DNA of 39,664 nucleotides from Aneurinibacillus terranovensis DSM 18919 (GTDB taxonomy: Bacteria; Bacillota; Bacilli; Aneurinibacillales; Aneurinibacillaceae): positions 1 to 39,664 of the forward strand of contig NZ_AUMJ01000055.1 of assembly GCF_000430625.1 (NCBI RefSeq). Reading direction: 5' to 3'. Under the pieces are notes generated by a model. It saw only the letters and a program-made list of their open reading frames with translations, ran no database searches and was not told the DNA's origin. Positions 1 to 39,664 of this stretch are shown piece by piece. Every line of letters starts with the position of its first letter. Position 1 is the first letter of the stretch. The position numbers and the translations under genes were made by a program.

Positions 1-192
1 CCCGGATGTTTTGTCGGTCCGACCTTCCGGTCACTAAGCGGCCGTTTCGCTTCCCTGCAGAAAAAGGATGAGCGGCAACGCCCGCGAGTTTTTCTCATCA
101 GTTGAGCAATGCCGCACTAACCCGGCCGGTTGATGGGTCTCATAGTTTATGGGATTCGTTGTTGATGGCATTTATTTTTATGGGAGCAAATC
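1..192. other. GC-rich segment with serial short hairpins, no gene
   Basis: No convincing reading frame is present. The first ~150 bases are clearly more GC-rich than the DNA that follows and contain several short inverted repeats in a row: GTCGG-t-CCGAC near 15-25, GACC-TTCC-GGTC near 22-33, AGCG-GCCGTTT-CGCT near 37-51, and CTCA-TCAG-TTGAG near 96-108. This looks like a structured RNA or the end of a mobile element running in from outside the window. I cannot name it. It lies just past the 3' end of the minus-strand hepT gene, so part of it could also act in termination. Confidence 0.3.
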
Positions 193-603
193 TTATCTCT
201 GTTCAAAACGAAGGATAGTATCCGAAAAGGCAATAAAATCGGTTAGATGTTGTTCAATAATCGCGCGAAGAATCGGTAGCTGAATCGATTGATAATCGTG
301 TACGACAATGTTACGGAATCCGATCATGGCTTTAAGCCTGCGTGTTAATTCCTCGTCAATAACCCCGTTATCTTGTAAAATTTCAAAGGCGTCGCGGCTA
401 TTTTGCGGTATGCCCCATCTTTTTTCGGAAACAATATGCATGGCTAAATCAATGCATGCTTCACATGCTCGCTGGACGTTTAAAATAATTGCATCCTGCT
501 TCGTGTAATTCTCCAGATTGCTTGGTGTATGATCGTATTCTTCGTTAATGCGTTTTAAACAACGTTTAATGGTTTGTAATTTGTTAACGATTACGTCATT
601 CAT
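193..603 (-). CDS. hepT: HepT-like ribonuclease toxin (HEPN/DUF86)
   Basis: A 136-residue, mostly helical HEPN-family protein, the toxin half of a HepT/MntA (type VII) toxin-antitoxin system. The catalytic R-x4-H-x-Y motif is intact at R97-H102-Y104 (RNIVVHDY). In characterised systems this motif cleaves RNA, and the tyrosine is the residue AMPylated by the antitoxin. The start codon lies inside the 3' end of mntA (8-base overlap), so the pair is translationally coupled, with antitoxin first. Family and motif are read directly; toxicity is inferred from the family. Confidence 0.88.
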   Translation of the reverse strand: MNDVIVNKLQTIKRCLKRINEEYDHTPSNLENYTKQDAIILNVQRACEACIDLAMHIVSEKRWGIPQNSRDAFEILQDNGVIDEELTRRLKAMIGFRNIVVHDYQSIQLPILRAIIEQHLTDFIAFSDTILRFEQR

Positions 604-988
604 CGTATAATGACCCCTTTTCTTTTAAACGATCAAAGATGGGTTGGCGTTCTTCATTGAGCATAGCATATTCTTTGTAGGCACGTGTGAAAAATTCCAT
701 ACGGCGTCCAGGATCCCGGTCAAGAAGCACTTTACCTGTTCCGATAATTTGTGCTCTGAATACTGTGCTGGCACGGCTTAAATCGACTAAATCCACTTCT
801 TTTCCAAGTTTGTCCGCGAGAGATTGACCGGCCATAAAGATTTCATATTCCGTAAAAGAACGATAGGAAAGAAAAGCAATGTCAATGTCACTATTGCTAT
901 GTATCGATCCTTTAGCGGCTGAACCGAACAGGATAATAACATAAGGAGATACATGTTCAATAAGGTGTTGGACAATTTCATTTTCCAT
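596..988 (-). CDS. mntA: MntA-like nucleotidyltransferase antitoxin
   Basis: A 130-residue minimal nucleotidyltransferase, the antitoxin partner of the adjacent HepT. The polymerase-beta-type signature G22-S23-x2-x-G26...S33-D34-I-D36 is present, with a third acidic residue at D66 (EVDLVDL). In this family the enzyme adds AMP residues to the tyrosine of the HepT R-x4-H-x-Y motif and so silences it. A good AAGGAG site precedes the ATG at 988. The last codons overlap the hepT start. A TATAAT-like hexamer lies upstream on the minus strand near 1030, but I could not find a convincing -35. Confidence 0.86.
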   Translation of the reverse strand: MENEIVQHLIEHVSPYVIILFGSAAKGSIHSNSDIDIAFLSYRSFTEYEIFMAGQSLADKLGKEVDLVDLSRASTVFRAQIIGTGKVLLDRDPGRRMEFFTRAYKEYAMLNEERQPIFDRLKEKGSLYDE

Positions 989-1237
989 GCGGCATTCTCC
1001 TTGTGTGTAGAAAAATATGTCTTCATTATATCATATGAAAGTGGGTAACGTTTTCAAGAAGGGAGGCTGTTTTTATAAATTAGACTCCCACATAATTTCA
1101 GTCGGACTAAAAATTATCCGTTATAATATATGTACGGGGTGCTCTTATTAAGAAGTTTTTATTGCAGCAAGCGTATTTTTTAACGGGTTTTCGTGTAAGA
1201 ACTATTTTTTGTCGGCTTTGGATGATTCCACAAAGCT
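989..1237. other. Intergenic region between mntA and the PilZ gene
   Basis: About 330 bases without a gene separate divergent mntA and the PilZ gene. A TATAAT lies at 1122-1127 on the plus strand but has no good -35 at 16-18 bases. I see no riboswitch or repeat. The only regulatory candidate is the weak sigma-D-like site at 1238-1264, listed separately. Confidence 0.4.
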
Positions 1238-1264
1238 GAAAATGTTGGAATGTTCAACCGATTT
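1238..1264 (+). promoter_or_regulatory. Weak sigma-D-like promoter upstream of the PilZ gene
   Basis: GAAA, 15 bases, ACCGATTT. Compared with the B. subtilis sigma-D consensus TAAA-N15-GCCGATAT this matches 3 of 4 and 6 of 8 positions, with the CCGAT core intact. It would start transcription near 1272, about 30 bases before the Shine-Dalgarno. It is the weakest of the six such sites in the window. Confidence 0.35.
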
Positions 1265-1321
1265 GCGACACAATGTGTTCTTTCTCCTTTAAAAAGCTAA
1301 ATGGAAGGGGGGACAGGGAAA

Positions 1322-1699
1322 ATGCCCGAGGAAGAAGAAAAACGCAACTTTTTTCGCCAACAGTTTCCTGAACCTCTGGAAGCAAACGCTCAAATTGTTC
1401 GTATTCGTGAAAAGGAAGTAGAAACGAATATACTTACTGCGCTAATACTAGATATGAGTGCGGGTGGGTTGCGTTTTCGAACACATTTAAGTTTCCCTGT
1501 TACACCTCTTGTGCTTTTTAATTTTGATATTAAAGTGTTGGACCGAATTGTTACCGTTTGCGGTTCCATTGTGCGAAAAGAGGAAATAGAGAAAGATATG
1601 TTTGAATATGGTTTGCAGTTTTCTATAGATGAACATAAAAGGGAAGAAATTACTCAGCTGCTTAATCGACTGAGCATACGCAGACGGAGAGGAAAATAA
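1322..1699 (+). CDS. PilZ-domain protein (c-di-GMP receptor)
   Basis: A 125-residue single-domain PilZ protein. Both c-di-GMP contact motifs are visible: R8-x3-R12 (RNFFR) and D44-x-S46-x2-G49 (DMSAGG). Stand-alone PilZ proteins bind c-di-GMP in the cytosol and typically adjust motility or surface behaviour. I chose the ATG at 1322 because a GGAAGGGGGG Shine-Dalgarno sits 9 bases upstream of it and the R-x3-R motif normally lies close to the N-terminus; an in-frame ATG at 1301 would put that purine run inside the gene. Position just before the flagellar block, a possible sigma-D site upstream, and an HD-GYP phosphodiesterase later in the window all fit a role in c-di-GMP control of motility. 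Confidence 0.85.
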   Translation: MPEEEEKRNFFRQQFPEPLEANAQIVRIREKEVETNILTALILDMSAGGLRFRTHLSFPVTPLVLFNFDIKVLDRIVTVCGSIVRKEEIEKDMFEYGLQFSIDEHKREEITQLLNRLSIRRRRGK

Positions 1700-1844
1700 A
1701 GTGATGGAAGCTTTTGCATTTTATCCTGGGACCTCTCACATGAAATTTTCAACCAATTTTTTAAAAATGAGGCTATCTTCTCACGTTTAATCAGGTAAAA
1801 TGATAGTATATCTTTCGGAGGAAGTTAATAGGGGAGAGGGTACG

Positions 1845-2270
1845 ATGTCTTTAAATAATGTAATAAATTGCCCGCGCTGTGGTAAGATTTTCATAAAGAT
1901 TCGCCAGCCTGTATGTCCGGAATGCGTAAAGGAAATCGATAAAGAATATGATAAATGCTATCAATTTCTTCGCAAAAAAGAGAACCGGGGATGTACGACT
2001 TATGAATTAAGTAAGGGCACGGGTGTATCCGTCAATCAAATCACCCGGTTTATTCTGGAAGGAAGACTTTCCATTGAAAACGCTCCGAACATGGGATATC
2101 CGTGCGAATCGTGTGGAACGATGATTCGTTCGGGTAAGGTATGCGATTCGTGTTTAAACCAGCGAAAGAAGGCAATCCAGTCACTGCAGGGGGAAGCCAG
2201 ACGCGATATGGAGCAAAGAGATCGTGAGAGGAAAGGGCACCTATATCGAAGCGGTCACGACGAACAGTAG
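1845..2270 (+). CDS. yvyF: YvyF family flagellar operon protein
   Basis: A 141-residue protein with two four-cysteine zinc-ribbon-like modules, C9/C12/C24/C27 and C87/C90/C100/C103. They flank a helix-turn-helix-like stretch (about 51-75, TTYELSKGTGVSVNQITRF). This matches the YvyF family (about 139 aa in B. subtilis), the gene that precedes flgM there. The biochemical role is not firmly known; the HTH and zinc modules suggest nucleic-acid binding. The start at 1845 has a GGGGAGAGGG site right upstream; the longer frame from 1800 lacks one. In B. subtilis yvyF follows comF genes, but here a PilZ gene takes that place. Confidence 0.85.
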   Translation: MSLNNVINCPRCGKIFIKIRQPVCPECVKEIDKEYDKCYQFLRKKENRGCTTYELSKGTGVSVNQITRFILEGRLSIENAPNMGYPCESCGTMIRSGKVCDSCLNQRKKAIQSLQGEARRDMEQRDRERKGHLYRSGHDEQ

Positions 2271-2277
2271 AAACCAC

Positions 2278-2305
2278 TAAAAATTCGAGAGAAGAATGCC
2301 GATTA
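2278..2305 (+). promoter_or_regulatory. Sigma-D promoter for flgM
   Basis: TAAA (2278-2281), 16 bases, GCCGATTA (2298-2305). This is a close match to TAAA-N15-GCCGATAT and sits where the B. subtilis flgM sigma-D promoter lies. The -10 element is also the left arm of the terminator hairpin at 2298-2333. Confidence 0.65.
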
Positions 2306-2333
2306 CAATAGTAACAGTAGTCGGCTTTTATTA
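2298..2333 (+). terminator. Rho-independent terminator after yvyF
   Basis: Nine-base-pair stem GCCGATTAC/GTAGTCGGC (one G-T wobble) with a 10-base loop, then TTTTATTAT. It would stop yvyF transcripts before flgM, leaving flgM mainly to its own promoter. Confidence 0.7.
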
Positions 2334-2471
2334 TATATGCTTTCTTTAATATCCGGTAATATTCAGGAGATTTAAATTACAGGTCTGCGGGTATTGCACA
2401 ATGGGAAGAAAGAGGAGTAAAGAATAACAAACAACCACTAAAGTCGACATTGGAAAAAGAGGTGAATAAGA

Positions 2472-2729
2472 ATGAGAATTGAACGACCGAACAATATTCA
2501 GCCTGTTAATCCTTATCAGCAGCAAGGTAACAAGCAGGAGAACGTTAAGAAGGGGACGCAGCGGGACCAATTGGAGATTTCTTCGGAAGCGCTGGATTTA
2601 CAGAAGAATCAGGAGACGGAAGCACAGCGCGCCAATCGAATCGCTCAGTTGAAAGAGCAGGTGCAGGCAGGAACCTATCATGTTGATCCATATAAAGTGG
2701 CGGAGAAGCTCCTCGAGAGAGGTTTATAG
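2472..2729 (+). CDS. flgM: FlgM, anti-sigma-D factor
   Basis: An 85-residue FlgM. The N-terminal half is polar and likely disordered (MRIERPNNIQPVNPYQQQG). The C-terminal half (about 38-85) carries the conserved helices that bind sigma-D: SSEALDLQKNQE, then RANRIAQLKEQVQAGTY and HVDPYKVAEKLLERGL. FlgM holds sigma-D inactive until the hook-basal body is finished. Good GAGGTG ribosome site. First gene of flgM-flgN-flgK-flgL, preceded by a sigma-D promoter, so it feeds back on its own transcription. Confidence 0.95.
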   Translation: MRIERPNNIQPVNPYQQQGNKQENVKKGTQRDQLEISSEALDLQKNQETEAQRANRIAQLKEQVQAGTYHVDPYKVAEKLLERGL

Positions 2730-2754
2730 AAACTGGCGGATGGTGGGATGAACC

Positions 2755-3264
2755 ATGAGCGAATTGTATGAGATTATAGAGATTCTTGAACAGCTCATTG
2801 CTGAGCATGAGAAGATGTTAAAGCTGGCCAGGCATAAAAAAGAAGCGTTAATTACGGGAGCTATAAATGATTTGGCAAGGATTATTCAATTTGAATCTCG
2901 TTCGATTACAGCCATCCAATCCCTTGAACTAGAGCGAGAACGTCATGTCTCGCTCTATTTCATGCGACGGGGAATGCGGAAGGATGTATTTTACCTTAGC
3001 GATCTTATTGAGTCGGCGGGCGAAGCAACAGAAGCAGGGAAGGCGCTTCTTCGCTGCCAAACGGATCTGAGTCAGATACTGAAAGAACTGCAGGAATTAA
3101 ATAAGTTAAATCAGCAGCTCATCATGCAGTCGCTGGATTTCGTGAATTTCTCATTGGAAGAAATGACAGCACCGGTTGAGCATCCGTACACGTATAAAAA
3201 AGATCAGCAGATACAGTCGAACGACTCGGGCTTTTCAACTCGCTTTTTTGATAGTAAGGCCTGA
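2755..3264 (+). CDS. flgN: FlgN, chaperone of hook-filament junction proteins
   Basis: A 169-residue all-helical protein of the FlgN family, which holds FlgK and FlgL unfolded and delivers them to the flagellar export gate. Family features seen are the N-terminal helix LYEIIEILEQLIAEHEKML, the following KKEALITGAINDLARII, and the L-rich helix near 110-130. It lies directly between flgM and its client flgK, the normal order. The tail after about 145 is polar and likely flexible. Confidence 0.92.
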   Translation: MSELYEIIEILEQLIAEHEKMLKLARHKKEALITGAINDLARIIQFESRSITAIQSLELERERHVSLYFMRRGMRKDVFYLSDLIESAGEATEAGKALLRCQTDLSQILKELQELNKLNQQLIMQSLDFVNFSLEEMTAPVEHPYTYKKDQQIQSNDSGFSTRFFDSKA

Positions 3265-3313
3265 TGTGCGAATTGACATTAATGGAAAAAACGAAGGAGA
3301 GGCAGGTATATAA

Positions 3314-4723
3314 ATGGGCTCAACGTTTGCGGGATTAGAGCTGGCAAAGCGAGGTCTATTTGCACAGCAATCAGCACTGTATACGACCGGACATAATATA
3401 GCCAATGATAATACAGATGGCTATACACGACAACGGGTCAATCTGGTAGCCACGGCTCCGTTTCCAATGCCGAGTATAACGAACGACCGTCAGGCGGGGC
3501 AAATGGGTACCGGTGTTACGGTTGATTCTGTACAGCGGCTGCGGGAGGGGTTTTTGGACTCGCAATACCGTGGCGAGAATAAAAATGTTGGAGAATATGG
3601 AACAACAGCAGATACGCTTGAGAAAATTGAGACGATCTTGCAGGAGCCATCAAATACAGGACTTCAAAGTACCATGGATCAATTTTGGGCATCCTGGCAG
3701 AAACTATCCCAAAATCCAAGTGATGCTGCGACTCAAGAAGTTGTTATACAAAATGGGAAAGCGGTGGCTGAAACATTTAACTTTATTAGCAGTGACTTGA
3801 AGTCCTTGCAGCATGATGTGAATAATAGTATTCAGGTAACGGCAGATTCAATGAATACGATGGCAAAAAACATTGCTTCTTTAAATACGAAAATCAATGA
3901 AGCCGTTGTAAATGGGTATACTCCTAATGATTTATATGACCAGCGGGATCTGTTAATCGACCAGCTATCTAATCTTGCAGATGTTACCGTTACGCCTGTT
4001 ATGAATGGAGCCACAGATACGGGTATGGTAACTGTTACAGTAAATGGACAAACTTTAGTTGACCCAAGCCTTGCGTCAGGATATAACGCGGTAACTACAG
4101 TTAATAATGGAACAATAGCTGATGGTTCTCCTAAATATGATGTCCAAATAGGGGGCGCGACAATCGGCCTCGGAAGTGGGGGAGGAAAGCTTAATGGTCT
4201 TTTAGCATCCCGTGATCAAATTATTGATGACGCATCAGGAAATGGGAATGGGTATTTAAATAAAATCAATACGTTAGCGAGCACTCTTATAAGTCAAGTC
4301 AATAGTGTAAAAGCATTCTTTTCGGGTACTGGCGCCTCGGATATCAATGTTACAGCAAATGCTGCTTCACTCACACCTGGTAATCCGGGTGATAATACAA
4401 TGGCTTTAGCGATGTACGGATTAAAAGAAAACACGAATATTTCATTCGGCTCTTCAACGACTTCTTTTGATGGTTACACACGTCAGATTATTTCCGCGCT
4501 TGGTGTTCAAACACAGGATGCCGAACGTATGCGGGATAACTCGAAAATTCTGCTAAATGACGTGGATAATCGACGTCAATCCGTGTCCGGCGTCTCACTC
4601 GATGAAGAGATGAGCAACATGATGAAGTTTCAGCACGCGTATAACGCCGCAGCGCGTACGATGACAACCATGGATGAAATATTGGATAAAGTAATCAATA
4701 ATATGGGGCTTGTAGGCAGATAG
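3314..4723 (+). CDS. flgK: FlgK, hook-associated protein 1
   Basis: A 469-residue FlgK. The N-terminal rod/hook signature (GLELAKRGLFAQQSALYTTGHNIANDNTDGYTRQRVNL, about 6-44) and the C-terminal helix SLDEEMSNMMKFQHAYNAAARTMTTMDEILDKVINNM are both present; these two ends coil together in the assembled junction. The middle is the variable domain. FlgK forms the first junction zone between hook and filament and is exported with FlgN help. The gene follows flgN with an AAGGAGAGG site and runs into flgL after 11 bases. Confidence 0.96.
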   Translation: MGSTFAGLELAKRGLFAQQSALYTTGHNIANDNTDGYTRQRVNLVATAPFPMPSITNDRQAGQMGTGVTVDSVQRLREGFLDSQYRGENKNVGEYGTTADTLEKIETILQEPSNTGLQSTMDQFWASWQKLSQNPSDAATQEVVIQNGKAVAETFNFISSDLKSLQHDVNNSIQVTADSMNTMAKNIASLNTKINEAVVNGYTPNDLYDQRDLLIDQLSNLADVTVTPVMNGATDTGMVTVTVNGQTLVDPSLASGYNAVTTVNNGTIADGSPKYDVQIGGATIGLGSGGGKLNGLLASRDQIIDDASGNGNGYLNKINTLASTLISQVNSVKAFFSGTGASDINVTANAASLTPGNPGDNTMALAMYGLKENTNISFGSSTTSFDGYTRQIISALGVQTQDAERMRDNSKILLNDVDNRRQSVSGVSLDEEMSNMMKFQHAYNAAARTMTTMDEILDKVINNMGLVGR

Positions 4724-4734
4724 GGGGATAATGG

Positions 4735-5634
4735 ATGCGCGTTACGCAGAATATGTTAAATAATGACATGTTATATAATCTTGATAATAGTATGCAGAAT
4801 ATGGGACGTCTACAAGATATGCTTTCGTCGGGGAAAAAAATTACGAAACCATCCCAAGATCCAATTGCGGCTATACAAGGAATGTTTTACCAAACAAATT
4901 TGGCTGAAAATCAACAGTTTAAAGATAATACAAATGAAGCGATTAATTGGATGGATCAATACGATTCCTCCATTTCTGAAGGGGTTAACATCTTAAGCCG
5001 TGTTAAAGATTTAATAAACCAGGCGGCGAATGATACAAATACCAGTAGTGACCGGCAAAAAATAGCCACTGAGATTCAACAATTGCGTGATCAATTAGGC
5101 ACAGTAGCCAATACAACATTTGCGGGAAAATATATTTTTAATGGAACAAAAACGTTAACAGCGCCTTATGATCCAAATATCTCTGATTTAAAGACACCGG
5201 CCAACATCGATAATACGGATGTGAATCTGGAAGTTTCACAGGGGATCCAAATACCGATAAATGTAAAACCAAGTGATATTTTTGGGGCAAATGGAGCTAG
5301 CGTATTTTCAACACTTAATACAGTCATTCAAGATCTAAATAACCCAGCGGTGACAGGAACGCAGCTCTCAGCTGATTTAGGAACCATTGAAGGTCAATTG
5401 GATACTTTTATAAAGGTTCAAGCATCTGTAGGTTCCCGTACGAATCGTATTCAATTGATGCAAAACCGCCTTGATACGCAATATAACGGCACTACTAAAA
5501 TGCTCTCTGATGCAGAAGACGCTGATTTGGCACAAGTCATCACTGACTTGCAAAATGCGGAAAATGTTCATCGGGCCGCTCTTTCAGCCGGTTCGCGTAT
5601 TATTCAACCCTCGTTGCTTGACTTCCTGCGGTAG
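4735..5634 (+). CDS. flgL: FlgL, hook-associated protein 3
   Basis: A 299-residue flagellin-like junction protein, usual length. The N-terminus MRVTQNMLNNDMLYNLDNSMQNMGRLQ with LSSGKKITKPSQDP (about 31-44) is the FlgL form of the flagellin D0/D1 helices. The C-terminal helix ends in AALSAGSRIIQPSLLDFLR. FlgL is the second junction ring, onto which flagellin polymerises. Transcribed with flgK (11-base gap). Confidence 0.96.
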   Translation: MRVTQNMLNNDMLYNLDNSMQNMGRLQDMLSSGKKITKPSQDPIAAIQGMFYQTNLAENQQFKDNTNEAINWMDQYDSSISEGVNILSRVKDLINQAANDTNTSSDRQKIATEIQQLRDQLGTVANTTFAGKYIFNGTKTLTAPYDPNISDLKTPANIDNTDVNLEVSQGIQIPINVKPSDIFGANGASVFSTLNTVIQDLNNPAVTGTQLSADLGTIEGQLDTFIKVQASVGSRTNRIQLMQNRLDTQYNGTTKMLSDAEDADLAQVITDLQNAENVHRAALSAGSRIIQPSLLDFLR

Positions 5635-5647
5635 GGAGTGAGCGGTT

Positions 5648-6223
5648 TTGAATTTGCCTCATATTCAATTGGCCCAATCGTTTACAAAGATCGGCTGGGA
5701 TGTACAGAGGCCGACCTATACGTTTGAACCGGCACATACGCAACTTCATATTGAGCAAAAACCCGCGGAAATGATTCTTCATCGTACACAACCGGTTGTA
5801 CAGATTGACCAGAGTCAGTGCCGGGCGGATATGGATTTAAAAAGTACTGCCCAGCAGAATGCTGAGTTTGCCGCATATGGGCGCAAGTCTGTTCTTGAAT
5901 ACATTGCACGTGTTACAGCGGAAGGGGAACAGATGGGGGCGATTGAGAATAAAGGGAATGTCATAGCGGACATTGCCAAAGGGAAAAAATTCATGACTGA
6001 TCATCAATTTGGTTACGGGAATGTACCGGGAAACCTCTCCTTACATATGAACGGTATACCTGGTGAATTGAATATCGAATGGAAGTTGGGTGGCACATCG
6101 ATTGATGTACAACAAACACCGTTTCATCAGCGTTACGAGAAGGGTAAAATCGATTATTATATTCAACAAAAAAACCGACTGAATATCCAGGTAAGTGGTG
6201 ATAATGTAGATACGTTATATTAA
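5648..6223 (+). CDS. yviE: DUF6470 family protein (YviE-like)
   Basis: A 191-residue protein of the DUF6470/YviE family, a gene that sits between flgL and fliW across Bacillales. It has no signal peptide or membrane segment. The first 85 residues are rich in Q/H-containing beta-like segments (THTQLHIEQKPAEMILHRTQPVVQIDQSQCR), followed by a helical stretch (STAQQNAEFAAYGRKSVLEYI) and a second beta-rich part. Function is not known. The start is a TTG at 5648, set by a GGGAGTG site 7 bases upstream; the gene is 13 bases behind flgL. Confidence 0.85.
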   Translation: MNLPHIQLAQSFTKIGWDVQRPTYTFEPAHTQLHIEQKPAEMILHRTQPVVQIDQSQCRADMDLKSTAQQNAEFAAYGRKSVLEYIARVTAEGEQMGAIENKGNVIADIAKGKKFMTDHQFGYGNVPGNLSLHMNGIPGELNIEWKLGGTSIDVQQTPFHQRYEKGKIDYYIQQKNRLNIQVSGDNVDTLY

Positions 6224-6346
6224 GTATGCAATTTGATAGAAATATCGGCATGGATTATAAAGCTACCTATATCGAATGGGTGGACCTTTGTCGTTTACTA
6301 GAGGACACATTTCTTATTAAGGTAAGCGAAAGGAGAGTGAGGATAA

Positions 6347-6838
6347 ATGCCTCTTAAGGTCACGTCAAGCCTTTTTGGCGAAGTGGAGTATAAGGAAGAG
6401 GAAGTATACCGTTTCGATAATGGGATTCCGGGATTTGAGGAGGAGAAGAGCTTTCTTCTGCTTAAGGTTGAGGAAAGCCCGTTTACGATCCTTCATTCTA
6501 CGTCCGATGATTTATATTTTTTCCTAGTGGATCCTTTTGCATTGTTTTCCGACTATAAATTTACCATTCCGGACCATGTGCTTGAAACGCTGGAAATCAC
6601 AGAACGTGAACAGGTCATCTGTTACGCGATTGCAGTCTTACGTGAGCCGCTATCGGATTCTACGGTGAATCTGGTGGCCCCTGTGATTCTCAATTCAGCG
6701 AACCATCGAGGATTGCAGCTCGTTTTGGAGAATACGGCTTATTCTGTTCGTCATCCATTGGGCCTTCCTGCGAATCATAAGCCAAAAGAAAAGGATGTAA
6801 AGGACAACGGAACGATTGATAAGGCGGTTGCCAAATGA
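6347..6838 (+). CDS. fliW: FliW, flagellar assembly factor and CsrA antagonist
   Basis: A 163-residue FliW of ordinary length (about 145-160), with a conserved opening (SSLFGEVEYKEEEVYRFDNGIPGFEEEKSFLLL) and the core ending in LENTAYSVRHPL. FliW binds either flagellin or CsrA. When flagellin is exported, free FliW captures CsrA and releases hag translation. The AAGGAGAGTGAGG site fixes the ATG at 6347. csrA follows after 16 bases and hag next, so the whole FliW-CsrA-flagellin switch is encoded in a row. The last ~20 residues are charged and less conserved. Confidence 0.95.
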   Translation: MPLKVTSSLFGEVEYKEEEVYRFDNGIPGFEEEKSFLLLKVEESPFTILHSTSDDLYFFLVDPFALFSDYKFTIPDHVLETLEITEREQVICYAIAVLREPLSDSTVNLVAPVILNSANHRGLQLVLENTAYSVRHPLGLPANHKPKEKDVKDNGTIDKAVAK

Positions 6839-6854
6839 GAGGCCGGGATAGACG

Positions 6855-7109
6855 ATGCTCGTATTGACGCGTAAAATCGGAGAGTCGATTATGATCGGGG
6901 ATCATATTACGCTAAAGATTGTTAACGTAGATGGCGAACAGGTTAAGATAGGCATTGAAGCACCGCGCTCTATTTTAATTCATCGGCGGGAGATTTATGA
7001 GTCCATCCAGCAGGAAAATAAATTGGCGCGAACATCACCACCGGTAAATATTGAACAGCTAAAACAATTAGGAAAGATAAGTGGTTTAACGTTAGAAAAT
7101 GAAAAATAG
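6855..7109 (+). CDS. csrA: CsrA, translational regulator
   Basis: An 84-residue CsrA. The dimeric beta-barrel sequence is clear: [51 protein letters not shown]. The RNA-contacting residues of the family are present (L4, R6 in strand 1 and the RREIY segment near 44-48). The C-terminal extension common in Firmicutes carries the FliW-binding surface. CsrA blocks translation of hag by covering its ribosome site; two matching RNA sites are present in the leader downstream at 7237-7275. Confidence 0.96.
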
Positions 7110-7151
7110 AGAAATGGAATGTATATTATCTAATTTTTTTCGGAAAAGGAT

Positions 7152-7178
7152 TAAATAATTTGATTGGCATTCCGATAA
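7152..7178 (+). promoter_or_regulatory. Sigma-D promoter for hag
   Basis: TAAA (7152-7155), 15 bases, TCCGATAA (7171-7178). The spacing is ideal and the CCGATA core is intact. It gives a leader of about 95 bases that carries the CsrA sites. Confidence 0.75.
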
Positions 7179-7236
7179 TTAAAGTATAGGAAGTATGTAT
7201 TTTGGGTTAAGAAGCCAAATGGCTTTTTAATAAAAA

Positions 7237-7275
7237 CTATGAACAGGGACGTTCGTAGAAAAAATCAAGGAGGAA
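7237..7275 (+). promoter_or_regulatory. CsrA-binding sites in the hag leader
   Basis: Site 1: an 8-bp hairpin CTATGAAC/GTTCGTAG (7237-7244 with 7251-7258, one wobble) that presents the loop AGGGAC. Its AACAGGGACGT closely follows the CsrA consensus ACARGGAUGU, with GGA in the loop. Site 2: CAAGGAGGAAT at 7266-7276, which is the hag Shine-Dalgarno itself. Two sites, one overlapping the ribosome site, is the arrangement known for B. subtilis hag. Confidence 0.75.
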
Positions 7276-7281
7276 TATACA

Positions 7282-8505
7282 ATGATTATTAACTACAATG
7301 GTATGGCTGCCAACTCATTGCGGATGTTAGGGATGAACACAACTGCACAAGCTAAGACAACGGAAAAACTTTCTTCTGGTCTTCGCATTAATCGTGCAGG
7401 TGATGATGCAGCAGGTCTTGCAATTTCCGAAAAAATGCGTGGTCAAATTCGCGGGCTAGACCAAGCTAGCAGAAACTCACAAGATGGAATTTCAATGATT
7501 CAAACGGCTGAAGGTGCGCTAAATGAAACGCATGATATTCTACAACGTATGCGTGAATTAGCGGTTCAAGCGTCCAACGATACGAATACAGACCAAGATC
7601 GTAAAAATATCCAATCTGAAGTGGGCCAGTTGGAAAAAGAAATTGACCGAATTGGAAATACAACCCAATTTAATACGAAAAACCTGTTAGATGGTTCGAT
7701 GGGAAAAGCAACTGCTGCAGTTGCAAATCAGAACAAAAATCAAGCTTTGAACAGCACTACGGTTTCGACTACGGCGTTAACTGCTTTAACAGATACTAAT
7801 GGTAATAGCCTGGGTATTAAATCTACTGATACTATTACAGTTAACTATACTGTTAATGGAGCGTTGACTACACAAAAGTTTGCAGTTAGTGCTTCAACTG
7901 TTGCTACTTTAGCTGGTAAAATTGCCGGCACCACACTGATAGCATCAACAAGTGGGTTAACGCTGAATACGACAGCTACAGGAACTGCTGCTGCTATTGA
8001 AGGAATTACGATTTCGGTTACAGACTCGACTGGAACTGATCGGACAGTTGCTAGCAGCGCATTGTCTGCATTCAATGAAACGCAAGAAGCCAGAGATGCA
8101 AAAGTTGCTGATGGCAGTGCTACACTCTTAATCGGTGCCAACGGTGGTCAAAACCTTAAAGTTGATATTAACGACATGCGTGCGCAAGCACTTGGTGTTA
8201 ACAACCTGCAAGTTACAACGCAAGCAGGGGCCAATACAGCGATTAAAGTTATTGATAATGCGATCCAGAAAGTATCGGCTGAACGTGGGAAACTTGGGTC
8301 ATTCCAAAACCGCTTAGAACATACCATTAACAATTTGGGTACGTCTTCTGAAAACTTGTCTAGTGCAGAAGCCCGTATTCGTGACGTGGATATGGCGAAA
8401 GCTGTTATGGACAATACGAAGAATAGTATCCTCGCTCAGGCGGCTCAAAGTATGTTGGCTCAAGCCAACCAGCAACCGCAGCAAGTTCTTCAATTGCTCC
8501 GTTAA
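7282..8505 (+). CDS. hag: Flagellin 1 (major filament protein)
   Basis: A 407-residue flagellin. The D0/D1 N-terminal helices (about 1-140) include LSSGLRINRAGDDAAGLAISEKMRGQIRGL and the TLR5-type segment LQRMRELAVQASNDT. The C-terminal helices (about 310-407) end in QANQQPQQVLQLLR. Between them is a beta-rich, Thr/Ser-rich outer domain (about 145-300) absent from the shorter B. subtilis Hag; surface Ser/Thr here are the likely sites for pseudaminic acid from the island downstream. AAGGAGGAA precedes the ATG and doubles as a CsrA site. A terminator follows at 8524. Confidence 0.97.
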   Translation: MIINYNGMAANSLRMLGMNTTAQAKTTEKLSSGLRINRAGDDAAGLAISEKMRGQIRGLDQASRNSQDGISMIQTAEGALNETHDILQRMRELAVQASNDTNTDQDRKNIQSEVGQLEKEIDRIGNTTQFNTKNLLDGSMGKATAAVANQNKNQALNSTTVSTTALTALTDTNGNSLGIKSTDTITVNYTVNGALTTQKFAVSASTVATLAGKIAGTTLIASTSGLTLNTTATGTAAAIEGITISVTDSTGTDRTVASSALSAFNETQEARDAKVADGSATLLIGANGGQNLKVDINDMRAQALGVNNLQVTTQAGANTAIKVIDNAIQKVSAERGKLGSFQNRLEHTINNLGTSSENLSSAEARIRDVDMAKAVMDNTKNSILAQAAQSMLAQANQQPQQVLQLLR

Positions 8506-8523
8506 TTATATTTTTATTATGGG

Positions 8524-8557
8524 GGGAGATCCTAGTTTGCTAGGGTCTCCCTTCTTT
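8524..8557 (+). terminator. Rho-independent terminator after hag
   Basis: Twelve-base-pair stem GGGAGATCCTAG/CTAGGGTCTCCC (one wobble) with loop TTTG, then TTCTTT. It closes the hag transcript before the glycosylation island. Confidence 0.85.
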
Positions 8558-8717
8558 GATATATGGATGGTGGGCTCTCTTATGTTTCTCATCCATCGAC
8601 ATTTTCCCGTACTACTTGTGAAGAACTAAACATTTGACGATATAAGCAGTAAAAGAAATACATACAGCACTATGAAATAGAATTTATAAAGCCAATTGGG
8701 AAAGAAGGTCTTTATTC

Positions 8718-9839
8718 ATGAATTGCCCTTATTGCTATAGTTCCAATACAATTACTTATTACGAATCTATTATGCCTACCATATTAAGTGCATGTCCAGA
8801 ACCGATGTTATCCCATGTCAAATCTATGCCGTTGGAAGCCCAATTCTGTAGTGATTGTCAGCTCGGCTTCAACTCAATGCCTCTCACTGGCGAGGATCTA
8901 ACTTTTATCTATGATAGCTACCTTTATATTTCGCCACTACACGGAATTGGCACGGGGAAATATGAGGGAATGCTGCATGATTTAACCGAGTATTTTGCCA
9001 AAGATGATAGAGTTGTGGAAATAGGTTGCTCGGAAGGATACCTTTTAAAACAATTGCTTGATAAAGGCTATACCAACCTGCTCGGCATCGAACCTGGACC
9101 ACAAGCAGAAAAAGCAAAGGAACTCGGTATTCCGATTCGAAAAGAATATTTCACCGGAAATACATTTGCTGACAAAAAAATCGATGGTTTCTTCCTAATG
9201 CATGTATTTGAACATTTTCCGGACCCTTTTGAAATCCTGCGCTCTATGTGTGATCAACTAAGTCCGACAGGTAAAATCATTGTAGAAGTACCAGATTTTG
9301 ATGGCTATCATCATCAGCATTTATTCTATTATAACCTCCCATTCTTTTATAGAATGTGCAATGACTTAGAAATGAAAATCATCAAATATACCATTGATAA
9401 AAACGCCTTACGGGTTGTAATCACGCATCAGCAAGCCCCTTATGCAGGAATTAACCTAGCCAAGAACGAAACAGCAGTGATCGAGCGGGTAAACTCCATA
9501 AAGTCTGCTACTCAATCGAAATTTAAACAAATTAAGGATTTTCTTGAGGACAACCAAGGGAAAAAAGTCTATTGGTGGGGGGCAGGTTCGTCATCGGTGA
9601 TTATTCTTAACCAGATTAAATCGTATGTAATGGATAAGATAGCGTTTGAAATCATTGATGGTGACAAAAACAAATGGGGGCTTTTCATTCCAGGGATAAA
9701 TATCAAGGTGGAGCCGTTTACTAAACTGGCCAAGCAGGAGATTGATTGTTTGGTCATCGCTTCGTCATTCTTCAAAGAGATCGAAAAAACATTGCAAAAT
9801 CATCAGATCACTGTGAAACAAATGATGGTTGTGTATTAG
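8718..9839 (+). CDS. SAM-dependent C-methyltransferase-like sugar methyltransferase
   Basis: A 373-residue three-part protein of the type used for NDP-sugar C-methylation (Methyltransf_13/_14 architecture). It has an N-terminal zinc finger with C3, C6, C44, C47, a Rossmann SAM domain with motif I VVEIGCSEG at 99-107 and MHVFEHF at 161-167, and a C-terminal Rossmann-like domain beginning near KKVYWWGAGSS (about 282). The exact substrate cannot be read; O-methylation of a glyceroyl group is an alternative in this context. First gene of the plus-strand glycosylation arm, about 160 bases past the hag terminator. A TTGACG lies at 8634, but the matching -10 (TACATA, 19 bases on) is poor. Confidence 0.8.
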   Translation: MNCPYCYSSNTITYYESIMPTILSACPEPMLSHVKSMPLEAQFCSDCQLGFNSMPLTGEDLTFIYDSYLYISPLHGIGTGKYEGMLHDLTEYFAKDDRVVEIGCSEGYLLKQLLDKGYTNLLGIEPGPQAEKAKELGIPIRKEYFTGNTFADKKIDGFFLMHVFEHFPDPFEILRSMCDQLSPTGKIIVEVPDFDGYHHQHLFYYNLPFFYRMCNDLEMKIIKYTIDKNALRVVITHQQAPYAGINLAKNETAVIERVNSIKSATQSKFKQIKDFLEDNQGKKVYWWGAGSSSVIILNQIKSYVMDKIAFEIIDGDKNKWGLFIPGINIKVEPFTKLAKQEIDCLVIASSFFKEIEKTLQNHQITVKQMMVVY

Positions 9840-9871
9840 ATAGAATGACTTATTCAAAGGAGTGCTGTATT

Positions 9872-10660
9872 TTGTCAGGATATATAAGTTACACAGACAT
9901 TGTAAATAATTTAGATATTAATCCAGGGGATATTGTGTTAATAGGGTCAGATATAACCCATTTAGTACTTGAAACATTAAAAAACGGGGAGAAATTTGAC
10001 TCGAATATTTTTATAGATAGTTTTATTAATAAAATTGGTACTAATGGAACATTATTATTTCCAACTTATAATTGGGGATTTTGTTCAGGTGATACATTTG
10101 ATTATAATAAAACCGCATCTTTAACAGGTTCTTTGACAAATGCAGCTTTAAAAAGAAAAGATTTTATTCGAACCAAACACCCTATCTATTCGTTCGCAGT
10201 TTGGGGAAAGGATAGACAATTATTATTTGAACTAGAGAATAAAAGTGCTTTTGGAGAGGACTCTCCCTTTTCATATTTAATTAGAAGTAAAGGAAAAATG
10301 CTTCTTATCGGTATAGACTATCAGTGTTCTTTTACTTTTGTTCATCATGTTGAAGAAATGGAAAAGGTTAACTATAGATTTATGAAAGATTTTACAGGTA
10401 CTTATATTGATGAAAGAGGTCACTCTAGTATGCGAACCTATTCCATGTACGTAAGGGATTTAAATAAAGGGGTGGTTGCGCATATTAATCCTATCGGACA
10501 GAAAATGGAGGAGTTAGGAGTATCTTCACTTAAAAAAATAAATAATGTAGAGTTTTATTTAATTGATTTACATAGAGCATTTAAAGTTATTCAAGATGAT
10601 ATCAGGCTTAATAGTGCCCAAAATTTATATAAGATCCAGAAGAGTGAGGATGATGTGTAA
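9872..10660 (+). CDS. AAC(3)-family (Antibiotic_NAT) acyltransferase
   Basis: A 262-residue member of the aminoglycoside 3-N-acetyltransferase fold. The family motif KHPIYSFAVWG spans 102-112, with H103 in the usual place, and the later FVHHVEE (157-162) gives the second conserved His pair. Members found in surface-polysaccharide loci acylate amino sugars rather than antibiotics, and a resistance role is unlikely here. I chose the TTG at 9872 because AAAGGAG lies 9 bases upstream. From this gene to the VOC gene the DNA is distinctly AT-richer than the flagellar genes. Likely job: put an acyl group, possibly glyceroyl from the ACP encoded downstream, on a 4- or 2-amino sugar (inference). Confidence 0.82.
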   Translation: MSGYISYTDIVNNLDINPGDIVLIGSDITHLVLETLKNGEKFDSNIFIDSFINKIGTNGTLLFPTYNWGFCSGDTFDYNKTASLTGSLTNAALKRKDFIRTKHPIYSFAVWGKDRQLLFELENKSAFGEDSPFSYLIRSKGKMLLIGIDYQCSFTFVHHVEEMEKVNYRFMKDFTGTYIDERGHSSMRTYSMYVRDLNKGVVAHINPIGQKMEELGVSSLKKINNVEFYLIDLHRAFKVIQDDIRLNSAQNLYKIQKSEDDV

Positions 10661-10674
10661 AGGGAGGGTATTTG

Positions 10675-11976
10675 ATGTATACAATAGAAGGTCAATTACA
10701 GTATGAATTATTAAAAAGGCTTTTTCCGATATGTCGTAGCATTACGGGGGATGGTGTAAGAAAAACATTAAAAATTATTCAAGAAATGATTCCTTTACAA
10801 ATTCACGAAGTGCGGACAGGGACAAAGGTGTTTGACTGGGAAGTACCAAAAGAATGGAATATACGAGATGCTTATATTTTGGATGAAAATGGAAACAAAG
10901 TTGTTGATTTTCAAAAAAATAATTTACACGTTGTTGGTTATTCGATTCCGATTAACAAAGAGGTTGATTTGGCTGAACTTAATCAACATTTATATTCCCT
11001 TGAAAATCAGCCTGACGCCATTCCTTACATAACTTCCTATTATAAAGAGCACTGGGGTTTTTGTATATCTCATAATCAAAGAAAACAATTGAAAGAAGGC
11101 AAATATCGCGTATATATTGATAGCGAATTAAAAGATGGCTTTTTAACATATGGAGAGTTGATTATACCGGGAAATACAAAGGAAGAAATTTTTTTATCTA
11201 CATATATTTGTCACCCTTCTATGGCCAATAATGAATTGTCTGGTCCAGTGGTGACAACATATTTAGCTAAATGGATCGCGAGTGTGCAAAGAAAATACAC
11301 TTACCGAATTATTTTTATTCCGGAAACAATAGGTTCCATTACATATTTGAGTAGGAATTTACCCCAAATGAGGCAAAATATTATTGCTGGATTTAATGTT
11401 ACGTGTGTTGGTGATGAACGGGCTTATTCATTTGTGCCCTCACGGTATGGGAATACTCTTGCGGATAAAGTAGCTTTAAATGTATTAAAGTATAGACATC
11501 CAGATTTTATTCGATATTCTTATCTAGATAGAGGTAGCGATGAACGACAATATTGCAGTCCTGGAATAGATTTGCCGATAACTAGTATTATGCGTTCCAA
11601 ATATGGTCAATATCCGGAATATCATACATCCCTCGATAACTTAGATTTAGTCAGTCCATTAGGTTTGCAAGGAAGTTATGAGGTTTTGAAAGAATGTGTA
11701 GAAGTATTAGAGAAAAATGAGAAGTATAAAACTAATTGCCTTGGAGAGCCGCAGCTTGGAAAACGTGGATTATATCCAACACTTAGTACTATTGAATCAA
11801 GTAAAATTGTTAGAGCTATGATGGATTTTATTTCATATGCTGATGGAACCAATGACTTAATTGACATAAGCAATATTATTAAGGTTCCGGTTAAAGATTT
11901 ATTTCCTATAATTGATCGACTTTATGAACAAAATCTAATTTCTGTTGTAGATGAGAAGTCTAAAGTCTTGATTTAG
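10675..11976 (+). CDS. DUF4910 aminopeptidase-like protein
   Basis: A 433-residue protein of the DUF4910/DUF2172 aminopeptidase-like family. The core resembles zinc peptidases of clan MH: H180 in YICHPSMANNELSG, E217 in IFIPETIGS, the segment DRGSDERQY (286-293), and H317 in YHTSLDNLD. The C-terminal ~75 residues look like a winged helix. The first N-terminal motif is RLFPICRSITGDGVR. Family members recur in flagellin and capsule glycan clusters; from memory, Cj1295 of C. jejuni, needed for a di-O-methylglyceric-acid form of pseudaminic acid, belongs here. Whether it hydrolyses or transfers an amide is unknown. ATG 10675 (not the adjacent TTG) has GGGAGGG 7 bases upstream. Confidence 0.82.
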   Translation: MYTIEGQLQYELLKRLFPICRSITGDGVRKTLKIIQEMIPLQIHEVRTGTKVFDWEVPKEWNIRDAYILDENGNKVVDFQKNNLHVVGYSIPINKEVDLAELNQHLYSLENQPDAIPYITSYYKEHWGFCISHNQRKQLKEGKYRVYIDSELKDGFLTYGELIIPGNTKEEIFLSTYICHPSMANNELSGPVVTTYLAKWIASVQRKYTYRIIFIPETIGSITYLSRNLPQMRQNIIAGFNVTCVGDERAYSFVPSRYGNTLADKVALNVLKYRHPDFIRYSYLDRGSDERQYCSPGIDLPITSIMRSKYGQYPEYHTSLDNLDLVSPLGLQGSYEVLKECVEVLEKNEKYKTNCLGEPQLGKRGLYPTLSTIESSKIVRAMMDFISYADGTNDLIDISNIIKVPVKDLFPIIDRLYEQNLISVVDEKSKVLI

Positions 11977-11999
11977 ATTCATAAGAGGTGAAAAATTGA

Positions 12000-13820
12000 A
12001 TGCATTTGGAAAAAAAACGCGACAATATTATGGATCGCTTGGAGAAAGTAGATGATCAAACGCCGTTTATTGAGTGGATAAAACTTTCAAAGGAAATAAA
12101 AAATCTAGATAAGCAAGAAGATGACTTTGATCTTCTTTGTCAGGCGAAAATAGCTTTTATTACTTCTTTTACAACTGGTTACTTGACCGATTTTCTAAAC
12201 GTTTTAGCGCGAAAAGAAGGGGTTTTGACAAAATGTTATAATTCTCCCTATGGCCAATATATGATGGAGATACTTAATCCATCAAGTGGTCTATATCAAT
12301 TTGAACCTGAAGTAACTTTTTTGGCTTTACGACCGGAGCAATTAGATGAATCTTGGGCAAACTGTCCTTTTTTTGAAGATCCTACTATACATATTCAAAA
12401 AATAATTACTCAAATTAAACAAATTACTGATAATTTTAAGAGAAATAGCAAAGGATTACTGGTAATATTTAATTTCAAAAATAATGGCTATAGTCCATAC
12501 GGTATAAATGACCTGTATCAACAATATGGTCAAAATCATATTTATGGCCAGTTAAACAGGGCCCTTTTTGATACTTTTAAATCAGATACTCAAATAAGAA
12601 TTCTAGACTATAATAGCCTATACAATTATGTTGGTCATAAAACTTATAATGATCGCATGTATTACCTGGGCGATTTTGAGTTTTCCGAGTCTGTTTTACC
12701 ATTTTTGGCTAAGAAGATTCTTTCCTACATTATTGCTGTTAAAGGGATAAGTAAAAAATGTATTATTGTTGATCTGGACAATACTCTTTGGGGTGGAATC
12801 ATCGGAGAAGATGGTCTAGAAGGTATTAAATTAGGTGGCTCTTTCCCCGGGAATGCTTTTAGAGATTTTCAATTTTATTTATTAAAATTACATCAGACAG
12901 GAGTTATTTTGGCAATATGTAGCAAGAATAATCTGGATGATGCTCTTGAGCCGATACGTCATCATCCAAATATGGTTCTAAGGGAAAAACACTTTGCTAA
13001 CATAAAAGCAAATTGGAACAACAAGGCGTTAAATATCAAATCAATTGCTGAAGAATTAAATATCGGATTAGAAAGTTTAGTTTTTATCGATGACAATCCT
13101 GTAGAAATTAATCTAGTCAAACAGGTTTTACCTATGGTGAAATGTGTACAATTACCAAAGGATCCGGCCCTTTATGTAGAAAAACTTAAAGAAGTGAGTT
13201 GGCTTTTTAACAAATTAAGCATAACCGAAGAGGATAAAGAAAGAGGGAAAATGTATGCGGAACAACGTTTACGCAAAGAGATGGAACAAAGTGTAAACTC
13301 TGTAGAGGAATTTTTATACGGATTAGATTTACAATTAGAGTTTGTTACAGTTAATGAATATAATATTGCAAGGATTGCTCAATTAACCCAACGTACTAAT
13401 CAATTTAACGTAACGACTAAAAGATACACTGTATCAGATATAGATAGCTATCTTAACAATAGTGATTATTTAGTTTTAGCTGTACGGGTTCAAGATAAAT
13501 TTGGTGATTATGGTATCGTTGGCGTAGTTAATATCAGGAAGACAGAAATATGGAGAATAGATACGTTTCTTCTAAGTTGCCGCGTTCTTGGCAGAGGAAT
13601 TGAAAAGGCAATGTTAAATCAACTTATAAAATTAGCCCAAGAGGATCATGTAGAAACAATAGAAGGGGTCTATGTAAAAACCTCTAAAAATGCTCCTTGT
13701 GAAAGTCTGTATAAAGATAATAATTTTAGCTTAGTAAATAATGATGAAAAGGTTTTTGTTTATCAACTGGAGGTTACTAAATATAATGTTAAGTTTCCGG
13801 AATGGATTAAGATCAGATAA
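12000..13820 (+). CDS. FkbH-like HAD-IIIC enzyme (glyceryl-ACP forming type)
   Basis: A 606-residue FkbH-family protein. The N-terminal part (about 45-240) is the SGNH-like region of the family. The HAD core carries motif I D258-L-D260-N-T262 (VDLDNTLWGG), motif II CSKN near 307-310 and motif IV FIDDNP (D364, D365). A GNAT-like domain follows (about 440-590). FkbH enzymes dephosphorylate a glyceryl unit from 1,3-bisphosphoglycerate and load it on an acyl carrier protein. The next gene is an ACP, which strongly supports that reaction here. ATG 12000 is preceded by AAGAGGTG. Confidence 0.87.
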   Translation: MHLEKKRDNIMDRLEKVDDQTPFIEWIKLSKEIKNLDKQEDDFDLLCQAKIAFITSFTTGYLTDFLNVLARKEGVLTKCYNSPYGQYMMEILNPSSGLYQFEPEVTFLALRPEQLDESWANCPFFEDPTIHIQKIITQIKQITDNFKRNSKGLLVIFNFKNNGYSPYGINDLYQQYGQNHIYGQLNRALFDTFKSDTQIRILDYNSLYNYVGHKTYNDRMYYLGDFEFSESVLPFLAKKILSYIIAVKGISKKCIIVDLDNTLWGGIIGEDGLEGIKLGGSFPGNAFRDFQFYLLKLHQTGVILAICSKNNLDDALEPIRHHPNMVLREKHFANIKANWNNKALNIKSIAEELNIGLESLVFIDDNPVEINLVKQVLPMVKCVQLPKDPALYVEKLKEVSWLFNKLSITEEDKERGKMYAEQRLRKEMEQSVNSVEEFLYGLDLQLEFVTVNEYNIARIAQLTQRTNQFNVTTKRYTVSDIDSYLNNSDYLVLAVRVQDKFGDYGIVGVVNIRKTEIWRIDTFLLSCRVLGRGIEKAMLNQLIKLAQEDHVETIEGVYVKTSKNAPCESLYKDNNFSLVNNDEKVFVYQLEVTKYNVKFPEWIKIR

Positions 13821-13840
13821 TTAAGAAAAGAGGTAAATCA

Positions 13841-14065
13841 ATGATTGAAAAGCAGATCGAAAAAGTGATTTGTGATTTTTTTGGAATAGAGGACGTAAAT
13901 GATAACTTAAAAATGGGGGATATTGAAAATTGGGATTCATTGGGGCATATAGCGCTAATCTCCGAAATCGAACGTTCTTTAAATATAGTATTTAATACAG
14001 ATGAGATTTTATCTATGAAAAGTGTAAAAGAAATAAAAAACAAAGTCAAACAGTTAGTCGGTTAA
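13841..14065 (+). CDS. Acyl carrier protein
   Basis: A 74-residue stand-alone ACP. The phosphopantetheine attachment site is S33 in NWDSLGHIALI, a D-S-L core typical of dedicated (non-fatty-acid) carriers. Helices flank it as expected (MIEKQIEKVICDFFG at the start, MKSVKEIKNKVKQLVG at the end). Position 20 bases after the FkbH-like gene makes it the likely acceptor of the glyceryl group. No phosphopantetheinyl transferase is in the window, so a housekeeping one must load it. AAAGAGGT ribosome site. Confidence 0.9.
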   Translation: MIEKQIEKVICDFFGIEDVNDNLKMGDIENWDSLGHIALISEIERSLNIVFNTDEILSMKSVKEIKNKVKQLVG

Positions 14066-14068
14066 ATT

Positions 14069-14461
14069 ATGAAGCTGAATCACTTGGGGATAATAGTTAA
14101 TAATATAGAAAAACATGTAGAAAATTACAAAAAAATTTTTGACGCTCAATTATGCACATCAATTATTCGAGATGATTTTCAACAAGCAAAATTATGTTTA
14201 TTAAAAAATGATAGTTTGGAATTTTACTGGGAACTGATAGAACCTATTAGAGATTCGCGGCTATTTCCTTTTTTGCAAAAAGGTGGCGGATTGCATCATC
14301 AATGTTACGAAGTGGAGAATATTGATGAATCAATGAAGCATTTTAGAAAAACAGGTGCTATTCCAGCCTTGGGTCCTGTACCTGCTCCCTTATTTAATAA
14401 TCATCAAGTTGTATTTATCGTAATGCCAGACAGAACTTTAATAGAGCTGTTAGAAGTATAA
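14069..14461 (+). CDS. VOC-superfamily (glyoxalase/epimerase-like) protein
   Basis: A 130-residue protein with the two beta-alpha-beta3 modules of the VOC fold, closest in style to methylmalonyl-CoA epimerase. Candidate metal ligands are in the expected places: H5 (LNHLGI), E55 (FYWELIE), H76/H77 (GGGLHHQCYEV) and E126 (LIELLEV). It starts 4 bases after the ACP stop, so the two are coupled. A metal-dependent epimerisation of an ACP-bound or sugar intermediate (for example the glyceryl carbon 2) would fit, but the substrate is unknown. Confidence 0.82.
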   Translation: MKLNHLGIIVNNIEKHVENYKKIFDAQLCTSIIRDDFQQAKLCLLKNDSLEFYWELIEPIRDSRLFPFLQKGGGLHHQCYEVENIDESMKHFRKTGAIPALGPVPAPLFNNHQVVFIVMPDRTLIELLEV

Positions 14462-14494
14462 TTATATCGTGTATATAGGCTAAGGAGGCTTACT

Positions 14495-16324
14495 ATGCAT
14501 TCAACATGGGAAGATAATTTATCACGGCTTCGTGCGAATGACCATCATTATATTGCAGAATTGCCACAAGAAAATCGTCCGGGTTATCAATATGTAGGGA
14601 CTGATGCAGGAGAGGAATTTTTTACGGATGAGGAAGGAAAGGTTTATCTCGTAAAGGATGAAATGGATACGAGTTATGAAATGCAGCCGTTTTTACGTGA
14701 ACTGCATGTCATTATTGGTATCTCTAGTGTTCAGGAAATCTCATCTTTGATTGAACATAGCAATAAGAATTCGTATTTTCTTATCGTTGAACCGAATCCT
14801 AGTTTTTTCTTATATGCCATGCAACATAAACAAATGGAATTTCTTAGACGTAAAAATGTATGTGTGGTTGCTAATCACAATATGGATGATATAGCGAATC
14901 TTTTATTTTCATATATCCAACAATTCCCTATTCTTACACGAGCACGTAATCTTCGTGTATATCCGACCTATTTTTATCGAACATATAAAATGAACATCGT
15001 TACGCATACGGCTCAAGAAGTTATAAAAGCTGTTAAATATATGGCTGGTAGTATTGGAAATTCGGTAGAAGATGCCCTTATTGGTACGTATAACAATTTA
15101 CATAATGTTCCTTATATCTTAACGTCTGAAAATGTGAGCCGGTTCAAAGATATTTATAGAGGAATGCCGGCTATTATTGTAGCTGCCGGACCATCGCTTG
15201 ATAAAAATATTCATCATCTAAAACAAAATCAGTCTAACGCTATTATTATTGCGGTAGATACGATTGTTGAGAGACTTTTACAAGAAGGAATTACTCCTGA
15301 TTTTGTAACATCCATTGAACGGATTGAGGAGGTATACTTATACTTTTATAAGGATAAATATATTCCTGAATGTGTATCCTTAATTGCTCCCCCTGTATTA
15401 TCACCAAATGTTTTTTCAACTTTTAAAGGGAGAAGGATTATGCCATTCCGGGAAGGGATGATTGAATATAATTGGTTACAAGAAATGCTAGGCCTACCAG
15501 ATGATATTTTTATAAACATAGGGAAATCATCTGCACATGTAGCATTTGGCTTTGCCGCTTATACGGGATCTTTTCCTATTATTTTAATTGGGCAAGATTT
15601 AGCATATGGAGAGGACGGTATGAAATCCCATACAAGTGGGACGATTTATGAAAAAAAGGACATTCCTATATACCAGGAGTTTGTAGAAGTTGAGGGGTAT
15701 TATGGTGGGCGGGTCCGTTCTAATGTTATATGGAATTCATTTAGAGAATGGATTGAACTCCAAATTTATGAACATCAGTATGCTGTTATTAATGCGACTG
15801 AAGGTGGAGCTAAAATTAAATATACAACGCAAATGACTTTGCAGGAAGCTATTTCTACCTACTGTACGTCGCCTCTTTCTAAGAAGGAATTACTTGGCCA
15901 AACTTCCTATTATACATATGATACACATTCAGCGATTGAAAAAATTGAAATGGAAATAAATAATTTTCAAGAAATATTAGATAAATGCCAACAGATATAT
16001 CAAATGATTAACGGTTTAAAAATAAAGTCTTCTATGAACCAAAAGAGCTTGATGTCTTGTTTGCAAAAGCTTGAGGAAGCTAATGTTATTATAGAATATA
16101 TTAAACATCATCCTTTGTGGGTTACGATTATGCAGGCTGAAGTCGTGACGTGTTATTGGAAACTATATGCGATTGAAGAGCGGTTGCTACCGGAGACGCT
16201 TACTGAAAATCAGGAAATTATTGTTCATTTTTTACAAGCTTTTTCGTTTGTAGTTGATCAAGTTATTACATTTATGAAATCAACAGTTGATCAATTAAAG
16301 GCAGGAAATGTTACGACTAAGTAG
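14495..16324 (+). CDS. maf: Maf-type flagellin glycosyltransferase (DUF115)
   Basis: A 609-residue motility-associated factor. The central MAF_flag10/DUF115 domain has its nucleotide-sugar signature MPAIIVAAGPSLDKN (about 224-238), followed by AIIIAVDTIVERLLQEGITPDFVTSIE (about 249-275) and LIGQDLAYGEDG. Helical N- and C-terminal regions flank it. Maf proteins transfer nonulosonic acids (pseudaminic or legionaminic) from the CMP form to Ser/Thr of flagellin in the cytosol before export. Its neighbours, a complete Pse pathway and two flagellins, name the likely donor and acceptors. AAGGAGG ribosome site; gene ends next to the 17-bp inverted repeat. Confidence 0.9.
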   Translation: MHSTWEDNLSRLRANDHHYIAELPQENRPGYQYVGTDAGEEFFTDEEGKVYLVKDEMDTSYEMQPFLRELHVIIGISSVQEISSLIEHSNKNSYFLIVEPNPSFFLYAMQHKQMEFLRRKNVCVVANHNMDDIANLLFSYIQQFPILTRARNLRVYPTYFYRTYKMNIVTHTAQEVIKAVKYMAGSIGNSVEDALIGTYNNLHNVPYILTSENVSRFKDIYRGMPAIIVAAGPSLDKNIHHLKQNQSNAIIIAVDTIVERLLQEGITPDFVTSIERIEEVYLYFYKDKYIPECVSLIAPPVLSPNVFSTFKGRRIMPFREGMIEYNWLQEMLGLPDDIFINIGKSSAHVAFGFAAYTGSFPIILIGQDLAYGEDGMKSHTSGTIYEKKDIPIYQEFVEVEGYYGGRVRSNVIWNSFREWIELQIYEHQYAVINATEGGAKIKYTTQMTLQEAISTYCTSPLSKKELLGQTSYYTYDTHSAIEKIEMEINNFQEILDKCQQIYQMINGLKIKSSMNQKSLMSCLQKLEEANVIIEYIKHHPLWVTIMQAEVVTCYWKLYAIEERLLPETLTENQEIIVHFLQAFSFVVDQVITFMKSTVDQLKAGNVTTK

Positions 16325-16333
16325 CTTGGAAGG

Positions 16334-16375
16334 CTAATATCCTGTCAATCCTAGTATAGATTGACAGGATATTAG
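16334..16375. terminator. Perfect 17-bp inverted repeat between convergent maf and pseI
   Basis: CTAATATCCTGTCAATC (16334-16350) and GATTGACAGGATATTAG (16359-16375) pair perfectly around an 8-base loop. It lies exactly between the two convergent operons and probably stops both. Neither strand has a T-run after the stem, so it is not a canonical intrinsic terminator. Confidence 0.6.
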
Positions 16376-16388
16376 TGAGAATTTAAAA

Positions 16389-17438
16389 TCATAATATGTC
16401 TCGCGTGACTGGCGTGCCTTTCTTGACATCGCACGATACCTTCCTTCCTAACAACTCTTCATAGTATTTAGGAGGCAATCCAAAACCAGGACGTATCGCT
16501 CGTAAATTCTCTTTTGTAAATGCCTCGCCCATTTTCATGTCCTTTACTACATAAAGAGAACGGCGATATTTTAAAGACGGCTGTTCCATATCCGTTGCCC
16601 CATACTGTACACAACCAAGTGACTGCCATGCCCTTGTTGCTTCTATTATAAGTTGTTCCATTTCTGCTGGTTCTATCGAAAAAGCCGAATCTACCCCTCC
16701 GTCAGCACGTCGCAAAGTAAAATGTTTTTCGATAACTGTAGCGCCTAATGCAACACTCGCAACAGCCACACCGATTCCCATTGTATGATCGGATAAGCCT
16801 ACCTGGCATCCAAATAATTCACGCATGTGTGGAATCGTTATAATGTTTGTGTTTTCTGGTGTAGCAGGATATGTACTCGTACATTTTAGCAGTATAATAT
16901 CATTACAACCCGCGTCACGTGCGGTACGCACTGTTTCATCAAGTTCAGCAATGGTTGCCATACCCGTTGAAATAATCATTGGTTTACCGGTAGAAGCTAC
17001 TTTTTTAATCAAAGGAATATCCGAATTTTCAAAGGAGGCGATCTTATAAGCGGGTACGTTTAATTCTTCTAGAAAATCAACAGCTGTTTCGTCAAATGGC
17101 GTACTAAAACAAATTAAATCGAGTTCTGTACACTTTTCAAAAATATGTTTATGCCATTCCCAAGGCGTATAAGCTTGTTGATATAATTTATATAAAGAAT
17201 TACCCGACCATAAACTTTTCGGATCATCTACCATAAAATCAGATGTTTGTAAATCTAACGTCATGGTATCAGCCGTATAAGTTTGTAATTTTAACGCATG
17301 AGCACCTGTTTTTGCAGCTTCTTCTACAATTTCTAACGCTCTTTCCAAAGATTGATTATGATTACCTGACATTTCTGCAATAATGAAAGGTGGATGATTT
17401 TCCCCGATTTTTCTACTTCCAATTCTTATTTCGCTCAT
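16389..17438 (-). CDS. pseI: PseI, pseudaminic acid synthase
   Basis: A 349-residue NeuB-family enzyme that condenses 6-deoxy-AltdiNAc with phosphoenolpyruvate to give pseudaminic acid. The TIM-barrel signatures are seen: FIIAEMSGNHNQ, ALKLQTYTADTMT, CFSTPFDETAVDFLEEL, ISTGMATIAEL and GLSDHTMG. A C-terminal SAF (antifreeze-like) domain covers about 290-349 (RSLYVVKDMKMGEAFTKENL). The ATG at 17438 overlaps the pseH stop as ATGA, and AGAGGGG lies 9 bases upstream. Last gene of the pseB-C-F-G-H-I operon. The PEMSGNH/EMSGNH style and the neighbours point to PseI rather than LegI or NeuB. Confidence 0.93.
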   Translation of the reverse strand: MSEIRIGSRKIGENHPPFIIAEMSGNHNQSLERALEIVEEAAKTGAHALKLQTYTADTMTLDLQTSDFMVDDPKSLWSGNSLYKLYQQAYTPWEWHKHIFEKCTELDLICFSTPFDETAVDFLEELNVPAYKIASFENSDIPLIKKVASTGKPMIISTGMATIAELDETVRTARDAGCNDIILLKCTSTYPATPENTNIITIPHMRELFGCQVGLSDHTMGIGVAVASVALGATVIEKHFTLRRADGGVDSAFSIEPAEMEQLIIEATRAWQSLGCVQYGATDMEQPSLKYRRSLYVVKDMKMGEAFTKENLRAIRPGFGLPPKYYEELLGRKVSCDVKKGTPVTRDIL

Positions 17439-17995
17439 ATACAAAAACCCCTCTGACGTATACTATTAATTAGCTCCTTTTTATTAGCATTCCACTGTTC
17501 TTGAAAAACCGCAAAAAGAATAACATCTTCATAGTGTCCATTTTTTAACACATGTTTTTTTAATCGTCCCTCTTCCATGAACCCGAGTCTTTTATGAAAT
17601 GAAACACTCGGGGTATTAAACGCAAAAGACTCACCGCATAGTTTTTGGACACATATATCTTCAAAAATATAACGCATGGCCAGGTAACCCATAATCATTC
17701 CCATACCCTTAGGTTGTCTATCCTCACCTATATAAAAACCCCAAGTCGCTCTTTGGTTATAGACATCCAAGGAAAGATTGACTACACCTACCGGATTTTT
17801 ATTTACTTCAAATACAAAGCAAGATTTCTCCGTATCTTTTTGAAGTTTTTTGAACCACCTGTAGTGTTCTTCCGGAGTAATCAAATGATCTGTATACATA
17901 ACGTTACGAATTCGTGGTAAGTTTCTCCACTCTAAGGTAACCTCTAAATCTGTTTCTACAATAGGTCTTAGTGAATATGTTTGAGCTCTCATCAT
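17435..17995 (-). CDS. pseH: PseH, amino-sugar N-acetyltransferase
   Basis: A 186-residue GNAT-fold protein. It acetylates the 4-amino group of UDP-4-amino-4,6-dideoxy-AltNAc made by PseC. Family features are the opening LRPIVETDLEVTLEWRNLPRIRNVMYTDHLITPEEHYRWF, the acetyl-CoA loop region WGFYIGEDRQPKGMGMIMGYLAM, and the C-terminal LGFMEEGRLKKHVLKNGHYEDVILFAV. The gene starts in an ATGA overlap with pseG and ends in one with pseI. Confidence 0.9.
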   Translation of the reverse strand: MMRAQTYSLRPIVETDLEVTLEWRNLPRIRNVMYTDHLITPEEHYRWFKKLQKDTEKSCFVFEVNKNPVGVVNLSLDVYNQRATWGFYIGEDRQPKGMGMIMGYLAMRYIFEDICVQKLCGESFAFNTPSVSFHKRLGFMEEGRLKKHVLKNGHYEDVILFAVFQEQWNANKKELINSIRQRGFCI

Positions 17996-19044
17996 AACAT
18001 TCCTATCATATAGTTTGTTACTTTTGTACGCCCTGATGAAACTAAGTTCAAAGCTTTTTCACTCATATTTTTTAAAATCAAAGGGTTTTTTTGAAGAAAA
18101 GTTATCGCTTCCACGATGTCTTTTTCTTCTACTTCTGAATACCATCCAAGATTCATTAATGCTTGTTTATGTGAAACTGATTTTGTAACTTCTCGTTGAT
18201 TTTCAGCAATTATAATCGTTAATGATGGAAGACCTAAAAAACATCTTTCCCAAATTGCTGTCCCACCGGCTCCTAACGACAAATCTGCTTTTAACATGAA
18301 ATTTGCGATATTTTCAACCTGGCAATAATAATGAAACCCATAATGTCTACAGAGTTCCTTTATTTCATTTTGATTTTGGTTTAATTTACCCACAATGACA
18401 TCAACTATAAAAGATTCTTTTTTCATTTGATTTATTGCATGTAATGACTTAACAGTTTGATTAAACGGATCACTCCCGCCAAAAAAAACCAAAATTCTTT
18501 TTATATGTCCGCTATGACCCAGTAATTTTCTTCTTTCAATCTCAAACTCTTCCCGAATCAATAGATATTGTGGACCTAACAATCTTATACAACTATCGGA
18601 AACCAACCGGGAGTATCTACTTTTTGCATCTCTATATAAGTTTTGATCTAGCAATAGATCACAATCATGAACTCGGTCAGCTAAGTCATCGATCACCATT
18701 ATTTTTTTGACAAACGCTCTTATCTTTATTTCCCAATGTATATCAAGTTTATAATGATCAACAATTAACCAATCAACATTTCTTTTTATTTGTGTTAATA
18801 CTTTGATTGTTTCATTAGCATCCAGGTTTTTTTCTTCTAAAGAATCGATATCATGAGAGAAAGGTAATCGATAAACCTCAAATCCTTTTTGTTCTATATA
18901 TGTACACAAATTACCAGGGATGTCCCTGCAAATAAAAAAAACCCTAGTTTTATTTTTGGTAAGTTCATTCGCTAAAGTTAAACATCGCATTACATGCCCG
19001 GAGCCAATTAGAACAGATGAATCAACCCTTATACAGACATCCAT
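17992..19044 (-). CDS. pseG: PseG, UDP-sugar hydrolase
   Basis: A 350-residue GT-B-fold hydrolase that removes UDP from UDP-6-deoxy-AltdiNAc, freeing the sugar for PseI. The N-terminus MDVCIRVDSSVLIGSGHVMR has the conserved G-x-G-H with H17 at the family's catalytic position. The C-terminal half has the nucleotide-binding FFGGSDPFN and LSLGAGGTAIWERCFLGLP segments. I start at ATG 19044, just behind the pseF stop at 19065 and after a GAAGG site; extending upstream would only add 23 residues that overlap pseF. Stop overlaps pseH. Confidence 0.92.
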   Translation of the reverse strand: MDVCIRVDSSVLIGSGHVMRCLTLANELTKNKTRVFFICRDIPGNLCTYIEQKGFEVYRLPFSHDIDSLEEKNLDANETIKVLTQIKRNVDWLIVDHYKLDIHWEIKIRAFVKKIMVIDDLADRVHDCDLLLDQNLYRDAKSRYSRLVSDSCIRLLGPQYLLIREEFEIERRKLLGHSGHIKRILVFFGGSDPFNQTVKSLHAINQMKKESFIVDVIVGKLNQNQNEIKELCRHYGFHYYCQVENIANFMLKADLSLGAGGTAIWERCFLGLPSLTIIIAENQREVTKSVSHKQALMNLGWYSEVEEKDIVEAITFLQKNPLILKNMSEKALNLVSSGRTKVTNYMIGML

Positions 19045-19064
19045 AAAAATTCTACCTTCTCTAA

Positions 19065-19814
19065 TTATTGTTCTAAACACTTCTGCAGTACATGCCCGTT
19101 GATTAATAACCATTCTGGATGTTGTTTTAATAATTGAAAAACGTCCTGCATTGTAAAATCAGAATGAATCGGATACAAATACTCAATGATATTTTTAATC
19201 AACTCGAAATCTTCCGGAGTATCAACCGTCCATCTGTAAAAACTTTTATCTTCTTTATACGCTATGTTTCCTAACCGAAAATGAGTAGGCGGAAGATAGA
19301 TGTATGGTGTGACATGTTCGATTTCAACAGGGGATGAAGCCATTTTGTATGCCTCTGATAATGCTGCCATTGAAAATACTTCAACATCTAAGCCACGAGG
19401 ATATGTTCTGGTTAATGTATTAGAAACATAATCATAACGTTCGGCTCCTTGCAGAAAAGCATTAACAACATCGTCTACTACCTGAGGATCGATGAGTGGA
19501 CAATCAGATGTTAAACGTACCACAATTTCTGCTTGAAACATCTGCGCTGCTTCATAATATCGAGAGAGAACATGTTTTTCTGATCCTTTAAAGTACTTCA
19601 CATTCAATCTCTTACATAAATCAACAATTGGCTGATCTGTTGTATTTATTGTAGTTGCTACTACTATATCGTCTAACATAGAGGATTTCATAAGTCTTTC
19701 TAATTGATATTGAAGCAACGGTTTCCCCAGCACCGTTTTTAATACTTTCCCGGGAAGGCGAGTTGATGTCATACGCGCTTGAATAATGGCTACAATCCTT
19801 TTGTTATTTGCCAT
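19065..19814 (-). CDS. pseF: PseF, CMP-pseudaminic acid synthetase (SpsF type)
   Basis: A 249-residue cytidylyltransferase of the SpsF/COG1861 type. The nucleotide-binding start IIQARMTSTRLPGKVL (10-25), VVRLTSDCPLIDP and the later TVDTPEDFELI are characteristic. It activates pseudaminic acid with CTP for Maf. Campylobacter PseF is of another, NeuA-like type; the SpsF form is usual in Gram-positive clusters. The start overlaps the pseC stop by 11 bases. Confidence 0.85.
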   Translation of the reverse strand: MANNKRIVAIIQARMTSTRLPGKVLKTVLGKPLLQYQLERLMKSSMLDDIVVATTINTTDQPIVDLCKRLNVKYFKGSEKHVLSRYYEAAQMFQAEIVVRLTSDCPLIDPQVVDDVVNAFLQGAERYDYVSNTLTRTYPRGLDVEVFSMAALSEAYKMASSPVEIEHVTPYIYLPPTHFRLGNIAYKEDKSFYRWTVDTPEDFELIKNIIEYLYPIHSDFTMQDVFQLLKQHPEWLLINGHVLQKCLEQ

Positions 19815-21000
19815 AATATTTCACAACCTTTTGCACAGCTGTAACGACATCTTCTACGTCTTTTTCATTCATTCCTGGAAACAAAGGTAAGGTTATCATT
19901 TCTTCATATAGTTTTTCAGCTTGAGGGCAGAAGGATTTATCATATCCTAATTCTTGATAATACGGTTGGTAATATACTGGAATATAGTGCACATTAACCC
20001 CGATATTCTCCTGTAATAAAGCTTGGTAAATCTCTTTTCTCCCTACTCGTAATTTATTTAAATTCAATCGCAAAATATATAAATGCCAACTGGAATGACA
20101 TTCTGGTAATTGATATGGGGTTACAACTTCCGAAATATTTTTGAAAGTCTCATCATACATTTTAGCAAGCTGTCTACGTCGTGCTAAAAAGTATCCTGTC
20201 TTATTCAATTGACTTAGACCAAGTGCAGCCTGTATATCTGTCATCCGATAATTATACCCCAAAAATTGCATTTCATAATACCAAGGTTCATCACTCGTAG
20301 TCATATGCATAGGGTTTTTAGTAATACCATGTGACCTAAATTGAATAAGTCTTTGATAGTATTTTTCGTTGTTAGTTGTAATGATGCCTCCTTCACCGGT
20401 GGTTATATGTTTCACAGGATGAAAGCTGAACATCGTCATGTCACTAAGTGCCCCGATTTTCTTGCCTTTATATTCTGCTCCAAAACTATGTGCTGCATCT
20501 TCAATTACTATCAAATTATGACGCTTAGCGATATCTAAAATTTTATCTAGATCAACAGGTTGACCTGTAAAATCTACGGGAATAATAGCTTTGGTATTCT
20601 TTGTAATAAGTTTCTCTATACATAGAGGGTTAATGTTATATGTATTTTGATCAATATCAGCAAAAACTGGTTTTCCACCTTGATATAAAACACAATTAGC
20701 AGTTGCAACAAAAGTGATAGGCGTAGTAATTACTTCATCTCCTCTATTGATTCCAGCTGCAAAACAAGCTGCATGTAAAGCAGCCGTTCCATTGGAAAAA
20801 GCTACAGCATATTTAGCTTCAACATATTGGGCAATTTTGTCTTCAAAGGATTTAATACTTGGGCCGGTGGTTAAGTAATCACTCTCTAAAACATTTATAA
20901 CCGTTTGGATATCTTCTTCATCAATTGTTTGTTTACCGTAAGGAAGGTAAGTATCACGAACCGGTTTCCCACCGTGAATAGCCAATTCTACACCAGTCAT
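19804..21000 (-). CDS. pseC: PseC, UDP-4-keto-6-deoxy sugar aminotransferase
   Basis: A 398-residue DegT/DnrJ/EryC1-family PLP enzyme that aminates C4 of the PseB product. The PLP lysine is K197 in FSFHPVKHITTGEGG; D168 in VIEDAAHSFGAEYKGK contacts the pyridine nitrogen; the N-terminal ESDYLTTGP and AVAFSNGTAALHAA motifs are intact. Glutamate is the likely amino donor. AAAGGAG lies just before the ATG. The gene follows pseB after 13 bases. Confidence 0.94.
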   Translation of the reverse strand: MTGVELAIHGGKPVRDTYLPYGKQTIDEEDIQTVINVLESDYLTTGPSIKSFEDKIAQYVEAKYAVAFSNGTAALHAACFAAGINRGDEVITTPITFVATANCVLYQGGKPVFADIDQNTYNINPLCIEKLITKNTKAIIPVDFTGQPVDLDKILDIAKRHNLIVIEDAAHSFGAEYKGKKIGALSDMTMFSFHPVKHITTGEGGIITTNNEKYYQRLIQFRSHGITKNPMHMTTSDEPWYYEMQFLGYNYRMTDIQAALGLSQLNKTGYFLARRRQLAKMYDETFKNISEVVTPYQLPECHSSWHLYILRLNLNKLRVGRKEIYQALLQENIGVNVHYIPVYYQPYYQELGYDKSFCPQAEKLYEEMITLPLFPGMNEKDVEDVVTAVQKVVKYYGK

Positions 21001-21013
21001 TTTGTAATCTCCT

Positions 21014-22234
<1,221 letters not shown>

Positions 22235-22262
22235 TAATTTTTCCTTTGAATTTTTCCGATAA
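22235..22262 (+). promoter_or_regulatory. Sigma-D promoter for flaG-fliD-fliS-fliT
   Basis: TAAT (22235-22238), 16 bases, TCCGATAA (22255-22262). The -10 is identical to that of hag. Confidence 0.68.
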
Positions 22263-22300
22263 TAATGGTAATAGGAAGATTGAAAGGAGGTATTACTAGG

Positions 22301-22696
22301 ATGAGTGATGGGCAAGTGAATGCTATTAGGTTCGGCCAAAATATAATGACCGATGTACTTTCACCAACAAAATCGCACAATAATTATGTGCTTGAAGATC
22401 CGAATTTGGGTTCTATAATGAATAAAGGGGATCTTAATAAGTCTGAGGCAGATCAACAGAATCCAAATCTAACGGAAAAAGAACGTGAACGTCTGAAGGA
22501 AAGAGCAAATAAAATATTCGAAGCGCTGAATACAGGGCTTGCGTTCAAGTTTCATGAGAAAAGTGGCAAATGGTATGCGGTCATTGAAAATAAAATAACA
22601 CAGGAAGTACTAAAAGAAATACCGCCAAAATTTATGTTAGAACTTGAAGCCAGCCTAAAGGAAATGATTGGTGTTTTCCTTGATAAAAAATTATAG
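22301..22696 (+). CDS. flaG: FlaG family flagellar protein
   Basis: A 131-residue FlaG. The C-terminal conserved core (about 68-131) is recognisable: LNTGLAFKFHEKSGKWYAVIENKITQEVLKEIPPKFMLELEASLKEMIG. The N-terminal half is polar and variable. FlaG influences filament length in several bacteria, but its mechanism is not settled. It comes first in flaG-fliD-fliS-fliT. Start at 22301 is fixed by AAAGGAGG; the in-frame ATG at 22265 lies before that site. Confidence 0.9.
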   Translation: MSDGQVNAIRFGQNIMTDVLSPTKSHNNYVLEDPNLGSIMNKGDLNKSEADQQNPNLTEKERERLKERANKIFEALNTGLAFKFHEKSGKWYAVIENKITQEVLKEIPPKFMLELEASLKEMIGVFLDKKL

Positions 22697-22711
22697 GGAG
22701 ATGAAGCATGT

Positions 22712-24352
22712 ATGACTGATTTTTCATCCATTACACGGATTAGCGGGTTGGTCTCCGGTCTAGACACGGGTTCCCTTGTGAAAAAGTTAATGACAGCAGA
22801 AAGTGCAAAATACAACCAAATGATACAGCAGCAGCAAAAATTAAACTGGCAAAGTGAAGCTTATCGACAGTGGAATACCGATCTTTTCACCTTTCGAACG
22901 ACTTTGTCGAATATGAAACTTTCGCAGAATTACGCGACTTTTAATATGACTTCATCGGACCCAAATACGGTATCTGCAGTAGGAACTCCAAACGCGATCG
23001 AAGGCACACAAACGATAAGAGTTAATCAAATTGCCGAATCAGCCGCCTTTAAAGCGAGTAATGTAAACATTGATGGTACAAAAACCCTTGGGGATTTGAG
23101 CCAGAAGGTTCCATTAAACATTGCAAATGGACAGACATATGAACAATTAAATATTACAGTCACAGATAGTAACGGAACTAGATCCGGAAGTATTAAGGTG
23201 AACCTGTCAGATACGATTAATAATGTGATTAGCAACTTAAATACAGCAACCGATGGTGCGGGGAATAGTCTTGGGATCCAGGCTGTATATGACAGTAATT
23301 TACAGCAGCTCATTATTAAAACGAAACAGACAGGAGCAAATACAAAAATCGATCTGTCTGCTAACGATACCAACTCAAATGTCTTTAATGTACTTGGGTT
23401 TACGAACAATGGGAACAACCCTGATGGTGTTAATGGAAATGCATTGGATCCGAACACCAAACTGCCCACCGGTGCACCCATTAGTGTAGATACTTCACAA
23501 CCTAATAGGTATATCATTACGGGTGCGGATGCATCCATTACGTTTAACGGCACAACCGTGGCGCAAAGCTCCAATAATGTGACCCTATTAGGGGTTAATT
23601 ATACATTTAAAAAAGCAATGCAGCCTACTGACCCTAACGTTACCGTTAATGCTTCGCGTGATATCGATACAGAGGTAAAAAATATAAAGGATTTTATTAC
23701 CCAATACAATGCTATGAATGATAAAATATATAACGCCCTTAATGAACCGGTGTATTCAGATTATCAACCCCTTACAGATGATCAGCGAAGTGCAATGACG
23801 GATACGCAGATCCAGCAGTGGGAAACGAAAGCAAAAAGCGGGCTGTTACATAGAGATTCTATCCTGACAGATCTCTATAATGGAATCCGAAATGCTACGT
23901 CTTCTTCGGTTAATAATGGCAGTAAGTATAATACGCTTGCTTCCATTGGTATTGCGTCAACTAGCTATCAGGATCATGGAAAACTGTATGTAGATGAGAC
24001 GAAATTGCGTGCGGCGATTCAGGCTGATCCGGATGGTGTGCAAAAATTATTTACACAATTAAATACTACCGATCCAACCAAAAGTGGAATCATAAATCGT
24101 TTGTATGATAGTTTCAACGCCGCGTTTCAACAGACGATTACGAAAGCCGGAGTTACAGGCAACCCTGCTAATGACCAAAGTACTATAGGGAAATTGATAT
24201 CTGATATAGGGACCCAAATTTACAATGAAAAAAATCGTTTGACAAATGTGGAAAATAGTTATTATCAAAAATTCACCGCTATGGAAACTGCGATGAGTCA
24301 ATATCAGTCGCAGTCCTCATGGTTAACACAACAACTTGGTGGAGGAAAATAG
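22712..24352 (+). CDS. fliD: FliD, filament cap protein
   Basis: A 546-residue FliD (HAP2). The N-terminus ITRISGLVSGLDTGSLVKKLMTAESAKYNQM is diagnostic, the middle carries a flagellin-IN-like module (NTATDGAGNSLGIQAVYDS), and the C-terminal coiled coil ends in QLGGGK. FliD caps the growing filament and folds incoming flagellin. The GNSLGI element also occurs in the outer domains of both flagellins in this window. fliS begins one base after the stop. Confidence 0.95.
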   Translation: MTDFSSITRISGLVSGLDTGSLVKKLMTAESAKYNQMIQQQQKLNWQSEAYRQWNTDLFTFRTTLSNMKLSQNYATFNMTSSDPNTVSAVGTPNAIEGTQTIRVNQIAESAAFKASNVNIDGTKTLGDLSQKVPLNIANGQTYEQLNITVTDSNGTRSGSIKVNLSDTINNVISNLNTATDGAGNSLGIQAVYDSNLQQLIIKTKQTGANTKIDLSANDTNSNVFNVLGFTNNGNNPDGVNGNALDPNTKLPTGAPISVDTSQPNRYIITGADASITFNGTTVAQSSNNVTLLGVNYTFKKAMQPTDPNVTVNASRDIDTEVKNIKDFITQYNAMNDKIYNALNEPVYSDYQPLTDDQRSAMTDTQIQQWETKAKSGLLHRDSILTDLYNGIRNATSSSVNNGSKYNTLASIGIASTSYQDHGKLYVDETKLRAAIQADPDGVQKLFTQLNTTDPTKSGIINRLYDSFNAAFQQTITKAGVTGNPANDQSTIGKLISDIGTQIYNEKNRLTNVENSYYQKFTAMETAMSQYQSQSSWLTQQLGGGK

Positions 24353-24353
24353 A

Positions 24354-24719
24354 ATGAACCAAAGCGCGGCCCGGCAATACCAGCAGAATAGCGTGCTAAC
24401 AGCTACGCCAGCTGAGTTGACCCTTATGTTATATAAAGGTCTTGTGAAATTTTTAAAGATAGCTCTTCTGGAATTAGACCAGAATAATCTACAGGGAATC
24501 CATATAAACCTTATAAAGAGTCAGGACATTATCGAGGAATTACTATGTACCTTAAATATGAACATATCCGTATCTGAAAATATGGCCTCAATGTATCAAT
24601 ATATGCTTGAACGTTTAATAGAGGCCAACCTGAAAAAAGACCGGGCAATCATTGAAGAGTTGTTAGGCTTTGCCGAAGAGTTTCGTGATACCTGGTCGCA
24701 AGCAATGAAAGGGGCATGA
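24354..24719 (+). CDS. fliS: FliS, flagellin chaperone
   Basis: A 121-residue four-helix FliS of normal length. It opens with the family motif AARQYQQNSVLTATPAELTLMLYKGLVKFL and contains the helix VSENMASMYQYMLERLIEANLKKDRAIIEELL. It binds the C-terminal flagellin helix and prevents early polymerisation. GGAGGA before ATG 24354 sets the start; longer in-frame starts would lie within fliD. Confidence 0.94.
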   Translation: MNQSAARQYQQNSVLTATPAELTLMLYKGLVKFLKIALLELDQNNLQGIHINLIKSQDIIEELLCTLNMNISVSENMASMYQYMLERLIEANLKKDRAIIEELLGFAEEFRDTWSQAMKGA

Positions 24720-24733
24720 TAGGGGACCTATTA

Positions 24734-25099
24734 ATGACAGAAGAATGGATAACTCAAAAAGAAAAGCTTCTTCTCCAGTTTAAAAGAGAAACACTGATTC
24801 AATTAGAAGCGGTGCGAGAAGAAGATGTTGCGCGTTTTTCTCAAAGTGTAGAGGCTTGTTCACAGCTGATCGTCCAGATCAATCAATTGGAAAACCGGGA
24901 GTTGCCTCCGGATATAAATGAGTGGCATCAAATTGGGCAAGATATTTTAAACATGCGAACGGAAATTTCAAACTTATTGCCTGCCTGGCATGAAAAATTA
25001 CGAACGAGAATGCTGCACGAACAAGCGAGTAAAAAAATAAAGAATGCGTATGAAGAGGAGGAAGATATCCTTCCGATCTTTGTAGATAAAAGAAAATAG
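24734..25099 (+). CDS. fliT: FliT-like flagellar chaperone
   Basis: A 121-residue helical, charged protein in the fliT position right after fliS. Sequence identity within this family is always low, so the call rests on size, helical make-up and place. FliT-type proteins chaperone FliD. The ATG at 24734 has GGGGA 8 bases upstream; an ATG at 24716 overlaps the fliS stop but has no room for a ribosome site. It ends in an acidic/basic tail (EEEEDILPIFVDKRK). A terminator follows. Confidence 0.8.
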   Translation: MTEEWITQKEKLLLQFKRETLIQLEAVREEDVARFSQSVEACSQLIVQINQLENRELPPDINEWHQIGQDILNMRTEISNLLPAWHEKLRTRMLHEQASKKIKNAYEEEEDILPIFVDKRK

Positions 25100-25104
25100 A
25101 GAAG

Positions 25105-25146
25105 AACTTCTCCTGCCGGGTTTACTTGTGTAGGAGAAGTTTTTTT
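25105..25146 (+). terminator. Rho-independent terminator after fliT
   Basis: Ten-base-pair stem AACTTCTCCT/AGGAGAAGTT, 17-base loop, followed by a run of T. It separates flaG-fliD-fliS-fliT from the next operon. Confidence 0.85.
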
Positions 25147-25195
25147 ATGTCTGATTCCTGCTGTAACTACTAAACTGAATTTTTAATCAGCGGTG

Positions 25196-25221
25196 TCAAA
25201 TAGGAGGGTTTCTTCCGATAC
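25196..25221 (+). promoter_or_regulatory. Sigma-D-like promoter for the FliK-like/FlhB-like pair
   Basis: TCAA (25196-25199), 14 bases, TCCGATAC (25214-25221). The -35 has one mismatch and the spacing is one short, but the CCGATA core is intact and it stands in the right place. Confidence 0.5.
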
Positions 25222-25261
25222 TACTTATAAGGAGTACTGCATGAGAAAGGATGATTAAAGA

Positions 25262-27616
25262 ATGCAGATCACGGATCGGATGTACGGAATGAATCAAGTT
25301 CCAACAACAGGGAAAGCGAATGAATTGCGCCAGGATCAGGTGGTAACCGCTAGCATAAAGCAAAAATTGTCTTCCAATGAAGCCGTGATTGATGTACAAG
25401 GACAAGAATATAAAGCAACCTTTGATCATGGGGTTCCGCCTGAACAGCAAGTTGATGTAAAAATTTTAGGACGTGATGGAGAGTCTCTTCAAGTACATAC
25501 CTTATCAAATACGGAAAATCCAAAAGCGCAAAATTCTTCTGAATCAAGGATTAAATCAATTTTGGATGATTACGGTGTAAAAGCTACACCTGAGATGAAA
25601 AAAGCGGTTATGACGCTCCTTGCAAACCGAGTACCCATTTCAAAAGAGACCATGCAAAACGTTCAGGAAATTATACAGAAAGGCGAAGGTACGATCAATC
25701 AAAAGCTGGAAATATTGAATCTGATGGGTAAGAAACAAATCTCCATTACACCTAAAAGTTATGAATCGGTGTTTCGAACGCTTAATGGGCCGGCACTTGA
25801 TCACATTTTAGAACAGCTTATAAAAGAAGCGCCTGATTCGCTACCACAAATATCGGGACAGCCCGGTGATAACCTTATTGTTAAACAAACAACTAATCAG
25901 AGGCCGGAGAATCAAGTACAGAACTCTGAATTGATCCAAAAATTGGCGCGGCTTGTTCTTGATATTCGCAACGTGGATACACCCCGGCCTTTAAGCCCTG
26001 TCACTGAAACTTTGGAACGGTTAGGGTCTGTTGTAGCCCTTGCCAATCAGGAGCTTGCTTCCGCTTTCGGGTTAATCGGGAATAGTAAAGGAGAAACTCA
26101 AAGTTTAACTCAGTGGGGTTCGCCCCCACGCAGTCCCAAGCAAATTGTAGCCGATCTTGTGCAAACCCTACGAAAGGCTGCCGCGGAGGAAGGGGTTTCC
26201 GATGAAGATGTACGTAAAATGGAACGGATTCTACAACAAGTCGAAGCGGAGTCTACCAGATTACCGAAGCCTAATAGAAGGACAGATTCCCTGACGTTAC
26301 CAGATGATAATAGCCAAACACTTCAGCAGCATATGGTAAATGAGTTGAAAGATTTGGAACAAATGTTCATACAATCAGGAGAGAGAGCAGCAGCCCTTAC
26401 GTCCGTACAAAGTGCAAATTTTGAACGGGTATCTCAATATATTCCGGATCGCCTTCGTGAGGTCGGCAGTGAATTTAACAAGATAAAGTCGGAAATTATT
26501 AATAATGTTTCACGTATGGGTCAGTTCCTGGAGAAGAATATTCCACAGGCCTCTTCCTATATTCAGCGGATTATCGAGCCTACCATTGAAATGGTAGATC
26601 GCCTTGTTACCAAAGGTGAATTTGCAATGTTTGCTGATATGGGGTTTGAACATGATGTACTGCGTATTAGTGGTGAACTTCAGCAGGTAAAGGGATTGCT
26701 GGAAAAAGGGAAGCAAGGGGAAGCTTTGCAGTCTTTTCAGCATATTCGTACCGAACTTGAAAAATTGAATTGGCAGCCGTCCTATACTAAAGTAGAGCGC
26801 GTTTTTTCTAAAATGACAGGTGATGGTTCCATGCAAAATCCATTTCAAGGATACGGGAGGGATTGGCAACAAGAAACGCTCTCCGGCCGAGGAGTTCAGG
26901 AGTGGATGCGCGGAATGGGTTTAAATCATGAGCGGGACGCTTTGGAATGGATGATACAGAGAGAAGGGCGAGAAGCCGGGCGGATGGATTCTCTTTCATC
27001 TCAACCTGGGAACGGTAAAGATGGTGGAGGCGGAATGCGTGAGGATGGACGCCCCCCGCAAAATTTTAAGTCCATGTTAATAGAAGGAATGGATAGCGCA
27101 GTTTCTATACGGGCGAAGGAGTTGATGGAGCAGGCGTTATCCAATGTAACCGGCCAGCAGCTCCTTTCTAAGCAAGAACCGGGAAACCCCGTGCAGTCAT
27201 TATATGCACAAATTCCCCTTCCGTGGGAGGAAGGAACAAAAGCCGTGAAAGTTCATGTTCAATCCAGAACGAACGGTACACAGATGGATTGGGAGAACAG
27301 CAGTTTATATTTTCTCCTGGATACACCGAAATATGGCGAGACCGGAATCGGGATCACGGTCGTAAATCGGGAGATGGCTGTGCGCATTCAGAATGATCAT
27401 CCGGATGTCCAGAAAGCATTTGAGCCCTACCTTCCTCGTTTAAAGGAAGAACTTCAAGGCATCGGTTACCGGATGAATGGCATAACATTCGGTTCGATTA
27501 CAACTATAGACTCGAATGAATTACAGGGTAAAAATGTGCCGACCGTAGACGCTAAGGATGCGAGAACCAGAGCAATTAAACAGTCTGCACAGGAAGGGAT
27601 CGATTTCTCTGTATGA
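25262..27616 (+). CDS. FliK-like hook-length-control-domain protein
   Basis: A 784-residue protein with a C-terminal domain of the FliK/Flg_hook type (about 645-755, including SLYFLLDTPKYGETGIGITVVNREMAVRIQNDHPDVQKAFEPYLPRLKEELQGIGY). A short beta-rich N-terminal domain (about 25-85, VVTASIKQKLSSNEAVIDVQGQEYKATF) precedes a long helical middle. The partner gene, coupled by an ATGA overlap, encodes an FlhB C-terminus-like protein, and FliK acts on FlhB in hook-length switching. This matches the B. subtilis ylqG/ylqH arrangement, whose role is unclear, rather than the true fliK of the fla/che operon. A Gln/Arg/Gly-rich stretch (about 570-610) is likely flexible. Confidence 0.75.
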   Translation: MQITDRMYGMNQVPTTGKANELRQDQVVTASIKQKLSSNEAVIDVQGQEYKATFDHGVPPEQQVDVKILGRDGESLQVHTLSNTENPKAQNSSESRIKSILDDYGVKATPEMKKAVMTLLANRVPISKETMQNVQEIIQKGEGTINQKLEILNLMGKKQISITPKSYESVFRTLNGPALDHILEQLIKEAPDSLPQISGQPGDNLIVKQTTNQRPENQVQNSELIQKLARLVLDIRNVDTPRPLSPVTETLERLGSVVALANQELASAFGLIGNSKGETQSLTQWGSPPRSPKQIVADLVQTLRKAAAEEGVSDEDVRKMERILQQVEAESTRLPKPNRRTDSLTLPDDNSQTLQQHMVNELKDLEQMFIQSGERAAALTSVQSANFERVSQYIPDRLREVGSEFNKIKSEIINNVSRMGQFLEKNIPQASSYIQRIIEPTIEMVDRLVTKGEFAMFADMGFEHDVLRISGELQQVKGLLEKGKQGEALQSFQHIRTELEKLNWQPSYTKVERVFSKMTGDGSMQNPFQGYGRDWQQETLSGRGVQEWMRGMGLNHERDALEWMIQREGREAGRMDSLSSQPGNGKDGGGGMREDGRPPQNFKSMLIEGMDSAVSIRAKELMEQALSNVTGQQLLSKQEPGNPVQSLYAQIPLPWEEGTKAVKVHVQSRTNGTQMDWENSSLYFLLDTPKYGETGIGITVVNREMAVRIQNDHPDVQKAFEPYLPRLKEELQGIGYRMNGITFGSITTIDSNELQGKNVPTVDAKDARTRAIKQSAQEGIDFSV

Positions 27617-28035
27617 TCTATAAACATTTTCAACGAAATAAAAAACAGGGTATTCCAACCCAGGCTGCCGTGATTCGTTATGACAAAGAGAAGGAAGCTC
27701 CTACAGTTGTGGCGCAAGGGCGCGGCGAAGTCGCACAGAAAATTATTGTACAGGCAAAAAAACATGATATCCCGCTTCAGGAGGACGCCCTTCTATTAGA
27801 GAATTTGTTAGAACTTGATTTAGGACATAACGTTCCACCGCAGCTCTACCAGGTGGTAGCCGAGGTGCTGTTGCTTGTGCGGAGGGCGAATATGGGGGAA
27901 AATGGTTTGAAATCCAATCCTGTACGTTCCATCCTTCAGAATACGCCTTATTGGGAAGAAGATGAATTGAATGATAATAGAGAAGTGGATGACATTACTA
28001 TTGAAGATTTGTTACGTATGATACGAAAGATATAA
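27613..28035 (+). CDS. Soluble FlhB C-terminal-domain homologue (YlqH-like)
   Basis: A 140-residue protein that matches the cytoplasmic domain of FlhB/YscU without the membrane part. The conserved run AAVIRYDKEKEAPTVVAQGRGEVAQKIIVQAKKHDIPLQEDALLLENLLELDLGHNVPPQLYQVVAEVLL (about 18-88) is typical of the FlhB-C fold. The NPTH self-cleavage motif is absent, so it cannot autocleave. The extra acidic tail (about 100-140) is not part of the fold. It starts inside the stop of the FliK-like gene, implying joint action. An export-gate accessory role is inference. Confidence 0.85.
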   Translation: MIYKHFQRNKKQGIPTQAAVIRYDKEKEAPTVVAQGRGEVAQKIIVQAKKHDIPLQEDALLLENLLELDLGHNVPPQLYQVVAEVLLLVRRANMGENGLKSNPVRSILQNTPYWEEDELNDNREVDDITIEDLLRMIRKI

Positions 28036-28072
28036 GCATAATCTTCTGTGAATCAAGTTTTATTGTACGACT

Positions 28073-28098
28073 TAATTTTTAAGATAATTTTCCGATAT
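28073..28098 (+). promoter_or_regulatory. Sigma-D promoter for the second fliS and flagellin
   Basis: TAAT (28073-28076), 14 bases, TCCGATAT (28091-28098). The -10 matches the consensus at 7 of 8 positions. Confidence 0.62.
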
Positions 28099-28141
28099 AT
28101 AGTAATGAATAAAACATGTTGAGAATTATAGGGGGATTACC

Positions 28142-28621
28142 ATGAAGGAGATTACTCTGCAGAATGTAGAGTTAAGTGATATCCATGATCGGCCCGAATT
28201 AATAACGTCCCTGCTTTATAAAAAACTGTTGCAAAAGATTGATGAAGCGATCATCGAGATAGATGATAAAAAGTTTGATAAAGCGAATTATTCTATGCAG
28301 TTATGCAATGACCTATTAACACGCCTTGGATTTGGGATAAAATATGAGGCGGGTATCATTGCAGATCGCTTGGAAATGCTTTATCAGTATTTGTTTGATT
28401 TAATCATTTTGGCTAATTTGAAAAAAGATACGGCATTGCTTTCCGAAGCCAAAAAAATTATCGGTGATTTAGATGAAGCCTGGGATATTGCGATGAAAAA
28501 AGAAAAAAGTGTTCCTTATTCATCCAAATCTCAAGCATGCACGCCTTCATTACCCATTAATCCTTATCAACAACGTGAAATTTTACAGGAAGCCTATGAT
28601 TTGAAAAATACGAGGGAATAA
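28142..28621 (+). CDS. Second FliS-like flagellin chaperone
   Basis: A 159-residue FliS-family protein. The helices RPELITSLLYKKLLQKIDEAIIEIDDKKFDKANYSMQLCNDLLTRL and ADRLEMLYQYLFDLIILANLKKDTALLSEAKKIIGDLDEAWDIAM align by eye with the fliS product above. It differs in lacking the QYQQN N-terminal motif and in having a tail of about 35 residues (PINPYQQREILQEAYDLKN). The gene is 39 bases upstream of flagellin 2 under one sigma-D promoter, so it is probably that flagellin's own chaperone. AGGGGG ribosome site. Confidence 0.82.
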   Translation: MKEITLQNVELSDIHDRPELITSLLYKKLLQKIDEAIIEIDDKKFDKANYSMQLCNDLLTRLGFGIKYEAGIIADRLEMLYQYLFDLIILANLKKDTALLSEAKKIIGDLDEAWDIAMKKEKSVPYSSKSQACTPSLPINPYQQREILQEAYDLKNTRE

Positions 28622-28660
28622 ATGTTGTTCTACTACAAAAATATTTAAGGAGTGTTATTT

Positions 28661-29902
28661 ATGCGTATTAATCATAATATTGCCGCGTTAAATGCCTATT
28701 CACAATTAACTCAAAATCAAAATGCCACTCAAAAGGTTTTGGAAAAACTCTCCTCGGGCTTAAGAATTAATCGTGCAGCAGATGATGCGGCTGGCCTGGC
28801 TATTTCTGAAAAAATGCGTGGTCAAATTAGTGGGTTAGATCAAGCAAATCGAAATGCTCAAGATGGTATTTCACTGATTCAAACTGCTGAAGGTGCTTTA
28901 AATGAAACCCAAGCTATTCTACAGCGTATGCGTGAACTAGCTGTTCAATCATCCAATGATACTAATACGGACCAAGATCGACAAAATATCCAATTGGAAA
29001 TGACGCAATTAGAAAATGGAATTGACCAGATTGGTAATACAACTCAATTCAATACCAAAAGCTTATTAGATGGTTCTATGGGGAAAAAAGTAAATGTAGC
29101 TGTTGCTAACATCAACACAAGTAATGTTATTAAAGATGCCGGTGGTGCAGCTACTCTTGGCAGCCTTGCTATAAATCTCCAAGACGCAAATGGTAACAGT
29201 CTTGGCATTGCTGTAGGCGATACTGTTACAGTTTCTTGGGTAATTAACGGTACTACTAAGTCTGCTAACTTGCTAGTTACAGGAGCCACTAAAGTTAGTG
29301 ACATCGGTGCATTAGCTGCTGACGGTGCGCTTACAGTAAACGGTAACGGACAAATGGTTGAAACAGCCACTATTCCTGGATTAGCTGGTGCAGTTAATGG
29401 TTTTACAATTTCTGTTAAAGATTCTACAGGTAATACTCGTGAAGCTGCTACAAATGTTCTTTCTTCTTTCGCTGAAACTACAGCAGCTGAGGATGTTCGA
29501 GCTGATGGTAGTGCATCTCTCCAGGTCGGAGCAAATGGAAATGAAAACCTTATAATTGACATTAATGATATGAGAGCATTAGCTCTTGGGGTAAATGGAC
29601 TTAAAGTTACCACACAAAATGAAGCCAATACGGCAATTAAAGTCATTGATACAGCCATTCAAAAAGTTTCTGCAGAACGTGCAAAACTTGGTGCATTCCA
29701 AAATCGATTAGACCATACAATTAACAACATAACGACTTCTTCTCAAAACCTTTCTGGGGCTGAATCACGTATACGTGATGCGGATATGGCGCAGGAAATG
29801 ACCGAATTCACAAAACTCAACATCATCAACCAATCTGCCACCGCGATGCTTGCCCAGGCCAACCAGCTGCCACAGGGCGTACTTCAGCTACTTAAAGGAT
29901 AA
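28661..29902 (+). CDS. Flagellin 2
   Basis: A 413-residue flagellin with the standard start MRINHNIAALNAYSQL, LSSGLRINRAADDAAGLAISEKMRGQISGL, and end SATAMLAQANQLPQGVLQLLKG. The outer domain (about 145-300) is homologous to that of flagellin 1 but diverged; both share GNSLGI, ISVxDSTG and GANGxxNL(I/K)xDINDMRA. The start at 28661 follows TAAGGAG; the GTG at 28652 lies in that site. Its leader has no loop-GGA CsrA hairpin like that of hag, so it may escape the FliW/CsrA switch. The ends are nearer the consensus flagellin than those of flagellin 1. Confidence 0.95.
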   Translation: MRINHNIAALNAYSQLTQNQNATQKVLEKLSSGLRINRAADDAAGLAISEKMRGQISGLDQANRNAQDGISLIQTAEGALNETQAILQRMRELAVQSSNDTNTDQDRQNIQLEMTQLENGIDQIGNTTQFNTKSLLDGSMGKKVNVAVANINTSNVIKDAGGAATLGSLAINLQDANGNSLGIAVGDTVTVSWVINGTTKSANLLVTGATKVSDIGALAADGALTVNGNGQMVETATIPGLAGAVNGFTISVKDSTGNTREAATNVLSSFAETTAAEDVRADGSASLQVGANGNENLIIDINDMRALALGVNGLKVTTQNEANTAIKVIDTAIQKVSAERAKLGAFQNRLDHTINNITTSSQNLSGAESRIRDADMAQEMTEFTKLNIINQSATAMLAQANQLPQGVLQLLKG

Positions 29903-29936
29903 CCACTAACATTCTTCTTAAACAAGCCAGCCAAAT

Positions 29937-29983
29937 AAAACAGCCTGCGTCCGAAAGAAACGTAATTGGATGCAGGCTGTTTT
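29937..29983. terminator. Bidirectional terminator between flagellin 2 and the secreted protein gene
   Basis: AAAACAGCCTGCGTCC and GGATGCAGGCTGTTTT pair over 16 bases (one wobble) around a 15-base loop. The flanking A and T runs make it an intrinsic terminator on both strands, which suits convergent genes. Confidence 0.88.
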
Positions 29984-30005
29984 GGTGTGTTCTCCAGCTC
30001 TTTTT

Positions 30006-30818
30006 TTACAGAGAGCTACTCGATGTATCAGTGGTTGCGCCGTTATTGGTGTTAGTAGCGCTGTTGTCGGTGCTGGTCGCGCTGTTGTCAGTGGTAGTAG
30101 CGCTGTTATTGGTGTTAGCTGTGCTGTTATCCGTGTTTGCCGTACTGTTGTCCGCTGCCTTTGCCCCGCGGTCCTTGTCCTGCCATGTTTGTTCAACCAT
30201 CTTGGTCAGGCGCTCTTTATCCTTTTGCAGCAGCTTATTCAGTAAGTCGTCTTCGCTGACTCCTTTGCTGTTCGCAATTTGAACGAGAGTTTTTCCGGAT
30301 TGTAATTGAGTGAGGACGTCTTGTGCGTTCATTCCCAGGACAGACGCGACATCGTTGAATGAGCCTTCTCGACCCTCGTGTTCTCCTCTAAAGCCAAATC
30401 CGCCTTTATTTTCTACCATCTTTTTCATTTGATTCGGCAGGTCCGCCTTCTTCTGATCCGCTTGCGCCTGTGTTAGTTTGCCAGCTTGTACGGCCTTGTC
30501 TAATCTTTGCGAAGCTTGATTTACCAGTAAATCAATCACTTGTTGTTCTTGTACTCCTTGCGCAGCGGCGATATCAGCCAGGGATTTACCACCTTTTACA
30601 TCCTGCTGGAGCGTGGTGGCATCCAGCTTCAACAACGAGAGAAGTTCTTGATTGTCAAAATGGCCGGTGTGCTTGTGAGCGGAAGCTTCCTGCTTGGCCG
30701 CTGACGAACTTGAAGTGGAAGGGGAAGTTGTAATGGTGGCAGCGAAAGCAGAACTTGCCATGGCTACGGCAGCCACCCCGGCCATTCCAATCGAAGCGAA
30801 AGAAAATATTTTTTTCAT
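30006..30818 (-). CDS. Secreted helical protein with heptapeptide-repeat tail
   Basis: A 270-residue exported protein. A Sec signal peptide (MKKIFSFASIGMAGVAAVAMASSAFA, about 1-26) is followed by two related helical modules. Each starts with a leucine-rich helix and contains a G-K-S/T-L-x-x-I-A-x-x-x-G-V motif (GKSLADIAAAQGV about 77-89, GKTLVQIANSKGV about 175-187). The tail (223-264) is six heptads of the kind DNSATNT. The function is not known; similar modules occur in secreted proteins of Bacillales. Histidines cluster near 48-53 (HKHTGH). A response-regulator-like box lies upstream (30863-30895), shared with two neighbouring promoters. Confidence 0.8.
   Translation of the reverse strand: MKKIFSFASIGMAGVAAVAMASSAFAATITTSPSTSSSSAAKQEASAHKHTGHFDNQELLSLLKLDATTLQQDVKGGKSLADIAAAQGVQEQQVIDLLVNQASQRLDKAVQAGKLTQAQADQKKADLPNQMKKMVENKGGFGFRGEHEGREGSFNDVASVLGMNAQDVLTQLQSGKTLVQIANSKGVSEDDLLNKLLQKDKERLTKMVEQTWQDKDRGAKAADNSTANTDNSTANTNNSATTTDNSATSTDNSATNTNNGATTDTSSSSL
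30027..30152 (-). repeat. 21-bp tandem repeat encoding six heptapeptides
   Basis: Six in-frame copies of a 21-base unit encode DNSTANT, DNSTANT, NNSATTT, DNSATST, DNSATNT and NNGATTD. The unit length keeps frame, so copy number can change without frameshift. Confidence 0.85.
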
Positions 30819-30862
30819 AAGTGTACACTCCTTACAATGATGGTTTGCTTGGTACGGCTCTT

Positions 30863-30895
30863 ACTTTAGATAAGATCGGTGAAAAAACGGTGAAA
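30863..30895 (-). promoter_or_regulatory. Direct-repeat box and -10 for the secreted protein gene
   Basis: On the minus strand TTTCAC (30895-30890), 3 bases, TTTTTCAC (30886-30879), then 10 bases and a -10-like TAAAGT (30868-30863). The repeat half-sites are 11 bases apart, as expected for an OmpR-type dimer. The same box with the same 10-base spacing stands before the response regulator and the heme-protein gene. Confidence 0.6.
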
Positions 30896-30963
30896 TTTTT
30901 GCAGGGAAAGGTATTTTTTGTGAAAATAGAGAGGTGATATTGGTGGCCTAACCCATTAGAGGA

Positions 30964-30996
30964 TTTTACTTATTTTTCACGAAGATTATTTACAAT
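30964..30996 (+). promoter_or_regulatory. Direct-repeat box and -10 for the two-component operon
   Basis: TTTTAC (30964-30969), 3 bases, TTTTTCAC (30973-30980), then 10 bases and TACAAT (30991-30996). It implies autoregulation of the operon. No independent -35 is apparent; the second half-site occupies that place. Confidence 0.6.
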
Positions 30997-31105
30997 CGTT
31001 CGGAAGGAAAATCAAATTTTCATGGCTTTTCAGCGGCAGCCTTGATCTGAAAATCAGGAACTTTCACAGAAAAGAAACGTTAGTTTTTCATAAGGAGTGG
31101 TTTTT

Positions 31106-31780
31106 TTGAATATTTTATTGGCTGAAGATGATATGCGCCTCGGAGAACTGGTTGTTCATCTTTTGCGAAAAAAAGGAGGATACCAGGTAGAATGGGTAAC
31201 GGAGGGAGATGATGTGTACGAGTATGCCACACAATCCCATTATGACGTACTTATTCTCGACTGGATGCTGCCTGGCGAAGAAGGGATTAGTATATGTGCG
31301 CGCCTGCGCAAAGAAGGGTATTCAGGGCCAATTATTATGTTGACGGCAAAGGACGCCGTTCAGGATCGGGTCACGGGATTGGACGCCGGAGCGGACGACT
31401 ATTTGGTCAAACCGTTCGAGGTAGATGAACTTCTTGCGAGAATACGCGCGTTGGGCCGCCGCAATTATGCCCCGATTCAGGAGCAAATCGTTCAGCTGCA
31501 AAATATTATAGTCAATCTTACAAACCGCACTGTCTCGTACGGAGAAGAAGAAATTCTGTTAACACCACGGGAATTTCAACTATTGGATTTATTTATTCGA
31601 AATAAAGGGCAGGTTTTATCCCGGGAGGTCATCTATGACAGAGTCTGGGGGTATGATTCCGACGCGTCTATAAAAACTATCGATGCTACGGTTAAATTGC
31701 TTCGCAAGAAATTACACGGCCCCGGCCAAAAGGACATGATTCAGAGCATTCGTGGGGTGGGATACAAACTTGACATTTAA
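31106..31780 (+). CDS. OmpR-family response regulator
   Basis: A 224-residue regulator with a receiver domain (E7-D8-D9 acidic pocket in LLAEDDMRL, phosphorylated D52 in LILDWMLP, K near 101 in YLVKPFE) and a C-terminal winged-helix Trans_reg_C domain (ILLTPREFQLLDLFIRNKGQVLSREVIYDRVWG ... IQSIRGVGYKL). The TTG at 31106 follows AAGGAG at 8 bases; the in-frame GTG at 31097 overlaps that site. The sensor kinase gene overlaps its 3' end. It probably binds the TTTCAC-N3-TTTTTCAC boxes before this operon and both flanking genes. Confidence 0.93.
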   Translation: MNILLAEDDMRLGELVVHLLRKKGGYQVEWVTEGDDVYEYATQSHYDVLILDWMLPGEEGISICARLRKEGYSGPIIMLTAKDAVQDRVTGLDAGADDYLVKPFEVDELLARIRALGRRNYAPIQEQIVQLQNIIVNLTNRTVSYGEEEILLTPREFQLLDLFIRNKGQVLSREVIYDRVWGYDSDASIKTIDATVKLLRKKLHGPGQKDMIQSIRGVGYKLDI

Positions 31781-33152
31781 ATGGATATCACGCATTCGTG
31801 ATTGGAAAAAAGACCTGTTTATTCATACGCAAAATCGGCTCACCTTTCAATACAGCGTATTAATTACGGTTTTTCTTATGCTGTTCATCACTATTGTTTA
31901 CTTTTTGGTCAATACAACCGTTTCATTTGAACAAAGGCTGCAGCTCCAATCAACGGCCGACCAGCAGGCGGATGGAATCAGAAGTGCCCTGAAAGACCGG
32001 TTACTTAGTCCGGAGGAGCTGGAGAATATAACGGGGAATCAGGAGAATAGCAACCAATTCTTCTATTATGTAGTGAGCCCAAATGGACAACTGCTGGTTG
32101 GAGAGGAAGCTATTCACCCGTTACGGCCGGATCTTTTACATCTTGTACAGGGATGGGTACCTGAAATGAACGAAATTCGCTTTGGAACGGTTATCGCTCA
32201 CCCTCATGGACGTCACCATGGAGACGAAAAGCATCCGATTGATTTGATGATGACCGGGCGGGCTATTTATCAGGGGGATAAAGTAGTCGCGGTTTTTTAT
32301 ATAGGCAAGGACATTTCGTTTTATGATCAGTTGGTTCATCAACTGCTCGTTACGCTTGTTACATTAGGGATTTTATTTTTGGGAATTGCGTTTCTGCTTA
32401 GCTATTTTATGTCCAAACGCGCCATGGTTCCCATTCGAACATCGTTCAATCGGCAGCGGGAATTCGTCGCGGATGCTTCCCACGAGTTAAGGACTCCGCT
32501 CAGTATTCTGCACTCGTCTCTTGACGTTCTTGAGATGGAGGAAGGGGATTATATGTCGGAGTTTTCCCGAAACGTATTGTTTACGATGAAGGATGAAGTC
32601 AGGCGGATGACCAATTTGGTTGGTGATTTATTAACGCTGGCGCGTTCGGATTCCGGGGTGCCTGATCTTCGGTATGAAAGCTTTGATTTGATACCATCTG
32701 CGGAACAATTGGTTCGGTCTACGCAAACCCTTGCAGACTCGAAAAACATCCGGCTGCATTTACACACCCCCACAGCAATAACGGTGCACGGCGACCATGA
32801 AAGACTCAAACAATTGCTTTATATTCTGCTGGATAATGCGATCAAATACACGCCAAATGGGGGAGAGGTTACTCTTACTCTTTCCGAGCAAACGTATGAT
32901 AAACAACCGGCTTTATGTATCGCCGTGCAGGATACCGGTGTGGGCATCCCGCTGGGGGAACAAAAACATATATTTGACCGGTTTTACAGAGTCGATAAAA
33001 ACAGGTCCAGGCAAATGGGGGGGACAGGCCTCGGTCTGGCTATCGCCAAGTGGATTGTGGAAGCCCACCATGGAACGATTCAGGTTTCCAGTACGCCCGG
33101 GCAAGGAAGCACATTTACCGTCCTCATTCCTATCGTTCAGCAAAAAACGTAA
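31770..33152 (+). CDS. Membrane sensor histidine kinase with His-rich extracellular loop
   Basis: A 460-residue kinase with two membrane helices (about 29-48 and 192-214) that enclose an extracytoplasmic sensor domain of about 140 residues. Inside it lies a histidine cluster, HPHGRHHGDEKH (144-155), suggestive of metal sensing. The DHp H-box is ASHELRTPL with H238. The ATPase domain has the N-box LLDNAIKYTPNGG, G1 DTGVGIP, F-box FDRFYRVDKNRSR and G2 GGTGLGLAI. I chose TTG 31770, which has GGGGTGGG 8 bases upstream; GTG 31752 is possible. It overlaps the regulator gene by 11 bases. Confidence 0.92.
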   Translation: MTFKWISRIRDWKKDLFIHTQNRLTFQYSVLITVFLMLFITIVYFLVNTTVSFEQRLQLQSTADQQADGIRSALKDRLLSPEELENITGNQENSNQFFYYVVSPNGQLLVGEEAIHPLRPDLLHLVQGWVPEMNEIRFGTVIAHPHGRHHGDEKHPIDLMMTGRAIYQGDKVVAVFYIGKDISFYDQLVHQLLVTLVTLGILFLGIAFLLSYFMSKRAMVPIRTSFNRQREFVADASHELRTPLSILHSSLDVLEMEEGDYMSEFSRNVLFTMKDEVRRMTNLVGDLLTLARSDSGVPDLRYESFDLIPSAEQLVRSTQTLADSKNIRLHLHTPTAITVHGDHERLKQLLYILLDNAIKYTPNGGEVTLTLSEQTYDKQPALCIAVQDTGVGIPLGEQKHIFDRFYRVDKNRSRQMGGTGLGLAIAKWIVEAHHGTIQVSSTPGQGSTFTVLIPIVQQKT

Positions 33153-33184
33153 CGTCGTAATCCGTTGTGTTTTTTCGTTAGGGG

Positions 33185-33217
33185 TTTCACTCATTTTTCA
33201 CTTTTCTTTTCTATAAT
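33185..33217 (+). promoter_or_regulatory. Direct-repeat box and -10 for the di-heme protein gene
   Basis: TTTCAC (33185-33190), 3 bases, TTTTTCAC (33194-33201), then 10 bases and TATAAT (33212-33217). It has the same layout as the boxes before the response regulator and the secreted protein gene. There is no sigma-A -35, so activation is expected. Confidence 0.62.
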
Positions 33218-33234
33218 GAAGTTCGTTGAAAAAA

Positions 33235-33792
33235 ATGAAAAAGGTGGGAAAATGGGTGCTGGCAGCACAAAAATATTGGATACAAAATAAAAAGGAACGG
33301 ATATCGATATTCATCGCGATAGGATTAGCGGTGGTCATTATTGTCTCGGGCATTTGGAAATATGCCCATATTGATCCGGGCGTATTCCATACCCGTCAAT
33401 TTAAATTTTCATTTATGAATTACGGGTCGTTAGCTCGCATTGCACTTTTCGTGGTTTTAGCCTACTATGTAATTCTGCTCATTCTGCAAAAACGACTCCT
33501 GGACCAGTGGAATACATTGAAGAAATGGGTCATTTCATTGTCCCGGTTAGCCCGCAGACTGCACACTCCTATGGCCCTCATCGCTATTGGGCTAATCTGG
33601 GTTCACGTGATAGGAGCCTTTCTTTACGGTTTCAAATTGAATTTCTCCAACCTTAGTGGATTGCTGGCATTATTGGTTCTGCTGCCTGTGCCGGTATCCG
33701 GGTTGTTTAGATACCGCAGAATGGATCGAAAGTGGCATTTGCGCTGCGGAATAGCTTTTGCGGTGTTATTTTTGATCCATGCGTTTGTGTAA
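33235..33792 (+). CDS. Five-helix membrane protein, putative di-heme cytochrome (ferric-reductase-like)
   Basis: A 185-residue protein with five predicted membrane helices (about 24-40, 67-84, 111-132, 140-158, 166-184). Two helices carry paired histidines 14 apart, H110/H124 (LHTP...WVH) and H168/H182 (WHLR...LIH), with one helix between them. That is the bis-heme layout of ferric reductase, NOX and MsrQ membrane domains, helices III and V. No flavin domain is attached, so a partner would be needed for electron supply. The start is uncertain: the -10 at 33212 leaves almost no leader for ATG 33235, and GTG 33256 with AAGGTGGG 7 bases upstream is a good alternative. Confidence 0.7.
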   Translation: MKKVGKWVLAAQKYWIQNKKERISIFIAIGLAVVIIVSGIWKYAHIDPGVFHTRQFKFSFMNYGSLARIALFVVLAYYVILLILQKRLLDQWNTLKKWVISLSRLARRLHTPMALIAIGLIWVHVIGAFLYGFKLNFSNLSGLLALLVLLPVPVSGLFRYRRMDRKWHLRCGIAFAVLFLIHAFV

Positions 33793-33853
33793 TTATTATT
33801 TGCCATTCATAAAAATTCAATTTTATTAAGTGCTTTTTCATCGGGATAAAATG

Positions 33854-33896
33854 AGCGGTAAAAGATTGAGTGTTTTCAATCCTTTACCGCTTTTTC
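33854..33896 (+). terminator. Rho-independent terminator after the di-heme protein gene
   Basis: Sixteen-base stem AGCGGTAAAAGATTGA/TCAATCCTTTACCGCT with one mismatch, short loop, then TTTTTCT. Confidence 0.85.
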
Positions 33897-33955
33897 TCTA
33901 TATTGCATTACTCTGCTAAACAAACTAAAAAAATTCCACCAATTCAATTTTTTCA

Positions 33956-33984
33956 TTGTCAGCCTATTCTTACTCCTATATAAT
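33956..33984 (+). promoter_or_regulatory. Sigma-A promoter for the amino-acid binding protein gene
   Basis: TTGTCA, 17 bases, TATAAT. Five of six and six of six consensus positions. Transcription would start near 33991. Confidence 0.8.
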
Positions 33985-34010
33985 GAAAAAAAGATTCCTT
34001 TGTACATAAA

Positions 34011-34028
34011 TCTTTATCGTGATAAAGA
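34011..34028. promoter_or_regulatory. Operator-like inverted repeat in the leader
   Basis: TCTTTATC-GT-GATAAAGA, 8-base arms with a 2-base centre, about 20 bases after the predicted start of transcription. A 2-base loop cannot form a hairpin, so a dimeric repressor site is more likely than an RNA structure. The regulator is not identifiable. Confidence 0.5.
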
Positions 34029-34112
34029 ACTGTGTGTATAGAAGGAGAGAACAATCTTTACATCACCAGGAACAGCAAGTATGACAGCAATCAATATAGA
34101 GGGGGACAGGTC

Positions 34113-34961
34113 ATGTACAGAAAGAAACTGAAAACAAAATGGCTTACTTTTATCACAATGGTTATTTTCACGGCCATGATGGTCACAGCCTGTGGAGGAA
34201 GTCAGAGTAACACAGGCAGTCAAAGTTCAGGCGGTGACCAGAAAGCCGCTCAAGGTAATGGCAGTGGGGCAGGAGCGAAGAAAACGATTCATGTTGGAAC
34301 CGATGCTGCGTATCCGCCGTTTGAGAAGCAGGGTCCGGATGGTGTTCCGGTTGGTTTTGATATGGACATCATTAAAGCTGTTGCCAAAGTAAATAACTGG
34401 GACGTTGACCTTAAGCATACGGGATGGGATCCATTATTTGAGGCGATTAAAACCGGAACCCGCGATGTAGGAATTTCGGCAATCACAATCAAACCCGATC
34501 GTCAAAAACTATACGATTTTTCCGAACCGTACTTTGACGCCTACCAGCTTATCATGGTACCTGAAGATTCCAAGGTGACAAAAGCGGAAGATTTGAAAGG
34601 GTTGCGCGTAGGGGTGCAGAATGGAACGACAGGTGCCGACCTCGCGGAAAAAATCCTTGGCAAAGGCAGTCCGAATTTGAAAGGATATGACGATACTCCG
34701 TCAGCTGTAGAAGACCTTTATGCGAAGCGGGTCGATGCGGTGGTCGCGGATAATGGGGTGCTTAACGATTACCTGAGAACGTCCGGCAAAAAAGGCTTTA
34801 AAGTCGTAAAAGACCCGAAAGTACAGCCGGAACAGTACGGAATCATGGTGAAGAAAGGCAATAAAGAGCTCCTTGATGCGATTAACAATGGTTTAAAAAC
34901 GATTAAACAAAACGGAACGTACGATCAAATCTATAAACAGTATTTCGGTGAACAGAAGTAA
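34113..34961 (+). CDS. Amino-acid ABC transporter substrate-binding lipoprotein
   Basis: A 282-residue extracellular family-3 solute-binding protein. The lipoprotein signal ends at C27 (MMVTAC), followed by a Ser/Gly/Gln-rich linker to about 55. The binding fold then starts with IHVGTDAAYPPFEKQG and shows the family's GFDMDIIKAVAK and ISAITIKPDRQKLYDFSEPYF. Ligand is a polar amino acid by family (glutamine/arginine/cystine type); which one cannot be read. GAGGGGG precedes ATG 34113; longer in-frame starts lie in the leader. Its permease follows after 185 bases. Confidence 0.92.
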   Translation: MYRKKLKTKWLTFITMVIFTAMMVTACGGSQSNTGSQSSGGDQKAAQGNGSGAGAKKTIHVGTDAAYPPFEKQGPDGVPVGFDMDIIKAVAKVNNWDVDLKHTGWDPLFEAIKTGTRDVGISAITIKPDRQKLYDFSEPYFDAYQLIMVPEDSKVTKAEDLKGLRVGVQNGTTGADLAEKILGKGSPNLKGYDDTPSAVEDLYAKRVDAVVADNGVLNDYLRTSGKKGFKVVKDPKVQPEQYGIMVKKGNKELLDAINNGLKTIKQNGTYDQIYKQYFGEQK

Positions 34962-35054
34962 TTGCGTTGATTATTCGTAGTAGTCACAAAATTTCACGTT
35001 CTTATGTAACGGTATTCAAGCGAATTTTTATCCGCTATAATGTATAAGACATGC

Positions 35055-35085
35055 AAAGGTGCGTTGCTTTTTTCAACGCACCTTT
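35055..35085 (+). other. Hairpin between the binding protein and permease genes
   Basis: Perfect 12-bp stem AAAGGTGCGTTG/CAACGCACCTTT with a T-rich 7-base loop and no T-run afterwards. A TATAAT at 35036 (with a weak TATTCA 17 bases upstream) would start a transcript just before it. It could protect mRNA ends or lower permease expression relative to the binding protein. Confidence 0.55.
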
Positions 35086-35146
35086 GATTCGCCTGAGGAA
35101 AAGTGAAAGACCATCAGACCATCTTGATAGAAGGGGCAGTGAATCA

Positions 35147-35815
35147 ATGAATTGGGGCGTTATTTACGATTACCGGGATTTGTTTATCCGCGGTATCGGG
35201 TACACAGTTTTATTTACTTCAGTCGGTGTATTGTTTGGAGTATTGCTCGGACTTATATTTGGCCTTGGGCGGTTATCGAAAAACCCGATCCTGCGCTGGC
35301 CGTCTCTCTTATATATTACCATTTTTCGGGGTACGCCGTTATTTGTACAAATCCTGCTTATTCACTATGCCGTTATTCCAACAGTATGGTCGCTCTTTAC
35401 GAATGGTGAGCCGCCATCTGCTGTCTTTTCGGGCTTTGTCGCTCTTTCCCTTAATGCAGGCGCTTATATTGCGGAAATCTTTCGCGCAGGTATTCAGTCG
35501 ATTGACAGGGGGCAGATGGAAGCCGGGCGTTCGCTTGGACTTAACCATGGGCAGACGATGCGCTATATTATTCTGCCGCAGGCTTTTAAACGCATGATTC
35601 CACCGCTCGGAAACGAGTTTATTGCGCTGCTTAAGGATTCGTCCTTGCTCGCGATTATCGCCGCACCTGAGTTTGCTTATGCCGGCTACGCAACGGCGAA
35701 ATCTACGTTTGCCCGCTGGGAATCCTACCTTACACTTGCCGCAGGCTATCTTGTGCTCACGCTGATTATTTCCCGGTTCGTCGCTTATCTGGAAAAGCGT
35801 TCTGCGACAGATTAA
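35147..35815 (+). CDS. Amino-acid ABC transporter permease
   Basis: A 222-residue HisM/GlnP-type permease with about five membrane helices. The EAA loop that contacts the ATPase is clear: EAGRSLGLNHGQTMRYIILPQAFKRMIPPLGNEFIALLKDSSL (about 124-166), and the N-terminal FRGTPLFVQ is typical. AAGGGG lies 10 bases before ATG 35147. No ATPase gene follows; the next gene is a cold-shock gene, so the complex must borrow an ATPase from elsewhere. Confidence 0.93.
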   Translation: MNWGVIYDYRDLFIRGIGYTVLFTSVGVLFGVLLGLIFGLGRLSKNPILRWPSLLYITIFRGTPLFVQILLIHYAVIPTVWSLFTNGEPPSAVFSGFVALSLNAGAYIAEIFRAGIQSIDRGQMEAGRSLGLNHGQTMRYIILPQAFKRMIPPLGNEFIALLKDSSLLAIIAAPEFAYAGYATAKSTFARWESYLTLAAGYLVLTLIISRFVAYLEKRSATD

Positions 35816-35920
35816 CGCTCGAATTTCCATTGCATAGCCAATGAACTATCATTGAATTATTATCGAAATATCATCGAATATTGTTGTCGAAACCGCCCTT
35901 TATTCGTCGACAGGAATTAT

Positions 35921-35950
35921 TTGACTTAAACTTCTGCCGAATGGTATAGT
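35921..35950 (+). promoter_or_regulatory. Sigma-A promoter of the cold-shock gene
   Basis: TTGACT, 18 bases, TATAGT. The transcript would have a leader of about 50 bases, shorter than that of E. coli cspA. Confidence 0.75.
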
Positions 35951-36006
35951 CAAAGCATGAGGGGGAACGCTCTCCTCATACTTTATTTCGGAAAGGGATG
36001 TATGAA

Positions 36007-36204
36007 ATGCAAGGAAAAGTAAAATGGTTTAATGCTGAGAAAGGCTACGGATTCATTGAAAGAGATAATGGAGACGATGTATTCGTACACTACTCTGCTA
36101 TTCAATCTGAAGGGTTCAAATCGCTTGAAGAAGGCCAAAGCGTTGAATTTGAAATTGTTGAAGGCGCACGCGGACCTCAAGCCGCGAATGTTATTAAGTT
36201 GTAA
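36007..36204 (+). CDS. Cold-shock protein (CspB/CspD family)
   Basis: A 65-residue single CSD. RNA-binding motifs RNP1 (KGYGFIE, 12-18) and RNP2 (VFVHY, about 25-29) are intact, as is the start [13 protein letters not shown]. It acts as an RNA chaperone. GAAAGGG 10 bases upstream selects ATG 36007 over the ATG at 35998. Own promoter and terminator, so monocistronic. Confidence 0.95.
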
Positions 36205-36286
36205 TACGCATCACCTTTCCAAGCTGTAACGAATAAGCCTGTAAGGGCTTACGATAATAAAAGGTTGAATGATATACAACGATAAC

Positions 36287-36314
36287 AACCCTCGGGAACA
36301 TCCCGGGGGTTTTT
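36287..36314 (+). terminator. Rho-independent terminator after the cold-shock gene
   Basis: Stem AACCCTCGGG/CCCGGGGGTT (one wobble), loop AACAT, then T5. Confidence 0.85.
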
Positions 36315-36344
36315 AATGATCACTTATAGCTTCTCTTCTTCCCT

Positions 36345-37430
36345 TTAGCTTATTAATTCCTCTATTTCAATATCCCTTTCCACCTGTAAATCCACAAAAC
36401 TTCCATCAGCTGCTCGAATCAACGGCCGCAGTGGTTCCTGCGCATTATGCAACACGATGGTGCCTTCTTTTCCATTCGAGAGGCTGATGTGGGCTCCGAC
36501 ATAGGACTCCAACACATAGGCGATAAAAGGAGTTACGAATTCGGGATTCATTTGTCCCGTATATTGAAGCCTGTCAAGAACTGAGGCGGCTTGAAAAGGC
36601 GAAACTTCTTTACGATAAGGCCGGTTCGAACAGAGAGCGTCGAATTTATCCGCAACGGCAACAATCTGGGCAAAAATCGGGATATTATGGTCAGTAAGGC
36701 CGAACGGATAGCCCGAACCATCGAGTTTTTCGTGATGGTAGAGAGCGACTTCCGCATAGGAATGTGGAATCGCCTCCAATTTTCGCAGCATTGAGTACCC
36801 ATACTGGGTATGTTTCCGCATCGTCTCCATTTCCTCCCGTGTCAGGTCAGTAGATTTGTTTAGAATGGAGTCAGGTACCAGCATTTTGCCTATGTCATGA
36901 AAAAGCCCTGCTTCCCCAAGTTCTATGCACGTTTCATCCGGCAGGTTGATCAGGCGTCCGATGAGTGCGGAAAAAATTCCTACATTAATGCAATGGCGGA
37001 ACGTATATTCATCTTTGCCTTTTAACGTTTGAAGCGGATGGAAAATGTAGTGATTTTCCAATAAACTTGCGATCATAGGCGAAAACCTGTGGGAAATCTC
37101 CTGTACATTTGGAACCTTTCGGCCTCGCGTTTCTTCAAATAACGTTTTGATACCGGAAAGAGTCTCTTTGTAGATATCCGCCATCGAAGGGTCATACGAC
37201 CATACGGTATCGATTTCCTCCAGTAAATCTGCTGATATGTTTTGAAAGTCCGGATGTGAATCGCCGATGCTCACTTCAACGATATGATAACGAAGGAGTG
37301 TATCAATATCGGTTGCCGAAATAACTTTGCCGGCACCCAGAAGCAGAATGCCCTGTTCATTGTATATATCTTCCGCTAAAATCTCGTTGATAATGTGTTC
37401 AGATATTTTCACCTTCTTTATTTGCTTCAT
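36345..37430 (-). CDS. HD-GYP domain protein, probable c-di-GMP phosphodiesterase
   Basis: A 361-residue protein with a variable N-terminal ~130 residues and an HD-GYP domain. The metal site H178-D179 in GLFHDIGK, further histidines in RKHTQYGYSML and VALYHHEKLDGSGYP, and the GYP at 240-242 are all present, so the enzyme looks active. It hydrolyses c-di-GMP to GMP. The last ~50 residues form a beta-rich tail (VLESYVGAHISLSNGKEGTIVLHNA). The ATG at 37430 follows CAGGAGTTG. Together with the PilZ protein near 1.4 kb it places c-di-GMP turnover and sensing around this motility region. Confidence 0.9.
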   Translation of the reverse strand: MKQIKKVKISEHIINEILAEDIYNEQGILLLGAGKVISATDIDTLLRYHIVEVSIGDSHPDFQNISADLLEEIDTVWSYDPSMADIYKETLSGIKTLFEETRGRKVPNVQEISHRFSPMIASLLENHYIFHPLQTLKGKDEYTFRHCINVGIFSALIGRLINLPDETCIELGEAGLFHDIGKMLVPDSILNKSTDLTREEMETMRKHTQYGYSMLRKLEAIPHSYAEVALYHHEKLDGSGYPFGLTDHNIPIFAQIVAVADKFDALCSNRPYRKEVSPFQAASVLDRLQYTGQMNPEFVTPFIAYVLESYVGAHISLSNGKEGTIVLHNAQEPLRPLIRAADGSFVDLQVERDIEIEELIS

Positions 37431-37562
37431 CCCGTCAACTCCTGTCCCCCCGAGGAAATTTCTTACTCTTATATATACCATATTATAGAATGATTAGGTT
37501 GAAAGGATCATAACTTTTTATTTATTTTTTCGAGATTATGATGAAAAAATTTGTCGGATAAA

Positions 37563-37592
37563 GAAGGATTATTGGAAGTGAAAAGGGAATAA
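37563..37592 (+). promoter_or_regulatory. Sigma-H promoter for hpf
   Basis: GAAGGATTA, 12 bases, AGGGAATAA. It fits the sigma-H consensus RnAGGAwWW-N11/12-RnnGAATww at every defined position. B. subtilis hpf (yvyD) is also read from a sigma-H promoter. Confidence 0.72.
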
Positions 37593-37622
37593 ATAAATAT
37601 AGATGAAAGGAGGAGTATCCAT

Positions 37623-38180
37623 ATGCAATATAACGTTCGTGGCGAAAATGTCGAAGTAACTCCTGCATTGAGAGACTATGCTGAGAAAAAGGTAGGTCGT
37701 CTTGAGAGGTACTTCGAGAATACTTCCTCAATTATTTGCAATATAACATTACGAGTGTTGCGGGGTGAACAGACTGTAGAGGTAACCATTCCAATGCCTG
37801 GTGTGATTCTCCGGGCGGAAGATACACATAGTGATATGTATGCTGCGATTGATATCGTGGTTGAGAAGTTAGAACGACAAATCAGGAAACATAAAACGAA
37901 AATAAACCGCCGCCATCGTCAAACAGGTGGACTTAATCAGCTCTTTGCGGATGATGCACCAGTGCTTGAGCACGCCGGTGAAGCTGAGTCAGATGGTCTG
38001 GCGATTGTAAGAACCAAACGGTTTAACTTAAAGCCGATGGATGCAGAAGAAGCGGTCCTCCAAATGGACATGCTTGGACATAATTTCTTCGTTTTCAGCA
38101 ATGCTGAAAATAACGAAGTGAACGTTGTATACCGCCGGAAAGACGGCCGCTACGGTCTTATTGAGCCGGAACGAGTCTAA
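37623..38180 (+). CDS. hpf: Long-form ribosome hibernation promoting factor
   Basis: A 185-residue long HPF. The N-terminal ribosome-binding domain (1-100, MQYNVRGENVEVTPALRDYAEKKVGRLERYF) and the C-terminal dimerisation domain (about 128-185, VRTKRFNLKPMDAEEAVLQMDMLGHNFFVFSNAENNEVNVVYRRKDGRYGLIEP) are both complete. It pairs 70S ribosomes into inactive 100S dimers in stationary phase. GAAAGGAGG ribosome site. In B. subtilis the same gene (yvyD) lies just after the fliD-fliS-fliT region, which matches the order here with about 12 kb of extra genes. Confidence 0.96.
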   Translation: MQYNVRGENVEVTPALRDYAEKKVGRLERYFENTSSIICNITLRVLRGEQTVEVTIPMPGVILRAEDTHSDMYAAIDIVVEKLERQIRKHKTKINRRHRQTGGLNQLFADDAPVLEHAGEAESDGLAIVRTKRFNLKPMDAEEAVLQMDMLGHNFFVFSNAENNEVNVVYRRKDGRYGLIEPERV

Positions 38181-38254
38181 GAGTAAGAGCTACACCCGCA
38201 TAATCACATAGCCAACTATGTTGTTTCATGATATACTTATCAAAAAATAGCCGT

Positions 38255-38297
38255 GGCAACGAAGCCTCTGTCCTTACGTGACAGGGGCTTTTCTTTT
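38255..38297 (+). terminator. Terminator with overlapping GGC-AACGAA-GCC hairpin before eutS
   Basis: The terminator stem AAGCCTCTGTC/GACAGGGGCTT (38262-38272 with 38280-38290, one wobble) is followed by TTCTTTT. Just upstream GGC-AACGAA-GCC (38255-38266) can form instead, using bases of the terminator's left arm. Its hexaloop AnnGnn is the feature recognised by ANTAR antiterminators such as EutV. The stem is only 3 bp plus one pair past a mismatch, and I found no clear companion hairpin, so antitermination is tentative; it may simply end hpf. Confidence 0.6.
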
Positions 38298-38330
38298 ATA
38301 TTGCAGGCACAGAATGAAGGGGGCGTTCGA

Positions 38331-38672
38331 GTGAGCGAAGAGAAAAAACGGTTTATTCAGGAGTTTGTGCCGGGGAAACAGGTTACGCTGAGCCATATCA
38401 TTGCGAACCCTGACCCGGATATGTTTGATAAACTGGGGATTCAGCAGGGAGGAGCCATTGGTATTCTTACCCTCACTCCGAGTGAAACGGTGATTATTGC
38501 CGGTGACCTCGCTACCAAATCCGCTAACGTATCGATTGGTTTTCTTGACCGGTTTACCGGCAGCCTTGTCCTGGTGGGAAATGTAGCGGAAGTCGGCATG
38601 GCAATGCAGCGGATTAATACATTTCTTTCAGAGCAGCTTGGCTACACACCGTCGGTGATTACGAAATCATAA
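38331..38672 (+). CDS. eutS: EutS, bacterial microcompartment shell protein
   Basis: A 113-residue BMC-domain shell protein. The opening RFIQEFVPGKQVTLSHIIANP and the core LGIQQGGAIGILTLTPSETVIIAGDLATKSANVSIGFLDRFTGSLVLVGNVAEV are those of EutS/PduU, the circularly permuted bent-hexamer type. The GTG at 38331 (after AAGGGGG) gives the usual EutS length. It implies that the genome has an ethanolamine (or propanediol-like) microcompartment operon of which only the first two genes are seen. Confidence 0.92.
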   Translation: MSEEKKRFIQEFVPGKQVTLSHIIANPDPDMFDKLGIQQGGAIGILTLTPSETVIIAGDLATKSANVSIGFLDRFTGSLVLVGNVAEVGMAMQRINTFLSEQLGYTPSVITKS

Positions 38673-38685
38673 AAGGAGGCCATTG

Positions 38686-39186
38686 ATGAACAAAAAACAC
38701 CGTGCAATGCTTATCGGCGCGATTGGTTCGGGAAAGTCGACCATGACCCACGCATTGCTTGGCCGGAAGACAGAAGCGGTCAAAACGCAATCTCTTATCT
38801 ATTATGACTGGATCGTCGATACACCGGGTGAGTATACGGAAAATCCCCTGTTTTACAAGTCGATTATGGCCACCTCGCTGGAAGTGACTCACGTGTTATT
38901 TATCCAGGATGCGACAAGGCAGAAAACGATTTTTCCGCCCGGGTTTGCAACAGGCATACCCAAATTAATCATAGGGGTTATCACCAAATCGGAATCCCCG
39001 CAGGCAGATATAGACCGGGCAACCACGCTCTTACAGTATGCTATGCCGCGCGGGCCGATTGTAGCGGCATCCGCATTCACCGGACAGGGCATCGAAGACA
39101 TTCGTCGGCTGGTTGCCTGCCGTTCCCTGCATGAAATGAGAGAGTACTGTCAGAAAACAAAATCAGAATATGTATTTCTTAGTTGA
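38686..39186 (+). CDS. eutP: EutP/PduV family GTPase-like protein
   Basis: A 166-residue P-loop protein of the EutP/PduV family. Walker A is GAIGSGKST (11-19), and DTPGEYTENP (about 45-54) is the switch-II/Walker B region, including the family's DTPGEY. VITKSE (about 101-106) stands at the base-specificity site. EutP has been described as an acetate kinase in Salmonella; a targeting role in microcompartments is proposed for PduV. AAAGGAGG sets ATG 38686. It is 13 bases after eutS; no further eut gene follows in the window. Confidence 0.92.
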   Translation: MNKKHRAMLIGAIGSGKSTMTHALLGRKTEAVKTQSLIYYDWIVDTPGEYTENPLFYKSIMATSLEVTHVLFIQDATRQKTIFPPGFATGIPKLIIGVITKSESPQADIDRATTLLQYAMPRGPIVAASAFTGQGIEDIRRLVACRSLHEMREYCQKTKSEYVFLS

Positions 39187-39191
39187 AAGTC

Positions 39192-39220
39192 TTTACAATT
39201 ATCTGAAAATATAATATTAT
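39192..39220 (+). promoter_or_regulatory. Sigma-A promoter after eutP
   Basis: TTTACA, 17 bases, TATTAT. It would start a transcript near 39227 that begins with the hairpin/terminator leader at 39244-39301. Confidence 0.62.
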
Positions 39221-39243
39221 AAAAATATAAAAGAATAACGGAG

Positions 39244-39301
39244 TAGGCAAAGGCGCCTATCAACGATGGAATCAGAAATCATCTTGATAGAGCTTTTTTT
39301 T
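39244..39301 (+). terminator. Leader with antiterminator-like hairpin overlapping a terminator
   Basis: TAGGC-AAAGGC-GCCTA (39244-39259) is a 5-bp hairpin with an AnnGnn hexaloop. Its right arm is part of the left arm of a terminator: CTATCAA (39257-39263) pairs with TTGATAG (39284-39290), extended by GC/GC past a bulged A and by an inner GATG/CATC, and ends in T8. The two folds exclude each other, the geometry of a controlled attenuator. Confidence 0.62.
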
Positions 39302-39386
39302 ATGAATTAGCCGAGAACACTCGTGACTTCAGTCAGAAGCGCAAATACGACAATACATCCAAAATCAGAAAGTGAGGTGAAAAGCA
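39302..39386 (+). mobile_element. Probable left end of an IS200/IS605-type element
   Basis: The stretch before tnpB contains small hairpins CGAG-AACA-CTCG and TGACT-TC-AGTCA (about 39310-39335), as expected for the subterminal structures of this single-strand transposing family. The exact boundary cannot be fixed without the right end or the empty site. Confidence 0.4.
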
Positions 39387-39664
39387 ATGTTAGTAAATAA
39401 AGCGTACAAATTCCGTATCTATCCAAACAAAGAACAAGAAGTCCTAATCGCTAAAACGATTGGTTGCAGTCGATTTGTGTTTAACCACTTCTTGGCGAAG
39501 TGGAATGAAACATACAAAGAAACGGGTAAAGGATTATCATACGAAGTATGTTCTTCCGAACTGCCGAACCTGAAAAAAGAGTTGCCATGGCTCAAAGAAG
39601 TAGACAGCATCGCCATTCAGTCGGCAGTAAAAAATCTTGCCGATGCGTACTCACGATTCTTCAA
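39387..39664 (+). CDS. tnpB: TnpB/OrfB transposon-encoded nuclease, 5' part (cut by window end)
   Basis: The first 92 codons of a TnpB-family protein. MLVNKAYKFRIYPNKEQEVLIAKTIGCSRFVFNHFLAKWNETY is the diagnostic N-terminal (HTH_OrfB_IS605) region. TnpB is an RNA-guided nuclease, ancestor of Cas12, that helps these elements persist. GTGAGGTG precedes the ATG. The RuvC part lies beyond the window, so I cannot tell whether it is intact, nor whether a tnpA transposase accompanies it; none lies upstream. Confidence 0.9.
   Translation, partial: MLVNKAYKFRIYPNKEQEVLIAKTIGCSRFVFNHFLAKWNETYKETGKGLSYEVCSSELPNLKKELPWLKEVDSIAIQSAVKNLADAYSRFF

Follow-up and report, generated by a model that had tools for sequence, protein, structure and literature searches.

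A conserved direct-repeat box at three promoters around an OmpR/PhoB-type two-component system of Aneurinibacillus terranovensis, a predicted envelope-stress operator

The window analysed here is a stretch of 39,664 nucleotides from Aneurinibacillus terranovensis DSM 18919 (contig NZ_AUMJ01000055.1). It carries the genes for a response regulator and a membrane histidine kinase, a divergently oriented gene for a secreted protein and, downstream of the kinase gene, a gene for a small membrane protein. The genes and the three promoters associated with them are listed below.

30006..30818, minus strand: secreted helical-repeat protein (P0001), 270 aa, with a signal peptide and a below-threshold DUF2680 match
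30863-30895, minus strand: promoter of the secreted-protein gene; box TTTCACCGTTTTTTCAC (30895-30879), 10-bp spacer CGATCTTATC, -10 hexamer TAAAGT (30868-30863)
30964-30996, plus strand: promoter of the response-regulator gene, predicted to be autoregulatory; box TTTTACTTATTTTTCAC (30964-30980), 10-bp spacer GAAGATTATT, -10 hexamer TACAAT (30991-30996)
31106..31780, plus strand: OmpR/PhoB-family response regulator (Response_reg 2e-28, Trans_reg_C 2e-24)
31752..33152, plus strand: membrane histidine kinase (HisKA, HATPase_c)
33185-33217, plus strand: promoter after the kinase gene; box TTTCACTCATTTTTCAC (33185-33201), 10-bp spacer TTTTCTTTTC, -10 hexamer TATAAT (33212-33217)
33226..33792, plus strand: small membrane protein, a probable di-heme b-type cytochrome, with four conserved histidines

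The regulator contains a receiver domain (PF00072) and a winged-helix Trans_reg_C domain (PF00486), both above the Pfam cut-offs, which places it in the OmpR/PhoB family. Its likely start is the TTG at 31106, which is preceded by AAGGAG and lies in an open reading frame opening at 31097. The kinase has a short extracytoplasmic domain with a His-rich loop, and this loop is not conserved in the alignment. For the secreted protein no function could be assigned from Pfam or NCBIfam. Translation of the small membrane protein is likely to start at the GTG at 33256, with AAAGGTGG upstream, the longest open reading frame extending from 33226; heme binding is suggested by the four histidines. A single-sequence AlphaFold model of this protein was poor (pLDDT 60, pTM 0.27) and was not used. 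Homologues adjoin other OmpR-type kinase genes in relatives (L229, L230, L232, L235), and a box-like repeat lies upstream of those in G004, G007 and L231.

An earlier note on this DNA had described the motif TTTCAC-N3-TTTTTCAC, followed after 10 bases by a -10-like hexamer, and all three sequences and their coordinates proved to be exact. The box of the regulator promoter deviates from the motif by one mismatch. Read as half-sites, the box is conserved as two TTTCAC copies in direct orientation (TTTCAC-N5-TTTCAC, period 11 bp), which agrees with the form of operators of the OmpR/PhoB family (direct repeat with a period of 10-11 bp). The lack of a sigma-A -35 element, which had also been claimed, was confirmed at the orthologous loci, where no TTGACA-like hexamer is present 16-18 bp upstream of the -10. 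Since the -35 hexamer is lacking and the box keeps a constant distance to a sigma-A -10, the promoters have the layout of class II (-35-replacing) activator promoters.

The complete host genome (4.25 Mb) was scanned for the box at 10 bases from a -10, as the earlier note had proposed. With at most one mismatch the composite pattern (box, N10, TANNNT) occurs three times, precisely at the promoters listed above and always around this two-component system, and the reversed pattern has no match at this threshold in the whole genome. The exact box, with no -10 required, is found twice in the host genome, both times at this locus (reversed control: 0), and 60 Markov-simulated windows of the same dinucleotide content yielded no composite site with up to one mismatch. 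The next-best composite sites of the host genome carry two mismatches, and weaker sites with 2-3 mismatches represent background (64 vs. 55 in the reversed control). A position-specific model gave E values of 5e-7, 5e-5 and 1e-3 for the three sites, which were part of its training set, and 0.05 for the next best. Within the window alone, 16 matches with up to three mismatches were counted where 9.6 are expected. Since such loose matches are barely above chance, the case is carried by the strict matches and their arrangement. A weak candidate for a fourth site, with three mismatches and a perfect TATAAT at 10 bases lies before the gene for a 75-aa small membrane protein (L185, G000:C8:40240-40272). 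At the host's own PspA gene no box is present.

Box and spacing are common to orthologous two-component systems of Aneurinibacillus, Brevibacillus, Domibacillus, Paenibacillus and others, in which the box occupies one or more of three places: the regulator promoter, the promoter on the divergent strand and the position after the kinase gene. The orthologous loci, fetched with the regulator as query and complemented by G004 and G007, contain 35 boxes with up to one mismatch against none for the reversed motif. Of these 35 boxes, 28 have TANNNT at a distance of exactly 10 bases and five at 15 bases, while each remaining offset between 3 and 19 accounts for one box or none; about a fifth of the boxes are without TANNNT at 10 bp. 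A further set of 30 regulator loci, drawn from 398 genomes and partly overlapping the first, showed 52 sites when up to three mismatches were allowed and a good -10 at 10 bases was required, and the reversed controls showed 0; these loci are kin by descent and not independent, and Domibacillus, Brevibacillus and others are represented more than once. The box upstream of the orthologous regulator genes is conserved, and no recognisable autoregulatory box was found in the orthologues L039, L040, L256, L263, L268 and L269. At the divergent position it is kept in L031, L033, L036, L037, L047, L048 and L049. A box after the kinase gene is present in L031, L042-L046, L049 and L177, where it lies upstream of PspA operons or HtrA.

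In the family of the host all six genomes with a close orthologue of the regulator (83-85% identity) have composite sites, and no composite site was found in G003 and G006, which belong to the same family and are without the regulator (best E values of the model 0.3 and 0.07). Exact sites are present in 11 of 37 regulator-positive genomes vs. 4 of 345 regulator-negative ones (Fisher p 1.6e-9) with genus g22 set apart, a decision made post hoc with the data already seen; if g22 is counted as negative, p for the co-occurrence of regulator and exact site is 2e-5 (398 genomes). This genus was set apart because sixteen of its genomes share what is apparently one conserved site, which represents one observation. 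The g22 genomes (L210-L225) contain the exact TTTCAC-N3-TTTTTCAC-N10-TANNNT, mostly upstream of a MurE-like gene, and possess CssR-like regulators but not the regulator studied here. In L212 and L221 an open reading frame for a ResD-like regulator lies 280-400 bp downstream of the site.

Two paralogous two-component systems with 54-56% identity are encoded in the host genome (L189, L190; C5, C6). Their boxes read TTTCAT...TTTCAG or TTTCAT...TTTTAC and precede the regulator gene with unchanged geometry, as is also the case in relatives; in the C5 system at least, another box is placed ahead of an adjacent gene for a small secreted protein. The recognition helix is KTIDATVKLLRKKL in the clade with TTTCAC boxes vs. 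NTLDAFVRLLRKKI in the paralogues with TTTCAT...TTTCAG boxes, which show the 10-bp spacing. Of the evidence from sequence, this parallel change of box and recognition helix speaks most strongly for the neighbouring regulator as the reader of the box. The 52 vs. 0 sites at the regulator loci, taken together with the correspondingly changed boxes of the paralogues, connect the box with a regulator of this type.

The box-bearing units of the host genome are the regulator-kinase genes and the genes for the secreted helical protein and the small heme-type membrane protein. In relatives the predicted regulon extends beyond three promoters: boxes precede PspA/IM30 genes located behind a small membrane protein gene, genes for HtrA-type proteases (in Domibacillus, G114 and G008) and for HlyD/MacB (MacAB-type) efflux, and also genes for PepSY proteins, for proteins with a copper-amine-oxidase-like N-domain and for a lysozyme-like protein. 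G008, which is A. tyrosinisolvens (proteins 100% identical to L048), harbours ten sites with up to one mismatch on eight contigs; they precede three secreted-protein paralogues, four PspA genes and one HtrA gene, and two of the box-bearing PspA clusters include genes for signal peptidase I and a lysozyme-like protein. A model search in G009 independently recovered a distant secreted-protein paralogue and a lysozyme-like gene. This predicted target content points to cell-envelope or secretion stress, and the regulon is best read as an envelope-stress response, small in the host genome, whose induction by envelope or secretion stress is suggested by the kind of its predicted target genes. The regulator gene of A. 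tyrosinisolvens (L048:1318-1988, G008:C7:196233-196592) is apparently frameshifted after about residue 123 despite the ten operators, due to either an assembly error or a real lesion.

Four known systems are relevant for comparison. The PHO box of PhoB replaces the -35 about 10 bp before the -10, and the phoB operon is autoregulated. The present locus shares the 11-bp direct repeat and the promoter layout with PhoB, but its half-site is TTTCAC and envelope genes instead of phosphate genes are concerned; against the NCBIfam PhoB equivalog the regulator scored 207.7 bits, below the cut-off of 296.2. PhoB-type regulators bind the 11-bp direct repeat as a tandem dimer, head to tail, and contact sigma (PMC4415409). 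CssRS, which responds to secretion stress in Bacillus subtilis and controls HtrA proteases, has a half-site related to that of the present system, for which HtrA proteases are candidate targets in relatives. CssRS is autoregulated. Because of the candidate HtrA targets and the similarity to the canonical octamer of Bacillus CssR, TTTTCACA (PMC6749698), identity of the regulator with CssR was tested. It was rejected: the two are 34% identical, and G002, G004 and G007 encode both the regulator and a CssR orthologue (62-63% to the B. subtilis-type query). At the cut-off used, G000, G008 and G009 yielded no CssR orthologue (for the host, E 1e-45). A real protein in G237 is 96% identical to the CssR query, so that the comparison rests on a real sequence. 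The arrangement of CssR sites at the locus of CssR itself also differs from that described here. The present two-component system is different from CssRS and is predicted to work in a similar field. LiaR, in turn, belongs to the NarL/LuxR type and uses a different operator; the regulator of the present locus is instead OmpR-type with Trans_reg_C and not of the NarL/LuxR type. LiaRS drives a small membrane protein and a PspA operon (PMC9239133), and a comparable unit appears to be under the control of a two-component system in the relatives. The best NCBIfam match of regulator and kinase is cyanobacterial RppA-RppB, with both proteins below the curated cut-offs (225 vs. 250 and 250.7 vs. 400 bits). 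By analogy, the system is best regarded as PhoB-like at the promoter and CssRS/LiaRS-like in its physiology.

We consider it very likely that the three boxes are the operators of an autoregulated OmpR/PhoB-type activator encoded between them, which would replace the -35 and run an envelope/secretion stress regulon. The membrane kinase would sense an envelope signal and phosphorylate the regulator, a dimer of which would bind TTTCAC-N5-TTTCAC head to tail over the missing -35, at about -39 to -23 from the expected start if the -10 is placed at -12 to -7. The bound regulator would then recruit sigma-A RNA polymerase to the good -10 exactly 10 bp downstream. As a consequence expression of the regulator-kinase operon would be raised, and from such positive autoregulation a sensitised or switch-like response is to be expected; the divergent secreted protein and the downstream heme-type membrane protein would be raised as well. 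In relatives the same operator may drive PspA operons, the HtrA protease, MacAB-type efflux and lysozyme-like and PepSY genes. Activation is suggested by the layout, which matches that of PhoB-type activation with no -35-like hexamer left. An OmpR-type activator over the -35 that governs itself and both neighbours had been proposed in the earlier note, and all comparative tests favour this reading: genome-wide specificity, conservation at the same three positions in several genera, co-occurrence, co-change of helix and box, and absence of the sites from relatives without the regulator.

Repressors bind in the -35 region too, which the operator overlaps, and sequence alone does not give the sign of regulation. 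The regulator might thus repress at the same boxes and keep the promoters shut until it is dephosphorylated. This is improbable, since there is no -35 hexamer that unaided polymerase could use, and the good -10 at rigid spacing is as in PhoB-type activator-dependent promoters (PMC4415409). We hold it to be very unlikely that the boxes are read by another OmpR-family regulator of the host genome and not by the neighbouring one. The two close paralogues (54-56% identity) and the use of the related TTTTCACA octamer by Bacillus CssR (PMC6749698) speak for such a regulator, but the paralogues have a variant box of their own and a different recognition helix, the search of the host genome for a CssR orthologue gave none at E 1e-45, and the sites track the neighbouring regulator across genomes. 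Finally, the boxes are T-rich and matches with 2-3 mismatches are at background level, as would be expected from a chance likeness of T-rich promoter sequence; given the uniqueness in 4.25 Mb and the conservation, with reversed controls at zero, the probability of this is next to nil, in line with the earlier judgement that the arrangement is unlikely by chance.

No published description of the box or of the system was found in the open-licence literature, and the locus probably represents an undescribed but conventional stress regulon. We lean towards the broader view that Aneurinibacillus, Brevibacillus, Domibacillus and related Bacilli possess an undescribed envelope-stress regulon with one rigid PhoB-type operator, which would assume CssRS/LiaRS-like duties (HtrA, PspA), would in A. 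tyrosinisolvens have grown to four units with PspA and three with the secreted protein, and would have been duplicated into paralogues with co-change of operator and helix. Eight PspA genes have been reported for A. tyrosinisolvens (PMC9239133), and the operator on four of these eight offers an explanation for part of that set. As judged from the sequence comparisons, the finding is real, well supported, functionally informative and of a known kind; what it offers is a defined operator together with a predicted envelope-stress regulon, and variants from nature on which specificity can be studied. A two-component system that had not been studied, and that occurs in several genera of Bacilli, among them Brevibacillus, a genus used as host for protein secretion, is thus given a precise predicted operator. 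Genes for PspA, HtrA and efflux would be connected through a single regulator, and the paralogous pairs represent a natural test case for the change of DNA specificity in OmpR-type regulators.
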